DNA of 64,000 nucleotides from Saccharothrix carnea (lineage in GTDB: Bacteria > Actinomycetota > Actinomycetes > Mycobacteriales > Pseudonocardiaceae). Positions 1-64,000 of this stretch are shown here, piece after piece; position 1 is the stretch's first letter; the number at the start of each line of letters is the position of its first letter. Under the pieces are notes generated by a model. That model was not told where the DNA came from, did not search any database, and saw only the letters and a list, made by a program, of their open reading frames with translations. The translations under genes and the position numbers were made by a program. The stretch is taken from positions 124,001 through 188,000 of the forward strand of contig NZ_PYAX01000001.1 of the NCBI RefSeq assembly GCF_003014735.1. The letters are read 5' to 3'.

Positions 1-86
1 GCACATTGTCCGCCCGACCACGGGGTGCACCCGCGGGCGCACCGGGCACGATGCGCAGAATTTCATCAAAGAACGAGGAGCACGTG

Positions 87-1076
87 ATGTCGACAGCGCA
101 ATCACCGGTCGCCGGGCACGACGGGTTCGCGCGAATGTTCGCCCCGGGCCGACTGACCGTGGGCGCGTTCTTCCCGCTGGAGTCCTACGCCGGTCCGGTA
201 CCCACGAACGACGACCAGGTCGAGCTGGCCCAGGCCGCCGAGCGAGCGGGCCTGGCCGCGCTGTGGGTGCGGGACGTGCCGCTGCTCGACCCCGGCTTCG
301 GTGACGGCGGCCAGCTGTACGACCCGTGGGTGTGGCTGACCCACATCGGTGCGCACACCTCCGCGATCAGCCTGGCCACCGGCTCCGTGATCCTGCCGCT
401 GCGGCACCCGATCCACCTGGCCAAGTCGGCCGCCTCGATCGACCTGATCAGCGGCAACCGGCTGGTGCTCGGCGTCGCCACCGGTGACCGGCCGGTGGAG
501 TTCCCCGCGTTCGGCCGCCCGATCGAGGAGCGCGGCGAGCTGTTCCGCGAGTCGTTCGCCACGCTGCGCAAGCTGTGGGGCAGCTCGTACGCCGAGTCGC
601 GCGGCGCGTTCGGCCGCTGGGCGGGCGTCGACGTGCTGCCCAAGCCGGCGCTCGGGACGATCCCTCTCCTGGTCACCGGCAGCAGCAGGCAGACGATGTC
701 GTGGATCGCGGAGAACTCCGACGGCTGGCTGGCCTACCCGCGGCTCGACGTCGACACCCACCTCCGGGTCGTCACGGGCTGGCACGCGGCCGTGGCGAGC
801 GCCGGCGCCGGGTTCAAGCCGTTCGCCCAGTCCCTCTACCTCGACCTGGCGGAGGACTCGAGCCTCCCGCCCCGCCCGATCCACCTCGGTTTCCGCTGCG
901 GCGCCGACTGGCTGGTGAACTACCTGGAGGTGCTGCGCCAGGCGGGCGTGAACCACGTCGGCCTCAACTTCAAGTTCAGCAGGCGCCCGGTGGCCGACGT
1001 GCTGGCCGAGCTCGGCGAGCACGTCCGGACGCACTTCCCACCGCACGCGCCCGCGGCGGTCCCGGCGCTCGACTGA
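87..1076 (+). CDS. LLM-class (luciferase-like) oxidoreductase
   Basis: A 329-aa protein of the bacterial luciferase-like superfamily, TIM-barrel flavin or F420-dependent oxidoreductases. The N-terminal stretch GRLTVGAFFPLESY, the VWLTHIGAHT helix and the SGNRLVLGVATGDRP segment are typical; the C-terminal HVGLNFKF strand closes the barrel. The reading frame is open further upstream, but ATG 87 has GAGGAG at 75-80, six bases away, and was chosen as the start. The substrate cannot be read from sequence. It precedes a DegT aminotransferase with 168 bp between, suggesting the edge of a natural-product or sugar-modifying cluster that continues left of the window. Family assignment is firm; cofactor and role are inferred. 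Confidence 0.85.
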   Translation: MSTAQSPVAGHDGFARMFAPGRLTVGAFFPLESYAGPVPTNDDQVELAQAAERAGLAALWVRDVPLLDPGFGDGGQLYDPWVWLTHIGAHTSAISLATGSVILPLRHPIHLAKSAASIDLISGNRLVLGVATGDRPVEFPAFGRPIEERGELFRESFATLRKLWGSSYAESRGAFGRWAGVDVLPKPALGTIPLLVTGSSRQTMSWIAENSDGWLAYPRLDVDTHLRVVTGWHAAVASAGAGFKPFAQSLYLDLAEDSSLPPRPIHLGFRCGADWLVNYLEVLRQAGVNHVGLNFKFSRRPVADVLAELGEHVRTHFPPHAPAAVPALD

Positions 1077-1101
1077 CCCCTGGACACCCGGAACACCAGC
1101 A

Positions 1102-1124
1102 CGGCCGCCGAGGACCGGCGGCCG
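1102..1124 (+). terminator. hairpin after the LLM oxidoreductase gene
   Basis: A 9-bp GC stem (CGGCCGCCG / CGGCGGCCG) with a 5-nt loop lies 25 bp past the stop of the LLM gene. No U-run follows. It may be a weak terminator or an attenuation point before the DegT gene. Confidence 0.45.
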
Positions 1125-1244
1125 GCACGGTGGCGGCCGCGCCCGGACGATCGGACCGCGGAGCCACCCCGATCCACACCCGGCGCCGGCAAGCGCCGAA
1201 AGAGGACGAGACACCACTCGGTACAAATCTCGAAAGGAACCACC

Positions 1245-2402
1245 GTGACCGGCACCCTGATCGCCTCCACCAGCACCGACGAAACGCACTTACCCGTCCC
1301 GCCGGACGGCCAGCACCGACGCATCGCGAACATGCGGCACCTGATCCACCGCTACCTGGACCAGGTCATCGACAGCGGCACGTCGCTGCTGGGCGAGTAC
1401 ACGCGGCGGCTGGAGCAGCAGCTCGGCGAGCGCTGGGGCGGCCACGCGGTGGCCACCTCGTCCGGCACCGAATCACTGCACTTCTCCCTGCGCATCGCCG
1501 GGATCGGGCCCGGTGACGAGGTGATCGTCCCGGACATGACGTTCGTGTCGACCGCGTTCGCGGTCAACGCCGCGCACGCCACGCCGGTGTTCGTCGACGT
1601 CGAGCCGGACACCTGGCTCATCTCGCCCGACGCGATCCGCAAGGCCATCACGCCGAAGACCAAGGCGATCATCCCGGTGCACCTGTACGGCCAGGTCGCC
1701 GAGATGGACGAGATCATGGCCATCGCCGAGGAGCACGGCCTGGTCGTCATCGAGGACTGCGCGCAGGCGCACGACGCCACCTACAAGGGCAAGCCGGCCG
1801 GCTCGTTCGGCGACTTCGGCTGCTTCTCGATGTGGGTCGGCAAGAACGTCGGCGGGCTGGACGACGGCGGGTTCGTCATCGTCAAGGACGAGCAGAACCT
1901 GCAGGCCATGCAGCGCATGCACAACCTCGGCCGCGACCGCACCATCCGCTACCTGCACCACAGCTGGGGCAGCCGGGCCCGCCTCAGCGAGCTCAACGCC
2001 GCCATCCTGTCGCACCAGATCACCATGCTGCCCGAGTGGAACGAGCAGCGGCGGCTCATCGCGACCACCTACGACAAGGCTTTCGCGGGCCTGCCGCTGG
2101 CCACCCCGACCGTGCTGCCCGACCGCGAGCACGTGTTCTACAAGTACACCGTGCACACCGAGCACGCGGACGCGCTGGAATCGCACCTGAAGAATCGCGG
2201 AATCTCCACTGAACGAATCTACCCGTACCTGCTCTCCGAGCAGCCCGCGTTCGCCCACCTCCCGCACCGGGTCGAGCCGACACCCGTCGCGCGGGCGAAC
2301 AACGCGAAGCTGCTGTGCCTGCCGATGTACCCGGAACTGTCCTATGCGGAGCAGCAGGCAGTCATCGCCGGGGTCACGTCGTTCTTCGCCGACCACGGCT
2401 GA
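1245..2402 (+). CDS. DegT/DnrJ/EryC1/StrS-family PLP aminotransferase
   Basis: A 385-aa fold-type I aminotransferase of the sugar or cyclitol class. Seen: SSGTESLHFSLR (phosphate loop, about residue 68), GDEVIVPDMTFVSTA, the VIEDCAQAH motif that holds the PLP-binding Asp, CFSMWVGKNVGGLDDGG with the probable Schiff-base Lys, and the C-terminal FYKYTV segment. These enzymes typically transaminate keto-sugars or keto-cyclitols in antibiotic and surface-glycan pathways. Start GTG 1245 has AAAGGA at 1233-1238. It is followed by a strong hairpin, so with the LLM gene it forms the end of a transcription unit. The exact substrate is unknown. Confidence 0.9.
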   Translation: MTGTLIASTSTDETHLPVPPDGQHRRIANMRHLIHRYLDQVIDSGTSLLGEYTRRLEQQLGERWGGHAVATSSGTESLHFSLRIAGIGPGDEVIVPDMTFVSTAFAVNAAHATPVFVDVEPDTWLISPDAIRKAITPKTKAIIPVHLYGQVAEMDEIMAIAEEHGLVVIEDCAQAHDATYKGKPAGSFGDFGCFSMWVGKNVGGLDDGGFVIVKDEQNLQAMQRMHNLGRDRTIRYLHHSWGSRARLSELNAAILSHQITMLPEWNEQRRLIATTYDKAFAGLPLATPTVLPDREHVFYKYTVHTEHADALESHLKNRGISTERIYPYLLSEQPAFAHLPHRVEPTPVARANNAKLLCLPMYPELSYAEQQAVIAGVTSFFADHG

Positions 2403-2410
2403 ACCGTTGT

Positions 2411-2455
2411 GGGGTGGGACGTCACCGGACGCGGTTCCGCGCGACGTCCCGCCCC
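2411..2455 (+). terminator. terminator after the DegT aminotransferase
   Basis: A 13-bp inverted repeat (GGGGTGGGACGTC with GACGTCCCGCCCC, one G-T pair) surrounds a 19-nt loop just 8 bp after the aminotransferase stop. No U-run, as is usual for actinomycetes. Confidence 0.7.
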
Positions 2456-2570
2456 GCCGAACTCCCGCTTCGGAACCACGCACCGGGGCCACGGGCCGCT
2501 GGTAGGCTGGTCGTATTCCGGCGTCTCAGACGCCCCTGGGCACCACACCCGAACAGCAGAGGGTGAATCC

Positions 2571-2978
2571 GTGGTCGACCAACTGTCCCGACGGCTGGCC
2601 CCCGACGCGCTGTGGCACATCGTCAAACCGCTGGCCCCACCCGCGGGTGTGCGCACCCAGGGCGGTGGCCGCGGTTGCGTCGACGACCGGCAGATTCTCG
2701 CGGCAATCGTATTCGTGGTCACCAGCGAGTGTTCGTGGCGACAACTGCCGCCGTTGTTCGGCGTCAAGGTGTCGACCGTGCACCGACGATTCCGGGAATG
2801 GACGCGGATCGGTTTGTGGGAGCAGGTGGACGAACGCGTCAACCAGCTCGACGACCCCGGTCTGGTCGAGTGGTGGCGGATCGTCTACGAAACGCTGTGC
2901 ACCCGCAACGCGACCAGCGCCTCGGACTGCCTGCTGGACCACAACGAGTCGACCGACCGGCTCTACTCGGCGGGCTGA
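2571..2978 (+). CDS. Solo transposase N-terminal (DUF4096-like) domain protein
   Basis: A 135-aa protein that matches only the N-terminal part of IS5-type transposases: LWHIVKPLAPP, RQILAAIVFVVTSECSWRQLPPLFG and STVHRRFREW are hallmarks of that helix-turn-helix region. The DDE catalytic core that should follow is absent: after about residue 85 the sequence is unrelated to it and ends at a normal stop. GTG 2571 has AGAGGG at 2557-2562. No terminal inverted repeats or target duplications were seen. The 3' end overlaps the convergent LAL regulator gene by 16 bp. It could be a truncated insertion-sequence relic or a retained DNA-binding protein; intact start and stop favour the latter slightly. 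Confidence 0.65.
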   Translation: MVDQLSRRLAPDALWHIVKPLAPPAGVRTQGGGRGCVDDRQILAAIVFVVTSECSWRQLPPLFGVKVSTVHRRFREWTRIGLWEQVDERVNQLDDPGLVEWWRIVYETLCTRNATSASDCLLDHNESTDRLYSAG

Positions 2979-5953
2979 CCGGGCAGGTCGAGCAGGCCGC
3001 GGTCGAACGCGTTGGCCACCGCCTCGCCCCGCCTGCTCGCGCCGAGCTTCGACATGATCCGGCTCAGGTGCACGCTGACCGTCTTCTCCGAGATGTACAG
3101 CTCCTCGCCGACCTGCCGGTTCGTCCGGCCCAGCGCGACCAGCTCCAGCACCGACCGCTCCCGCGGCGTGAACGGGTCGACCCGGTCCCGCGGCCCCACG
3201 TCGCGCAACGCCACCCTGGCCCGCCGGGCGACCAGGTCGAGGGCCTCCCGCAACGGCGCCGCGCCCAGCTCGTCGGCCACCGCGCTGGCCAGCCGCAGCT
3301 CCGCCGCGGCCTCCTCGCGCCGGTCCGCGCCCAGCAGCGCCTCGGCCAGCCGCCACCGGCACACGGCCTGCTCGAACACCGAGCCGAACCCGAACGCGTC
3401 GACCACCCGCCGCCACAGCTCCGGGTCACCCGGTCCGGTCAGCCGGGACTCCTCGGCCGACGCGCGCAGCAGCCACGCCCGACCCTCCGGCCCCAGCACG
3501 CCCGAGCGCGGCATGCCCAGCTCGGCCGTGGTGCGCGCGTACTCCGCCAGCTCGCGGCCCGCCCGCACGGCGTTCTCCTCGGCCGCCCGGTCCTTGCGCC
3601 GCCGCGCCCGTGCCGCGATCTCCACGTGCCCCGCCACGCCGAGGGCGGCCAGCCGGATGCCCGCCAGCATCCACTCACCCTCCTTGCGCGACCAGCTGAT
3701 CGCGTCCGCGACCCGATCCACGGCCAGCTCCGGCTGCCCGCGCCACAGCGCCAGCTCCGCGCCCGTGCCGCCGGTGATCAACGCGATCTGCAGGTCGCGG
3801 TGCCAGTCCGCGCGCAGCTCCCGGATCATCCGCTCGGCCTGGTCGAACTCGCCCCGGCTGACCGCCACGTGCGTGCCCGCCGCGGCCAGCCGCGCCGACA
3901 CCGTGCTGGACACCCGCAGGCCGGGCGGTTCGGCCGCGGTCGCCGCGCCGTCCCACTCACCGCGGTAGTACCTGGTCAGGACCTGGATGATGCGCAGTTC
4001 CAGGCCGAACGAGCTCCACGTCAGCCCGGTGGCCTTGGCCCGCGCCACACCCTCGTCGAACACCCGCCCGGCCTCGTCCAGCTCGCCGAGGTCGTAGTGG
4101 TGCAGGCCGAGGAAGTACCGGGCCCGCAGCTCGGTGCTGACCGCGTCGGCATCCATCGCGCACGCCACCGCCGCCGTCAGGTGCTCGCGCGCCCGGGACA
4201 CCTGGCCGTCCGGCTCGTCCAGCAGGCCCAACGTGGTCAACGCGTCCGCCACGGCCGACTCCGCGCCCGCCGCGCGGCCGTCCGCCACCGCCAGCTCGGC
4301 GCGCTCACGCGCCTCGACGTACTTGCGGTCGTGCCGCAGCGCCGCCGCCCACACCGCCAGCACCCAGGCGCGGGCCGGGCTCGCGGGCCGGTCCCGGACC
4401 AGCCGCCACGCCTCCTCCACCGCGTGGTACTTCTCGTCGTCGGTGCCGTCGACCACCTGCAACGCCTGCGCGAAGCGCCGCCACATCACGGCCGCTTCCT
4501 CGGGGTCGGACTCGTCCACGACGGTCGTGCCGGTCCGGGCGAACGCGATGGCCCGCTCGGGCTGGCCCGCCGTGCCCGCCGCCCACGACGCGCTGCGCAG
4601 CAGGTGCAGCTCGGTCAGGCCCGGCGGCCGCTGCTCGGCGGGTACCGCGTGCCACAGCTTCAGCGCCTGCTCCAGGTGCCTCAGCGACTCGGCGGGCGCG
4701 CCGGCGGCCTGCGCCTCCTGCCCCGCGTCGACCGACGCCCGCAGCGCGCGGGGCAGGTCGTGGGACTCCAGGCTGTGGTGGGCCAGCGCGGCGGCGGCGC
4801 CCCGGTCGCCGGACGAGGCCAGCCGGCCGGCGTACGCGGAGTGCAGCCGCACGCGTTCACCGGGCAGCAGGTCGTGGTAGACGGTCTCGCGCAGCAACGC
4901 GTGCCGGAACGTGTACACCTCGGCGCGGTCGACCAGCAGCACGTGGTGCTGCACGGCCTCGCGCAGCGCTTCGTCCAGCGCGAAGTCGTCCATGCCCGCC
5001 ACGTCGCGCAGCAGGTCGTGGCGCACCGACCGGCCGCCGACCGACGCCACCCGCACCACGCGCTGCGCGTCCGGGGAGAGCCGTTCGATGCGGGCCAGCA
5101 GCACCTCGGCGAGCGTCCACGGCACCTCGCGGTCACCGCAGCAGGCGACCGCGATCAGCTCCTCGGCGAAGAACGGGTTGCCGTCCGAGCGCTCGGCGAC
5201 CTCCAGGACCAGCTCGTCGGACAGGTCGTCGGACAGCGCGGCGACGAACGAGCGGGCGTCGATCGCGCTCAACGGGGTCAGGTCGAGCCGCCGCACGGCG
5301 GGCAGCCGCACCAGCTCGTTGAGCAGGGGCCGCAGCGGGTGGCTGCGGTGCAGGTCGTCGGACCGGTAGGTGCCCACCACCAGCAGCCGCTGCGCGCGCA
5401 GCCGCGAGAGCAGGAACGACAGCAGGTAGCGGGTGGAGGCGTCGGCCCAGTGCAGGTCTTCGAGCACCAGCAGCACGGGCCGTTCCCCGGCCAGTTCGCC
5501 GAGCAGGCCGTGCACCGCGTCGAACAGCTGGAGCTGGCCGACGTCCTGCTCGGGACGGCGGCCGACCAGGTGCGACGGCAGGCCGGAGACCGACGTGCTG
5601 CCGTCGTGGCCCGCGGGCAGCGCCAGTTCCGGCAGCAGCAGGCCCAGCGCGGGCCGGGCCGCGACGTCGAGCAGTCCGGCCTGCCGCACCTGGCCCAACG
5701 CCTCGGTGAAGGGCAGGTACGGCAGGCCGGTCTCGCCGACGTCCAGGCAGCGGCCGGTGAGCACGAGCGCGTCACCGGCCGTGGCGGACAGCTCGTCCAC
5801 CAGGCGGGTCTTGCCGACGCCCGCGTCGCCGGCGAGCAGGATCGCGCCCGCCTCGCCGCGCGCGGCGTCGTCGAGGGCGGCGCGCAGCCTGGTCATCTCC
5901 CGGCTACGCGCCACCAAGGGGATTCCGGAACCGAGGCGTGCCACACCAGGCAT
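2963..5953 (-). CDS. LAL-type LuxR-family transcriptional regulator
   Basis: A 996-aa large ATP-binding LuxR regulator. Residues 42-49 are the Walker A GDAGVGKT; VLLVLEDLHWAD near 160-171 is Walker B of the AAA_16 domain. A long helical TPR-like middle follows, and the last 70 residues are a LuxR helix-turn-helix (TPRERSVLELVALGRTNRQ, EKTVSVHLSRIMSKLGA). Such proteins are usually ATP- and ligand-responsive activators of cluster or sugar genes. The frame is open further upstream, but ATG 5953 has GAGGTG eight bases away and lies 11 bp after the stop of a 62-aa gene, so the two form an operon. Its targets may be the metabolic genes to the left or the chitinase; that is inference. Confidence 0.9.
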   Translation of the reverse strand: MPGVARLGSGIPLVARSREMTRLRAALDDAARGEAGAILLAGDAGVGKTRLVDELSATAGDALVLTGRCLDVGETGLPYLPFTEALGQVRQAGLLDVAARPALGLLLPELALPAGHDGSTSVSGLPSHLVGRRPEQDVGQLQLFDAVHGLLGELAGERPVLLVLEDLHWADASTRYLLSFLLSRLRAQRLLVVGTYRSDDLHRSHPLRPLLNELVRLPAVRRLDLTPLSAIDARSFVAALSDDLSDELVLEVAERSDGNPFFAEELIAVACCGDREVPWTLAEVLLARIERLSPDAQRVVRVASVGGRSVRHDLLRDVAGMDDFALDEALREAVQHHVLLVDRAEVYTFRHALLRETVYHDLLPGERVRLHSAYAGRLASSGDRGAAAALAHHSLESHDLPRALRASVDAGQEAQAAGAPAESLRHLEQALKLWHAVPAEQRPPGLTELHLLRSASWAAGTAGQPERAIAFARTGTTVVDESDPEEAAVMWRRFAQALQVVDGTDDEKYHAVEEAWRLVRDRPASPARAWVLAVWAAALRHDRKYVEARERAELAVADGRAAGAESAVADALTTLGLLDEPDGQVSRAREHLTAAVACAMDADAVSTELRARYFLGLHHYDLGELDEAGRVFDEGVARAKATGLTWSSFGLELRIIQVLTRYYRGEWDGAATAAEPPGLRVSSTVSARLAAAGTHVAVSRGEFDQAERMIRELRADWHRDLQIALITGGTGAELALWRGQPELAVDRVADAISWSRKEGEWMLAGIRLAALGVAGHVEIAARARRRKDRAAEENAVRAGRELAEYARTTAELGMPRSGVLGPEGRAWLLRASAEESRLTGPGDPELWRRVVDAFGFGSVFEQAVCRWRLAEALLGADRREEAAAELRLASAVADELGAAPLREALDLVARRARVALRDVGPRDRVDPFTPRERSVLELVALGRTNRQVGEELYISEKTVSVHLSRIMSKLGASRRGEAVANAFDRGLLDLPGQPAE

Positions 5954-5964
5954 GCTGTCACACC

Positions 5965-6153
5965 TCAGGCGGCGTCGCGGTGGCCATTTCGGGGATCGGA
6001 CCCCTCCTGGCCGGTGCCGTGGCCGAGCCGCCGCCACCAGGACCGCTTCACCGGGTTCGTCCGCCGGCTCACGCGGTAGTGCGCCGCGTCCGCGCGCAGC
6101 GCGGCCTGCCGGTAGTCGATCTCCGCCTTCAGGGACTCGGGCGTCCACTCCAT
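5965..6153 (-). CDS. 62-aa hypothetical protein, operonic with the LAL regulator
   Basis: A small basic protein (MEWTPESLKAEIDYRQAALRA...) with an amphipathic N-terminal helix and an Arg/Trp-rich centre (VKRSWWRRLGHG). No membrane segment and no known domain recognised. ATG 6153 has a perfectly placed GAGGAG; a longer in-frame start at 6192 lacks one. It ends 11 bp before the LAL regulator start, so co-expression is expected. Function unknown. Confidence 0.6.
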   Translation of the reverse strand: MEWTPESLKAEIDYRQAALRADAAHYRVSRRTNPVKRSWWRRLGHGTGQEGSDPRNGHRDAA

Positions 6154-6254
6154 GACTTGCTCCTCGTGTCGTTCGCTTCTCTCTGGTGACACGAAGAGTC
6201 GTCCTGAGGCGGGGGTGCGGGCATCGGACGTTCACGCGGGTTACCGCGTTGGTC

Positions 6255-6297
6255 CCCTTACCCGCCGCCGTAAGGGGTGGCAGACGGCGGGTAAGGG
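6255..6297. terminator. 13-bp inverted repeat between chitinase and LAL operon
   Basis: CCCTTACCCGCCG at 6255-6267 pairs with CGGCGGGTAAGGG at 6285-6297 around a 17-nt loop. The loop holds an extra GTAAGGG (6270-6276) that can pair with the same left arm, so two exclusive hairpins are possible. It lies 38 bp past the chitinase stop and about 100 bp upstream of the 62-aa gene, so it could act as a terminator, an operator, or both. Confidence 0.5.
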
Positions 6298-6334
6298 ATG
6301 CCTCAGGTGCACGTCAGGGCACGTCAGGTGTCCC

Positions 6335-8668
6335 TCAGCAGGCACCCAGGTCGCGCCAGACGCCCCACTCGCCGGTCGTGCCCGGCTCCTCGCCCTGCGT
6401 CCACCACTTGGCCTGCCAGCGCTTGCCCCGGTGGGAGACCTCGTTGCCGCCGTTGTAGACCTTGGCGCGGTCCCACGCGGGCACGGTGCAGCTCGGCTGG
6501 TCGGTCGTGGTCGTGGTGGTGGTCGTGGTGGTGCTGGTGGTCGTGCCCGTGTCGCCGCCACCGCGCGGGTGGTCGGAGGCGATGGCGTAGGACTTGCCGC
6601 CGAACGTGAGCTTGAAGTTGGACGGCGACGCGATCGGCAGCTGGTAGCTCAGCGCGACGTCCACCGACGCGCCGGGTGCCAGCGACTGCCACGTGGGCAA
6701 CGTCAGCTCGACGTGCTGGAAGTCGCCCTTGAGGCCGCCGACGTTGCTGCCGGAGTGGCCCTTGGCGGTCACCCGCAGGCCGAAACCGGACTGGTCGGCC
6801 ATGCTGCCCGGTGCGCTGGTGCCGTAGTCGAACTCGATCTTCGTGCCGCCCGGCAGGGTGGTGGTCGAGTTGTTGGTCAGCTTCAGCTTCGGCGTGATCG
6901 GGTAGTTGCTGTCGCCGAGCGCGAACCCGGAGACGGTGGCGCTCACGTTCAGCACCTGGCCCGGCGTGGTGCCGGAGGCCTTGCGCGCACCGTACGGCGC
7001 CGCGCCGCGCAGCCCGTCGTTGATCTTGGTGAGGAGCGTGTCGCCGACGGTGTACTGGCCCTTGGCGCTGTCGAAGCGGTAGTCGCCCGCCAGCTCCCAG
7101 ATCATGATGCCGCCGATGCCCTTGTCCGCCACGTACTTCGCCTTGGCCGCGATGGACTGCTCGTCCTCAGTGGACAGGAACACCTTCTTGTCCGCGTTCC
7201 ACAGCCACGGCGAGGTGAGCGTGCTGTCGTAGAACCTCTGGTAGGAGCCGGAAACCCGGTCGGTGGGGTCGTTGGCCGGGTCGAGGCCGTGCCGGGCCAG
7301 GTAGTCCGGCGTGATCTCGTTCTCCAGGTTCTTGGCGTGCCACATGGGGTTCACGCCCGAAGGCACCTCGGCGCCGCCCGCGGTGGAGTCGTGCCACAGG
7401 TTGTCGATGCCGACCGCGCCGTTGCCGCACGGGGTGGTCGAACCGACGCTGGAACCCGTGCCGGGCGGGCACTTCGTCTGGTCGGGCAGCGCGGCCCGGC
7501 CCCACAACCCGTTCGTGCCACCGGTGACGCCCTGCCAGCCGCGGCTGTAGAACGGGACGCCGATGTTGATCCGGCCGGCCTGCATCGCGCCGCGGTAGTA
7601 GTGGTAGGCCCAGTCGGTGTTCAGGTAGCCCATGCCCTCGTACTGCGGTGCGGTGTAGACGCCGCCGGCGGCCAGCTCGCCGTCCTTGCCGTCGTCGTAG
7701 AGCGCGGCGTTCGGGCCGACGAAGTGGTTCCACGAGCCGTGCAGGTCGTAGCTCATCACGTTGAGGTAGTCGAGGTAGCGGGTGACCTGGTAGGCCTCCT
7801 GCCCGCGCAGCAGCCAGCCCGAGGCGGGCACGGCGGCGGTGAGCAGGTAGTGCTTGCCGTCCTGCGCCGAGGCGCGGTCCAGCTTCTCCCGCAACGTCTT
7901 CATGATCTTCTCGTAGCCCGCCCACAGCGTGCCGCGGTTGGCGTTGGCGATCCAGAAGTCGTCCGGGTTGCCCGCGTGGTTGTTCGACGTGGCGTACTCG
8001 TAGTCGATGTCCACGCCGTTGAAGCCGTACTTGCGGATGAAGTCCACCGCGGAGTCGGCGAACGCGTCCACAGTGGACTGCGGCTGCGCGCCGAGCTTGT
8101 AGAACCCGCCGGAGGCGTTGCGCGTGCCGTCCGGGTTGAAGAAGCCGCCGGTCTCCGCCCAGCCGCCGACCGAGATCAGCGTCTTCACGTTCGGGTGCTG
8201 CTTCTTGTACTTGTTGAGCAGGTTGAAGTGCCCCTTGTACGGCAGCGACGGGTCGAGTTCGACGCCGGGCCACGTCATGCCGGTGGAGGCGTTGTCCGGA
8301 CCGTCCGGGCCGACCGACACGCGGTTCTGCGCGTCGATGTGCGCGAACGCGTAGTTGAGGTGGGTGACCTTGGTCCACGGGATGTCGGACGCCAGGTAGG
8401 CGGGCGCGCCGTTGCGGCCCGTGCGCCAGCTGGTGAAGTAGCCGATGACCCGGCGGGAGTGGCCGGCCCCCATCGACTCCCGGCCTTCGGCGTCGTAGAC
8501 GGAGCAGTACGGCACCGCGACACCGGGGGTCTGGTAGAGGCCGTCCGGACGGCACTCCTCCCCCGCGGCGGCGGCACTGGGTGACGACGGGGACACGACG
8601 GCGACGACGAGTCCGGCCACCGCGGCGAGCAACGCCACGAGCGGCGACAACCTGGTTCTCCTGGACAC
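6335..8668 (-). CDS. Secreted GH18 chitinase with chitin-binding module
   Basis: A 777-aa exported endochitinase. A basic N-terminus and a hydrophobic run (PLVALLAAVAGLVVAVV) give a signal peptide ending near SAAAA. The GH18 barrel spans roughly residues 60-550 with SVGGW and the catalytic FNGVDIDYEYA, whose final Glu is the acid; the usual first Asp of DxxDxDxE is Asn here. A chitinase-C-like beta domain follows, then a Thr-run linker and a C-terminal carbohydrate-binding module of the CBM5/12 type (AWDRAKVYNGGNEVSHRGKRWQAKWW). GTG 8668 was chosen because AGGAGG lies upstream and it begins a normal signal peptide. Two DasR-like boxes overlap the promoter, implying induction by chitin-derived aminosugars. 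Confidence 0.93.
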   Translation of the reverse strand: MSRRTRLSPLVALLAAVAGLVVAVVSPSSPSAAAAGEECRPDGLYQTPGVAVPYCSVYDAEGRESMGAGHSRRVIGYFTSWRTGRNGAPAYLASDIPWTKVTHLNYAFAHIDAQNRVSVGPDGPDNASTGMTWPGVELDPSLPYKGHFNLLNKYKKQHPNVKTLISVGGWAETGGFFNPDGTRNASGGFYKLGAQPQSTVDAFADSAVDFIRKYGFNGVDIDYEYATSNNHAGNPDDFWIANANRGTLWAGYEKIMKTLREKLDRASAQDGKHYLLTAAVPASGWLLRGQEAYQVTRYLDYLNVMSYDLHGSWNHFVGPNAALYDDGKDGELAAGGVYTAPQYEGMGYLNTDWAYHYYRGAMQAGRINIGVPFYSRGWQGVTGGTNGLWGRAALPDQTKCPPGTGSSVGSTTPCGNGAVGIDNLWHDSTAGGAEVPSGVNPMWHAKNLENEITPDYLARHGLDPANDPTDRVSGSYQRFYDSTLTSPWLWNADKKVFLSTEDEQSIAAKAKYVADKGIGGIMIWELAGDYRFDSAKGQYTVGDTLLTKINDGLRGAAPYGARKASGTTPGQVLNVSATVSGFALGDSNYPITPKLKLTNNSTTTLPGGTKIEFDYGTSAPGSMADQSGFGLRVTAKGHSGSNVGGLKGDFQHVELTLPTWQSLAPGASVDVALSYQLPIASPSNFKLTFGGKSYAIASDHPRGGGDTGTTTSTTTTTTTTTTDQPSCTVPAWDRAKVYNGGNEVSHRGKRWQAKWWTQGEEPGTTGEWGVWRDLGAC

Positions 8669-8717
8669 GGCCCAGCACACCTCCTGCACGAGGCGGCGGC
8701 CACGACGCAGCAACCGA

Positions 8718-8760
8718 ACCGTAAATAGGTCTAGACCTCTCTGTCAATAGGTCCAGACCA
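8718..8760 (-). promoter_or_regulatory. Chitinase promoter with two dre-like (DasR) boxes
   Basis: On the minus strand a TTGACA -35 (8747-8742) is followed after 18 bp by TACGGT (8723-8718). AGGTCTAGACCT (8727-8738) fills the spacer and AGGTCCAGACCA (8749-8760) abuts the -35, 22 bp apart, about two helical turns. Both match the known actinomycete chitinase direct repeat and the DasR-responsive element core GGTCTAGACC. Repression by a GntR-type DasR, relieved by glucosamine-6-P, is expected from the family. Confidence 0.8.
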
Positions 8761-8771
8761 CCTACGGGTGC

Positions 8772-11627
8772 TCAGACCGAGGTCGTGGCGCGGGTGCGGG
8801 CCAGGTGCGCCCGCACCCGGTCGGCGTCCGCGGCGCCCAGCTCGGTGAACAGCGCCAGCGCCCGCTGCCAGTGCGCCACCGCACCCGGCAGCCCCTGCCG
8901 GTCGAACACGGTGGCCAGCCGGTCGTGCGCCTGCGCCTGGTGGTACGTGCTCCCCGCGGCCGACGCGACCGACAGCGCCGTGCGGGCCGACGTGACGGCC
9001 TGCGCGCCCTCGCCCGACTCCAGCAGCACCGTCGCCAGGTCCGTGTGGCAGGTCGACTCACCGCACTGCTCGCCGACCTCGTGGTACATCGTCACCGCCG
9101 CCCGCAGCCACGACTCGGCCTCGGCGTAGCGGCGCGTCTTCAGGTACAGCAGCCCGAGGTTGTGGTGGGCGTTCGCCTCGGCCCACCGCGACCCGGCCGC
9201 CCGGCTGACCTCCAGCGCCTCCCGGTACGAGGCCTCCGACTCGTCGACCCGGCCCAGGAACTGCAGCATGTCCGCGACCGTGGTCAACGCCCTGGCCTGC
9301 GCGTTCACATCACCCGACGCCCGCGCCACCTCCAACGCCTCACGGTGCCGCGCCAGGGACTCGTCCATCCGCTGGAACTGCGCCAACGCGATACCCAGGT
9401 TGAACAACATCACGAACTTCGCCTCGGGATCACCCAGCGTCATGGCCGCTTCCAACGCGGCCTCCGTCGTGCGCAGCCACGTCGTCCGGTCCGCCCGCAA
9501 CCACAGGTACCGCGACAACGTGTACGGCAACTGCCAGGCGTGCACCAACCACGCCGGATCCGAACCCGCCGCGGCCGCCAACTCCGCCGCGGCGATGATG
9601 TTGCCCTGCTCGGCGTCGAACCACGCGTTCGCCTCCACCGAACCGTTCAGCTTCGGCACCTCCACCGGCACGTGCTCGGGCGCGACCCGCACGGTGCTGC
9701 TCCGCGTCACCGGCAGCCTGTCGTCGGCGAGGTCCGCGCAGTGCAGGTAGTAGTCGAGCATCCGGCTGGTCGCCTCGTGCCGCTCGGCCGCCGACAGCTC
9801 GGCGGCCAACGTCCGCGTGTAGACGCGCACCAGGTCGTGCGCCCCGTACCGGCCGGGCTCGTTGACCGACAGCAGGTTCGCCGCCGTCAACGCGTCCAGC
9901 GCGCGCTGCGCGTCACCGACCCGCACCTGCGCCATGGCGCCCACCACGAACGCGGTCACGTCCGGGCCGGGGTGCAGGCCGAGCAGCGCCAGCAGCCGGG
10001 CGGGCAGCGGCGGCAGCGCCCGGCGTGACGCGTCCAGCGCCGCCCGCACGGTCGAGTCCTCGTCCTCCAGGCCCAGGGCGGCCAGCCGGCCGTGCTCGTC
10101 GTCCAGTTCGGCGACGAGTTCGGCCACCCGCAACGACGGCGCGACGGCCAGCCGGGCCGCGGCGATCCGCAGCGCCAGCGGCAGCCCGTCGCACAGCACG
10201 GCCAGCCTGCGCAGCGCGGCGGCCTCCGTGGCGTCCCGGCCGGCGACCCGGCTCACCACGGCCACCGACGCGTCCGGGTCCAGCATGTCGAGCTCGACCA
10301 GCCGCGCCTCGGCGTGCGCGACCAGCCCGACCAACCGCCGACGGGACGTCACCAGCACGCACGACGGCGGTCCGGGCAGCAGCGGCAGCAGCTCGGTCGA
10401 GCCGCGGGCGTTGTCCAGCATCACCACCATCCGCCGGTCCGCGATGAGCGTGCGGAACAGCGCCGACCGCTCCTCGACCGTCACCGGGATGTCCGGCGAC
10501 GGCACGCCCAGCGTGCGCAGGAACCGGCTCAGCACCTCGCCGGCGCCCAACGGCTCCTGGTTGGGGTCGTAGCCGTGCAGGTCCACGTACAGCTGCCCGT
10601 CCGGGAAGTCCTCGCGCACGCGTTGCGCCCAGTGCAGGGCGAGCGCGGTCTTGCCCACCCCGGCCGGTCCCGTGACGACGAGGACCAGCCCACCCTCCGG
10701 GTAGGACGCCAGCAGGCCGTCCAGGCGCTTGAGCTCGTCGTCGCGGCCGATCAGGGACGCCGAGGCGCGCGGCAGCTGCGCGGGCGTGATGGCGGGTGCG
10801 GCGCCGTCGGCCGGGCGCAGCGCCATCGGCCTGGTCGGGCGGTCCGGCTCGGGGTTCTCCCCCGCCAGCACGGCCTGCTGGAGCTTGCGCAGCTCCGGTC
10901 CCGGCTCGACGCCCAGCTCCTCCACCAGCACCCGGCGTGCCTCGCGGTAGACGGCCAGCGCCTCGGCCTGCCGCCCCGCCTGGCACAGCGCGCGCATCAG
11001 CAGGCCGTGCCCGCGTTCCCGCAACGGGTGCTCGCCGACCAGCGTGGTCAGCGACGGCACCAGCTCCGCGCCCCGGCCGATCAGCAGCAGGAGTTCGGCC
11101 CGCTCCTCCAGCACGGCGAGCCTGCGTTCGGCCAGCCGACCGCGTTCGACCTCGGCGAACAGGCCCGCGACACCGCCGAGCGGTTCGCCGCGCCACAGGC
11201 CGAGCGCCTCGTCCAGCGCGGTGGCCGCGGCGATCAGGTCACCGGACGCGCGCAGCCGGGCCGATTCCGCGACGCCGCGCTCGAACTCGTCCAGGTCGAC
11301 CTGCTGCGGGTCCACCCGGAGCAGGTAGCCGTCGCCTACCGAGGTCAGCAGCTCGGCCGGGGCACGGCGGGCGCGGCTGGGTTCGAGCGCGCGGCGCAGC
11401 CCGGCCACGTAGGTCTGCACCAGGTTGACCGCGCTGGTGGGCGTGTTGTCGCCCCACACGGCCTCGATGATCTGGTCACGGCTGACCGGCGTGTTGCGGG
11501 CCAGCAGCAGCACCGCCAGCACGGCACGCTGCTTGGCGGCGCCGAGGTCGACCTCCCCGCCGCCGCGCACCGCCCGGAGCAGGCCGAGCACCTCGAACCG
11601 CAAGCGCTCGCCGCCGCCGTCTGCCAC
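8772..11627 (-). CDS. AfsR-like SARP regulator (wHTH-BTAD-NB-ARC-TPR)
   Basis: A 951-aa multidomain regulator. Residues 10-100 form the OmpR-like winged helix (AKQRAVLAVLLLARNTPVSRDQIIEAVWG), 105-250 the bacterial transcriptional activation domain (VDLDEFERGV, QAEALAVYREARRVLVEELGVEPGPEL), 285-600 an NB-ARC ATPase with Walker A GPAGVGKT near 321-328, and the last 260 residues are TPR repeats. GTG 11627 has AAGGA eight bases away. AfsR-type proteins activate secondary-metabolism genes, often downstream of Ser/Thr kinases. The gene ends 12 bp before the chitinase dre boxes and on the same strand, with no clear terminator between, so read-through into the chitinase gene is possible. Confidence 0.92.
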   Translation of the reverse strand: MADGGGERLRFEVLGLLRAVRGGGEVDLGAAKQRAVLAVLLLARNTPVSRDQIIEAVWGDNTPTSAVNLVQTYVAGLRRALEPSRARRAPAELLTSVGDGYLLRVDPQQVDLDEFERGVAESARLRASGDLIAAATALDEALGLWRGEPLGGVAGLFAEVERGRLAERRLAVLEERAELLLLIGRGAELVPSLTTLVGEHPLRERGHGLLMRALCQAGRQAEALAVYREARRVLVEELGVEPGPELRKLQQAVLAGENPEPDRPTRPMALRPADGAAPAITPAQLPRASASLIGRDDELKRLDGLLASYPEGGLVLVVTGPAGVGKTALALHWAQRVREDFPDGQLYVDLHGYDPNQEPLGAGEVLSRFLRTLGVPSPDIPVTVEERSALFRTLIADRRMVVMLDNARGSTELLPLLPGPPSCVLVTSRRRLVGLVAHAEARLVELDMLDPDASVAVVSRVAGRDATEAAALRRLAVLCDGLPLALRIAAARLAVAPSLRVAELVAELDDEHGRLAALGLEDEDSTVRAALDASRRALPPLPARLLALLGLHPGPDVTAFVVGAMAQVRVGDAQRALDALTAANLLSVNEPGRYGAHDLVRVYTRTLAAELSAAERHEATSRMLDYYLHCADLADDRLPVTRSSTVRVAPEHVPVEVPKLNGSVEANAWFDAEQGNIIAAAELAAAAGSDPAWLVHAWQLPYTLSRYLWLRADRTTWLRTTEAALEAAMTLGDPEAKFVMLFNLGIALAQFQRMDESLARHREALEVARASGDVNAQARALTTVADMLQFLGRVDESEASYREALEVSRAAGSRWAEANAHHNLGLLYLKTRRYAEAESWLRAAVTMYHEVGEQCGESTCHTDLATVLLESGEGAQAVTSARTALSVASAAGSTYHQAQAHDRLATVFDRQGLPGAVAHWQRALALFTELGAADADRVRAHLARTRATTSV

Positions 11628-12009
11628 CGACCGATCCTTCGCCGAACGTCGAGTCCCCCGACTGAGCCTAGGAGATCACTTCAGTCCGGCTCCAGTCGTC
11701 CTGTAGCCGCATTCTTACGCTAAGCGTGTCCGATCAACCACACAGGGCGAACCCCGGTGAGCGAGGTTGGACCAGACAGCGGAACCTCCGCTGCTCTCCC
11801 TGATCGACGAGGGCAGGCCGGCGTGCAAGGGGCATCCAGCCCGCGGCGGCGGAACGCCGGCCCGCCCTCGTCCCCTTCTCCACCGGAGAAGGGTCATCCG
11901 GTAGGGGATGACCCACCTCCATTGCCCTCCCCCCAGTGGAAGGGGCCGCGACCGGGATCCGAACCCCCGGCCGCGGCCCCTTCGACTACGTCCGGGGACG
12001 GTGCGCGGG
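11628..12009. other. 382-bp intergenic region with three hairpins, no gene
   Basis: Upstream of the SARP gene and downstream of the DedA gene. It holds two partly overlapping perfect 9-bp hairpins: CCCTTCTCC/GGAGAAGGG at 11873-11893 (3-nt loop) and GGGTCATCC/GGATGACCC at 11891-11914 (6-nt loop); they share the three G at 11891-11893. A third hairpin, 11940-11982, is listed separately. No convincing reading frame with a ribosome-binding site was seen. Confidence 0.6.
11940..11982 (-). terminator. terminator of the DedA gene
   Basis: An 11-bp outer stem (AAGGGGCCGCG / CGCGGCCCCTT) extended by an inner CCGGG/CCCGG stem, lying 28 bp past the DedA stop on the minus strand. It resembles a tRNA T-arm plus acceptor end, but see the rejected items. 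Confidence 0.7.
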
Positions 12010-12657
12010 TCAGGCGACCTCTTCCAGCTCCCGCGGCTCGCCCGCCTTGGCCGCCTTGCGCCGCCGGCGCAGCACCACCACGGCGCCGACCACCACCGCG
12101 ATGCCCATCAGGCCCCACATCGCGCCGTTGAACACCGACTCGATGTACTTCGCGGACGCGCCCGCCGCCGAGCCGATGCCGATGTGCAGCGCCGACCAGC
12201 TGACCGCACCCGCGATCGACGCGGGCAGGAACCGGCGGTACTCCAGCTTCGACGCGCCCGCCGACGCGGGGACCAAGGTCCGCACCACCGGCATGAACCG
12301 GGCGAAGAACACCGCCCACGCGCCACGCCTGCGCAACAGCGCGCCCGCCTTGTCCCAGTGCTCCTGGCCGAGCTTGCGCACCACCTTGCTGTCCCGCAGC
12401 CGGTCGCCGTACCGGCGGCCGAGGAAGTAGCCGATGCTGTCGCCCGCCACCGCGCACACCGACACCACCAGCCACATCACCAGGAACCGGGGCACGCTGG
12501 TGACCGTCGTGGCGGCCAGCAGCAGCGCGCTCTCGCCCGGTGCGATGAAGCCCACGCCCAGCGTGCACTCCGCCAACGTCAACGCGCCCGTCACCGCGAG
12601 CACCGCGGGCTGCGGCAGACCGGCGAGCCCTTCCAGGGCGTCGGTCAGCAAGGCCAT
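12010..12657 (-). CDS. DedA-family membrane protein
   Basis: A 215-aa polytopic protein of the DedA/SNARE-associated family: the N-terminal re-entrant region with ECTLGVGFIAPGESALLLAA, then FLGRRYGDRL, the conserved RFMPVVRTLVPASAGASKLEYRRFL block (Arg and Gly essential in the family), and a final helix at about 172-195 followed by a basic tail. DedA proteins are lipid transporters or scramblases affecting envelope homeostasis. ATG 12657 has AGGGGG seven bases away. Transcribed alone and followed by a strong hairpin. Confidence 0.9.
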   Translation of the reverse strand: MALLTDALEGLAGLPQPAVLAVTGALTLAECTLGVGFIAPGESALLLAATTVTSVPRFLVMWLVVSVCAVAGDSIGYFLGRRYGDRLRDSKVVRKLGQEHWDKAGALLRRRGAWAVFFARFMPVVRTLVPASAGASKLEYRRFLPASIAGAVSWSALHIGIGSAAGASAKYIESVFNGAMWGLMGIAVVVGAVVVLRRRRKAAKAGEPRELEEVA

Positions 12658-12806
12658 GGTTCATCCCCCTGTGGATCACGACAAGCACCGGTGTGCAGGC
12701 TAGGGGGAGTCCACCGCAACCACGCCAGGGGGCGCATCGGACCGAGGGCTGACCGGTCACCAGACCACGGTCGTACGGGCCGGTGGTCGAAAGTCAGGGA
12801 TGCGCC

Positions 12807-12998
12807 TTAAGGGCGGTCGAGAACGCCGTTCTTCGCGGTGCGCACGAATCGGGACCACTGCGTGAAACCGAAGCCCAACTCACCGCCGGTCCGGTTCTTC
12901 GAATCCCGCACGCCGGCCGCGTCCCGGTCGAGCGCGATTTCCACGCACTCCGGACCACCCGCGGACGACCGCGTGCTCTTGCGCCACTGGCGTCGCAT
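12807..12998 (-). CDS. DUF397 small protein
   Basis: A 63-aa protein with the DUF397 signature WRKSTRSSAGGPECVEIA and VRDSKNRTGGELGFG near the C-terminal half. DUF397 genes are widespread in actinomycetes next to Scr1-like HTH regulators and behave like partners in regulatory or toxin-antitoxin-like modules. ATG 12998 has GAGGTG upstream; a GTG at 13007 overlaps that site and is less likely. It starts 16 bp after the stop of the HTH gene, so the two are co-transcribed. Confidence 0.85.
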   Translation of the reverse strand: MRRQWRKSTRSSAGGPECVEIALDRDAAGVRDSKNRTGGELGFGFTQWSRFVRTAKNGVLDRP

Positions 12999-13014
12999 GG
13001 CCTTCACCTCGGAT

Positions 13015-13863
13015 TCAGGCGAGCTCGCGCGCCACCCGCCCGATCAGCGCGGACGAGGCGGCCGGATCGAGCGATTCGGCGCTGAGCCGAGCGAACATGT
13101 CGGAATACCGGGCGACGTCCGAGGGGTGTTCCCAATAGACGTCGCCTTTCGGGCTTTCGATGTATACCACGGCCGGATCCGACTGCTCGGGGAACGACAG
13201 GATGACGAACGGACCGTCCAGCGCAGCGTGACCGCCCGCCTCGAACGTGGCCACCTGAAGGGTGATATTCGGCCGGTTTCCGACTTCGAGGAGTCGTCTC
13301 AACTGCTCGGCCATCACCTCCCGGCCGCCCACCAGCCTCCGCAAGGCTGCCTCGTCCACGACCACGTGCAGGCACAGCGGGTCGTCCTCGACCAGCAGCG
13401 CCTGGCGCGCCTTGCGCAGCTCCACCCGGCGGTCCACCTCGGCCGGCGCGGCGTCCGGCAGCACGGCCCGGATCAACGCCCTGGTGTAGGCCTCGCACTG
13501 GAGCAGGCCCGGCACCATCAACCCCTGGTAGGTGCGCACCCACTCGGCGTCGGCCTCGAACCCGACGTACCGGCCGGGCGCGATGTCGCCGAACTCGTCC
13601 CACCACGCCCGCCGCCGCGCGTCACGCGCCAGCTGCACCAGCTCGTCCAGCGTGGCCCGGTCGGCGCCGTAGGCGGAGAGCATGTCGCGGACGTCGCGCG
13701 GCGTGACGCCTACGCGGCCGGTCTCGATGCGGCTGATCTTGGACGCCGAGCACTCCAGCCGCGCGGCGACGTCCTCGATGGTCAGGTCGGCCGCCTCGCG
13801 CAGCCTGCGCAGCTCGCTGACCAACCGTCGCTTGCGCAGCGTCGGGCTGCTGCCCCGTGGCAT
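13015..13863 (-). CDS. Scr1-type helix-turn-helix regulator (DUF5753)
   Basis: A 282-aa protein. Residues 8-70 are an Xre-like HTH (LVSELRRLREAADLTIEDVAARLECSAS...KISRIETGR), and residues 95-280 are DUF5753 (WVRTYQGLMVPGLLQCEAYTRAL, RRVELRKARQ, VVDEAALRR, PFVILSFPEQSDPAVVYIE). NCBI names this class Scr1-family antitoxin-like regulators. ATG 13863 has GAAAGGTG upstream. It is the first gene of a two-gene unit with DUF397 and is divergent from a small CxxC protein; a palindrome in the shared promoter region is a plausible operator for it. Confidence 0.88.
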   Translation of the reverse strand: MPRGSSPTLRKRRLVSELRRLREAADLTIEDVAARLECSASKISRIETGRVGVTPRDVRDMLSAYGADRATLDELVQLARDARRRAWWDEFGDIAPGRYVGFEADAEWVRTYQGLMVPGLLQCEAYTRALIRAVLPDAAPAEVDRRVELRKARQALLVEDDPLCLHVVVDEAALRRLVGGREVMAEQLRRLLEVGNRPNITLQVATFEAGGHAALDGPFVILSFPEQSDPAVVYIESPKGDVYWEHPSDVARYSDMFARLSAESLDPAASSALIGRVARELA

Positions 13864-13958
13864 GCGGACACCTTTCGTCTGCGGACCGGACCCGTCGGGC
13901 CGCAGCCCAGTCTGTGGGCGCCCGCGAACGGAGCAAAGTGACGTCATCCAATCGTGTA

Positions 13959-13971
13959 CTGCAACTTGCAG
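13959..13971. promoter_or_regulatory. CTGCAA-c-TTGCAG palindrome, putative operator
   Basis: A perfect 6-1-6 palindrome between the divergent HTH gene (start 13863) and the small CxxC gene (start 14032). Position and symmetry suggest a binding site for the HTH product; not tested. A TGACGTCA palindrome lies 13 bp to its left. Confidence 0.5.
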
Positions 13972-14031
13972 ACAGCCGGAGGCGGTAACAGGCTGCGTGG
14001 AGCACACCGCCCCAGGGAAGGAGCGCTGAAG

Positions 14032-14355
14032 GTGTCCACCACCGTCTTCAGCCAGCTCGACCGGTCCCTCCGCGAACACCTGGCCACGCTGGTCCGCCTG
14101 GCGACGACCGGCGACGACGACACGGCGGTCGAGCTGGCCCGCTGCGAGCTGCCGAGGGTGGTGACCGCGATCAAGGCGTTGCTGGACGAGCACACGCCCG
14201 ACGAGCACGGCCGCTGCCCGACCTGCCGCACCCGCCGCTTCCGCCGCCGCCTGCCCTCGCCGTGCCGGGCGTACCTCGGCGCGCAGCTCGCGCTGACCGT
14301 CAGCGGCGACGAGCCGTCCGGCAACCACCGCAAGCACTTGCGCAGCGTCGGTTAG
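14032..14355 (+). CDS. 107-aa hypothetical protein with CxxC motif
   Basis: Small soluble protein: an N-terminal helical half (STTVFSQLDRSLREHLATLVRLA) and a C-terminal half with GRCPTCRTRRFRRRLPSPCRAYLGAQLAL, where CxxC plus a later Cys and basic residues could bind a metal. GTG 14032 is preceded by AAGGAG (14018-14023), eight bases away; the open frame upstream lacks such a site. Divergent from the Scr1/DUF397 unit. Proteins of this layout are common beside Scr1-like genes in Pseudonocardiaceae, but no function is established. Confidence 0.6.
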   Translation: MSTTVFSQLDRSLREHLATLVRLATTGDDDTAVELARCELPRVVTAIKALLDEHTPDEHGRCPTCRTRRFRRRLPSPCRAYLGAQLALTVSGDEPSGNHRKHLRSVG

Positions 14356-14532
14356 CCACCACAGCCGAGCGGGGGCGCGTCCCCGCTCCGGTCGGGCGAC
14401 GCGCTCCCCCGCCACCGAGCCCCACCAGCGCCGCCCGACCCGATCCGAGCCCGAGGCACCGAACCGACCCCGTACCCCCGACCGGGACCGGTTCCGTGCC
14501 GGATGACCGCCGCCTCGCCGGTCCGGGCTCGG

Positions 14533-14573
14533 CACGGGGTGGTCGGCCCGGCCACCGGGCCGACCACCCCGTG
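14533..14573. terminator. 19-bp perfect hairpin terminator
   Basis: A 19-bp perfect stem with a 3-nt loop (CCA), ending 17 bp past the SulP-carbonic anhydrase stop on the minus strand. The upstream part of this 235-bp gap, toward the CxxC gene, is GC-rich and holds no gene. Confidence 0.85.
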
Positions 14574-14590
14574 ATGGCCTCACCGGCCGG

Positions 14591-16789
14591 TCAGCACCGC
14601 ACCAGGCCGTCGCGCTCCGGGTCGACCAGGTAGACGCGCGCCGCGGAGATGTCGAAGTACATGCCCACCAGGCGCAGCGACCGCGTGGCCACGGCCTCCC
14701 GCACGCTCGGGTACGCCATCAGGTTGTCCAGCTGCTGGGCGACGTTCGCCACCGACAGCCGTTCCACCGGGGGCAGGTCGGACTCGCCCGCGTGGAACCG
14801 GATGAGGCTCGGCTCGACCGCCTTGAGCCACCCGTGCAGTTGCGTGCCCGGCCGGGTCGAGCCGTGCACCACCGCCTTCATCGCGCCGCAGTCGGAGTGG
14901 CCGCACACCGCGATCGTCTCGACCGCCAGCACCTCCACCGCGTACTCGATCGCCGCACCGACCGAGTCGTCGCCGTCCAGCGGCACGAGGTTGCCGATGT
15001 TGCGCACGCAGAACAGGTCACCCGGCCCGCTGGTGGTGATCAGGTTCGGCACCACGCGGGAGTCGGCACAGGTGATGAACAGTTGACGAGGGCGCTGGCC
15101 GCGCGCGCCCAGCTCCGCCAGGAACGGCCGGACCAGCGGCGCGGTGGTGCGCTCGAACTCGCGCATGCCGCGGATCATCGGGTCGGCGTCCGCGCGCGGA
15201 CGCGGCACGGTGACGTGCCGGTGGCGCTGCCAGTGCGACCACGGCGCGAACCACCTCGGCAGCGGCGACAGCGGTGTCTTGCGCAGCGCCGGGATGCCCT
15301 TCCTGGCCTTGCTGAACCAGGTGTCGTGCACCTCGTCCACCTCGACGTGGCCACCCAGCCGCTCGTAGCCGACGCGCCAGTCGTCGATCGCCTCGTACGC
15401 GCCGTGGTCGAGGAAGTCGATGTGCAGCTCCAGCACCACGCGCTGCCCCAGCGGGATGGTGCGCAGGCCGCGCACCAGCCGCCCGACGCCGAGGAACACC
15501 AGCGAGCCGCGGATCACCACCCGCCAGCCGTCCGGCTCCTGCTCGATCCGCACCGACGAGCGGGTCAGCCGGTGCAGCGACCGCAGCGCCGCCGCCGTGA
15601 CGCCCAGCAGCACGCCCTCCACCAGGCCGAGCGCCACCACGCCCAGCACGGTGACGGCGTACGCGGAGAACTCGCCGTGCCGCCACAGCGCCCGCATCCG
15701 GCGCACGCTCACCAGCCGCGCGCCCATCACCACCAGCACGCCGGCCAGCGCGGCCATCGGGATCAGCTCCAGCACCCAGCCGAGCGCGAGCACGAACACC
15801 GCGATCCACAGGCCGTGCAGCACGGTCGACGCACGGGTGCGCGCGCCCGCGGCGACGTTGGTGGAGCTGCGCACGATCACGCCGGTCACCGGCAGCCCGC
15901 CGAGCGCGCCCGCGACCGCGTTGGCGGTGCCCTGGGCGACCAGCTCGCGGTCGAAGTCGGCGCGCGGGCCGTCGTGCAGCTTGTCCACGGCCACCGCCGA
16001 CAGCATCGACTCGACGCTGGCCACCACCGCCACGGTCAGCACCGCGAACACGATCCCGGCGAAGCTCCCGGACGGCATCTGCGGCAGCACGACCTGGCCG
16101 AGCGGGTCGTCGGGCAGGTCGACCCGCGTCACGTCCATCCCGGACCCGACGACGGTCGCCGCCAGCACGGCCACCAGCGGCGCGGGCACGACCGACGCGC
16201 GCGGCACCTTGGGCCACAGCACGAGGACCAGCACGGTGAGGGCGCCGACCAGCAGGGCGGTCCACCGCACGTCGGTGGTGAAGAGCTTGGCGAGGTTGTC
16301 GAACACCGAGGTGGCCGCCGTGCCGCCGAGGACGACGGTGAGCTGGCCGATCGCGATGCTCACGCCGATGCCGGCGAGCATGCCGTGCACCACGGCGGGC
16401 GAGAGGGACAGCGCGAGGCGGCCGAGCTTGCTCAGGCCGAACAAGATCTGGACGCCGCCGGCGGCGAGGGTGATGGCCGCCGTGGCGGCCCAGCCGTACT
16501 CGGCGATGATGCCCGCGGTGATCACCACCATGCCCGCCGCGGGGCCGCTGACCTGCAACGGCGCCCCGGACAGGGCACCCGCCACGATGCCGCCGACGAC
16601 GGCGGAGATCAGCCCCGCCATCAGCGGCGCGCCGGTGGCGGCGGCGATGCCGAGCGAGAGCGGCACGGCGATCAGGAACACCACCGCGGAGGCGGGCAGG
16701 TCGTGCCGCAGCACGGTCGCGAGGCCGCCCGGAGGGCCCGCCGTGGTGTGCTCGCCTGCGTGGGACTTGTTGGGGCGCGGCCGGTTCAT
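14591..16789 (-). CDS. SulP permease - STAS - beta-carbonic anhydrase fusion
   Basis: A 732-aa fusion. Residues 25-400 are a SulP anion transporter with the conserved LPASAVVFLIAVPLSLGIAAATGAP segment and about ten membrane helices; 405-485 resemble a STAS domain (WRVVIRGSLVFLGVGRLV); 535-732 are a beta-class carbonic anhydrase with zinc ligands in ITCADSRVVPNL and CGHSDCGAMKAVV. The SulP part may carry bicarbonate or sulfate while the anhydrase interconverts CO2 and bicarbonate at the membrane. Such fusions are known in actinobacteria. ATG 16789 has AAAGGA seven bases away; an open extension upstream lacks one. A 28-codon frame with a perfect Shine-Dalgarno lies 75 bp upstream. Confidence 0.92.
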   Translation of the reverse strand: MNRPRPNKSHAGEHTTAGPPGGLATVLRHDLPASAVVFLIAVPLSLGIAAATGAPLMAGLISAVVGGIVAGALSGAPLQVSGPAAGMVVITAGIIAEYGWAATAAITLAAGGVQILFGLSKLGRLALSLSPAVVHGMLAGIGVSIAIGQLTVVLGGTAATSVFDNLAKLFTTDVRWTALLVGALTVLVLVLWPKVPRASVVPAPLVAVLAATVVGSGMDVTRVDLPDDPLGQVVLPQMPSGSFAGIVFAVLTVAVVASVESMLSAVAVDKLHDGPRADFDRELVAQGTANAVAGALGGLPVTGVIVRSSTNVAAGARTRASTVLHGLWIAVFVLALGWVLELIPMAALAGVLVVMGARLVSVRRMRALWRHGEFSAYAVTVLGVVALGLVEGVLLGVTAAALRSLHRLTRSSVRIEQEPDGWRVVIRGSLVFLGVGRLVRGLRTIPLGQRVVLELHIDFLDHGAYEAIDDWRVGYERLGGHVEVDEVHDTWFSKARKGIPALRKTPLSPLPRWFAPWSHWQRHRHVTVPRPRADADPMIRGMREFERTTAPLVRPFLAELGARGQRPRQLFITCADSRVVPNLITTSGPGDLFCVRNIGNLVPLDGDDSVGAAIEYAVEVLAVETIAVCGHSDCGAMKAVVHGSTRPGTQLHGWLKAVEPSLIRFHAGESDLPPVERLSVANVAQQLDNLMAYPSVREAVATRSLRLVGMYFDISAARVYLVDPERDGLVRC

Positions 16790-16864
16790 GTCGGGTCCTT
16801 TCGAGCGGCAAGGGGTCATCACCCCACGCGGCGCGCGGGGTGTCGGCACAACGGGGAGGGGTGC

Positions 16865-16951
16865 CTACGACCGCGCTAAGGGCGGCAGCAGGCGCGGCCA
16901 GCAGGCTTCGAGTCGGAACTCGGCCCCGGCGCGGTGGTGAGGGTTCGCCAC
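16865..16951 (-). CDS. Putative 28-aa leader peptide upstream of sulP fusion
   Basis: GTG 16951 is preceded by GGAGGT exactly six bases away, and the frame runs 28 codons (MANPHHRAGAEFRLEACWPR...) to a TAG 75 bp before the transporter start. It has one Cys and one Trp but no run of a single amino acid. Could be a leader peptide regulating the downstream gene or a coincidental frame. The rest of the 319-bp gap to the rhomboid gene shows nothing else. Confidence 0.4.
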   Translation of the reverse strand: MANPHHRAGAEFRLEACWPRLLPPLARS

Positions 16952-17108
16952 GGTGGCACCTCCGTGTCGGCACAGGGAGAACGTGTCGGCACAGCCCGCG
17001 TCGCACAGGTCGCGTCCACACCATGATGACTGAGGAAGTGGGCGGTCTGACAGCGGTTCCACCCGGTCGTGTTGATCACGAACGGGATCGTCACCCCTGG
17101 TGACGGAC

Positions 17109-17726
17109 CTACCGGCCGACTGCCGCGTAGGCGCGGCTGACCGCGAACGTGCCGCCGCACAGTCCGAAGAGGACGGCCGCGAGGTGGCCCACGGTGGCGA
17201 ACTCGGGCACCGCGCCGAACCACTCGGCGCCCAGCAACGGGTACGCGACGAGCAGCGCCAGCCACGGCACGCGCAGCACCACCGGACCCAACACGGTGAT
17301 GGCGCCCGCCGCGGTGAACGCCACGTAACCGACACCGACGTCGACCACGTCGGTCAGATCGGTCGGGTAGACACCCGAAGAGATGACGACGGCGGTGACG
17401 AGCACCGCGCCGACGTGGCCCGCGAGGACCACCGCGACGGCCCGCCACGGGCCGACCTCGCGTTCGAGCACGCCGAGGCACACGGCCGCCGCCACCACGG
17501 CGAGAACGGTGGCCACCAGGCCGTCCCCGGCGGTGTCGAGCACGAACGCGCTGCCCAGCAGCGCGTTGACCGGGTGGTCGGCGAGGTTGGCGGCGTTCGT
17601 GCTCAACGACTCCCGCACCTGCGCCGACATCCCGTCCGCGAACACGAACCGCATCAGCAGCGCGAGCCCCGCCACGGCCGACAGGTAGCCGGCCGTGACG
17701 GGGCGGCGCCGGAAATGCTCACGCAC
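17109..17726 (-). CDS. Rhomboid-like membrane protein
   Basis: A 205-aa protein with about six hydrophobic segments. The pattern of a rhomboid fold is present (GHVGAVLVTAVV, DVGVGYVAFTAAG, FATVGHLAAVLFG), and the late His resembles the catalytic one, but the region where active rhomboids have GxSG reads VGYVAFTAAG and lacks the Ser. It is therefore probably a catalytically dead rhomboid-like protein, a type often seen in actinomycetes. Start is the ATG at 17726 (MREHFRRRPV); no strong ribosome-binding site seen. Role unknown. Confidence 0.7.
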   Translation of the reverse strand: MREHFRRRPVTAGYLSAVAGLALLMRFVFADGMSAQVRESLSTNAANLADHPVNALLGSAFVLDTAGDGLVATVLAVVAAAVCLGVLEREVGPWRAVAVVLAGHVGAVLVTAVVISSGVYPTDLTDVVDVGVGYVAFTAAGAITVLGPVVLRVPWLALLVAYPLLGAEWFGAVPEFATVGHLAAVLFGLCGGTFAVSRAYAAVGR

Positions 17727-17750
17727 CCGGCCATGATCGGGCCGGCGGTC

Positions 17751-19190
17751 TCAGGCGTCCACTTGAGACCTGTCACCCGACCAGAGGGTGTGGAAGCTGC
17801 CCTCGCGGTCGGTGCGGCGGTAGGTGTGCGCGCCGAAGAAGTCGCGCAGCCCCTGGATCAGCGACGCGGGCAGGCGCTCGGACCGCAGCCCGTCGTAGTA
17901 CGCCAGCGCGGACACGAAACCGGGCGCGGGCACGCCCGCCGTCACCGCCTTCACCACGACCCGCCGCCACGCGGCCTCGGCCGACTTCACCGCGTCGCGG
18001 AAGTAGTCGTCCACGAGCAGCGAGGCCAGCTCCGGCGCCTTGTCGTAGGCCTCGCGGATGCGGTCGAGGAACCGGGCCCGGATGATGCAGCCGCCGCGCC
18101 AGATCGTGGCCATCGCGCCCAGGTCGAGGTCCCAGCCGTACTCGGCGCTCGCCGCGCGCATCTGGTCGAAGCCCTGCGCGTACGCCACGACCTTCGACGC
18201 GTACAGCGCCTGCCGCACGTCCTCGACCAGCGAGTCGTCCGCACCGCCCTCGACCTCGGCGGGCCCGAACGCCTCCCGCACCGCCTGCCGCTGGCCCGCC
18301 CGCCCGGACAGCGACCGCGCGAACACCGCCTCGGCGATGCCGGTCACCGGCACGCCCAGCTCCAGCGCCTCCTGCACGGTCCAGCGGCCGGTGCCCTTCT
18401 GCTCGGCCTCGTCCGCGATCACGTCCACCAGCGCGGCACCGGTCTCGACGTCGACGTGGCCGAGCACCTCGGCGGTGATCTCGACCAGGTAGGACTCCAG
18501 GTCACCGGTGTTCCAGCCGCGGAACACCTCGGCCACGTCGGCGGGCGCCAGGCCGCCGACCCGGTGCAGCAGGTCGTAGGCCTCGGCGATGAGCTGCATG
18601 TCGGCGTACTCGATGCCGTTGTGCACCATCTTGACGAAGTGCCCGGCGCCGTCCGGCCCGACGTGCACGCAGCACGGCACGCCGTCGACCTTGGCCGCGA
18701 TGTCCTCCAGCACCGGCCCGAGGTGCCCGTAGGACTCCTTCGACCCGCCCGGCATGATCGACGGGCCGTTGAGCGCGCCTTCCTCGCCGCCGGAGATGCC
18801 CGCGCCGACGAAGTGCAGCCCGGCGTCCTTCAGCGCGGCCTCGCGGCGGCGGGTGTCGGCGTAGTGGGCGTTGCCGCCGTCGATCACCATGTCGCCGGGC
18901 TCCAGCAGGGGCACCAGTTCGTCGATGACGGCGTCGGTCGGCCCGCCCGCCTTGACCATGATGATGATCTGGCGGGGCGTCTGGAGGCTCGCGACGAGCT
19001 CTTCCAGCGTCTCGGCCGGCACGAAGTCGCCCTCGTGGCCGTGGTCGGCGATGAGCGCCTTGGTGCGGGCGTGGCTGCGGTTGTGCACGGCGACGCGGTA
19101 GCCGTGCCGGGCGAGGTTGCGCGCCAGGTTGCTGCCCATGACGGCGAGCCCGGTGACGGCGATCCGCGCGGGTGCCTCGGAGGTGGTCAT
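17751..19190 (-). CDS. gnd: 6-phosphogluconate dehydrogenase, decarboxylating
   Basis: A 479-aa enzyme of the oxidative pentose phosphate pathway (6-phosphogluconate + NADP to ribulose-5-P + CO2 + NADPH). Residues 8-35 are the dinucleotide fold (IAVTGLAVMGSNLARNLARHGYRVAVHNRS); VIDGGNAHYADTRRRE, GISGGEEGALNGPSIMPGG and the catalytic HFVKMVHNGIEYADMQLIAEAYDLL follow; the all-alpha C-terminal domain with RGGCIIRARFLDRI completes the usual full length. A GTG two codons upstream (19196) is an alternative start; neither has a clear ribosome-binding site. Divergent from the LacI regulator. Confidence 0.95.
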   Translation of the reverse strand: MTTSEAPARIAVTGLAVMGSNLARNLARHGYRVAVHNRSHARTKALIADHGHEGDFVPAETLEELVASLQTPRQIIIMVKAGGPTDAVIDELVPLLEPGDMVIDGGNAHYADTRRREAALKDAGLHFVGAGISGGEEGALNGPSIMPGGSKESYGHLGPVLEDIAAKVDGVPCCVHVGPDGAGHFVKMVHNGIEYADMQLIAEAYDLLHRVGGLAPADVAEVFRGWNTGDLESYLVEITAEVLGHVDVETGAALVDVIADEAEQKGTGRWTVQEALELGVPVTGIAEAVFARSLSGRAGQRQAVREAFGPAEVEGGADDSLVEDVRQALYASKVVAYAQGFDQMRAASAEYGWDLDLGAMATIWRGGCIIRARFLDRIREAYDKAPELASLLVDDYFRDAVKSAEAAWRRVVVKAVTAGVPAPGFVSALAYYDGLRSERLPASLIQGLRDFFGAHTYRRTDREGSFHTLWSGDRSQVDA

Positions 19191-19284
19191 CTGCACAGCG
19201 TGCCCAAATCCGCGCCCGCGCGCACCTGTCCGGGACCCCTGAACCCCGGTTGCGCGCTGCGGCGTCGATCACCCCTGTAACATC

Positions 19285-19302
19285 GTGAAACAGCAGTGGA
19301 AC
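19285..19302. promoter_or_regulatory. Phased heptamers GTGAAAC/GTGGAAC upstream of lacI-type gene
   Basis: GTGAAAC (19285-19291) and GTGGAAC (19296-19302) are spaced 11 bp apart, directly after a TAACAT -10-like box (19278-19283), so they cover the likely transcription start of the LacI gene. Reverse-complement copies recur in front of the GH30 gene. Probably a shared operator. Confidence 0.5.
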
Positions 19303-19313
19303 GGGGGGCGCGG

Positions 19314-20321
19314 ATGGCCAGGGCGACGGTGCGGGACGTGGCACGGGCCACCGGGCTTTCCATCGCCACGGTGTCCCGCGTGCTCAACGGGCAGGCCAAC
19401 GTCGCCGAGCACACCCGCGAGCTGGTGCTGCGCACGGTCGCCGGGTTGGGCGCGGAGGCGCCGAGGGCGCGTGGCGTGAAGCCCGCGGGCCCGATCTGCG
19501 TGCGCTGCCCGTACCTGCTCACCGACTACTTCGGGCTGATCGTCTCCAGCGTCGCCGAGACGTTGGCGCTGCACCACCGGCAGGTGCTGCTCAGCGCGGG
19601 CGTGTCCGCGCAGCGCGAGACCGTGCTGCCGGGCCTGGCGAGCCGGTCGGACGTGGGCGGCGCGATCCTGATCCTGCCGCCGGAGCCCGCCGAGGAGCTG
19701 GTCCGGCTGCGCGACCGCCGGTTCCCGTTCGTGGTGGTCGACCCGCGCACCGAGCTGCCGCGCGACGTGGCGTCGGTGTCGGCGGCGCACTTCGCGGGCG
19801 CGCGGCGGCTGATGGCGCACCTGGTGGAGCTGGGCCACCGGCGGATCGGGATCATCGGCGGCCCCGGTGACTGGCTGGTCAGCGACGGCAGGCTGGCCGG
19901 GTACGCGGCGGCGTTGTCCGACGTGGGCGTGCTGCCGTCGGCGGAGCTGCTGCGGCACGTGGACGAGCCGACCGAGGAGAACGGCCACCTCGTCGCCCGT
20001 GACCTGCTCGGCCTCGCGGACCGGCCCACGGCGCTGGTCGCGTTCAACGACAAGATGGCGGTCGGCGCCTTGCGGGCGGCCCGGGAACAGGGCCTCGACG
20101 TGCCGGGTGACGTGTCGATCGCCGGTTTCGACGACCTCGACCTCAGCCGTGCCACGCGACCGGAACTGACCACGGTGCGGCAGCCGTTGCAGGAGATGGG
20201 CCGGATGGCCGTGACCCTGCTGATGCGGCTGCTCGACCGGCACGAGCTGGAAGCCCTGCACGTCGAGCTGGCCACGGAACTGGTGGTCAGGGCGTCCACG
20301 GGCCCCGCGCCGCGCGTCTGA
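19314..20321 (+). CDS. LacI-family transcriptional regulator
   Basis: A 335-aa regulator. Residues 3-50 are the LacI helix-turn-helix (ATVRDVARATGLSIATVSRVLNG); the rest is a periplasmic-binding-protein-like sensor (RRLMAHLVELGHRRIGIIGGPGDW, ALVAFNDKMAVGALRAAREQGLDVPGDVSIAGFDD, TTVRQPLQEMGRMA). ATG 19314 has a G-rich site just upstream; GTG 19296 in frame is an alternative but lies inside the putative operator. It sits 163 bp before the GH30 enzyme on the same strand and likely controls it and itself in response to a sugar. Confidence 0.92.
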   Translation: MARATVRDVARATGLSIATVSRVLNGQANVAEHTRELVLRTVAGLGAEAPRARGVKPAGPICVRCPYLLTDYFGLIVSSVAETLALHHRQVLLSAGVSAQRETVLPGLASRSDVGGAILILPPEPAEELVRLRDRRFPFVVVDPRTELPRDVASVSAAHFAGARRLMAHLVELGHRRIGIIGGPGDWLVSDGRLAGYAAALSDVGVLPSAELLRHVDEPTEENGHLVARDLLGLADRPTALVAFNDKMAVGALRAAREQGLDVPGDVSIAGFDDLDLSRATRPELTTVRQPLQEMGRMAVTLLMRLLDRHELEALHVELATELVVRASTGPAPRV

Positions 20322-20329
20322 CGCACCGC

Positions 20330-20444
20330 GTTCCACTCGTTTTCACGGTCTTTACCGGTATAAATCCGCGACCTTGACACGGGTTCGGCGTCATTGTTTC
20401 CTTCAGGTGCGGACAAGTTCCACAAATGTTCCACCTTGTTTCAG
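20330..20444 (+). promoter_or_regulatory. GH30 upstream region with phased GTTYCAC heptamers
   Basis: GTTCCAC occurs at 20330-20336 (followed 10 bp on by TTTTCAC), 20417-20423 and 20428-20434 (11 bp apart), then GTTTCAG at 20438-20444 (10 bp on). A TTGACA at 20374-20379 lies between the groups. The 10-11 bp phasing on one helix face resembles direct-repeat operators such as PHO boxes, although the heptamer differs from GTTCACC. Confidence 0.5.
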
Positions 20445-20484
20445 ATGCCGACCCCTGCCCACAACGTCGTGAAAGGAGTCCGGG

Positions 20485-22362
20485 GTGCCCTCTTCCCACC
20501 GTCGGGCTTTCATCAGCGCCGGCATAACGTTGATCACGGTCGCCGCCGCCCTCGCCGCCTCGCAGCCCGCCGCCGCGGCGGGCGAGTCCGTCAACGTCCA
20601 CCTGACCACCACCTCCGACAGCGGCGGCCGCACGGTCACCCGCGGTCTCCAGCAGCAGCCGTCGATCGCGTTCAGCTCGAACGGCGGCAGCGCGACCCAC
20701 ACCATCACCGTCAACGAGGGCACGACCTACCAGCAGTTCGAGGGCGGTGGCGCGTCGATCACCGACACCACCGCCTACCTGCTGCGCGGCGGTCCCGTCT
20801 CGGCCGCCACCCGGGACGCGGTGATGCGCAAGCTGTTCCACCCGGTCGACGGCATCGGCCTGTCGTTCGTGCGCAACCCGATCGGCGCTTCCGACCTGTC
20901 CCGGCCCGGCAACGTCTCGCTCGACGACACGTGCTGCGACCTCAACGACTGGGGCACCAACGGCTACGACACGAACGTGCGGCTGCTGACGCAGCAGGCC
21001 AAGCAGCTCAACCCGCAGCTGCGGGTCAAGGGCGTGCCGTGGAGCGCGCCGGGCTGGATGAAGGACAACGGCCGGATGGACCAGATGGGCTGGCTCAAGT
21101 GGGAGTACGCCCCCGTGTACGCCCAGTACTTCGTCAAGTACGTGCAGAGCTACCAGGCGGCGGGCATCCCGATCGACTACGTGTCCGTGCAGAACGAGCC
21201 GAACTGCTGCCAGGCGTCCAACCCGACCGCGATGAACTACCCCGGCATGAGCTGGAACCCGGCGGGCCTGGTCGAGTTCACCAAGAACAACCTCTACCCG
21301 GCGTTCCGCGCGGCGGGCATCAACACCAAGGTGCTGGTGCACGACTGGAACTACGGCGACTACGCCAACTTCGGCTCCGGCGTGCTGAACGACGCGGGAG
21401 TGCGCAACGACCCCCTGTTCGGCGGTATCGCGTGGCACGGCTACTTCGGTGACCCGGCGGTCGGCACCCAGGTGCACAACCAGTACCCGAACGTGCGGCA
21501 GTTCAGCACCGAGCACTCCGGCGGCACGTGGATCTCGAACCAGCACAACGAGGACATGGCCGACATCGTCAACTACGCCCGCAACTGGAGCTCCAGCCTG
21601 GTGAAGTGGAGCCTCGCGCTCAACCAGAACATGGGCCCGCACAACGGTGGCTGCGGCACGTGCACCGGCCTGATCACCGTGCAGGAGGGCGGGTCGCGGG
21701 CCGGCCAGGTCGACTACACCGTCGAGTACTACACGACCGGTCACCTGACGAAGTTCGTCAAGCCGGGCGCGTACCGGATCGACTCGACCGCGAACGGCAC
21801 CGTGCAGAACGTGGCCTACCGCAACCCGGACGGCTCCAAGGCCCTGATCGCGCACAACGGCGGCACGTCGTCCCAGTCGATCCGGGTCAACTGGGGCAAC
21901 CAGTCGTTCACCTACACCCTGCCCGCCCGCACCTCGGCGACGTTCACCTGGCAGGGCACGCCCGGCAACGGCGGTGGCACCGGTGGCAGCGCAATCACCG
22001 GCCTGGCGGGCAAGTGCGTCGACGTGGCGGGCGGGAGCAGCGCGGACGGCGCGGCGGTGCAGCTGTACACGTGCAACGGCACCGCGGCGCAGCAGTGGTC
22101 GCGGCCCGGTGACGGCACGCTGCGCGCGCTGGGCAAGTGCCTCGACATCAAGGACCGCGGCACCGCGGACGGCGCGCAACTGCAGCTGTGGAGCTGCGCG
22201 GGCGGCGCGAACCAGCAGTGGACCCACACCTCGGGCAACGACCTGGTGAACCCGGCGACCGGCAAGTGCGTGGACGTCACCGGCAACACCAGCGCGGACG
22301 GCACCAGGTTGCAGATCTGGACCTGCACCGGCGGCGCCAACCAGAAGTGGACCATCGCCTGA
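20485..22362 (+). CDS. Secreted GH30 glycosidase with ricin-type lectin domain
   Basis: A 625-aa exported enzyme. Signal peptide residues 1-32 (RRAFISAGITLITVAAALAASQPAAAA). GH30 catalytic region about 60-500: YQQFEGGGASITDTTAYLL, VKGVPWSAPGWMKDNG, the acid/base Glu in VSVQNEPNCC and the probable nucleophile in FSTEHSGG. A Gly-rich linker leads to a C-terminal ricin-B/CBM13 trefoil (GKCVDVAGGSSADGAAVQLYTC and two similar QxW-type repeats). GH30 members include beta-1,6-glucanases and glucosylceramidases; a fungal wall glucan is a reasonable substrate guess. GTG 20485 has AAAGGAG six bases away. Downstream of the LacI regulator with phased repeats in the promoter. Confidence 0.9.
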   Translation: MPSSHRRAFISAGITLITVAAALAASQPAAAAGESVNVHLTTTSDSGGRTVTRGLQQQPSIAFSSNGGSATHTITVNEGTTYQQFEGGGASITDTTAYLLRGGPVSAATRDAVMRKLFHPVDGIGLSFVRNPIGASDLSRPGNVSLDDTCCDLNDWGTNGYDTNVRLLTQQAKQLNPQLRVKGVPWSAPGWMKDNGRMDQMGWLKWEYAPVYAQYFVKYVQSYQAAGIPIDYVSVQNEPNCCQASNPTAMNYPGMSWNPAGLVEFTKNNLYPAFRAAGINTKVLVHDWNYGDYANFGSGVLNDAGVRNDPLFGGIAWHGYFGDPAVGTQVHNQYPNVRQFSTEHSGGTWISNQHNEDMADIVNYARNWSSSLVKWSLALNQNMGPHNGGCGTCTGLITVQEGGSRAGQVDYTVEYYTTGHLTKFVKPGAYRIDSTANGTVQNVAYRNPDGSKALIAHNGGTSSQSIRVNWGNQSFTYTLPARTSATFTWQGTPGNGGGTGGSAITGLAGKCVDVAGGSSADGAAVQLYTCNGTAAQQWSRPGDGTLRALGKCLDIKDRGTADGAQLQLWSCAGGANQQWTHTSGNDLVNPATGKCVDVTGNTSADGTRLQIWTCTGGANQKWTIA

Positions 22363-22370
22363 ACGAGCTA

Positions 22371-22401
22371 CGGGGTCCCGCTCCGGCGGGGCGGGACCCC
22401 G
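22371..22401 (+). terminator. terminator of the GH30 gene
   Basis: An 11-bp perfect stem CGGGGTCCCGC / GCGGGACCCCG with a 9-nt loop, 8 bp past the GH30 stop. Confidence 0.8.
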
Positions 22402-22438
22402 CTGACAACCCGGCCGCGACGGCGCGAGAGTCCTGGGC

Positions 22439-23821
22439 ATGACACGACTCCTCGTGCTCGTCGCGGCCGTGCTCGCGGCCTGCCTGACCGCGCCCGCGGC
22501 CCAGGCCTCGTGGACGCTGACCACCGCGCAACGGCAGGCGTACCTGAACTACTACGCGCCCGTCATCCTCAAAAGGGGTGACGAGAACGACGGCAAGCAG
22601 GGCCGGGACTGGCTCGCGAACTTCGACTTCGACCGGGACGGCAACTACGCCTCCAACCGCGCGAACTGGAAGCAGGTCCCGCAGTTCGTCGCCGGGACCG
22701 CGGGCTACGAGCGGTGGCGCGTCCGGCCCACCCTCTACACCGCGCTGCTGGAGTTCACCGACAACGGCAGCAAGTCGTTGGTGCTGCTGTACCACGTCTA
22801 CAACGCGGCCGACAAGGACGGCGACGAGATCCACGACTGGGAACGGGTGGAGATCGTGGTGCGCGGGGTGACCGGCACGCCGGGCAGCGCGGGCGAGTCG
22901 TTCGGCAACGCGACCGTGACCCACCACAAGGACCACGTCATGCGGCGCTCCTACGACCCGGACGTCAACTTCCTCCAGACCGCCGACGGCAGGCACCTGC
23001 TGCTGTGGCAGGCCGACGAGAGCGACTTCGACCTGCCCGACGCCGGGCCGCACGCGCACGAGCTGCGGTTCGTCACCGACACCTGGGCCTACGTCTCGGG
23101 CCGCATGGCGTCCGGTGCGAACGCCGAGGTGCGGATCTCCGGCGCGGACAACCGGCGCAACGTGCACTACGCGTTCGTGCCGGAGGGCGCGGCGGGGGCG
23201 GTGGCCGCGCTCGGCGCGGTGCCGCTGACGTTCGCCAACGCGTCCGCGCAGGCCAGCCGGGTCGACAACGGCACGAAGGTGGCGTGGCCGCGGGTCAAGC
23301 GGCTGACCTACGAGTTGCAGGACCTGGCCGACATCGTGCCCACGCACTGGGCACAGTCGGCGTGGCAGCGGCACTGGCTGGCCACCGACGTGGTGGACGT
23401 GCGGTTCGAGACGCCCGCGCTGGGCATCGGGACGGGCGTGCAGCGGTTCTACAACCAGTCCCGTGACGACGCCGCCTCCGACCTCACCGACGGCCGCGAG
23501 GGGTACCTGTCCAAGGCCTGGTTCTTCGGCGCGTACTCGGCGGAGCTGGACGAGGACACCCCGTCCGGGTCCGACGACTTCGGCGGGTTCGCGGGCACGG
23601 GCCTGGACAGCTCGGGCCGCAGCCGCGGCGCGGTGAGCGGTGACCCGGCCTCGCACGGCGCGTACTGGCGGCAGCACGAGTACTTCGTGCACTCGGGCGG
23701 CATGGACGACCGGGCGAGCCACGAGGTGGGCATTTGGCTGCCACCGGGCTGGCACCTGGCGGCCAACGGCGGCTTCGACGGCCGGTGGCAGCCGTTGTTC
23801 GACGACCGGCCGGCCGCCTGA
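22439..23821 (+). CDS. Secreted protein of unknown function
   Basis: A 460-aa exported protein: signal peptide at residues 1-23 (LLVLVAAVLAACLTAPAAQAS), mature chain rich in Trp and Asp. The segment VLLYHVYNAADKDGDEIHDWERVEIVV near 120-145 contains an HDWE motif as in NPP1 necrosis-inducing proteins and a calcium-loop-like DKDGDE, but the overall similarity is too thin to assign that family. THHKDHVMRRSYDP and GIWLPPGWHLAANGG are other striking blocks. ATG 22439 lies 37 bp after the GH30 terminator and lacks a good ribosome-binding site. Its position between two glycan enzymes suggests an extracellular role in polymer attack; this is inference only. Confidence 0.8.
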   Translation: MTRLLVLVAAVLAACLTAPAAQASWTLTTAQRQAYLNYYAPVILKRGDENDGKQGRDWLANFDFDRDGNYASNRANWKQVPQFVAGTAGYERWRVRPTLYTALLEFTDNGSKSLVLLYHVYNAADKDGDEIHDWERVEIVVRGVTGTPGSAGESFGNATVTHHKDHVMRRSYDPDVNFLQTADGRHLLLWQADESDFDLPDAGPHAHELRFVTDTWAYVSGRMASGANAEVRISGADNRRNVHYAFVPEGAAGAVAALGAVPLTFANASAQASRVDNGTKVAWPRVKRLTYELQDLADIVPTHWAQSAWQRHWLATDVVDVRFETPALGIGTGVQRFYNQSRDDAASDLTDGREGYLSKAWFFGAYSAELDEDTPSGSDDFGGFAGTGLDSSGRSRGAVSGDPASHGAYWRQHEYFVHSGGMDDRASHEVGIWLPPGWHLAANGGFDGRWQPLFDDRPAA

Positions 23822-23828
23822 GGGGTAT

Positions 23829-23862
23829 CCGGCCCGCCGCTGCTCGACCAGCGGCGGGCCGG
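23829..23862. terminator. 14-bp hairpin between convergent genes
   Basis: A perfect 14-bp stem CCGGCCCGCCGCTG / CAGCGGCGGGCCGG with a 6-nt loop, 7 bp past the secreted-protein stop; serves the plus-strand gene and probably the minus strand as well. Confidence 0.85.
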
Positions 23863-23869
23863 TACCGCG

Positions 23870-23904
23870 GAGCGCCCGCGCCGCACGACCGGCCGCGGGC
23901 GCTC
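23870..23904 (-). terminator. terminator of the sigma-GH128 fusion gene
   Basis: An 11-bp stem GAGCGCCCGCG / CGCGGGCGCTC with a 13-nt loop, immediately after the stop of the minus-strand fusion gene. Confidence 0.75.
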
Positions 23905-23906
23905 GC

Positions 23907-25679
23907 CTAACCGGTCGCGCGATAAGCCTCGCCGGCCCGGTTCGGCGTCCCTCCGGGCACGTACAGCCCCGTGCCCGGCTTGTCGGCGGGGAGCGCGAAC
24001 CACGCGTAGCGCTCCAGGTAGGGCAGGTCTTCGAGCATCCGTGACGACGCACCGGCGAAGTCGGCCAACTGCTGCGCGTCCGGGTAGCGCACACCGCCGC
24101 CGGAGAAGTCCATCAGCGAGTACTCGGTGAGCCAGATCGGCAGGCCGTAGCGGGCGCGCACGGCATCGAGGTAGTTCTTCAGGTGGCCGACAGCGGCCGG
24201 GCCGAAGTCAGAGCCGTACCAGTGCAGCGTGATGAAGTCGACCCGCAGGCCGCGCTCGCGGGCACCGGCCATGAACCGGTCGAGCCAGCCGCCCGGCTTG
24301 TCGCCGCTGTGGGCCACGGCGGGGCTGCCCAGGCGCATCCCCGTGGCCTGGAGCTGAGGCCACAGGTCCAGCGCCTGCTCCACGGTCAGGTTCGACTGCT
24401 TGGCGAGGTCCGGTTCGTTGAAGCCGAGCAGCGTGGTGCCCTGCGCCTTGACCGCTTGGAGGTTCGCCGGGGTCACCGTCTTCGCGCCCCAGATCATCGG
24501 CACGTACTCCACGCCGGCCGGCGGCTGCACGTTCTCCCTGGTGGGAGCCCAGTTGTAGAACCAGCCGGCACCGACGTCGGACAACGCCCGCGTCACGCCG
24601 TCGAAGTGCCAGGTGCTGACGCCCTTCTTGACCGACTTGGCGACGGGCTGCACGACCGGTGCCGCTGCGGCCGGTGTCGTCGTCGTTGTCGTTGTGGTCG
24701 TCGTTGTCGTGGTGGTGGCGGTGGTGGACGGCACGGTCGAGGGCAGCCGCGTGGTCGTGGCGGCGACGGGGGCGGCCATCGGCGTCGGTGTCGGCGTCCG
24801 CTCACCGGGCAGCAGCACGACCGCACCCGCCACCGCCGCCACGGCCGCCGCCGCGATCAGCGGCTTGGTGGCCGCGTGCGCCCAGAAGCCCTTCTTCACC
24901 ACCGCGACCACGGGCTCCGCGCCGAGGTCGAACCCGGCGGGCAGCGGCACGAGCGGGATCCGGGCCAGCAGGCCGTCCACCGCGGCCAGGTCGTCGAACC
25001 CGCGGGCACACCGGCCGCACTCCCGCGCGTGCCGCACGATCCGCTTGCGCCACAACGCGTTCGGCTGCCCGTCCCAGCCGGCGAGCACGTCGGCCAGCGC
25101 GCCGCACCGCGGCAGGGCCAGCACCCGGACGACCACCCGGGCCCCGTCGAGCTGGGCCTTCATCCGCTGCACCCGCACGGCCGCGTGCTGCGGCGTCAGG
25201 TCCAAGGCCTCGGCGAGCTCGGCCCGGGTGATCCGGCCGACCTGCTCCAGCCACCACAGCGACAGCAGCTCGCGCTCGTCGTCACCGATCCACCGGGTCG
25301 CCGCCAGCACCTCGCGGCGCTGGCCGGTGAGCTGGAGCCGGGTGATGGCCAGGTCGGCGAAGTCCGCGCCCGGGTCGGCGACGTCGGCCGGTTCGGCGTC
25401 GGCGAGCGGCAGCCTGGTCCGGTGGTGGTCGCGCACCTGGTTGAGCGCGATGGCCAGCAGCCACGACCGGAACGCCTCGGGCTCCCGCAGCTTCGGCAGG
25501 CCGTTCAACGCGCGGAGCATGGTCTCCTGCACGACGTCGTCGGTGTCCGGGTGGCCCGCCAACGCGTGACCCACCACGTTGTAGACCAGCGGCAGGTAGG
25601 CGGCCACCAGCGCGTCCAACGCGCCGGGCTCGCCCCGCTGCGCGGCCGTCACCGCCGCGGCGTCCCCTGGTGTGCGCAT
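23907..25679 (-). CDS. ECF sigma factor - zinc-finger - TM - GH128-like glycosidase fusion
   Basis: A single 590-aa frame. Residues 15-90 are sigma region 2 (LVAAYLPLVYNVVGHALAGHPDTDDVVQ...) and 130-185 region 4 (WWLEQVGRITRAELAEALDLTPQHAAVRVQRMK). Residues 192-240 look like an anti-sigma zinc finger: Cys192, then His217-x3-Cys221-x2-Cys224. One membrane helix spans about 274-292, followed by a Pro/Thr linker (305-335, ending in a long Thr run). Residues 352-588 are a GH128-type (Asl1-like) beta-1,3-glucanase-like barrel with LLGFNEPD (Glu422), LHWYG and PIWLTEY (Glu519), both catalytic Glu present. Topology would place the sigma part inside and the hydrolase outside. ATG 25679 has AGAGGA. 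No separate anti-sigma gene is adjacent. Confidence 0.88.
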   Translation of the reverse strand: MRTPGDAAAVTAAQRGEPGALDALVAAYLPLVYNVVGHALAGHPDTDDVVQETMLRALNGLPKLREPEAFRSWLLAIALNQVRDHHRTRLPLADAEPADVADPGADFADLAITRLQLTGQRREVLAATRWIGDDERELLSLWWLEQVGRITRAELAEALDLTPQHAAVRVQRMKAQLDGARVVVRVLALPRCGALADVLAGWDGQPNALWRKRIVRHARECGRCARGFDDLAAVDGLLARIPLVPLPAGFDLGAEPVVAVVKKGFWAHAATKPLIAAAAVAAVAGAVVLLPGERTPTPTPMAAPVAATTTRLPSTVPSTTATTTTTTTTTTTTTTPAAAAPVVQPVAKSVKKGVSTWHFDGVTRALSDVGAGWFYNWAPTRENVQPPAGVEYVPMIWGAKTVTPANLQAVKAQGTTLLGFNEPDLAKQSNLTVEQALDLWPQLQATGMRLGSPAVAHSGDKPGGWLDRFMAGARERGLRVDFITLHWYGSDFGPAAVGHLKNYLDAVRARYGLPIWLTEYSLMDFSGGGVRYPDAQQLADFAGASSRMLEDLPYLERYAWFALPADKPGTGLYVPGGTPNRAGEAYRATG

Positions 25680-25747
25680 ACCGTTCCTCTCGGCCGAGTC
25701 GGGCTTACCTCACCGGAGACTCCGCGGACGCGCCACGATAACGACAA

Positions 25748-26350
25748 TCACGCGGCGAGCACCGACGCCGCCATGCCGATCAGCGCCGTGCCGCACAGCC
25801 GCTCGAACACCGGCCGCACCTTGGGCCGGGTGAGCAGCGCCGAGAGCCGGCCGGCCAACGGCACCACCACGGCCCAGAAGCACGCGAACACGCCCACCGC
25901 GACGGCGGAGAGCAGCGCGGCCTGCGGCAGCGGCGGTGCCGCCGGGTCCATGGCCTGCGGGACCAGGCTGAGGAACGTCAGCATCACCTTCGGGTTGAGC
26001 AGGTCGCACAGCACGCCGCGCAGGAACAGCGACCGGTCCGACTTCGGCGCCTGCCTGATCGGCCCACCGCGCCGTGCCGCCCGCAGCGTGGCGATGCCCA
26101 GGTACGCCAGGTACAGCGCGCCGACCGCCTTGACCGCCAGCAACGCCGCCGGTGCCGCCGCGACCAGCGCGGACAGCCCCACCGTGGCCAGCAGGGCGTG
26201 CACCAGCAGCCCGGTCACCACGCCCGCCGCGGTCAGCGCGCCGTACCGCACCCCGCGCACGGCGTTGCCGGTGATCAGCACGAAGTCCGGGCCGGGCACG
26301 ACGGTGATGACGACGAGGGCGAGCAGGAACGAGGTCCAGGCGATGTGCAC
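25748..26350 (-). CDS. LysE-family amino-acid exporter
   Basis: A 200-aa membrane protein with about six helices and the LysE/RhtB signature VVPGPDFVLITGNAVRGVRYG near the N-terminus, VGALYLAYLGIATLRAA in the third helix, and LNPKVMLTFLSLVPQ. It would export amino acids or related amines. GTG 26350 has GAGGA seven bases away; the longer frame from 26368 starts inside the promoter and is less likely. It is divergent from an Lrp-type gene, the classical LysE/LysG-like arrangement, so Lrp control is probable. Confidence 0.88.
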   Translation of the reverse strand: MHIAWTSFLLALVVITVVPGPDFVLITGNAVRGVRYGALTAAGVVTGLLVHALLATVGLSALVAAAPAALLAVKAVGALYLAYLGIATLRAARRGGPIRQAPKSDRSLFLRGVLCDLLNPKVMLTFLSLVPQAMDPAAPPLPQAALLSAVAVGVFACFWAVVVPLAGRLSALLTRPKVRPVFERLCGTALIGMAASVLAA

Positions 26351-26409
26351 GGCCGCATCCTCGGTCACTCGTTCGGGTGTATTCCACCCGACGATTACAG
26401 TGTTCGGTT

Positions 26410-26916
26410 GTGAGCGACACAGCCGAACTGGATTCGGTCGACTGGCTGATCCTGGAGGCGTTGCAGAACGACGCGACGCTGCCGAACCGGAGCCTGGCCG
26501 AGCTGGTGGGCATCGCGCCGTCGACGTGCCTGCAACGCGTGCGCCGGTTGCGCGAGCTGGGCGTGATCACCGGCTTCCACGCCGTGGTCGACCCGCGGAC
26601 CACCGGGCTGCCGCTGGAGGCCGTGGTGTCGGTGAACGTGCGGCCGCACACCAGGCCCGTGGTGGCGGCGTTCCGGCGGTTCGTGATGGCTCAGCCTGAG
26701 ACGCGATCGCTGTTCCACGTCAGCGGGCAGGCGGACTTCCTGGTGCACATCGCGGTGGCCGACAGCACGCACCTGCAGGCGTTCCTGATGGACAAGATCG
26801 CCTCGCGCACGGAGGTGCGGAACCTGACCAGCTCGGTGGTGCTGGAACGGGTCGAGACGCGGGCCCTCACCCCGCCCGACGACCAGCGCCCCACCCACCG
26901 CAGGCGCCGCGTCTAG
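26410..26916 (+). CDS. Lrp/AsnC-family regulator
   Basis: A 168-aa regulator: residues 8-60 form the Lrp winged helix (LDSVDWLILEALQNDATLPNRSLAELVGIAPSTCLQRVRRLRELGVI), the rest an AsnC effector domain with FHVSGQADFLVHIAV, plus a basic tail. GTG 26410 follows a TACAGT -10-like box (26396-26401) by eight bases and has no Shine-Dalgarno, so it is probably leaderless. Divergent from the LysE exporter and 26 bp before the PLP decarboxylase, both plausible targets. Confidence 0.9.
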   Translation: MSDTAELDSVDWLILEALQNDATLPNRSLAELVGIAPSTCLQRVRRLRELGVITGFHAVVDPRTTGLPLEAVVSVNVRPHTRPVVAAFRRFVMAQPETRSLFHVSGQADFLVHIAVADSTHLQAFLMDKIASRTEVRNLTSSVVLERVETRALTPPDDQRPTHRRRRV

Positions 26917-26942
26917 GAATCCCCGGCAGGTAGGTTTTCGTC

Positions 26943-28331
26943 ATGGACCCTGACGAGTTCCGCCGGATCGGCCACGAGGTGATCGACTGGATCGCCGACT
27001 ACCGCTCGCGCGTCGAGGACTTCCCGGTCAGGTCACCGGTCGAGCCCGGGTGGGTGCGGGGGCAGCTCGCCGGGCTGCCCGAGCGGGGTGAGGGCTTCGA
27101 CGGCCTGCTCGCGGACCTGGACCGGGTCGTGCTGCCGGGTACCACGCACTGGCAGCACCCCGGCTTCTTCGCGTACTTCCCGTCCAACGCCTCGCTGCCG
27201 TCCGTGCTCGGCGACCTGCTGTCGTCGGGGCTGGGCGTGCAGGGCATGTTGTGGTCCACCTCGCCCGCCGCCACCGAGGTCGAGCAGCACCTGATGGACG
27301 AGCTGGTGGGCGCGTTCGGCCTGCCGTCGTCGTTCCTCGGCGGTGGGGTCATCCAGGACACCGCTTCGTCCGCCGCGCTGGTCGCGGTGCTCGCCGCCCT
27401 GCACCGGGCGTCGGGCGGGAAGTGGCGGCAGTCCGGCGTGGACGGCACGGAGACGGTGTACGTGTCGTCCCAGACCCACTCGTCGCTCGAACGGGCGGCG
27501 CGGATGGCGGGGCTGGGCGAGCAGGCCGTGCGGGCGATCGGGGTGGACTCGCGGTTGGCGATGCGGGTCGACGACCTGACGTCCCGGATCAGGTCCGATG
27601 TGGAGGCCGGGCGGCGGCCGATCATGGTGTGCGCGACCGTCGGCACCACGGGCACGGGCGCGGTGGACCCGGTGCGCGAGATCGCCGCGCTGTGCGCCGA
27701 GCACGGGATCTGGCTGCACGTGGACGCGGCGTGGGCGGGCCCGGCGGCGCTGTGCCCGGAGTTCCGCGGCTTGTTCGACGGCGTGGAGACGGCCGACTCG
27801 TTCACCGCGAACGCGCACAAGTGGATGCTGACGGCGTTCGACCTGTCGTTGTTCTGGACGGCGCACCCGGACGTGCTGGTGGACGCGCTCACGATCCTGC
27901 CGGAGTACCTGCGGAACACGGCGACCGAGTCGGGCGCCGTCGTGGACTACCGCGACTGGCAGATCCCGCTGGGCCGCCGGTTCCGGGCGTTGAAGCTGTG
28001 GTCGGTGCTGCGCTGGTACGGGCTGGAGGGCGTGCGCGAACACCTGCGCGGGCACGTGGAACTGGCGCGGCTGCTCGAATCTTGGGTCGGGGCGTCCGAG
28101 GACTGGGAGCTGGTCGTGCCGCGCACCCTGTCCCTGGTCACCATCGCCCACCGCGCCGGCGACGAGGCCACCAGAGCTGCGATGGACCACGTCAACGCGA
28201 CGGGCGACGCTTTCGTCACCCACACCGTGGTCGACGGCAGGTTCGCCATCCGGGTGGCGATCGGCGCGGAGGCGACCAGGGAGCACCACGTCCGCGCGCT
28301 CTGGGACACCCTGACCGGCCTCCCGGCTTGA
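26943..28331 (+). CDS. PLP-dependent aromatic-L-amino-acid-type decarboxylase
   Basis: A 462-aa group II decarboxylase. Seen: the N-terminal FRRIGHEVIDWIADY, THWQHPGFFAYFPSN, LSSGLGVQGMLWSTSPAATEVE, GGGVIQDTASSAALVAVLAA, WLHVDAAWAGPAAL (PLP-binding Asp) and FTANAHKWMLTAFDLSLFW with the Schiff-base Lys. Typical substrates are tryptophan, DOPA or phenylalanine; not decidable here. ATG 26943 follows TAGGTT (26931-26936) by six bases with no Shine-Dalgarno, so it is probably leaderless. Its stop codon lies inside the -35 box of the next gene. Confidence 0.9.
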   Translation: MDPDEFRRIGHEVIDWIADYRSRVEDFPVRSPVEPGWVRGQLAGLPERGEGFDGLLADLDRVVLPGTTHWQHPGFFAYFPSNASLPSVLGDLLSSGLGVQGMLWSTSPAATEVEQHLMDELVGAFGLPSSFLGGGVIQDTASSAALVAVLAALHRASGGKWRQSGVDGTETVYVSSQTHSSLERAARMAGLGEQAVRAIGVDSRLAMRVDDLTSRIRSDVEAGRRPIMVCATVGTTGTGAVDPVREIAALCAEHGIWLHVDAAWAGPAALCPEFRGLFDGVETADSFTANAHKWMLTAFDLSLFWTAHPDVLVDALTILPEYLRNTATESGAVVDYRDWQIPLGRRFRALKLWSVLRWYGLEGVREHLRGHVELARLLESWVGASEDWELVVPRTLSLVTIAHRAGDEATRAAMDHVNATGDAFVTHTVVDGRFAIRVAIGAEATREHHVRALWDTLTGLPA

Positions 28332-28357
28332 CAGGCAAGTCGCCACTTGCCTATAAC
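28328..28357 (+). promoter_or_regulatory. ArsR-gene promoter with palindrome filling the spacer
   Basis: TTGACA (28328-28333), then GGCAAGT-CGCC-ACTTGCC (28334-28351) as an exact 18-bp spacer with perfect 7-bp arms, then TATAAC (28352-28357). The GTG start lies six bases later. The palindrome is the likely operator of the ArsR-type product, which would block RNA polymerase directly. Confidence 0.8.
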
Positions 28358-28363
28358 TGGGTG

Positions 28364-28660
28364 GTGGACGCAGACCCCGACCTGTTCAAGGCGATCGGCG
28401 ACGCGACGCGACGCACCATCCTGGACGAACTGACCGAAAGGGACGGTCAGACGCTGTTCGAGATCTGCGGCCGGCTGACGATGAAGCACGGCCTGGCCTC
28501 GAGCCGCCAGGCCATCTCGCAGCACCTCGCGGTGCTCGAACAGGCCGGTCTGGTGCGCACCCGGCGGCAGGGCCGGTACAAGTTCCACCACCTCGACACG
28601 AGCCCGTTGCGCTCGATCGTGGAGCGGTGGCCCATCGACCGAGAGGAACCGAACCCGTGA
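28364..28660 (+). CDS. ArsR-family HTH regulator
   Basis: A 98-aa winged-helix repressor: LFKAIGDATRRTILDELTERDG, a recognition helix in SSRQAISQHLAVLEQAGLVRTRRQGRYKFHHL, and the tail PLRSIVERW. No clustered Cys metal site, so it is probably of the non-metal type (like those paired with VOC or SRPBCC genes). GTG 28361 is also in frame, but GTG 28364 is seven bases past the -10 and fits a leaderless mRNA. The stop overlaps the next GTG start (GTGA), giving coupling to the VOC gene. Confidence 0.9.
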   Translation: MDADPDLFKAIGDATRRTILDELTERDGQTLFEICGRLTMKHGLASSRQAISQHLAVLEQAGLVRTRRQGRYKFHHLDTSPLRSIVERWPIDREEPNP

Positions 28661-29046
28661 TCCGCATCAACATCACCAGCGTGCTCGTCGACGACCAGGC
28701 CAAGGCGCTGGCCTTCTACACCGAGAAGCTGGGGTTCATCAAGAAGACCGACGTCCCGGCAGGCGACGCCCGCTGGCTCACCGTGGTCTCCCCCGCCGAC
28801 CCGGACGGCGTCGAACTGCTGCTGGAGCCGGACGGCCACCCCGCTGCGGGCCCGTTCAAGAAGGCCCTGGTCGGCGACGGCATCCCGTTCACCCAGTTCG
28901 CCGTGGACGACGTCTACGCGGAGGTCGAGCGGCTCAAGGGCCTCGGCGTCGAGTTCACCCAGGAGGCCACCGACCTGGGCCCGGTCGTCACCGCCGTCCT
29001 CGACGACACCTGCGGAAACCTGATCCAGCTCGCCACCGTGAAGTAG
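28657..29046 (+). CDS. VOC-family (glyoxalase-like) protein
   Basis: A 129-aa vicinal-oxygen-chelate fold protein: INITSVLVDDQAKALAFYTEKLGF at the start, DPDGVELLLEP, and the second module IPFTQFAVDDVYAEVERLKGLGVEF ending DDTCGNLIQLA. Such proteins are lyases, dioxygenases or resistance proteins; the reaction is not clear. Start GTG 28657 overlaps the ArsR stop by GTGA. Its last 27 codons are part of an exactly repeated segment found again at 29756-29836. Confidence 0.88.
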   Translation: MIRINITSVLVDDQAKALAFYTEKLGFIKKTDVPAGDARWLTVVSPADPDGVELLLEPDGHPAAGPFKKALVGDGIPFTQFAVDDVYAEVERLKGLGVEFTQEATDLGPVVTAVLDDTCGNLIQLATVK

Positions 29047-29066
29047 CCACCGGGAGGCGCTGCGGC

Positions 29067-29627
29067 TCAGGGGTTGATCAGCGTGGCGAGGTCCACGGTA
29101 ACCGGGAAAGGTTCGGGAACCTCGACCTTCCCGGTGCCCTGGGCGATCTGCTTGTACCTGCCGGCGACCAGGCTGAACGCGATGAGCGTGGCCGGCTCGT
29201 CCAGTTCCACCACCCAGTAGTGCGGGATACCGACCTTGGCGTACTCGATCGGCTTGAAGACGCGGTCTGTCCGGCCCGTTCCCGGCGACACGATCTCCAC
29301 TGCCAATCGCAGGTCATCGGGGTTGAACCGACTCGGCTGCTCCCAGTAGCGCTCGGCCGGCACCACCACGACATCGGGTGCGCGCAGTGAGAGCGGAGGC
29401 CCCGGGTCTATCACGACATCGACGTCCTGGACCGCCACCATCCCCGCAGGCAATTGCTCTTTCAGGCAGCTACGGAGGTTCGCCATCGCCACTTGGTGCT
29501 TCGGTGCCGGCCTTGGGGCCACCAGCAAGACTCCTTCGACCAGCTCGAAGTGGCGCGACTTGTCCTCCGGAAGCGCGTCCCACTCCTCAAGCGTGAACAA
29601 GTGGTCAGGCCAGGGCATGGTGCTCAT
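29067..29627 (-). CDS. Uma2-family putative PD-(D/E)XK nuclease, copy 1
   Basis: A 186-aa protein with the Uma2/DUF820 pattern: FTLEEWDALPEDKSRHFELVEGVLLVAP, then LRAPDVVVVP (the PD), LAVEIVSPGTGRTDRVFKPIEYAKVGIPHYWVV carrying the (D/E)xK-type residues. The fold is nuclease-like but the cellular role is not established. ATG 29627 is preceded by GAGGTG; a longer open frame upstream runs into the duplicated tesB fragment and is not real. About two thirds of residues match copy 2. Confidence 0.85.
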   Translation of the reverse strand: MSTMPWPDHLFTLEEWDALPEDKSRHFELVEGVLLVAPRPAPKHQVAMANLRSCLKEQLPAGMVAVQDVDVVIDPGPPLSLRAPDVVVVPAERYWEQPSRFNPDDLRLAVEIVSPGTGRTDRVFKPIEYAKVGIPHYWVVELDEPATLIAFSLVAGRYKQIAQGTGKVEVPEPFPVTVDLATLINP

Positions 29628-29674
29628 CGCGGCCACCTCTCTTGCTCCATCGACTGCGCAGCGTAGCTGGTCGA

Positions 29675-29742
29675 CTACAGGACCCGAAGCAGGCCCTCCT
29701 GCACCACGGTAGCCACCAACTGGCCGTCGTGGCTGTAGAAGC
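29675..29742 (-). pseudogene. tesB 3'-end fragment
   Basis: The last 22-23 codons of the acyl-CoA thioesterase gene, identical to 30462-30529 and cut at 29742, left by the tandem duplication. It has no start. Confidence 0.85.
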
Positions 29743-29755
29743 AGGTACCCGGCCG

Positions 29756-29836
29756 CCGACCTGGGCCCGGTCGTCACCGCCGTCCTCGACGACACCTGCG
29801 GAAACCTGATCCAGCTCGCCACCGTGAAGTAGCCAC
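29756..29836 (+). pseudogene. VOC gene 3'-end fragment
   Basis: An exact 81-bp copy of 28970-29050, holding the last codons and stop of the VOC gene; no start. One mismatch just before the identity begins. Left by the tandem duplication. Confidence 0.85.
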
Positions 29837-29847
29837 GCGCTGACCGT

Positions 29848-30408
29848 TCAGCGGCTCAGCAGTTCGTCCAACTCGAACACCACCGGGAAGGGGTTGGGGA
29901 TCTCCACCTTCCCGGTGCCACCGCCTACGCGCTCGTAGTAGCCGTCGACCAGGGTGAAGGCGGTGAGCGTCACCGGGTCGTCGATCTCCACGAGCCAGTA
30001 GTGCGGGATGCCGGCCGCAGCGTACTCGGCGGGCTTCATCACGCGGTCCGTGCCGCCGGTGCCCGGCGATACGATCTCGACTGCCAGCAGGACGTCGTCC
30101 GGGTTGAAGCGCTTCGGGTACTCCAAGAAGCGCTCGTGGGGGACGATGACCATGTCCGGTGCGCGCATGGTGATCGGAGCCACCGGCTTGACCAGGACAT
30201 CCACATCCGGGACGGCCACGACGTCCCGCGGCAGTTGTTCGTCCAGCCAGGTGCCCAGCCGTTTCATGGCCACCTGGTGCTTGGGTGCCGGTTTCGGGGC
30301 CACGAGCAGGATCCCTTCGACCAGCTCGATGTGGTACGACTCGTCTTCCGGAAGCGCGTCCCACTCCTCCAAGGTGAGCAAGTGGTCAGGCCAGGGCATT
30401 GCGCTCAT
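29848..30408 (-). CDS. Uma2-family putative PD-(D/E)XK nuclease, copy 2
   Basis: A 186-aa paralogue of copy 1, same length, same start context. LTLEEWDALPEDESYHIELVEGILLVAPKPAPKHQ, MRAPDMVIVP and LAVEIVSPGTGGTDRVMKPAEYAAAGIPHYWLV keep the presumed active-site residues. Differences from copy 1 are scattered along the gene and mostly conservative, so both seem to be under selection. ATG 30408 is used; the longer frame beyond it is antisense to tesB. Confidence 0.85.
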   Translation of the reverse strand: MSAMPWPDHLLTLEEWDALPEDESYHIELVEGILLVAPKPAPKHQVAMKRLGTWLDEQLPRDVVAVPDVDVLVKPVAPITMRAPDMVIVPHERFLEYPKRFNPDDVLLAVEIVSPGTGGTDRVMKPAEYAAAGIPHYWLVEIDDPVTLTAFTLVDGYYERVGGGTGKVEIPNPFPVVFELDELLSR

Positions 30409-30461
30409 CGCGGCCCACCTCCCATGACGCACTCCATCGACTGCGCAGCGTAGCTGGTCGA

Positions 30462-31385
30462 CTACAGGACCCGAAGCAGGCCCTCCTGCACCACGGTAGC
30501 CACCAACTGGCCGTCGTGGCTGTAGAAGCGGCCGGTGGCCAGGCCGCGGGCACCGGAGGCCGACGGCGAGGCGCAGTCGTACAGGAACCACTCGTCGGCG
30601 CGGAACCGGCGGTGGAACCACATGGCGTGGTCCAGGCTCGCGCCCAGGACCTTGTCCGTGCCCCAGTACACCCCGTGGCGCACGAGGACGGAGTCGAGCA
30701 GGGTCATGTCCGACGCGTAAGCCAGCACGCACACGTGCAGCAGGTCGTCGTCCGGCAGCTTGCCGTCCGCCCGCATCCACACCTGGCTGCGCGCCTCGCC
30801 CGGCCCGTCCTCCCGCGCGCGCCACGGCGGCTCGGTCACGTACCGGATGTCGATCGGCCTCGGCAGCCGCGCCATGCCGATCTTCTCCAGGTACCCGGCC
30901 GCCGACTCGGCGTAGGTGGGCAGCGAGGTCGGCTCCGGCACGGTCGGCATCGGCTCCTGGTGGTCCAGGCCCGGCTCGTCCAGCTGGAACGACGCCGACA
31001 GCGCGAAGATCGCCTTGCCGTGCTGGACGGCGACCACGCGCCGGGTGGTGAACGAGCGCCCGTCCCGGATCCGGTCGACCTCGTACACGATCGGCACGGT
31101 CGGGTCGCCGCCGCGGATGAAGTACGAGTGCAGCGAGTGCACCCGGCGCTCGGGCGGCACGGTGCGGCCGGCGGCGACCAGGGCCTGGCCGGCGACCTGC
31201 CCGCCGAACACCCGCACGGGCGACTCGGCGGGCGACACCCCGCGGAAGATGTTCTCCTCGATGCGCTCCAGGTCGAGCAGCGCCACGAGGCGGTCGAGCA
31301 CGGGCTGCCCGTGCGGCACACCGTCGGCGTCCAGGGGAACGTCCGAGAACTCGGCGGTCGCCGCGGCGCGGGCAGCCTCGGTCAC
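30462..31385 (-). CDS. tesB: Acyl-CoA thioesterase II
   Basis: A 307-aa double-hotdog thioesterase that hydrolyses acyl-CoAs. Seen: ENIFRGVSP, RVFGGQVAGQALVAAGRTVPPERRVHSLHSYFIRGGDP, RSFTTRRVVAVQHGKAIFALSASFQ, and SLDHAMWFHRRFRADEWFLYDCASPSASGARGLATG with the catalytic Asp region. GTG 31385 has AGGAG five bases away and lies 8 bp after the pyruvate kinase stop, so both form an operon. Its last codons are duplicated downstream. Confidence 0.93.
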   Translation of the reverse strand: MTEAARAAATAEFSDVPLDADGVPHGQPVLDRLVALLDLERIEENIFRGVSPAESPVRVFGGQVAGQALVAAGRTVPPERRVHSLHSYFIRGGDPTVPIVYEVDRIRDGRSFTTRRVVAVQHGKAIFALSASFQLDEPGLDHQEPMPTVPEPTSLPTYAESAAGYLEKIGMARLPRPIDIRYVTEPPWRAREDGPGEARSQVWMRADGKLPDDDLLHVCVLAYASDMTLLDSVLVRHGVYWGTDKVLGASLDHAMWFHRRFRADEWFLYDCASPSASGARGLATGRFYSHDGQLVATVVQEGLLRVL

Positions 31386-31393
31386 GTCATCTC

Positions 31394-32818
31394 CTAAGCG
31401 TGGTCGTCCTCCCCCAGGCGGTGCACCCGGATGAGGTTCGTCGAGCCGATCGTGCCAGGCGGCGAGCCCGCCACGACCACGACGAGGTCACCGGGCTGGT
31501 ACCGGCCGATGTCGATCATCGACAGGTCCACCTGGCGGACCATCTCGTCCGTCGAGTCCACCTTAGGCACGAGGAACGTCTCCGTGCCCCAGGTGAGAGA
31601 AAGCTGACTGCGCACGCTGGGCTCCGGCGTGAACGCCAGCAGCGGCAGCGGGGTGTGCAGGCGGGCCAGCCGCCGCACGGTGTCACCGGACTGGGTGAAC
31701 GCGACCAGCGCCTTCGCGTTCAGCCGCTCGCCGATGTCGCGCGCCGCGTACGAGATCACGCCGCGCTTGGTGCGCGGGACGTGCGTCAGCGGCGGCACCA
31801 CGGTGGACTCGGTCTCGACGGCCTCGATGATGCGGCCCATGGTCTTGACCGACTCGATGGCGTAGCGGCCGACCGACGTCTCGCCGGACAGCATCAGCGC
31901 GTCGGCGCCGTCGAGCACGGCGTTGGCGACGTCCGAGGTCTCGGCGCGGGTCGGCCGGGAGTTGGTGATCATCGAGTCGAGCATCTGGGTGGCCACGATG
32001 ACCGGCTTGGCGTTCTCGCGGGCGATCTGGATGGCCCGCTTCTGCACCAGCGGCACGTGCTCCAGCGGCAGCTCGACGCCCAGGTCACCGCGGGCGACCA
32101 TGACGCCGTCGAAGGCGAGCACGATCGCCTCGAGGTTGTCGACCGCCTCCGGCTTCTCGATCTTGGCGATCACCGGCTTGCGGCCGTGGCCCACGCGGTC
32201 CATGACCTGGTGGACCAGGTCGATGTCCGCGGGCGAGCGCACGAACGACAGGGCGATGAAGTCCACGCCCAGGTTGAGGGCGAACTCCAGGTCTTCGATG
32301 TCCTTCTCGGACAGGGCGGGCACGGACACGTCCATGCCGGGCAGCGACAGGCCCTTGTTGTTGCTGACGGGGCCGCCTTCGGTGACCTCGCAGACCACGT
32401 CGGGGCCGTCGACCTCGGTGACGGTCAGGCCCACCTTGCCGTCGTCCACCAGCAGCCGGTCGCCGACCTTCGCGTCCTGCGCGAGCTGCTTGTAGGTGGT
32501 GGAAACGCGGTCGTGGGTGCCTTCGACGTCTTCGACGGTCACCCGGACGATGTCACCGGTGCGCCACTCGACGGGGCCGTGGGCGAACCGGCCGAGGCGG
32601 ATCTTCGGTCCCTGGAGGTCGGCCAGGATGCCGACCGCCCGGCCCGACGCATCGGCCGCGTTGCGGACGAGGTCGTAGACCTGCTTGTGGTCGGCATGGC
32701 TGCCGTGACTGAAGTTCATCCGGGCAACGTCCATACCGGCCGCCACCAGCTCGTTGACCTTGTCCTCGGTCGCGGTGGCAGGACCCATCGTACAGACGAT
32801 CTTCGCGCGTCGACTCAC
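31394..32818 (-). CDS. pyk: Pyruvate kinase
   Basis: A 474-aa glycolytic enzyme (phosphoenolpyruvate + ADP to pyruvate + ATP). RRAKIVCTMGPATATEDKV, MDVARMNFSHGSH, the active-site MVARGDLGVELPLEHVPLVQK and MLDSMITNSRPTRAETSDVANAVLDG are diagnostic; the C-terminal regulatory domain is complete. GTG 32818 follows a TACTCT box by eight bases without a Shine-Dalgarno, so it is probably leaderless. First gene of the pyk-tesB unit; divergent from a VanZ-like gene. Confidence 0.95.
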   Translation of the reverse strand: MSRRAKIVCTMGPATATEDKVNELVAAGMDVARMNFSHGSHADHKQVYDLVRNAADASGRAVGILADLQGPKIRLGRFAHGPVEWRTGDIVRVTVEDVEGTHDRVSTTYKQLAQDAKVGDRLLVDDGKVGLTVTEVDGPDVVCEVTEGGPVSNNKGLSLPGMDVSVPALSEKDIEDLEFALNLGVDFIALSFVRSPADIDLVHQVMDRVGHGRKPVIAKIEKPEAVDNLEAIVLAFDGVMVARGDLGVELPLEHVPLVQKRAIQIARENAKPVIVATQMLDSMITNSRPTRAETSDVANAVLDGADALMLSGETSVGRYAIESVKTMGRIIEAVETESTVVPPLTHVPRTKRGVISYAARDIGERLNAKALVAFTQSGDTVRRLARLHTPLPLLAFTPEPSVRSQLSLTWGTETFLVPKVDSTDEMVRQVDLSMIDIGRYQPGDLVVVVAGSPPGTIGSTNLIRVHRLGEDDHA

Positions 32819-32900
32819 GTCTAGTCAGAGTAGTCCCTGTCACTGGACCGATCAGGATGTACCGGGAAGTAATCTCGGCGAAACAGGCAGAATCCGCACC

Positions 32901-33251
32901 GTGGGCCCCAGAATCCTTCCGTTCGTGGTCGCGGTGTTGCTCAGCGTCATCGTGCTGTTCACCCCGGCGTCAGGTGTGCCCACGGCTCCGCCGGGCACCG
33001 ACAAGGTCGTGCACTTCGTGCTGTTTGCGCTGCTCATGGGCACCGGCCGCTACGCGCGCCTGCCGACGTGGCCGCTGGCCGCCTGCCTCTTCGGTTACGC
33101 CGCGGTCTCGGAAGCGTTGCAGTGGCTCATCACCGCCCTGAACCGCGGCGGCGACGTCCTGGACGCCCTGGTGGACGTCGCCGGCATCGGCTTCGCCTAC
33201 CTCCTGGCCCGCTCGGCCACCCGAAAACGTCGTACCCCTCTGGGAGAATAA
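32901..33251 (+). CDS. VanZ-like small membrane protein
   Basis: A 116-aa protein with about four membrane helices and the VanZ-family pattern DKVVHFVLFALLMGTGRY and SEALQWLITALNRGGDVLDALVDVAGIGFAYL. Function unknown; VanZ itself gives low-level teicoplanin resistance. GTG 32901 follows CAGAAT (32888-32893) by seven bases, with no Shine-Dalgarno. It ends just before a low-complexity tract. Confidence 0.8.
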   Translation: MGPRILPFVVAVLLSVIVLFTPASGVPTAPPGTDKVVHFVLFALLMGTGRYARLPTWPLAACLFGYAAVSEALQWLITALNRGGDVLDALVDVAGIGFAYLLARSATRKRRTPLGE

Positions 33252-33284
33252 AACCGGGGGTCCCCTGAGGGTTGACGCCTGCGT

Positions 33285-33660
33285 AGCCGGCAGCCGGTCT
33301 GCCCGGCCCACCAGCCCGCTCGCCCAACCCACCGGCCCGGCCCTCTGAGCCCCCAACCAGTCCGGCCAGGCCAGGCCCAGCCCAACCAGCCCGGCCCGGC
33401 CAGAGCCCAGCCCGGCCAGCCCTGGCCCACCGCGCAGTCCGCCCGGCCACCGCGCCAACCCACCCTGCCAGCCCGCACGGCCCTGCCAGCCTGCCTGCCC
33501 GACCCAGCCGCCCAGGCCCGCCACAGCCCGGCCCGCCCAACCCACCGGCTCAGCCCAGCCGGCCGAGCCCGGCAGCCTGCCCCGGCCCGCCAAGCTGCCC
33601 CAGCCCTCCAGCCAGGCCTGTCAGCGCAGCCGAGCCCGCGTACTGGCCCGCCGACCCACT
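33285..33660. repeat. C-rich low-complexity tract between convergent genes
   Basis: The 444-bp gap 33252-33695 separates the convergent VanZ and DUF2461 genes. About 370 bp of it is built of irregular CAGCC/CGGCC/GGCCCGCC-type units, very poor in T on the plus strand. Long frames on the minus strand here encode only Gly/Trp/Ala-rich repeats and have no ribosome-binding site. No gene is called. Confidence 0.75.
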
Positions 33661-33695
33661 CCGGGCGGCTGGGCGCGTCAGCGCCGCCGGCGTCG

Positions 33696-34376
33696 TCAGC
33701 GGCGGAAGCCCAGTTCGGTCAGGCCGATGTGGTCGGCGCACCAGTTGACCAGTGGGGTTGCTTGGCGCCAGGCGTCGCGGACGCGTTTCAGGCAGTGCGG
33801 CTCGTGCAGGACGTCGTCGGGCGGCCAGACCTTGGCCACGTACACGCGCTTGTGCTTGAGCAGCTCGATCCGCGGGTGCTCGGGGTCGAGGCCGCGCGGG
33901 GCGCGTTTGAGCTTGTCGCCGCGCAGCTCCCAGCCGGACTTGGCGAGCTTGGCGAGCACCTTCTCCAGCGCACGGCCGCGCACGTCGTCGGCGACGGACT
34001 CGCGGTAGCGCGCGAGCTGGTCGGGAGCCATGGCGAACGACCCACCCGCCACCAACAGGCCCTCGGGTCCGATCTGCACGTAGTGCGCACCGCCACCGCG
34101 GCCGAGTTCGACCACGCCGCCGCAGTGGTCTTTGTACGGCGTCTTGTCCTTGCTGAACCGCACGTCGCGATAGGGCCGAAAGACCTTTCCCTTGCCGAAC
34201 TCGGGCTCCAGCGCCGCGAGCAACGCCTCCATCGGCGCACGCACATCCCGCAGGTAGACGTGCTTGTTGTCGTCCCAGTACGCCTTGGAGTTGTCGGCGA
34301 CGAGTCCGTCGTAGAAGTCGATGGCGTGTTCGCCGAAGCCGGTGAATTCCACGGCACCCAGCTTACGTTCGTCCAT
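33696..34376 (-). CDS. DUF2461 family protein
   Basis: A 226-aa soluble protein of the TIGR02453/DUF2461 family: FYDGLVADNSKAYWDDNKHVYLRDVRAPMEALLAAL, FRPYRDVRFSKDKTPYKDHCGGVVE and GGGAHYVQIGPEGLLVAGG are the conserved blocks. No function is known for the family. ATG 34376 begins the conserved part; GTG 34391 in frame is an alternative. Divergent from the helicase-associated protein gene, sharing a promoter region with a 14-bp palindrome. Confidence 0.85.
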   Translation of the reverse strand: MDERKLGAVEFTGFGEHAIDFYDGLVADNSKAYWDDNKHVYLRDVRAPMEALLAALEPEFGKGKVFRPYRDVRFSKDKTPYKDHCGGVVELGRGGGAHYVQIGPEGLLVAGGSFAMAPDQLARYRESVADDVRGRALEKVLAKLAKSGWELRGDKLKRAPRGLDPEHPRIELLKHKRVYVAKVWPPDDVLHEPHCLKRVRDAWRQATPLVNWCADHIGLTELGFRR

Positions 34377-34409
34377 TCGTGGCTCATTCACTCGCTCTAT
34401 CGCAACGCA

Positions 34410-34438
34410 TGACCGAACGGTCACGTGCTGTGCATAAT
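34410..34438 (+). promoter_or_regulatory. TGACCG-AA-CGGTCA palindrome and -10 box
   Basis: A perfect 6-2-6 palindrome (34410-34423) overlaps the -35 position of a CATAAT -10 (34433-34438); GTG 34446 follows seven bases later. This symmetry is typical of TetR-family operators, but the regulator is unknown. Confidence 0.55.
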
Positions 34439-34445
34439 CGGCCGG

Positions 34446-36410
34446 GTGGGTAGGAAAACGGCGCTGGCCGGTTGGCTGCGCGAGCTCGACGCGGGGGAGA
34501 TCCGGGACATCTTGGCGCTGCGCAAGGACGCCGCCGATCACCGACCCCACTCGCTGCGGGCGCTGGCGGACGAGTTGACCACGACGGCGTCGCTGCGCGC
34601 GGCGGTCGACGGGCTCGACCAGGCTTGCCGGGACGTGCTGGACACCGTGGTGCGATTGGGCGACGAGGCCGAGGTGGAGGTGGTGGCGGAACGGTTGCGC
34701 TGCAACGGGAAGGCGTCGCGGGCCGAGCTGAGGCGGACGTTGGCGCAGCTGCGCGCGAGGGCGCTCGTGTGGCCGGAGGGAGAAAAACTGGTCGGCTCGC
34801 CGGGGTTGCGGCTGCTGGAGGACGAGCCGCCGCGCCGGATCACGCCCGCGCCCCGCACGCCGCGCCGCACACCGCAGAACCGGGGTTTCGCGGACCGGGC
34901 CGCGATCACGCCCGCGACCTCCACTGTGGACGGTGTGACGCGGCTGGTCGACCTGTGCGACGTCGAGCTGGTGGTGTGCCGCGGTGGCGTGGGGTTGCGC
35001 GAGCTGCGGCGGCTCGCGGGCCTGCTGCGCGCGGACGAGAGCCGGACGCGGTTGTGGGTGGGGTTGGCCGTGGAGGCGCGGTTGCTCGCGGTGGACGACG
35101 GCAGGCTGGTCCCGACGGTCGCGGCGGACCCGTGGCGCGCGGCGTCGCCCGCGGACCGGTTGACGGCGTTGGTGCGGGCGTGGCCGCGGATGACGTGGAC
35201 GCCGGGCAAGCAGCGGCCCGCGTCGGCGGAACCGTCCTCGTCGGACGCCGGCGAGCGGACCAGGCGCGGCCTGTTGGAGCGGTACTCGGGGCTCGGCGAG
35301 GACGAGGCGTTCGAGCACCGGCACGAGGTGGTGTCGGATCTGGTGTGGACGCGGCCGGCCGTGCACGGGCGTGCGGCGACCGAGGCGGCGCTGGTGGAGG
35401 CCGAGTCGGTGGGGCTGGTGGCGTTGGGCGCGGCGACGGCGTTGGGCCGCGCGGTGCTCGCCGGCGATGAGGTGGACGGGGTGGCGGAGGTGGCGGGCCG
35501 GTTCGTGCCGCCCGCGGCGAAGACCGCGCACCTGCGGCCGGACCTGACCGCCGTGGTGGCCGGGCTGCCGTCTCAAGAGCTGAGCGCGGTGCTGGACCTG
35601 GCGGCGGACGGCGCGGCGGGCGGGTGGCGGTTCAGCGGTGCGAGCGTGCGGCGGGCGTTGGACGCGGGGCACGAGCCGGACGCGTTGCTGGCGCGGTTGG
35701 CGTCGGTGGCCGAGCACGGTGTGCCGCCGACGTTGACGCACCTCGTGCGGGAGGTGGCGCGGCAGCACGGCCGGATCACGGTGACGCCGGTGGCGTGCTG
35801 CGTGCGGACGGAGGACCCGGTGCTGCTGAGCGAGATCGCCGGGCACCGGTCGTTGGCGCAGCTGTCGCTGCAGCCGCTGGCGCCGACCGTGCTGGCGTCG
35901 GCGAAGCCCGCCACGGAGACGTTGGCGCTGCTGCGGGCGGCGGGTTACGCGCCGACGACGTCGGCGGTGGACGGCACGGCGGTGGTGGAACGGGTGCCGC
36001 GGCGTCGGGTCGAGCCGCCCGTGCCCCGGCGGGCGACCGGCGGGTGGCGGGCGCCGTTGACCGAGCAGGAGCTGGCGAAGCTGGCGGCGGCGCTGGTGGA
36101 GCGGGAGCGGCCGAGGCCGAAGTTCGTGCTGCCGCCCGCGGAGTCGCAGCGGATCGGCACGGCGCGGCTGCTGCGCGACCAGTCGCTGGTGCTGCGCGAT
36201 TCGGAGGTCGTGCTGCTGGCGGACGCGTTGGTGAGCCGCACGTCGGTGGAGATCGCCGTGGCGAACGGCCCGCGCAGCACGGTGAAGCACGTGATCACGC
36301 CGGTGGACCACGCGGCGGGCAACCTGAAGGCCAACTGCGCCCCGCGCGGTGAGCACCGCGAGTTCCTGGTCAGCCGGATCCGCTCGGTGCGCGCGGTGAC
36401 CGGCGTCTGA
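34446..36410 (+). CDS. Helicase-associated domain protein (helicase_C_3-like)
   Basis: A 654-aa protein like the N-terminal or accessory part of XPB/Ssl2-type helicases in actinobacteria. N-terminal LAGWLRELDAGEIRDILALRKDAA and HSLRALADELTTTASLRAAVDGLDQACRDVLD form winged-helix-like repeats; the C-terminal third has RITVTPVACCVRTEDPVLLSEIAGHRSLAQLSLQPLAPTVLASAKPATETLALLRAAGYAP, diagnostic of the family. No Walker motifs, so it is not itself an ATPase. GTG 34446 fits a leaderless start; GTG 34425 is the alternative. The usual partner, an XPB-type helicase, is not in the window. Confidence 0.8.
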   Translation: MGRKTALAGWLRELDAGEIRDILALRKDAADHRPHSLRALADELTTTASLRAAVDGLDQACRDVLDTVVRLGDEAEVEVVAERLRCNGKASRAELRRTLAQLRARALVWPEGEKLVGSPGLRLLEDEPPRRITPAPRTPRRTPQNRGFADRAAITPATSTVDGVTRLVDLCDVELVVCRGGVGLRELRRLAGLLRADESRTRLWVGLAVEARLLAVDDGRLVPTVAADPWRAASPADRLTALVRAWPRMTWTPGKQRPASAEPSSSDAGERTRRGLLERYSGLGEDEAFEHRHEVVSDLVWTRPAVHGRAATEAALVEAESVGLVALGAATALGRAVLAGDEVDGVAEVAGRFVPPAAKTAHLRPDLTAVVAGLPSQELSAVLDLAADGAAGGWRFSGASVRRALDAGHEPDALLARLASVAEHGVPPTLTHLVREVARQHGRITVTPVACCVRTEDPVLLSEIAGHRSLAQLSLQPLAPTVLASAKPATETLALLRAAGYAPTTSAVDGTAVVERVPRRRVEPPVPRRATGGWRAPLTEQELAKLAAALVERERPRPKFVLPPAESQRIGTARLLRDQSLVLRDSEVVLLADALVSRTSVEIAVANGPRSTVKHVITPVDHAAGNLKANCAPRGEHREFLVSRIRSVRAVTGV

Positions 36411-36424
36411 GCACGTAACGGCAG

Positions 36425-36459
36425 GTGGCCCCGATCCCGGGTCCTCGGGTCGGGGCCAC
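36425..36459. terminator. bidirectional terminator
   Basis: A 10-bp stem GTGGCCCCGA / TCGGGGCCAC lies between the stops of the convergent helicase-associated and lipoprotein genes. Confidence 0.75.
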
Positions 36460-36464
36460 GCGCG

Positions 36465-36830
36465 TCAGGGCAGGCGGAGGTCGAGGGTGTCGGTCCTGCC
36501 TGCTTCGGTGGTCACCTCGGACGGTGGCCCGGTGCGGTCGTCCTTGGTCGCGGAGAACTCGTAGTGGCCCGGGGTCAGGTGCCAGGTGTAGCGGCCCTCC
36601 TGGTCGGACAGCACCGCCAGTTCCGGCACCGGGTGGGGCGGGGTGTCCAGCGACCTCGGCTGCACGAGCACGTCGGACACCGGCAGGCCGGCGGAGTCCG
36701 TCACCACCCCGGTGACGGTGGCCTGCGCGGTGGTGGGCGGTGGGGTGTCGGCGTCGGACGTCGGGGTCTCCCCGCCGCACGCCGCGAGCGCCAGCACGCC
36801 GATCAGCAGCGCGAGGTGTGCGCGTCTCAC
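36465..36830 (-). CDS. Lipoprotein with carboxypeptidase-regulatory-like domain
   Basis: A 121-aa lipoprotein: signal peptide with lipobox LAAC (Cys18), a Thr/Pro-rich spacer, then one Ig-like beta-sandwich of the carboxypeptidase regulatory type (ATVTGVVTDSAGLPVSDVLVQ, LSDQEGRYTWHLTPGHYEFSATKDD). Probably a surface-anchored adhesion or scaffold module. ATG 36830. It follows the secreted protease gene on the same strand by 82 bp. Confidence 0.8.
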   Translation of the reverse strand: MRRAHLALLIGVLALAACGGETPTSDADTPPPTTAQATVTGVVTDSAGLPVSDVLVQPRSLDTPPHPVPELAVLSDQEGRYTWHLTPGHYEFSATKDDRTGPPSEVTTEAGRTDTLDLRLP

Positions 36831-36912
36831 GATTCGCTCCTCTCGGTCACCGCTGGGACGGAGCGGACGGCGTTCCCGGTTGCCGCGCGCCGACGAACCT
36901 CACCGGATCGGG

Positions 36913-37881
36913 TCAGCGCCAGCCGATGACCAGGTTGAACCGGCTCTCGGTGATGCGCGGCCCGCTGTTGTGGCCGTTGGAGCCGACGCCGTAGGCGTGG
37001 AACGCCAGCGAGCAATGGCCCGCGCAGCCGGTCGACCCGGACGCCCGGACGGTGTGCACGGAGCTGCCGCTGTTGCCGCCAACGGTGTCGTTGTCGTAGT
37101 ACAGGCGCAGCGAACCGCTCTCCCGCACCTGGTCGGTGTGGGTCCACTGCTGCTGGGCCTTGTCGCCGGGGTAGCCCTGGATGGTGGTGGACGTGCCGTT
37201 GAGGGACGCGGTGGTCCAGTAGGCGCCGTACCAGCCGGTGGTGTTGCCGATGGAGCAGTTCAGGGACGCGCCGCCGTAGTCGGCGTCGGGGTTGCCGTCG
37301 GTGGTCCAGCCGGTGTTGGACCGCAGGGTCGCCGCGGTGCAGGAGCCGTACGGGTAGGTGGTCCCGTTCGCGCCGGGGTAGAACTTGAGCTGGCCGGTGT
37401 ACCAGCCGGTGCTCTGGTTGTAGACGCAGTGGCCGGCGGTCAGCACGAGGCTCGCGCCGAACATCCAGCCGGTGCAGTGCAGCCGCTCGACGCCGCTGAC
37501 GGTGCGCGTGATCAGCACCGTGGCGCTGGCCGGGAAGCTCGTGGTCGGGTTGACCCGCACCCGGTTGTCGGCGCCGATGATCGACTGGACGCCGAGGTCG
37601 TCGCCGGTCGGCGACGAGTAGCCCGTGATCCGGTGGCCGGACGGCACGCGCTGCGCGCCGTACGCGGTCACGTCGGAGGGCGCACCCGCGCCCTCGTAGC
37701 CGGACACCCCGCGCAGCCGGTGCGACGGTGCGGCCGACAGGGTCACGCCCCCGGTGTCGCTCGCGGCGAGTTCCACGCCCTTCGGCGTGCCCGCGGACGC
37801 GGTGGAGACGAGGCCGATCGTGGCCAGCAACGCGCTCGCCAGCGCCACGCCGACCCGCCTCGACGATCTCTGAATGTTCAC
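36913..37881 (-). CDS. Secreted trypsin-like (S1/glutamyl endopeptidase-type) serine protease
   Basis: A 322-aa exported protease. Signal peptide (RRVGVALASALLATIGLVSTASA), a propeptide of about 80 residues, then the chymotrypsin fold: His in LVLTAGHCVYNQ, Asp in NPDADYGGASL and the nucleophile in DNDTVGGNSGSSV, all present. LHCTGWMFGASLV and the paired Cys fit the V8-like extracellular group. GTG 37881 has AAGGG nearby; longer frames upstream are not signal-like. Confidence 0.9.
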   Translation of the reverse strand: MNIQRSSRRVGVALASALLATIGLVSTASAGTPKGVELAASDTGGVTLSAAPSHRLRGVSGYEGAGAPSDVTAYGAQRVPSGHRITGYSSPTGDDLGVQSIIGADNRVRVNPTTSFPASATVLITRTVSGVERLHCTGWMFGASLVLTAGHCVYNQSTGWYTGQLKFYPGANGTTYPYGSCTAATLRSNTGWTTDGNPDADYGGASLNCSIGNTTGWYGAYWTTASLNGTSTTIQGYPGDKAQQQWTHTDQVRESGSLRLYYDNDTVGGNSGSSVHTVRASGSTGCAGHCSLAFHAYGVGSNGHNSGPRITESRFNLVIGWR

Positions 37882-38060
37882 CCGTGCACCCTTCGTCGGA
37901 GGAAAAGCCCTCGACGGGTGAAGTCGCACGAATTCATGATTTGGTACGGAATAGGTAAAACTTGAGCCACTTGCCGACTCGAATGGACGTGACAGCCCAT
38001 TCCGCACCATCCAACGGACGCACAAAAGTCCAGCTCAGGACACGTGACGTGGAAATAAGA

Positions 38061-38090
38061 GGCCGCCCCGACGTCGTTGTCGGGGCGGCC
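38061..38090 (-). terminator. terminator of the gltBD operon
   Basis: A perfect 12-bp stem GGCCGCCCCGAC / GTCGGGGCGGCC with a 6-nt loop, 30 bp past the gltD stop. Confidence 0.85.
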
Positions 38091-38120
38091 GGGTATCCAG
38101 CGAAACGGCGGTCTGAGGGG

Positions 38121-44157
<6,037 letters not shown>

Positions 44158-44521
44158 TGCGCAGACCTCCTTCGTCGTCCTTGGTGAAAGAACGAGTCCT
44201 CGTGTCCAGGTCCTGGAATCCGGGTGCTGGGCACGGGACGACGATGGCCCGCGTGTTGACGCGACTTTAACAGTCGCGAAACCGAACCACACCATCCTTC
44301 GGGTGATCTTGGCCGGCGACGCGTAACGATTCGGCCCGTTCGAGCGATACCAGGGCCGGTTTGTTTACGCGTTGGTAAGCATAACGGAGGGCCGCCCGCC
44401 ACGCGCGTCGGTGAGAGCCGGCCAACACGCCCCGACGGGCCCCGGTGTTGATCGAATCCGCAGGTGAGCCCCCGTGCGTCGCCTGGTGGGGCGACGCCGC
44501 CGGGGGCTCACGTGCGGTGTC
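44158..44521. other. 364-bp intergenic region upstream of gltB
   Basis: Between the gltB start and the symporter stop, both on the minus strand. It contains the symporter terminator (listed) and a relatively AT-rich stretch near 44265-44390 where the gltB promoter should lie (for example GACTTTAACAGTC at 44261-44273). No supported gene. Confidence 0.5.
44464..44511 (-). terminator. terminator of the symporter gene
   Basis: An 11-bp outer stem GTGAGCCCCCG / CGGGGGCTCAC enclosing a second stem GCGTCGCC / GGCGACGC, 10 bp past the stop. Confidence 0.85.
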
Positions 44522-45892
44522 TCAGCGGGTGGCCGCACCCACCGGTTCACGCTCCGTGAGGTCCTCGTCACCGTGCTGACGTTCCATGAGGGCGTCCACG
44601 TCCACCTGAGACGGGTTGTCCATCACTTCGCGCAACCGGTCGCGGTCCAACTGGCCCTGCCACCGCGCCACCACAAGGGTGCCGACGCCGTTGCCGATGA
44701 CGTTGGTGATGGCCCGCGCCTCGGACATGAACCGGTCGATGCCCACGATCAGCGCGATGCCGACCGCCGGGATCGCGCTGTTGCCCTCGAACGCGCTCAG
44801 CGACGCCGCCAGCGTGACCAGGCCCGCGCCCGTCACGCCCGCCGCGCCCTTGCTGGCCAGCAGCATGAACAGCAGCAGCCCGATCTGGGTGCCCAGTCCC
44901 ACCTCGACGCCCGTGGCCTGGGCGATGAAGATCGCGCCCATGGTCAGGTAGATGCACGTGCCGTCCAGGTTGAACGAGTAGCCGGTCGGGATCGTGAGGC
45001 CCACCACCGACTTGTCGGCGCCCGCCGCCTCCAGCTTCACCAGCATCCGCGGCAGCACCGTCTCCGAGGACGACGTGCCGAGCACGATCAGCAGTTCGTC
45101 CTTGATGTACCGGAGGAACTTGAAGATCGAGAACCCGGCGTACAGCGCCACACCGCCCAGCACCACCAGGACGAACAGCAGGCACGTCGCGTAGAACGAG
45201 CCCATCAGCCACGCCAGCTTGCCCAGGATCGAGCCGCCGAACTTGCCGATCGTGTAGGCGATGCCGCCGAACGCGCCGATCGGCGCCGCGTACATGACGA
45301 TCTTGATGACGCCGAACATCACCTTCGCCGTGGTGTCCAGCGCGGACACCACCTTCTCGCCGCGCTTGCCCATGCCCGCCACGGCCACCGCGACCAGGAT
45401 CGCGACCACCAGCACCTGGATGAGCTGACCGTCGGTGAACGCGCCGAGGAACGACTTCGGCACCAGGCCGAGGATGAAACCCGTGACGCCCGTCTCGGCG
45501 GTCTTGGCGTCGGCCAGCGTCTTCTCCGCCGCACCGTCGTTGATCGGGATGGACGCGCCGTGGTGGCCCGGCTGCACCAGGTTCACCACGAGCAGGCCGA
45601 TCGCCAGCGCCACCGTCGTCATCGCGGTGAAGTACAGGATGGTGCGCAGCGCCAGGCCGCCCGCCTTGGCGAGGTTGCCCAGGCCCGCGATGCCGACCAC
45701 GACGGTGCAGAAGATCGTCGGCGCGATGACCACCTTCACCAGCGCGATGAAGAAGTCCGCCAGCCACTTCATGCCCGACGCCTGCGCCGGGAAGGCGTAG
45801 CCGACGACCACGCCCAGCACGATCGACACCAGCACCCAGAAGTAGAGGTGCCGGTAGATCGGTTTGCGCTCACGTGCCTGCGCGCTGACCAC
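44522..45892 (-). CDS. Dicarboxylate/amino acid:cation symporter (DAACS)
   Basis: A 456-aa transporter of the glutamate/C4-dicarboxylate family. LYFWVLVSIVLGVVVGYAFP, the Ser-rich loop LGTSSSETVLPRML, the GYSFNLDGTCIYL motif (substrate and sodium site), and TNVIGNGVGTLVVARW are diagnostic; about eight helices plus two re-entrant loops. It would import glutamate, aspartate or dicarboxylates and lies directly downstream, on the same strand, of nothing but upstream in position of gltB. GTG 45892 has GGAGGAG close by. Divergent from the TAXI binding protein. Confidence 0.92.
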   Translation of the reverse strand: MVSAQARERKPIYRHLYFWVLVSIVLGVVVGYAFPAQASGMKWLADFFIALVKVVIAPTIFCTVVVGIAGLGNLAKAGGLALRTILYFTAMTTVALAIGLLVVNLVQPGHHGASIPINDGAAEKTLADAKTAETGVTGFILGLVPKSFLGAFTDGQLIQVLVVAILVAVAVAGMGKRGEKVVSALDTTAKVMFGVIKIVMYAAPIGAFGGIAYTIGKFGGSILGKLAWLMGSFYATCLLFVLVVLGGVALYAGFSIFKFLRYIKDELLIVLGTSSSETVLPRMLVKLEAAGADKSVVGLTIPTGYSFNLDGTCIYLTMGAIFIAQATGVEVGLGTQIGLLLFMLLASKGAAGVTGAGLVTLAASLSAFEGNSAIPAVGIALIVGIDRFMSEARAITNVIGNGVGTLVVARWQGQLDRDRLREVMDNPSQVDVDALMERQHGDEDLTEREPVGAATR

Positions 45893-46033
45893 GTCTCCTC
45901 CAAGGGGACCGATGGGAGTTGACTGGTGATCCTGAGCACAGCCCGTGGCGGCGACAAGGAGGACGCCGGAAACTTCAGATCCCTCTGACGTAACGCTCCG
46001 TTCACCTCGCCCGGTGGGGTTACGCTGCTGGTC

Positions 46034-46978
46034 GTGCGGGTGTCCCGGCGTTCGGTGCTGCGAGCCGCCGCCCTGGCGGCCGTGCCCGCCGGTGCCGCCG
46101 GGTGCACGTCGAGCAGCGCGCCGGTGATCGGCGAACTGGTCCTCGCGACCGGCCCGGACGGTGCCGTGTTCCGCGAGATCGGCGGCGCGCTGGCGGCGGC
46201 GCTGGCCGACGAGCTGCCGGCGACCCGGGTGGTGGAGCGCCAGACCGGCGCGTCGGTGGAGAACGTCCGCCTGCTGCGCTCCGGCGAGGTCCACCTCGGA
46301 CTGTCCTCTCTGGATCCCTTGGTCGACGGGACGTTGCTCAGCGCCGAGGACCCCGGCGGCATCAGCGCAGTCGGCCGGCTCTACGACAGCTTCATGCAGA
46401 TCGCCGTGCCCGCCGACTCACCGCTGCGGACGTTGTCCGACCTGGCCGGTCGCACCGTCTCGTTCGGCCCGTCCGAGTCCGGCACGGAGTTCACCGCCAC
46501 CCGACTGCTGTCGTTGCTGGGCATCGAGGTCGACGCCCGCCGCCTGGCCCACGCCGACGCGGCCGACCAACTCGTGACCGGCGCGCTGGACGCGGTCCTG
46601 GCCCTGACCGGCATCCCCACGCCCGCTATCACCGACACGCTCCACGCGTTCCCCCTGCGCCTGCTGGACCTGCCCGCCGAGGCGGAAGCCCTGGCCGAGG
46701 CCTACCCGGGCCCGTACGTGCCGGCGACCATCCCGGCCACGACCTACGGCGACCTGGGACCGTGCCGCACGTTCGCCGTGCCGAACCTGCTGCTGGCCAG
46801 GACCTCGCTCGACGCGGACGTGGTCGAGGTCGTCACCCGGACCGTGTTCACCCAGTCGGCCAGGATCGCCGCCGGCCACCCCGAGGCCAGCCGCATCAAC
46901 GTGCGGACGGGCATCGCCACCGGCCAGGTCCCCCTGCACCGGGGCGCCGAGCGCTGGTTCCGCGCCACCAAGCGCTAG
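46034..46978 (+). CDS. TAXI-family solute-binding lipoprotein
   Basis: A 314-aa binding protein of the TRAP-associated TAXI family. The start RVSRRSVLRAAALAAVPAGAAGC looks like a Tat-type signal with a lipobox Cys. LVLATGPDGAVFREIGGALAAAL, RQTGASVENVRLLRSGEVHLGLS and LAGRTVSFGPSESGTEFTATRLL are the family blocks. No TRAP permease genes are nearby; instead it faces a sensor kinase tail to tail, so it may feed ligand to that kinase. GTG 46034 follows TACGCT by seven bases (leaderless). Its TAG stop shares the CTAG at 46975-46978 with the kinase stop. Confidence 0.85.
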   Translation: MRVSRRSVLRAAALAAVPAGAAGCTSSSAPVIGELVLATGPDGAVFREIGGALAAALADELPATRVVERQTGASVENVRLLRSGEVHLGLSSLDPLVDGTLLSAEDPGGISAVGRLYDSFMQIAVPADSPLRTLSDLAGRTVSFGPSESGTEFTATRLLSLLGIEVDARRLAHADAADQLVTGALDAVLALTGIPTPAITDTLHAFPLRLLDLPAEAEALAEAYPGPYVPATIPATTYGDLGPCRTFAVPNLLLARTSLDADVVEVVTRTVFTQSARIAAGHPEASRINVRTGIATGQVPLHRGAERWFRATKR

Positions 46979-48339
46979 GCGGTGTTGGTGCCGAGGCGGA
47001 CGACGGCGTCCAGGCCGTGCGGCTCGGCGGGGCGCAGGTCGAGTTCACCGCCGGCCGACTCGATCAGCTCGGCGCAGATGGCCAGGCCCAGGCCGGTGCC
47101 CGCGATGTTCTGGTGACGTGGCGCGCGCCAGAACCGGCTCACGGCCTCGGCTCGCTCGTCGTCCGTCAGGCCCGTGCCGTTGTCGGTCACGTGGAGTTCG
47201 ACGTGGCCGTCCGTGGTCCGGCCCCACACCTTCACGTGCGTGCCGCCGGAGAGGCGGATGGCGTTGCCGACGAGCTCGTCCAGGACGCTGCCCAGGCCGC
47301 CGGGCGGTTCCAGTGCCCGCAGGCCGGGTGGCACGGCGACTTCGAGGCGCAGGTCGCCCGCCAGGGCACGCCAGCCGGGCACGTGGGTGGCGAGCAGGTT
47401 GTCCACGTCGACCGGTTCGGCGGCGGAGGCGCTGTCGAGCCGGGTGGCGGCCAGCAGGGTGTCCAGGACGCGGCCCATCTCCTCGGCCTCGTCGACGGCG
47501 ATGCGCTGCGCCTCGCGGCCCGCGTCACCGGTGACGTGGGGCGCCAGGTTGTCGACCGCGAGGCGGAGGCTGGCCAGCGGGTTGCGCAGCTGGTGGGAGG
47601 CGTCGGCGACGAACGCGCGTTGCCGGCGCAGCGCCCGGCCGACCACGTCGACCATCGCGTTGAAGCTGGCGGCGAGCCTGCGCAGCTCCGGCGGCCCGCC
47701 GAGCTCGTCCGCGCGGGCGTCGAGCCGGCCACCCGCCACGGCGGCGGTCGCCTCGTCCAGGGTGCGGACCGGGCGCAGCACCCAGCGCGACATCGGCCAC
47801 GCGACCGCCACCACGCCGAGCATCGGGACCAGGCCGATCAGCGCCAGGACGCCCCACTGGCGCAGGATCGCCGACCGCAGGCCGCCGGTCGGGGAGATCG
47901 TGACGACCGCGGCCACCACCTCGCTGTCCCGACCCACCGGTTCGACCACGACGAGGTCCACCTCCTCCCACGGCCACACCGACTGGTCGGTCTCGCCGCG
48001 GTAGCCGCCGAACGCCGCCTCCAGGCCCACCTCGACGTTCGGGTCGGTCAGCGGGAACGGCCGGCGCGACGATTCGAGCACCGTGCCGTCCGTGCCGACC
48101 AGGGCGGCCGAGATGCCGTAGAGCCGGTCGTAGCGGAGCAGTTCCTCGCGCAACGCCGTCAGTCGGTCCGACGCCAGCGCGTTCTCGGCCAGCGACGCGA
48201 ACCGGCTCGCGTCACCCAACCGGTCGAGGTAGGTCTCCTGGCTCTCCCGCTGCACGACGGCGAACGCGAGCGGCACGCCGAGGGCCGCGACCAGGGCGAC
48301 CAGCAGCGGCACGATGAGGACCAGCAGGCGGCGCAGCAC
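46975..48339 (-). CDS. Membrane sensor histidine kinase
   Basis: A 454-aa two-component kinase. Helix 1 at residues 5-28, extracellular sensor about 30-160, helix 2 at 165-185, HAMP (RWVLRPVRTLDEATAAVAGGRLDARADE), the H box FVADASHQLRNPLASLRLAVDNL, N box LDELVGNAIRLS, and ATPase G boxes VTDNGTGLTDDE and GTGLGLAICAEL. Start ATG/GTG 48339 (MLRRLLVLIVPLL) is the first residue of the membrane anchor. The cognate regulator is probably the OmpR-type gene 0.6 kb upstream, from which it is separated by an opposite-strand gene. Confidence 0.92.
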   Translation of the reverse strand: MLRRLLVLIVPLLVALVAALGVPLAFAVVQRESQETYLDRLGDASRFASLAENALASDRLTALREELLRYDRLYGISAALVGTDGTVLESSRRPFPLTDPNVEVGLEAAFGGYRGETDQSVWPWEEVDLVVVEPVGRDSEVVAAVVTISPTGGLRSAILRQWGVLALIGLVPMLGVVAVAWPMSRWVLRPVRTLDEATAAVAGGRLDARADELGGPPELRRLAASFNAMVDVVGRALRRQRAFVADASHQLRNPLASLRLAVDNLAPHVTGDAGREAQRIAVDEAEEMGRVLDTLLAATRLDSASAAEPVDVDNLLATHVPGWRALAGDLRLEVAVPPGLRALEPPGGLGSVLDELVGNAIRLSGGTHVKVWGRTTDGHVELHVTDNGTGLTDDERAEAVSRFWRAPRHQNIAGTGLGLAICAELIESAGGELDLRPAEPHGLDAVVRLGTNTA

Positions 48340-48414
48340 GCGGAGGCAACCTCCCGGGGGTGACGTGCGTCATGTCGTCTGCGGGCCGCCCGGCCCGCGG
48401 AAGGGGGAATGAGC

Positions 48415-48945
48415 ATGCTACGCAAGGTTGCGGTGTTACTCGCGGCGGTGACGGCGTTCGCGGTGGTGGCGCCGGTGACGGCGTCGGCCGCGCCGGTCGC
48501 CTGCACGCCGGTCGACTGGGGGTCCGGCGCCAAGTACGCGTCCCAGACCACGACCGCGCTGCTGACGAACATCCGGGCCGGCCGGCAGGAGTGCTACGAC
48601 CGGCTCGTGTTCGACTTCACCGGCACGAACGACGGCTACACCGTGCAGTACGTGCCCGAGGTGACGCACGAGGGGTCGGGCAAGCCGGTGCCGCTGCGCG
48701 GCGGCGGCAAGCTGCAGATCACGGTGAACTCGCCGGCCTACGACCAGGACGGCAACCCGACCTACACCTACCCGAACGGGTCGGAGCTGGTCGACGTCAC
48801 GGGCTACCAGACGTTCCGGCAGGTCGCGTGGGCCGGGTCGTTCGAGGGGCAGACGACGGTCGGGCTGGGCGTGCGCGCCCTGCTGCCGTTCCGGGTGTTC
48901 ACGTTGAGCAACCGGGTCGTGGTGGACGTCGCCCACGTGTGGTGA
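48415..48945 (+). CDS. Secreted AMIN-like domain protein
   Basis: A 176-aa exported protein: signal peptide LRKVAVLLAAVTAFAVVAPVTASA, then an AMIN-like beta domain (NIRAGRQECYDRLVFDFTGTNDGYTVQYVPEV, TGYQTFRQVAWAGSFEGQTTVGLGVRALLPFRVFTL, RVVVDVAHVW) with one disulfide pair likely. ATG 48415 lies seven bases after AAGGGGG; ATG 48409 is too close to it. It is embedded between the regulator and kinase genes on the other strand and could be part of their signal input or output. Confidence 0.82.
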   Translation: MLRKVAVLLAAVTAFAVVAPVTASAAPVACTPVDWGSGAKYASQTTTALLTNIRAGRQECYDRLVFDFTGTNDGYTVQYVPEVTHEGSGKPVPLRGGGKLQITVNSPAYDQDGNPTYTYPNGSELVDVTGYQTFRQVAWAGSFEGQTTVGLGVRALLPFRVFTLSNRVVVDVAHVW

Positions 48946-48952
48946 CCACCGG

Positions 48953-49618
48953 TCAGGTGTGGGCTGCCACCCGGTAGCCCACACCCCGGATCGTCTCGAT
49001 GCGCAGCGCGTCGCCGAGCTTGCCGCGCAGGGCGGCGATGTGGGTGTCGAGGGTGCGTGACGGCGCCTCCCAGTGCGCCTGCCACACCTGGTCCACGATC
49101 AGGTCACGGCTGACGACCGTGCCCGCGCGGCCGACCAGCAGGGCGAGCAGGTCGAACTCCTTGCGGGTCAGCGGCACCGGTTCGCCGTTGACCCTGGCCT
49201 CCCGGCCGGCCGGGTCCAGGGTCAGCGGGCCGAGGGTGACCTCGTGCTCGCGTGCGGCGGCCCGGGCCGCGCGGGTGCGGCGGAGCACGGCTTCGATGCG
49301 GGCCAGCAGCTCGGCCGTGCCGAACGGCTTCACCACGTAGTCGTCCGCGCCGAGCCGCAGGCCCAGCACCCGTTCCCGCTCCTCGCCGCGTGCGGTGACG
49401 GTGATGATCGCGGTGCCGGTGCGGTGGCGGAGTTCGCGCAGCACGTCGAGGCCGTCGCCATCGGGCAGGCCGAGGTCGAGCAGCACGACGTCCGCCGGTG
49501 GTGCGGTCAGCGCCGCGGCGGCCGTGCCCACCCGGTGGACCTCGTAGCCGGCGTGCCGCAGCGCGGTGAGCAGCCCACGCGCCACCCGGTCGTCATCTTC
49601 GACGACGAGGATGCGCAC
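48953..49618 (-). CDS. OmpR-family response regulator
   Basis: A 221-aa regulator. Receiver domain residues 1-115 with acidic pocket LVVEDDD, phospho-acceptor Asp in VVLLDLGLPDGDGLDVL and Lys in DDYVVKPFGTAELLARIE; winged-helix DNA-binding domain 125-221 (VPLTRKEFDLLALLVGRAGTVVSRDLIVDQVW, LDTHIAALRGKLGD, IRGVGYRV). GTG 49618 starts 5 bp after the lgt stop, so it is probably translated from the lgt transcript or one overlapping it. Likely partner of the kinase at 46975-48339. Confidence 0.92.
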   Translation of the reverse strand: MRILVVEDDDRVARGLLTALRHAGYEVHRVGTAAAALTAPPADVVLLDLGLPDGDGLDVLRELRHRTGTAIITVTARGEERERVLGLRLGADDYVVKPFGTAELLARIEAVLRRTRAARAAAREHEVTLGPLTLDPAGREARVNGEPVPLTRKEFDLLALLVGRAGTVVSRDLIVDQVWQAHWEAPSRTLDTHIAALRGKLGDALRIETIRGVGYRVAAHT

Positions 49619-49623
49619 GGCGC

Positions 49624-50664
49624 CTACTGGCCGGGCTTGTCGCCGGTGTCCGCGGACTTGTCGGACGCGGGCGTCGTGTCCGGGACGGTCGCCTGCTCGG
49701 CATCGGCGGTCGGCTCGTCGACGTCGGTCTTCGAGGACGAACCCGCCGTCGCGCGGCTGTCCGCGCTCGCGTACCCGGACTCGGGCGGCTCGGTGGACGG
49801 CTCCTCGCGCACGATGACCTCGCGGTCGCCCCTCTTCGCGGCGAGCACGAAGTAGGCGATCGCGCCGAGGAACACGACGACCGACACGATGACGTTGATC
49901 CGCAGCCCGAACACCTCGGTGGCCGGGTCGGTGCGCATCAGCTCGATCCAGAAACGGCCGGCCGTGTAGCCCGCGACGTACAGGGCGAACACGCGGCCGT
50001 GGCCCAGCCGGAACTTCCGGTCGGCCCACACGATGAGCAGCGCGACGCCGAGGCTCCACAGCATCTCGTAGAGGAACGTCGGGTGCACGATCTCGATCGG
50101 GGTGTGGTCCAGCGCCACGCCGCCGAGCTCGTCCTCGAAGCCGGTCTCCGGGTCGACGCGCTCGTAGATCTCCAGGCCCCACGGCAGCGTGGTGGGACCG
50201 CCGTAGAGCTCCTGGTTGAAGTAGTTGCCGAGGCGGCCGACCGCCTGCGCCGCGACGATGCCGGGCGCCAGCGCGTCCGCCATCGCGGGCAGCGGGATGC
50301 CCTTGCGCCGGCAGCCGATCCACGCGCCGACACCACCGAGGGCGATGGCACCCCAGATGCCGAGGCCACCGTTCCAGATGGCCAGGGCCTCGAGCGGGTT
50401 GCGCCCCTCGCCGAAGTACTTGTGGTAGTCCGTCGCCACGTGGTACAGCCGCCCACCGACCAGGCCGAACGGGACCGCGAAGACCGCGATGTCCGTGACC
50501 TCGCCCTTCAGGCCACCGCGCGCCACCCAGCGGCGCTCACCCCACCAGATGGCCAGGATGATGCCGAGGATGATGCACAGCGCATAGGCGCGGATCGGGA
50601 TCGGTCCCAGTTGCCACACGCCCTGGTCGGGGCTGGGGATCGTCGCGAGGTAAGTCGTCACCAC
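49624..50664 (-). CDS. lgt: Prolipoprotein diacylglyceryl transferase
   Basis: A 346-aa membrane enzyme that adds diacylglycerol to the lipobox Cys of prolipoproteins. PIPIRAYALCIILGIILAIWWGERRW, GGRLYHVATDYHKYF, IWNGGLGIWGAIALGG, the signature GRLGNYFNQELYGGPTTLPWGLEI and HPTFLYEMLW are diagnostic; seven helices. A Ser/Thr/Asp/Glu-rich cytosolic tail of about 60 residues extends beyond the usual end, as in actinomycetes. Start is uncertain among clustered GTG codons; GTG 50664 lies seven bases after TACGGT (leaderless), with 50673 and 50661 as alternatives. Confidence 0.93.
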   Translation of the reverse strand: MVTTYLATIPSPDQGVWQLGPIPIRAYALCIILGIILAIWWGERRWVARGGLKGEVTDIAVFAVPFGLVGGRLYHVATDYHKYFGEGRNPLEALAIWNGGLGIWGAIALGGVGAWIGCRRKGIPLPAMADALAPGIVAAQAVGRLGNYFNQELYGGPTTLPWGLEIYERVDPETGFEDELGGVALDHTPIEIVHPTFLYEMLWSLGVALLIVWADRKFRLGHGRVFALYVAGYTAGRFWIELMRTDPATEVFGLRINVIVSVVVFLGAIAYFVLAAKRGDREVIVREEPSTEPPESGYASADSRATAGSSSKTDVDEPTADAEQATVPDTTPASDKSADTGDKPGQ

Positions 50665-50696
50665 GGCCACCACCGTAGTGGGTGCGCCCGTTCGTC

Positions 50697-51281
50697 CTAC
50701 GGCGACAGCTCGATTGTTACCGGGAAGGGTCGTTTCAACTTCAGCACGCCGCCCTCGCTGCGCGCCGCTTCCACGTACTGCCCTGCCCGCAACTCGAACA
50801 TCGTCGCGGTGACCTCGCCGCCTTCCGGATCCACGACGAGGTAGAACGGAATACCGGCATCGGCGTAGAGCTTCCGCTTCAGCACCAGGTCGTTGACCCG
50901 GTTACTGGGTGACAGCACCTCCCCTGCCACTACCAGTTGCGCTGCCGGGAGAAGCAAGCCCTCTTCACCTGCCACGTTGACGGTGAAGTCCGGGATGAGC
51001 ATCCGAGTGCCGGAAATCTTGAGGTTGAGTCCCGGGAGCGCCTCCAAGCCCGGCGGGCAGGCAGCGTCGAAAGCCGAGGCGATGCGGAAGAGCAAGCGCT
51101 GGTGGCGGAGGTTGCCGATCGGGCTCATGATCAGCGACCCGTCGACGAGTTCGACCCGCTGCGACGAGTCCTCCGGAAGCGCCATGACTTCGTCCAGCGT
51201 CCAGGGTCCGTCGTGTGCCAGCAGGGGGTGGGAGTACTCGTAGTCGGCCAGTGTCGATTCGTAGTCCGCCGGCAGAGCCAT
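50697..51281 (-). CDS. Uma2-family putative nuclease, copy 3
   Basis: A 194-aa Uma2/DUF820 protein only distantly related to the two copies at 29-30 kb. GPWTLDEVMALPEDSSQRVELVDGSLIMSP, MLIPDFTVNV, VVAGEVLSPSNRVNDLVLKRKLYADAGIPFYLVVD hold the PD-(D/E)xK-like pattern. ATG 51281 has GGAGGTG nine bases away. It sits between trpA and lgt, genes that are normally adjacent in actinobacteria, so it looks like an insertion into a conserved junction. Confidence 0.85.
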   Translation of the reverse strand: MALPADYESTLADYEYSHPLLAHDGPWTLDEVMALPEDSSQRVELVDGSLIMSPIGNLRHQRLLFRIASAFDAACPPGLEALPGLNLKISGTRMLIPDFTVNVAGEEGLLLPAAQLVVAGEVLSPSNRVNDLVLKRKLYADAGIPFYLVVDPEGGEVTATMFELRAGQYVEAARSEGGVLKLKRPFPVTIELSP

Positions 51282-51431
51282 GCGACATCACCTCCGGAGG
51301 CAGCCCGACGCACGCCAGTGTGGCACGTCGGGTCGTGGATGAGCTTGATCACGAGCCCAGGATGCCGACGCTCACCGACAATTCCGAGCCACAAGAGCCA
51401 CCGAAAGGACTAGTTCACTCGAACGTGCGTG

Positions 51432-52213
51432 CTATACGGCCGCTGCCGCTTGGCGCACCCCACTGGCCAACTCCTCGGTCAGCGCCGCCACCGTGTCGTC
51501 CTGCACGGCCGACACGAACGCCGAGCCCACGATGACGCCGTCCGCGAACGCCGCCAGCTCGGCCGCCTGCGCTCCGTTCCGCACGCCCAGCCCCACGCCG
51601 ATCGGCATGTCCGTGTGCTCACGCACCCGCTTGACCAGCGCCGGAGCGGCCGACGAGACGACATCGCGCGCGCCCGTCACGCCCATCACCGACGTCGCGT
51701 AGAGGAACCCGCGCGACGAGCGGGCCGTCAGGGCGATCCGCTCCTCCGTGGACGACGGCGCGACCAGGAAGATCCGGTCCAGGTCGTGCGCGTCCGTCGC
51801 CGCGATCCACTCGGCACCCTCGTCCGGCACGAGGTCGGGCGTGATGACGCCCAGCCCGCCGGCCGCCGCCAGGTCACGCGCGAACCGGTCCACCCCGTAG
51901 GCCAGCACCGGGTTCCAGTACGTCATCACGACCGCGCGCCCACCGGCCGCCGCCACCGACTCGACCACGCCGAACAGGTCACGCACCCGGAACCCGCCGC
52001 GCAGCGCCTGCTCGGCCGCCCGCTGGATCGTCACGCCGTCCATCACCGGGTCGGAGAACGGCAGGCCGACCTCGACCAGGTCGCACCCGGACGACACCAT
52101 CGTCCGCAGCACGTCCTTCGACCCCTCGACCGTGGGGTAGCCGGCGGGCAGGTACCCGATCAGGGCCGCGCGCGACTCCGCCCGACAAGCCGAGAAAACC
52201 GGTTCAAGCCTGC

Positions 52214-52217
<4 letters not shown>
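51432..52217 (-). CDS. trpA: Tryptophan synthase alpha chain
   Basis: A 261-aa TIM barrel that cleaves indole-3-glycerol phosphate to indole. [43 protein letters not shown] (catalytic Glu and Asp), and [28 protein letters not shown] are diagnostic. GTG 52217 overlaps the trpB stop as GTGA, coupling the two subunits. Last gene of the trp unit. Confidence 0.96.
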
Positions 52218-53437
<1,220 letters not shown>

Positions 53438-53457
53438 GCGCTCTCCTCCTACGGGTC

Positions 53458-54267
53458 TTACCGGCTCGGCCGGGGACACGCGGGGTGCGACCCCGCCGTC
53501 ACCAGCTTGTTCACCGCGACCTTGGGGTCGCCGCTCGTCACCAGGCTCTCGCCGACCAGCACCGCGTCGGCGCCCGCGCCCGCGTACGCCATCAGGTCAC
53601 CCGGACCGGTGACACCGGACTCGGCGATCTTGATGGTGTCGAAGGGCAGGCCGGGCGCGATCCGCCCGAACACGTCCTTGTCCACTTCCAGCGTGTGCAG
53701 GTTGCGGGCGTTCACGCCGATGACGCTCGCACCCGCCTCCAGCGCGCGGTCGGCCTCCTCGGCCGTGTGCACCTCGACCAGGGCCGTCATGCCCAGCGAC
53801 TCGACCCGGTCCAGCAGCGACACCAGCGCGTTCTGCTCCAGCGCCGCCACGATCAGCAGCACCAGGTCGGCGCCGTGCAGGCGCGCCTCGTGCACCTGGT
53901 ACGGGCTGACGATGAAGTCCTTGCGCAACAGGGGAACGCCCACCGCCGCGCGCACCGCGTCGAAGTCCTCCAGGGACCCGCCGAACCGGCGCTGCTCGGT
54001 CAGCACGCTGATCGCCCGCGCGCCGCCCAGCTCGTACTGCACGGCCAGGTCCGCCGGTTCCGGGATGTCGGCCAGCTGCCCCTTGGACGGGCTGCGCCGC
54101 TTCACCTCGGCGATCACGCCGACACCCGGCGAGCGCAGGACCGACATCACGTCCTGCGGTGGCGCCACCTTCGCCGCCTTTTCCCTGAGCACGTCGAAGG
54201 GCAGTGCCGCCTCGCGCTCGGCGAGGTCCTCGCGGACGCCTTCGATGATCGACTCGAGCACGGTCAT
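53458..54267 (-). CDS. trpC: Indole-3-glycerol phosphate synthase
   Basis: A 269-aa TIM barrel. [17 protein letters not shown] (catalytic Glu/Lys), [65 protein letters not shown] and [12 protein letters not shown] are diagnostic. There is no fused TrpF domain. ATG 54267 is overlapped by the stop of a possible 19-codon frame. Upstream lies a 210-bp gap rather than the tight spacing usual after trpM. Confidence 0.96.
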
Positions 54268-54477
54268 CCGAGCACCTCGCTCGACTCCGTCAGACCTTCC
54301 GGTTCAGTCGCAAGCTCCCGCACGTCATGCTCCCCTTCCCGCCACGAGGATGCTAACCCCGCCGCGAACCCCGTCCGGCCACCGGGTGGGCCCGTTCCCC
54401 CTGATGACCAGGGCCCTTCACGAGCCGACGTGCGCAAACGTGCGCCGCCGGTGCGTCAGTGGCACGTCAGCGTGCCG
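54264..54477 (-). other. trpM-trpC spacer with hairpin and possible short coupled frame
   Basis: Right after trpM a small hairpin GGCACG-TCAG-CGTGCC spans 54461-54476. A TAGCAT box lies near 54350-54355. GTG 54323 has GGGGAG six bases away and opens a 19-codon frame ([19 protein letters not shown]) whose TGA overlaps the trpC ATG. It contains no Trp, so it is not a classical attenuator peptide. The small HGxxPAAW-type gene often found at this spot was not seen. Confidence 0.35.
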
Positions 54478-54949
54478 TCAGTCCCGCTCAGTGGGATCGT
54501 CCCCCCGCTCCAGGGCGTTCCACAGCTCGCGCTCGGGATCGGCGGTCCGCTTGGCCGCGCCGGGCGTCTGGTAGCCGCCTCCCAGGCGCGGCATGGCCGA
54601 TCCGCGCACGACGAGCAGCACGCCCGCCCCGACCACGAGCACCGCGCCCAGCAGCACCAGGCCGCGGCCGGTCAGGGGCCCGTCGGCGTCCACGCCTTGG
54701 AACGCCGACGCCACGCCCGCGAGCAGCACGACGACGCCGAGCACGCGCCGCACCCAGCCGCTCAGCGCCACCACGGCGGCGATCGCGGCCAGGCACAGCA
54801 GCGCCAGCGGGGTCAGCGCGGGCACCACGTCACCGCCGCTTCGGTCCGCCGAAGCGTCCCAGGACATCGCGGCGGCGCCCCACAACGCCACCGCGCCGAG
54901 CAGCAGCAGCGCCACCACGATCCACAGTGGACGCCGGGCGGCCGACCCC

Positions 54950-54957
<8 letters not shown>
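54478..54957 (-). CDS. Trp-operon-associated membrane protein (TIGR02234-like)
   Basis: A 159-aa protein with four hydrophobic segments ([84 protein letters not shown]) and a charged C-terminal tail ending in [14 protein letters not shown]. This is the membrane protein regularly found between trpE and trpC in actinobacteria; the role is unknown. GTG 54957 overlaps the trpE stop by 8 bp. Confidence 0.88.
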
Positions 54958-56491
<1,534 letters not shown>

Positions 56492-56539
56492 GGCGACATT
56501 GTGCCGGTTGTACCTGTGGGGATGTTGGCCGTACCCCAA

Positions 56540-56560
56540 TTCAACACATGTTGAAATACT
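56540..56560. promoter_or_regulatory. TTCAACA-CA-TGTTGAA operator in the trpE/tetR divergent promoter
   Basis: Perfect 7-bp inverted arms around a 2-bp centre (56540-56555), overlapping AATACT (56555-56560), a -10-like box reading toward the TetR gene. Probably the autoregulatory operator of the TetR product; it may also touch trpE transcription, whose start is about 50 bp away. Confidence 0.6.
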
Positions 56561-56585
56561 GCCGGGGTTGCCCCATGATGATGGC

Positions 56586-57200
56586 GTGAACCCCGGCTCG
56601 GACCAAACCGAACCCAAGCGCCGCGGTCGACGGGCGGGCGGCGAGGACACCAAGGCCGCGCTGCTGGCCGCCGCGCGCGAGGTGTTCGTCGAACGCGGCT
56701 ACGAGGGCGCCACCGTCCGCTCCATCGCGGCGCGGGCCGGTGTGGACGCGGCGATGGTCAACCACTGGTTCGGCGGCAAGGAAGGCCTGTTCGCCAAGGC
56801 CGTGCTCCAGGTGCCGGTCGACCCGACCGTGCTGGTCGAACGCCTCCTCGACGGTCCGGACGAGGAGATCGGCGAACGGATCGTGCGCAACTTCATCGGC
56901 ATCTGGGACCCCATCGGCGGCGGTCAGTTCGCCGCGATGGTGCGCAGCGTGACCGCGCAGAGCCAGGTCGCCGACGTGCTGCGCGGCTTCTTCGTGCAGA
57001 CGTTGATCAAGCGGGTAGTCATGCACCTGGGCGTGTCCGACCCGGAGCTGCGCGCGACGCTGGTGGCCAGCCAGATCTTCGGCATGGGCATGGTGCGGTA
57101 CGTGGTGCGGTTCGAGCCGCTCGCCTCGGCGGACGTGGAGACCATGGTCAAGGCCATCGCGCCCAACCTGCAGCGCTACCTGACCGGCGACCTGGGCTGA
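56586..57200 (+). CDS. TetR-family transcriptional regulator
   Basis: A 204-aa repressor: HTH at residues 15-65 ([54 protein letters not shown]) and a ligand domain with [17 protein letters not shown] and [17 protein letters not shown], as in the TetR_C_18-like group. GTG 56586 is used; upstream frame codes antisense of trpE. Divergent from trpE and convergent with hisI (6 bp between stops). The target is probably itself through the palindrome 31 bp upstream. Confidence 0.9.
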
Positions 57201-57206
57201 GCCGCG

Positions 57207-57560
57207 TCAGTCCTCGGGCGACAGCAGCGCGGTGGCGTCGAAGCACGTCGCGTCGCCGGTGTGGCAGGCGGCACCGACCTGGTCCACGACCAGCAGCACC
57301 GCGTCGCCGTCGCAGTCCAGCCGCACCTCGTGCACGTACTGCGTGTGCCCGGACGTCTCGCCCTTCACCCACAGCTGCTGCCGGCTGCGCGAGTAGTACG
57401 TGGCGCGGCGGGTGGTGAGCGTGCGGTGCAGGGCGTCGTCGTCCATCCACGCGACCATCAGCACCTCACCGGTGCCACGCCGCTGCACCACCGCGCAGAC
57501 GAGGCCGTCCGCGGTGCGCTTGAGCCGTGCGGCGATGGACGGGTCGAGCGCGCTGGTCAA
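57207..57560 (-). CDS. hisI: Phosphoribosyl-AMP cyclohydrolase
   Basis: A 117-aa histidine-pathway enzyme. [51 protein letters not shown] and the metal-binding [26 protein letters not shown] are diagnostic. No ATG or GTG precedes the conserved part: the start is TTG 57560, with GGAGGA five bases away, and TTGA overlaps the upstream gene's stop, giving translational coupling. No fused HisE domain. Confidence 0.93.
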
Positions 57561-57934
57561 CGCTGTCCTCCGAGGAAGTGGATCCGGGCGGGCTTGGTGT
57601 TGAGCATCACCACGGCGAAGATGTGCGCCGCCGAGAGCAGACCCGACAGCACGCGGATCCACACCGGCACCTGGTTGAGCACCGCGAGCAGGTGGATCAG
57701 CGCCACCAGGCCGAACACGAACGCGGCGATCAGCCGGGCCGGGCGCGGACCGGCCACCAGGCCGCCCACCGCGAGCAGCCCCAGCACCGCGACGATCACC
57801 GGGAACTTGAACGCCACCGGGTCGTCCTGGACCTGCCACTGGATCAGCCCCATGAGCGCGAACACCAGGGCGCCCACCGCGCCGATCACCGTCGCGAGGA
57901 ACACCTCGATGGGCCCGTTGCGCGGGTTCCGCAT
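57557..57934 (-). CDS. Membrane protein embedded in the his operon
   Basis: A 125-aa protein with four hydrophobic helices ([89 protein letters not shown]). No known domain recognised. ATG 57934 overlaps the hisF stop (ATGA) and its own stop overlaps the hisI start (TTGA), so hisF, this gene and hisI are one coupled unit. Confidence 0.8.
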
Positions 57935-58707
57935 CAGCGCACCTCCACGCCCGCGGCGCGCAGGCTCTGCTTCACGTCGCCGATGCGCAGCGTGCCGAAG
58001 TGGAACACGCTGGCCGCGAGCACGGCGTCCGCGCCCTCGGCCACGGCGGGCGGGAAGTGCTCGACCGCGCCCGCGCCGCCGCTGGCGATCAGCGGCACGT
58101 CGACCACCTCGCGGGTGAGCCGGATCAGCTCCAGGTCGAACCCGGACTTGGTGCCGTCGGCGTCCATGGAGTTCAGCAGGATCTCGCCGACGCCCAGCTC
58201 CTGGCCCCGCGCGGCCCACTCGACGGCGTCGATGCCGGTGCCCTTGCGGCCACCGTGCGTGGTGACCTCGAACCCCGAAGGGGTGGGCCGCTCACCATCC
58301 GGGACACGGCGTGCGTCGACCGACAGCACGATGCACTGGGCGCCGAAGCGGCGGGACAGCTCGCCCAGCAGCTCGGGGCGGGCGATGGCGGCCGTGTTCA
58401 CGCTCACCTTGTCCGCGCCGGACCGCAGCAGCTTGTCCACGTCGTCCGCGCTGCGCACGCCGCCGCCCACGGTGAGCGGGATGAAGACCTGCTCGGCCGT
58501 GCGGCGGACCACGTCGAACGTGGTCTCGCGGTCGCTGGACGACGCCGTCACGTCGAGGAACGTCAGCTCGTCCGCGCCCTCCGCGTCGTAGGCCCTGGCC
58601 AGCTCGACCGGGTCGCCCGCGTCGACGAGGTTGGTGAAGTTCACACCCTTCACGACCCTGCCCCGGTCGACGTCCAGGCAGGGGATCACGCGCACCGCGA
58701 CTGACAT
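57934..58707 (-). CDS. hisF: Imidazole glycerol phosphate synthase cyclase subunit
   Basis: A 257-aa TIM barrel. [22 protein letters not shown], the catalytic Asp in [37 protein letters not shown], and [12 protein letters not shown] are diagnostic. ATG 58707 follows TAGGCT by eight bases with no Shine-Dalgarno, so it is probably leaderless. Works with HisH, encoded 2.5 kb away on the same strand. Confidence 0.97.
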
Positions 58708-59037
58708 GGCCGAAAGCCTACGTGGACGCCCTGAGCGGCGGACTTCGGCGTGCCCGAGCGTTCAACTCGGGTGTCCTGAACGTTGGACACACGCGTTCTG
58801 AACGTAGGACACGCGGGGCTAAACGTTGGCTTCGTGACACCCGAAAGCGGGATCCGTGGGCGCTGGAGGGCGACGTGGCGGCGAAAGTGTGGTTCACTTG
58901 TGGAGGTCGCAAGTTTTGTGTTCGTGTCATCCACGCTCGCGAAACATTGTTTGAGCGTGTGATTCCTCAGGGTCAGCGTTTGGACCGGCCCCAGCGGGTG
59001 CGTTCGCCCCGTTGGTAGCTGTATGAGGAGTACAAAG
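58708..59037. other. 330-bp gap: repeat element plus cspA leader region
   Basis: The left part holds the hisF promoter and the 21-22 bp repeat element (listed). The right part, about 58850-59037, is upstream of the cold-shock gene and is less GC-rich; it probably encodes its promoter and 5' untranslated region. A 98-codon plus-strand frame (58722-59018) runs across the repeats without a ribosome-binding site and was not called. Confidence 0.5.
58768..58843. repeat. 21-22 bp tandem repeats bracketed by an inverted repeat
   Basis: Units beginning CTGAACGTTGGACAC (58776), CTGAACGTAGGACAC (58798) and CTAAACGTTGGCTTC (58819) recur every 21-22 bp, two helical turns. CGGGTGTC (58768-58775) and GACACCCG (58836-58843) close the element as inverted arms. 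The GCGGGGCTAA(A)CGTTG part reappears at 59301 in front of the PPOX gene. Confidence 0.7.
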
Positions 59038-59241
59038 ATGGCGCAGGGCACCGTGAAGTGGTTCAACTCGGAGAAGGGCTTCGGCTTCATCTCCCCCGAG
59101 GATGGCGGCGCGGACGTGTTCGTCCACTACTCGGAGATCCAGAGCGGCGGCTACCGCAGCCTGGAGGAGAACCAGCGGGTGAGCTTCGATGTCGGCCAGG
59201 GTGCCAAGGGCCCCCAGGCGACCAACGTGACGGTCATCTGA
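59038..59241 (+). CDS. cspA: Cold-shock domain protein
   Basis: A 67-aa single cold-shock domain RNA chaperone. [15 protein letters not shown] is RNP-1 and DVFVHYSEI is RNP-2; length is standard. ATG 59038 has GAGGAG at 59024-59029. Transcribed alone and closed by a hairpin. It is the first of three plus-strand genes placed between hisF and hisA. Confidence 0.96.
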
Positions 59242-59253
59242 CCTAGCGTTACT

Positions 59254-59297
59254 CGCGAAGAGCCCCGTTCCCCTCGTGGGAGCGGGGCTCTTCCGCG
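59254..59297 (+). terminator. terminator of cspA
   Basis: A long stem, about 14 bp with one mismatch (CGCGAAGAGCCCCG against CGGGGCTCTTCCGCG), 13 bp past the cspA stop. Confidence 0.8.
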
Positions 59298-59321
59298 TCC
59301 GCGGGGCTAACGTTGCCGGAC

Positions 59322-59687
59322 ATGGACCTCGCAGCCGGCAAGTACCTGTTGTTGACCACCTTCCGCAAGGACGGCACCGCCGTGCCGACACCCGTCTGGG
59401 TCGCGGGCCGGGACGGCACGCTGTACGCGTGGTCCGCCGCCGACGCGGGCAAGGTCAAGCGCATCCGCCGCAGCGGCGACGTCCAGATCGGACCGTGCGA
59501 CTTCCGCGGCAAGCCCACCGGCGAGCAGATCCCGGCCACCGCCCGGCTGCTCGACCGCGCGGGCAGCGACCGGGTCCGGTCCCTCATCGCCAAGAAGTAC
59601 GGCGTCATGGGCCGGGTCTCGCTGCTCGGCAGCCGCCTGCGCCGTGGCCGCGACGGCACGATCGGCATCGAGATCAAGCCCGCCTAG
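59322..59687 (+). CDS. PPOX-class F420-dependent-type oxidoreductase
   Basis: A 121-aa split beta-barrel flavin/F420 protein: KYLLLTTFRKDGTAVPTPVWVAGRDGTLYAWSA, AGKVKRIRRSGDVQIGPCDFRGKPTG and KKYGVMGR are family blocks (TIGR03666-like). Substrate unknown. ATG 59322 lies eight bases after TAACGT (59308-59313) with no Shine-Dalgarno. Confidence 0.85.
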   Translation: MDLAAGKYLLLTTFRKDGTAVPTPVWVAGRDGTLYAWSAADAGKVKRIRRSGDVQIGPCDFRGKPTGEQIPATARLLDRAGSDRVRSLIAKKYGVMGRVSLLGSRLRRGRDGTIGIEIKPA

Positions 59688-59688
59688 C

Positions 59689-59734
59689 GTCAACCTGAGG
59701 TTGACCCACCGGATACCGTCAACCTAGAGTTGAC
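59689..59734 (+). promoter_or_regulatory. Two GTCAACCT dyads on a leaderless promoter
   Basis: GTCAACCT-G-AGGTTGAC (59689-59705, perfect 8-1-8) contains the -35 TTGACC (59701-59706); GTCAACCT-A-GAGTTGAC (59718-59734) contains the -10 TAGAGT (59725-59730), 18 bp spacer. ATG 59737 is seven bases past the -10. Dyad centres are 29 bp apart. Most likely autoregulation by the HTH part of the downstream protein. Confidence 0.8.
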
Positions 59735-59736
59735 GG

Positions 59737-60462
59737 ATGATCGCGCCACCCGTCCAGCTCACGGACCTCATCGTCACCGTCGCGTCCGAGCACCCGGACG
59801 TGCTGGGCCGGCTGGCCGCCGCCGTGGAGCTGAGCGGCCAGCTCGACGAGCTGGGCGACCACCTCATCGGCCACTTCGTGGACGAGGCGCGCCGCGCGGG
59901 CGCGAGCTGGACCGACATCGGCGCGAGCCTGGGCGTCACCAAGCAGGCCGCGCAGAAGCGGTTCGTGCCCAAGGAATCGCCGGACCTGAAGCCGAGCTTC
60001 GACCGCTACACCGAGCGGGCCAGGCGGGTCATCGTGCTGGCCCGCCACCACGCCCGGTTCAGCGAGCACATCGGCACCGAGCACCTCCTGCTCGGCCTGC
60101 TGGACGAGTCCGGCGGCCTGGCCGCCAAGACGATCGCCAAGCTGGAGGCGGCGGAGGGCACCACGCGGATGGCGGTGCTCGCCGAGCTGGACCGCGTGGT
60201 CCGGCCGCGGCCCGAGCCGCAGCCGTTCACCGCGCACTGCAAGAAGGCGCTGGAACTGGCCGTGCGGGCGTCACTGCGCCACGGCCACACGTTCGTCGGC
60301 ACAGAACACCTGCTGCTCGGCCTGCTCGCCGACGCGGAAGGCACCGCGGCCGAGGTCCTCGAACGCACGGGCGTCACCGAGGCGGCCGCGGAGGCCTACA
60401 TCGTCCGGGAGATCCAGGACGCGATCAGTCGCGGACCGCGGCCAGCGCCTCGGGGAGCGTGA
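59737..60462 (+). CDS. HTH plus double Clp-N domain protein
   Basis: A 241-aa protein without ATPase parts. Residues 40-75 look like an HTH ([34 protein letters not shown]). Residues 88-235 are a ClpA/ClpC N-terminal domain with two repeats ([20 protein letters not shown] and [19 protein letters not shown]). It may be a regulator that senses damaged or tagged proteins through the Clp-N fold. ATG 59737 is leaderless and the promoter carries two dyads. The 3' end overlaps the convergent hisA gene by 38 bp. Confidence 0.88.
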
Positions 60463-61159
60463 ACGCGCCCGCGTAGAGCGCCTTGCCCACGATCGCGCCC
60501 TCGACGCCGTCGCGGGACAACGCCGCCAGCGCGACCAGGTCGGCCACGCTGGACACGCCGCCGGAGGCGATCACCGGCGCGTCCGTGCGCGCGCACACCT
60601 CGCGCAGCAGGTCCACGTTCGGGCCCGTGAGCGTGCCGTCCTTGCTCACGTCGGTCACCACGTAGCGGGAGCAGCCGTCGCGATCGAGCCGCTCCAGCAC
60701 CTCCCACAGGTCGCCGCCGTCCTTGGTCCAGCCGCGCGCGGCCACCCGGTGGCCCTGCTCGGTGATCCGCACGTCCAGGCCGACCGCGATCTTCTCGCCG
60801 TGCTCGGCGACGACCTTGGCGCACCACACCGGGTCCTCCAGCGCGGCCGTGCCCAGGTTCACCCGCGCGCAGCCGGTCGCCAGCGCGGCGGCCAGCGACT
60901 CGTCGTCGCGGATGCCGCCGGACAGCTCGACCCGGACGTCCAGCTCACCGACCACGCGGGCCAGCAGCTCGCGGTTGCTGCCGCGGCCGAACGCGGCGTC
61001 GAGGTCGACCAGGTGCACCCACTCCGCGCCGTCGCGCTGCCACGCGAGCGCGGCGTCCAGCGGGTCGCCGTAGTTGGTCTCGGTGCCGGCCTCGCCTTGC
61101 ACGAGCCGAACGGCCAGGCCATCGGCCACGTCAACAGCCGGGAGCAGCGTGAAAGTCAC
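60425..61159 (-). CDS. priA: Bifunctional ProFAR isomerase / PRA isomerase (PriA-type HisA)
   Basis: A 244-aa TIM barrel. [81 protein letters not shown] and [12 protein letters not shown] match the actinobacterial HisA/PriA, which serves both histidine and tryptophan synthesis. That the trp genes here lack trpF supports the dual role. GTG 61159 follows TAGGCT by six bases (leaderless), although hisH ends only 19 bp upstream. Confidence 0.93.
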
Positions 61160-61178
61160 GCGTTCAGCCTAGTGGACG

Positions 61179-61814
61179 CTAGTCGACGCTCTTGAGCCAG
61201 TTCTCCAGCAGCTGCGCGCCCGCGTCCCCGGACTTCTCCGGGTGGAACTGGGTCGCCCACAGCGGCCCGTTCTCCACGGCCGCGACGAACTCGTCACCGC
61301 CGTGCTCGGCCCACGTCACCAGCGGCGCCTTGAGCGTGTCCGACGCGTCCAGCTCCCACTTGCGCACGCCGTAGGAGTGCACGAAGTAGTAGCGGGTGTC
61401 CGCGTCCAGGCCCGCGAACAGCTTGGTGTCCTCGGGGGCGCGGACGGTGTTCCAGCCCATGTGCGGCACGACGGGAGCCTCCAGCCGCTCCACCGTGCCG
61501 GGCCACTCGCCGCAGCCCTCGGTGAGCACGCCGTGCTCGATGCCCCGCTCGAACAGGATCTGCATGCCGACGCAGATGCCGAGCACGGGACGCCCGCCCG
61601 CGAGCCGCTGGCCGATGAGCCGGCCGCCCTTGATCGCGTCCAACCCGGCCATGCACGCCGCGAACGCGCCGACACCCGGCACCACCAGGCCGTCGGCGGC
61701 GAGCGCGGCCCGATGGTCGGCGGTCACCTCCACGTCGGCGCCGACGCGCTGGAGCGCGCGCTCGGCGGAGCGGATGTTGCCGAATCCGTAGTCCAGCACA
61801 ACGACCTTGGGCAC
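61179..61814 (-). CDS. hisH: Imidazole glycerol phosphate synthase glutaminase subunit
   Basis: A 211-aa class I amidotransferase: [35 protein letters not shown], the nucleophile in [14 protein letters not shown], and [13 protein letters not shown] with catalytic His/Glu. It feeds ammonia to HisF. GTG 61814 lies six bases after TAGGCT with no Shine-Dalgarno. First gene of a hisH-priA unit. Confidence 0.96.
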
Positions 61815-61866
61815 CCATCCAGCCTACTGCGTTGGATTGCCGCTGCTCCGCAGGCGGGGGCGAGGG

Positions 61867-62343
61867 TCAGGCCAACCCGCCCTGGGTCACCGGCACCACC
61901 GGCAGGACCGTGTTGATCGGCAGGCCGGCGCGGTCGGGCAGGGCGGTCACCCACGTGTCGGCGCGGCCCTCGTCCACCAGGGAGCGCACCTCGGCGACGT
62001 CGGCGGGCAGGTCGACGGGCTCGGGCCGGGCGTCCAGGCGCCACCAGCGCAGCAGGCCGACCAGCCGCCGGGCCGAGCCCGTGGAACCCGCCCGCTCACC
62101 ATCGGTCCACACCTCGGCGGTGGGAGACCAGCGCAGCAGCAGCGCCGCCGCACCGGTCTCCCGGACCTGCTCGGCCAGCCGGAGCGCCGCCGGGAACCCG
62201 ATCTGCCTGCGCGGCAGCAGCACCGTCCCGGACGCCACCGGGACCAGTGCCGCGGGGCCCGCGGCGGCGCGGTGCAGGTTCAGCTGCAGCTCCGCGGTCG
62301 GCGCGGGTGTCCAGATCAGGGTTCTCGGCACGCTCACAGGCAC
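61867..62343 (-). CDS. Hypothetical protein, 158 aa
   Basis: A soluble-looking protein (PRTLIWTPAPTAELQLNLHRAAAGPAALVPVASGTVLLPRRQIGF...) with an alpha/beta pattern and no motif recognised. It is downstream of the transketolase pair on the same strand, 3 bp after its stop, so it is probably co-transcribed. The start could also be the GTG two codons further in. Function unknown. Confidence 0.6.
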   Translation of the reverse strand: MPVSVPRTLIWTPAPTAELQLNLHRAAAGPAALVPVASGTVLLPRRQIGFPAALRLAEQVRETGAAALLLRWSPTAEVWTDGERAGSTGSARRLVGLLRWWRLDARPEPVDLPADVAEVRSLVDEGRADTWVTALPDRAGLPINTVLPVVPVTQGGLA

Positions 62344-62346
62344 AGA

Positions 62347-63246
62347 TCATGCCGCAGCGGCCGGGTGGCCGAACATCCGACGCACGGCCGCGGCGATGCC
62401 GAGCACGTCGAGGTCGTGCGCCGAATCGTGGTCCTCGGCCGTGCCGTAGGCCCGCAGCTCGGTGTCCCGCCGCACGCCCAGCGACCGCAGCCGGTGCGGC
62501 ACGTCCGCCAGCGCCTCGGTTGCCAGGTGCGCCGACGTGCCCTCCAGGTACGGCTCGACCAGCAGCACGTCGGCCCGTTCCACCCGGCGCACCGCCGCCA
62601 GCAAGCCGGCCGCGTCGAACGGCCGCACGGTGGTCGCGTAGAGCACGGTCACGTCCGCGTCCCGGGTGGCTTCGAGCACGGTGTCGAGCATCGGACCGAC
62701 CGCCACCACCACGCCCTGCCGACCGCGCCGCACCTCGGTGAACCCCTCGACCACCGGGTGCGGCGCGCTGTTCTCCCGCAACGACAGCCGCAGGTAGATC
62801 CGGTCGTCACGGGCCAGCGCGTCCCGCACCATCGGGCCGACCTCCGCCGGGTGGCCCGGCACGCGGACCGTCCAGCCGGGCAACGTGCCGAACAGCGCCA
62901 CGTCGCCGGGCGCCTGGTGCGTGCGGCCCCACACCGGGTCGTCGTACGAGCCGCCGATGCTGACCAGCACACCGCCCAGGTCCTGGTGGCCGAAGTCCAG
63001 CTTGATCTGCTCGAACGGCCGCTCGACCAGGAACGGGGCGTAGGTGTGCACCACCGGCCGCAGCCCGCTCAGCGCCAGGCCCGCGCCCACCCCGACCATC
63101 GCCTGCTCGCGGATGCCGACGTTGATCACCCGCTCGTGCGGCGCGAACGCGTCCCGCGAGATCTCGGCCAGCACGACCGCGACCCGCGGGTCGTGCCGCA
63201 TCACGTCCTCCACGGTGTCCACGAACACCTGCCGCATCGACGTCAT
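62347..63246 (-). CDS. Transketolase-like C-terminal subunit
   Basis: A 299-aa protein with the pyrimidine-binding and C-terminal domains of transketolase: RHDPRVAVVLAEISRDAF, RVINVGIREQAMVGVGAGLALSGLRPVVHTYAPFLVERPFEQIKLDFG (the catalytic Glu in GIREQ), and the C-terminal VLYATTVRPFDAAGLLAAV. ATG 63246 overlaps the stop of the N-terminal subunit (ATGA). Split transketolases of this kind often belong to specialised sugar or cofactor pathways rather than the central pentose pathway. Confidence 0.9.
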   Translation of the reverse strand: MTSMRQVFVDTVEDVMRHDPRVAVVLAEISRDAFAPHERVINVGIREQAMVGVGAGLALSGLRPVVHTYAPFLVERPFEQIKLDFGHQDLGGVLVSIGGSYDDPVWGRTHQAPGDVALFGTLPGWTVRVPGHPAEVGPMVRDALARDDRIYLRLSLRENSAPHPVVEGFTEVRRGRQGVVVAVGPMLDTVLEATRDADVTVLYATTVRPFDAAGLLAAVRRVERADVLLVEPYLEGTSAHLATEALADVPHRLRSLGVRRDTELRAYGTAEDHDSAHDLDVLGIAAAVRRMFGHPAAAA

Positions 63247-63938
63247 CGCCGCTCCCCCTTGCCGATCTCCGCCACCACGACCAACGGCCGACCGGGGTGG
63301 TCCTGCGTGAACGCCGCGTAGAGCGCGGCGTGGTCCCGTCCATCCACTGTGGACGCCTGCCAGCCCTCGACCTCGAACCGCTTCGCCACCCCGCCGGGCC
63401 AACCGTGCGTACCGGAGGCGTTGTCCACCACCACCGTCACCAGGCGCTCCAAACCGAGCCGCCCGGCCAGCGCGATCGCCTCGTGGTTGCTGCCCTCGTC
63501 CAGCTCCGCGTCGCCGACCAGCACGAACGTCCGCGCGGTGCGGCCCTGCAGGCGCAGGCCGATCGCGGTGCCGACGGCGATCGGCAGGCCGTGCCCGAGC
63601 GAGCCGCTGCTGAGCTCCACGCCCTTGACCAGCACGCGGTCCGGGTGCTGGCCCAACGGCGAGTCCCACGCCGTCCACGTGTCCAATGTGGAGGGATCGA
63701 GGTAGCCCTTCGCGGCCAGCACGGCGTAGTACGCCATCGGGCCGTGCCCCTTGGACAGCAGGAACCGGTCGCGGTCCGGGTCGTCCACCCGGTCCGGCGA
63801 GACGTCCAGCACCCGGTCGTAGAGCACCCACAGCACGTCGAGCGTGGACGCCGCCGCCCACTCGTGCTTCTCGTCACCTGTCATCCGCCCGAACAACGCG
63901 GGGAGGTCCGCGTAGCCCGACTTGTCCATGACCGTCAT
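63243..63938 (-). CDS. Transketolase-like N-terminal subunit
   Basis: A 231-aa ThDP-binding subunit: FLLSKGHGPMAYYAVLAAKGYL, SPLGQHPDRVLVKGVELSSGSLGHGLPIAVGTAIGLRL, and the ThDP/Mg motif VLVGDAELDEGSNHEAIALAGRLGLERLVTVVVDNAS. ATG 63938 was chosen; ATG 63929 and TTG 63953 are in-frame alternatives, none with an ideally spaced ribosome-binding site. Forms one enzyme with the following subunit. Confidence 0.88.
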   Translation of the reverse strand: MTVMDKSGYADLPALFGRMTGDEKHEWAAASTLDVLWVLYDRVLDVSPDRVDDPDRDRFLLSKGHGPMAYYAVLAAKGYLDPSTLDTWTAWDSPLGQHPDRVLVKGVELSSGSLGHGLPIAVGTAIGLRLQGRTARTFVLVGDAELDEGSNHEAIALAGRLGLERLVTVVVDNASGTHGWPGGVAKRFEVEGWQASTVDGRDHAALYAAFTQDHPGRPLVVVAEIGKGERR

Positions 63939-63975
63939 GACTCCACGAAACAACTTCGACTTAGGTAGAGGTCAA

Positions 63976-63988
63976 CCCATAGTATGGG
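63976..63988. promoter_or_regulatory. CCCATA-G-TATGGG palindrome, divergent promoter
   Basis: A perfect 6-1-6 palindrome between the transketolase genes and a frame that opens at 63992. It covers TAGTAT (63980-63985), a -10-like box for the plus strand, and abuts a TTGACC (63975-63970) reading toward the transketolase genes, so one regulator could control both directions. Confidence 0.6.
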
Positions 63989-63991
63989 CAC

Positions 63992-64000
63992 GTGAGCAAG
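63992..64000 (+). CDS. 5' end of a divergent gene, cut by the window edge
   Basis: GTG AGC AAG (MSK...) begins six bases after TAGTAT and just after the palindrome; it looks like a leaderless start of a regulator-type gene that continues beyond the window. Only three codons are visible. Confidence 0.35.

Follow-up and report, generated by a model that had tools for sequence, protein, structure and literature searches.

The 590-aa protein encoded on the minus strand of the window (the whole 64,000-nucleotide stretch of Saccharothrix carnea DNA that was analysed) is probably a single-chain transmembrane switch belonging with the ECF52/ECF53 proteins, a self-tethered sigma factor that reads beta-1,3-glucan and drives promoters of the form GTTATC-N16/17-GTCTCC. 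As assigned from its sequence, the protein begins with an ECF sigma part (residues 1-180), continues with a zinc-ligand segment (183-240), a membrane helix (~271-292), and a Thr-rich linker, and ends with a GH128 domain (349-590). The parts of the gene and its predicted promoter are the following:

23907..25679 (-), complete CDS, with its stop codon, for the tethered sigma factor of 590 aa (open frame and homologues)
25413..25610 (-), sigma region 2, residues 24-89 (Pfam PF04542 Sigma70_r2, E = 1.4e-14)
25140..25331 (-), sigma region 4, ~residues 117-180 (TIGR02937 span, model helices, profile similarity to PDB sigma factors)
24960..25133 (-), ZAS-like zinc-ligand segment, residues 183-240 (C192, H217, C221, and C224 kept in 60/60)
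24804..24869 (-), membrane helix, ~residues 271-292 (hydropathy; model helix 272-285, low confidence)
24636..24803 (-), Thr-rich linker, residues 293-348, predicted extracellular (sequence)
23910..24635 (-), GH128 domain, residues 349-590 (PDB 6uaq match; catalytic-site Glu 422 and 519)
25737..25742 (-), predicted -35 element GTTATC, exact
25715..25720 (-), predicted -10 element GTCTCC, exact; spacer of 16 nt, distance to the ATG 35 nt

Positions 23907-25679 of the minus strand form one open frame of 590 aa with a third-position GC of 0.95. A preliminary description of this DNA had proposed the frame without giving a strand, and the frame is real. Sigma70_r2 matches the protein with 54 bits against a cut-off of 24, and the NCBIfam ECF model TIGR02937 matches residues 20-177 (66.7 bits, cut-off 42.9). 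The Pfam region-4 models alone find no match in the 590-aa protein; region 4 is included in the TIGR02937 span, and the profile match to PDB sigma factors reaches position 181. Both of the sigma regions that had been proposed, 2 and 4, are present, and with region 3 absent the protein is an ECF sigma factor. A full-length model built with 40 sequences (pLDDT 80, pTM 0.48) has confident helices in the sigma part, except at residues 92-115, and in the zinc segment. The barrel is also confident, while residues 243-348 are of low confidence, and the relative placing of the parts is not reliable because the pTM is low.

The zinc segment carries four putative ligands spaced C192-x24-H217-x3-C221-x2-C224, exactly the residues named in the preliminary description. 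The finger motif of ZAS and zf-HC2 domains is formed by an upstream His or Cys ligand followed by Hx3Cx2C, and the ligand pattern of the 590-aa protein conforms to it. The spacing also resembles that of redox-sensing zinc anti-sigma factors. In the full-length model, the segment forms helices at residues 193-199, 208-220, and 224-228 with high pLDDT. Among the Pfam profiles by which the parts were expected to be recognised, Sigma70_r2 and Glyco_hydro_cc match the window protein, and the region-4 models and zf-HC2 (E<=1) do not. On one distant module, zf-HC2 is found with an E of 0.0092, a match that falls short of the cut-off. No anti-sigma factor was matched in a sequence comparison of the segment with the PDB, and an 81-aa model of the segment, itself poor (pLDDT 62), had no match in a fold comparison with the PDB.

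The one membrane helix that had been proposed corresponds to a single strong hydrophobic stretch at residues 274-292 (mean Kyte-Doolittle 2.35), with lysines just ahead of it. Across 60 sequences (59 homologous loci and the window protein), the mean hydropathy of this stretch is at least 1.6 in 58, and the minimum is 1.52. The Thr run noted earlier is the Thr-rich linker at residues 293-348; in the 60 sequences the linker has 48-111 residues (median 59 aa) and a median of 71% P/T/S/A. The outer part is a GH128-like barrel, as had been suggested. PDB 6uaq, which we take to be a GH128 endo-beta-1,3-glucanase from an Amycolatopsis, aligns end to end with residues 349-590 (E = 8e-95), and Pfam Glyco_hydro_cc matches residues 370-585 (E = 5.6e-46). 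In the PDB alignment, relatives with solved structures have conserved Glu at the positions of E422 and E519, in agreement with the two catalytic Glu of the preliminary description; the E519 position is Gln in 6ufl and Ala in 6uas, which are near-identical chains. Homology across the whole barrel and the presence of both catalytic Glu assign the domain to GH128. Beta-1,3-glucan is one of the main components of fungal cell walls.

The homologue set consists of the best 80 loci from a scan of genome contigs, all from other genomes and read as actinobacterial; the nearest homologues among them are in Saccharothrix genomes. The sigma part, the finger, and GH128 occur in one frame in 59 of the best 80 loci, so the domain order recurs elsewhere. 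The remainder comprises 10 loci with the sigma part and zinc segment but a different outer part, and 11 with GH128 and no sigma part. Residues C192, H217, C221, C224, E422, and E519 are identical in all 60 sequences. At E<=1e-30, 15 of the 396 genomes in a sample of the phylum have the sigma-zinc module; at E<=1e-25, the counts are 34 of 200 for the family to which the window belongs and 45 of 394 for its class. These samples overlap, and the window's own genome is counted in each.

Outer domains were scanned in 68 of 69 loci among the matches listed, the exception being L131, which is without an outer part. The commonest type is CAP (cysteine-rich secretory protein), with 27 loci, followed by 21 Glyco_hydro_cc including the window gene, 1 AbfB, and 1 Beta_helix. 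Fusions of the module to CAP are seen at L072, L077, L078, L082, L086, and L126, among others. An extracellular domain of ~200 residues without a Pfam match is common to seven loci (L097, L105, L106, L117, L120, L121, and L157), and we will use the term "unnamed" for this type. The outer part is exchangeable, since the same sigma-finger-membrane module carries CAP, AbfB, beta-helix, and unnamed domains too. A FastTree tree was built of 137 modules (80 GH128, 37 CAP, 7 unnamed, 1 AbfB, 1 beta-helix, and 11 other). On it the outer type switches 9 times, where the least possible is 5 and the shuffled mean is 51; weak branches make up 51 of the 132 inner ones, and several of the end branches are long. 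Read from this tree, GH128 may have joined the module once and the other types may have been exchanged a few times.

The predicted promoter was first spotted by eye upstream of the module genes, as the pair GTTATC and GTCTCC, and was then scored with spacers of 13-19 nt in 69 of 70 possible upstream regions, omitting L023, whose start codon is unassigned. The pair reaches at least 10/12 bases in 66 of the 69 regions, compared with 44 of 1380 mononucleotide-shuffled copies, but the 66/69 score is no independent test because the pattern was drawn from the same, related regions. An exact 12/12 pair is present in 38 regions, namely 30 of 59 of the GH128 type, 8 of 9 of the CAP type, and none of the single other type. 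The spacing is 16 nt in 56 regions and 17 nt in 10. Two modules of the unnamed type, L120 and L106, are also preceded by the pair (sites L172 and L178). The 590-aa gene itself has an exact pair, its predicted self-promoter. Upstream of 11 stand-alone GH128 genes, L075 scores 11/12, L083 scores 10/12 at a doubtful site inside a frame, and nine score at most 9/12.

An exact search of 50 genomes reached via the loci (49 with a GH128-type gene and 1 with a stand-alone GH128) finds 80 sites in 38 of them, against 5 for the reversed control. By string match, 27 sites are promoters of module genes, one of which (L303) has an upstream string identical to that of L082, a CAP-type gene. Eight protein families are preceded by 37 of the 53 other sites and a thaumatin-like protein by one more; 15 are without a clear target. 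The families, whose representatives were scanned with Pfam and whose other members were assigned by BLAST, with secretion judged from the starts by eye, include AfsR/SARP-like regulators (13 sites), GH16 with ricin lectin (7) or F5/8C (3), GH128 with F5/8C (4), DUF1996 (8 in total, 5 alone and 3 with F5/8C), a PATR-repeat protein (1), and an Alginate_lyase (1). Fifteen of the 53 sites thus stand before beta-1,3-glucanase-type proteins (GH16, GH128) or the thaumatin-like protein. Two of the GH16 targets were compared with the PDB, and their closest matches are laminarinases and beta-1,3-glucanases, with best E values of 1e-75 and 1e-64. The thaumatin-like target (L049, 8218-9204, minus strand) has an exact pair, and a sigma gene of the GH128 type lies only a few kb away.

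The chance level of such sites has been estimated from a sample of 200 genomes of the window's family, in which the exact pattern occurs 50 times and the reversed pattern 7 times. Seventeen of these sites are in 12 of the 26 genomes with a strong module match, and 33 are in 29 of the 174 others. Because the 174 genomes without a strong match hold 33 sites, the reversed control understates chance, which is nearer 0.19 sites per genome. Apart from the sigma promoters, the 50 genomes hold 1.06 sites per genome against this background of ~0.19. The 15 unexplained sites, which include one in antisense at the GDPD gene of a Saccharothrix and one at an F5/8C-like frame that ends early (L315), are about as many as the background predicts. 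Of 22 family-sample sites read among 23 loci listed, all in genomes other than the window's, none precedes any of the nine target families and 2 precede the module. The degenerate form GTTRTY/RTCYCC shows no excess, with 10-18 sites in 6 genomes of the genus that have the gene and 8-19 in 4 that lack it.

A further set of 34 genomes is mixed in outer domain and includes 4 that lack the gene; it holds 25 exact sites against 4 for the control, and 11 of the sites precede the module. The other targets are of the Alginate_lyase type (L176, L185, and L188, scanned; L189, by eye) and the PATR type (L180 and L187, scanned; L181, by eye), together with GH128+F5/8C (L191) and DUF1996+F5/8C (L182). Because several of the 34 genomes carry two or more modules, matching outer types to targets is no more than suggestive. 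DUF1996 proteins preceded by the pair, some with F5/8C, were observed at L269, L270, L275, L288, L292, L182, L307, L310, and L313. The pair is common to beta-1,3-glucanases and DUF1996 proteins, which may point to a beta-glucan role for DUF1996.

In the window's own genome, exact sites with a 16/17-nt spacer number two, one at the gene's own start and one antisense at a GDPD gene. The latter is present in relatives too; as a target it was set aside as chance, as it sits in coding DNA at the gene's end. With one mismatch allowed there are 6 sites against 2 for the control. The genome has no GH128 gene besides the 590-aa one, and its five GH16 genes have no site of at least 9/12. Of 14 more sites from the one-mismatch or degenerate searches, 10 lie under a long frame (GC3 at least 0.88), 3 are ambiguous, and one precedes a TetR-like regulator gene, as judged by eye. 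A looser 10-base core gives 99 sites against 31 for the control; 30 of these were read, of which 15 do not lie in a clear coding frame, and by eye none precedes a glucan-enzyme-like start. Within the window, 33 matches with a 16-nt spacer and at most 3 mismatches compare with 29.75 expected. One of them, with 2 mismatches (11885-11912, minus strand), is 257 nt ahead of the first start of an AfsR/SARP-like gene (8772-11627, minus strand; BTAD and TPR repeats). Over its first ~330 residues, the encoded protein shares 45% identity with the regulator that is often predicted as a target in Actinoplanes relatives. This gene is a weak lead at best, because two in-frame stops intervene and chance matches are expected. 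Beyond the gene itself, these searches gave no convincing target in the window's own genome, and the promoter in this clade may be looser than they detect.

The upstream neighbour of the gene, on the same strand, is a LysE-type exporter. The downstream neighbour (22439-23821, plus strand) is convergent and encodes 460 aa with a signal-peptide-like start and no Pfam match. No recognisable anti-sigma gene adjoins the 590-aa frame, as the preliminary description had remarked. The search for sigma targets near the GH30 gene that it proposed lends the idea no support: the sole exact site in the window with a 16-nt spacer is the gene's own, and the 500 nt upstream of the GH30 gene contain no promoter-like match (at most 3 mismatches, 16-nt spacer). 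The GH30 glycosidase (20485-22362, plus strand) has a ricin-type lectin domain and a signal-like start, and lies beside a LacI-type regulator (19296-20321). Elsewhere in the window, two adjacent putative Uma2-type endonuclease genes are found at 29067-29822 and 29848-30825 (minus strand).

In the mechanism that we propose, the zinc segment would clamp the sigma part at the membrane, and the outer domain would bind, and probably also cut, beta-1,3-glucan of fungal, oomycete, plant, or bacterial origin. Binding or tension would then lead membrane proteases to cut the protein and free the sigma part; this proteolytic release follows the model put forward for ECF52 proteins. The freed sigma part would start transcription at GTTATC-N16/17-GTCTCC, at its own gene first, giving positive feedback. 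In relatives with a GH128 outer domain, the predicted targets would add GH16, GH128 with added sugar-binding domains, thaumatin-like, DUF1996, and AfsR/SARP-like proteins, and the outer sensor would be a tethered copy of the enzyme kind being switched on. The preliminary description had pictured a sigma factor tethered by its own anti-sigma domain and reporting on extracellular beta-glucan. Of this picture, the domain order, the topology, and the beta-glucan link are supported by the residues conserved in 60/60, by 6uaq, and by the predicted promoter that relatives have ahead of genes of the beta-1,3-glucanase type. Inhibition by the zinc segment, the glucan signal, membrane proteolysis, and the activation of glucanase genes are steps that we infer.

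Alternatively, the GH128 domain could be a surface enzyme or anchor while the sigma part answers a different cue, for instance stress on the envelope or a redox change at its zinc site, with the glucan link being incidental. The retention of both catalytic-site Glu, as in a working enzyme, the exchange of the outer domain for CAP, AbfB, beta-helix, or unnamed domains on the same module, and the ligand spacing reminiscent of redox-sensing factors would all fit such an arrangement. We nevertheless consider it unlikely, as relatives with a GH128 outer domain have predicted promoters at beta-1,3-glucanase-type genes. Somewhat less likely still is that the pair belongs to another, unlinked sigma factor controlling both sets of genes, the tethered protein being a target and not the driver. 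The link between the sigma part and the promoter is a prediction, and 29 of the 174 family genomes without a strong module match do hold exact sites. On the other hand, the pair precedes modules with different outer domains (GH128, CAP, and unnamed), self-activation is common among ECF genes, and the family-sample sites (0/22 at target families, a count of sites and not of the gene content of the genomes) argue against an independent regulator of the targets. The joining of a sigma gene and a glycosidase gene by an assembly or reading artefact, against which the preliminary description had cautioned, has a negligible probability because the same fusion recurs in one frame in other genomes (59 of the best 80 loci) and GH128 is the outer domain on 80 of 137 typed modules.

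Returning to the self-tethered switch, a broader reading can be put forward tentatively. The modules could form a family of self-tethered sigma factors, each sensing with a still-catalytic enzyme and turning on secreted enzymes that act on that enzyme's substrate, the module being kept and the sensor exchanged. GH128 would go with beta-1,3-glucanases and thaumatin-like proteins, CAP and unnamed domains with Alginate_lyase-type or PATR-repeat proteins, and the sensor, not the shared promoter, would decide which polymer opens the regulon. To our knowledge, the sensing by bacteria of insoluble outside polymers such as fungal wall glucan has been worked out mostly in Clostridium. The present gene would by itself encode the whole sensor-to-sigma pathway; its predicted promoter is sharp, and the predicted target set looks antifungal.

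The preliminary description had left open whether this combination of domains was already described. ECF52 and ECF53 proteins have been reported with a C-terminal zinc finger and a membrane helix in one protein (PMC8999054), some with predicted glycosyl hydrolase domains (PMC10766802), and the architecture is not new, because these reviews already list it. The groups are actinobacterial and are defined by an extension of up to ~400 residues that holds one or two membrane helices along with a zinc finger (PMC8999054). The 590-aa protein has an extension of ~410 residues, one helix, ligands kept in 60/60, and actinobacterial homologues, in keeping with this definition, and ECF53 is its likely group. 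It shares with ECF52/ECF53 the sequence of sigma factor, zinc finger, helix, low-complexity stretch, and extracellular carbohydrate-related domain (PMC8999054, PMC5826349). The studied ECF52 member, SCO4117 of Streptomyces coelicolor, has a carbohydrate-binding module and a proline-rich stretch, where the 590-aa protein has GH128 with catalytic-site Glu, and its putative motif, CSGYN-17bp-SRHA, is unlike GTTATC-N16/17-GTCTCC (PMC5826349). Release by proteolysis has been proposed for ECF52 (PMC5826349) and is expected for ECF48, ECF52, and ECF53 (PMC8999054). The 590-aa gene allows a direct test of this proposed mechanism.

What is new here is the predicted GTTATC-N16/17-GTCTCC promoter with its predicted beta-1,3-glucanase-type targets. 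Among the matches listed from open-licence papers, the main ECF classification papers aside, we found no account of this promoter, of actinobacterial beta-1,3-glucanases under the control of an ECF sigma factor, or of ECF together with GH128. The GH128 enzymes of the PDB 6UAQ group have the same domain with both Glu, and in the 590-aa protein this domain is tethered by a helix to a sigma factor. The signal of IutY of Pseudomonas putida arrives via the outer-membrane receptor for aerobactin, and IutY is without a glycosidase domain, unlike the 590-aa protein. Both proteins hold sigma factor and inhibitor, a putative one in the 590-aa protein, in one chain, and IutY (ECF243) is released by Prc and RseP (PMC8999054). 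In Clostridium thermocellum, RsgI senses extracellular substrates and RseP cuts its membrane helix (PMC12203970), while SigI promoters, active in a test host, stand before sigI itself and polysaccharide-degrading genes (PMC4711584). SigI and RsgI are two proteins, whereas the 590-aa protein is a single chain with an ECF sigma part and a zinc-ligand segment, and the likeness is in mechanism only. At that level, the predicted promoter and target pattern supports a self-tethered sigma factor that would read out beta-1,3-glucan in a SigI/RsgI-like manner.
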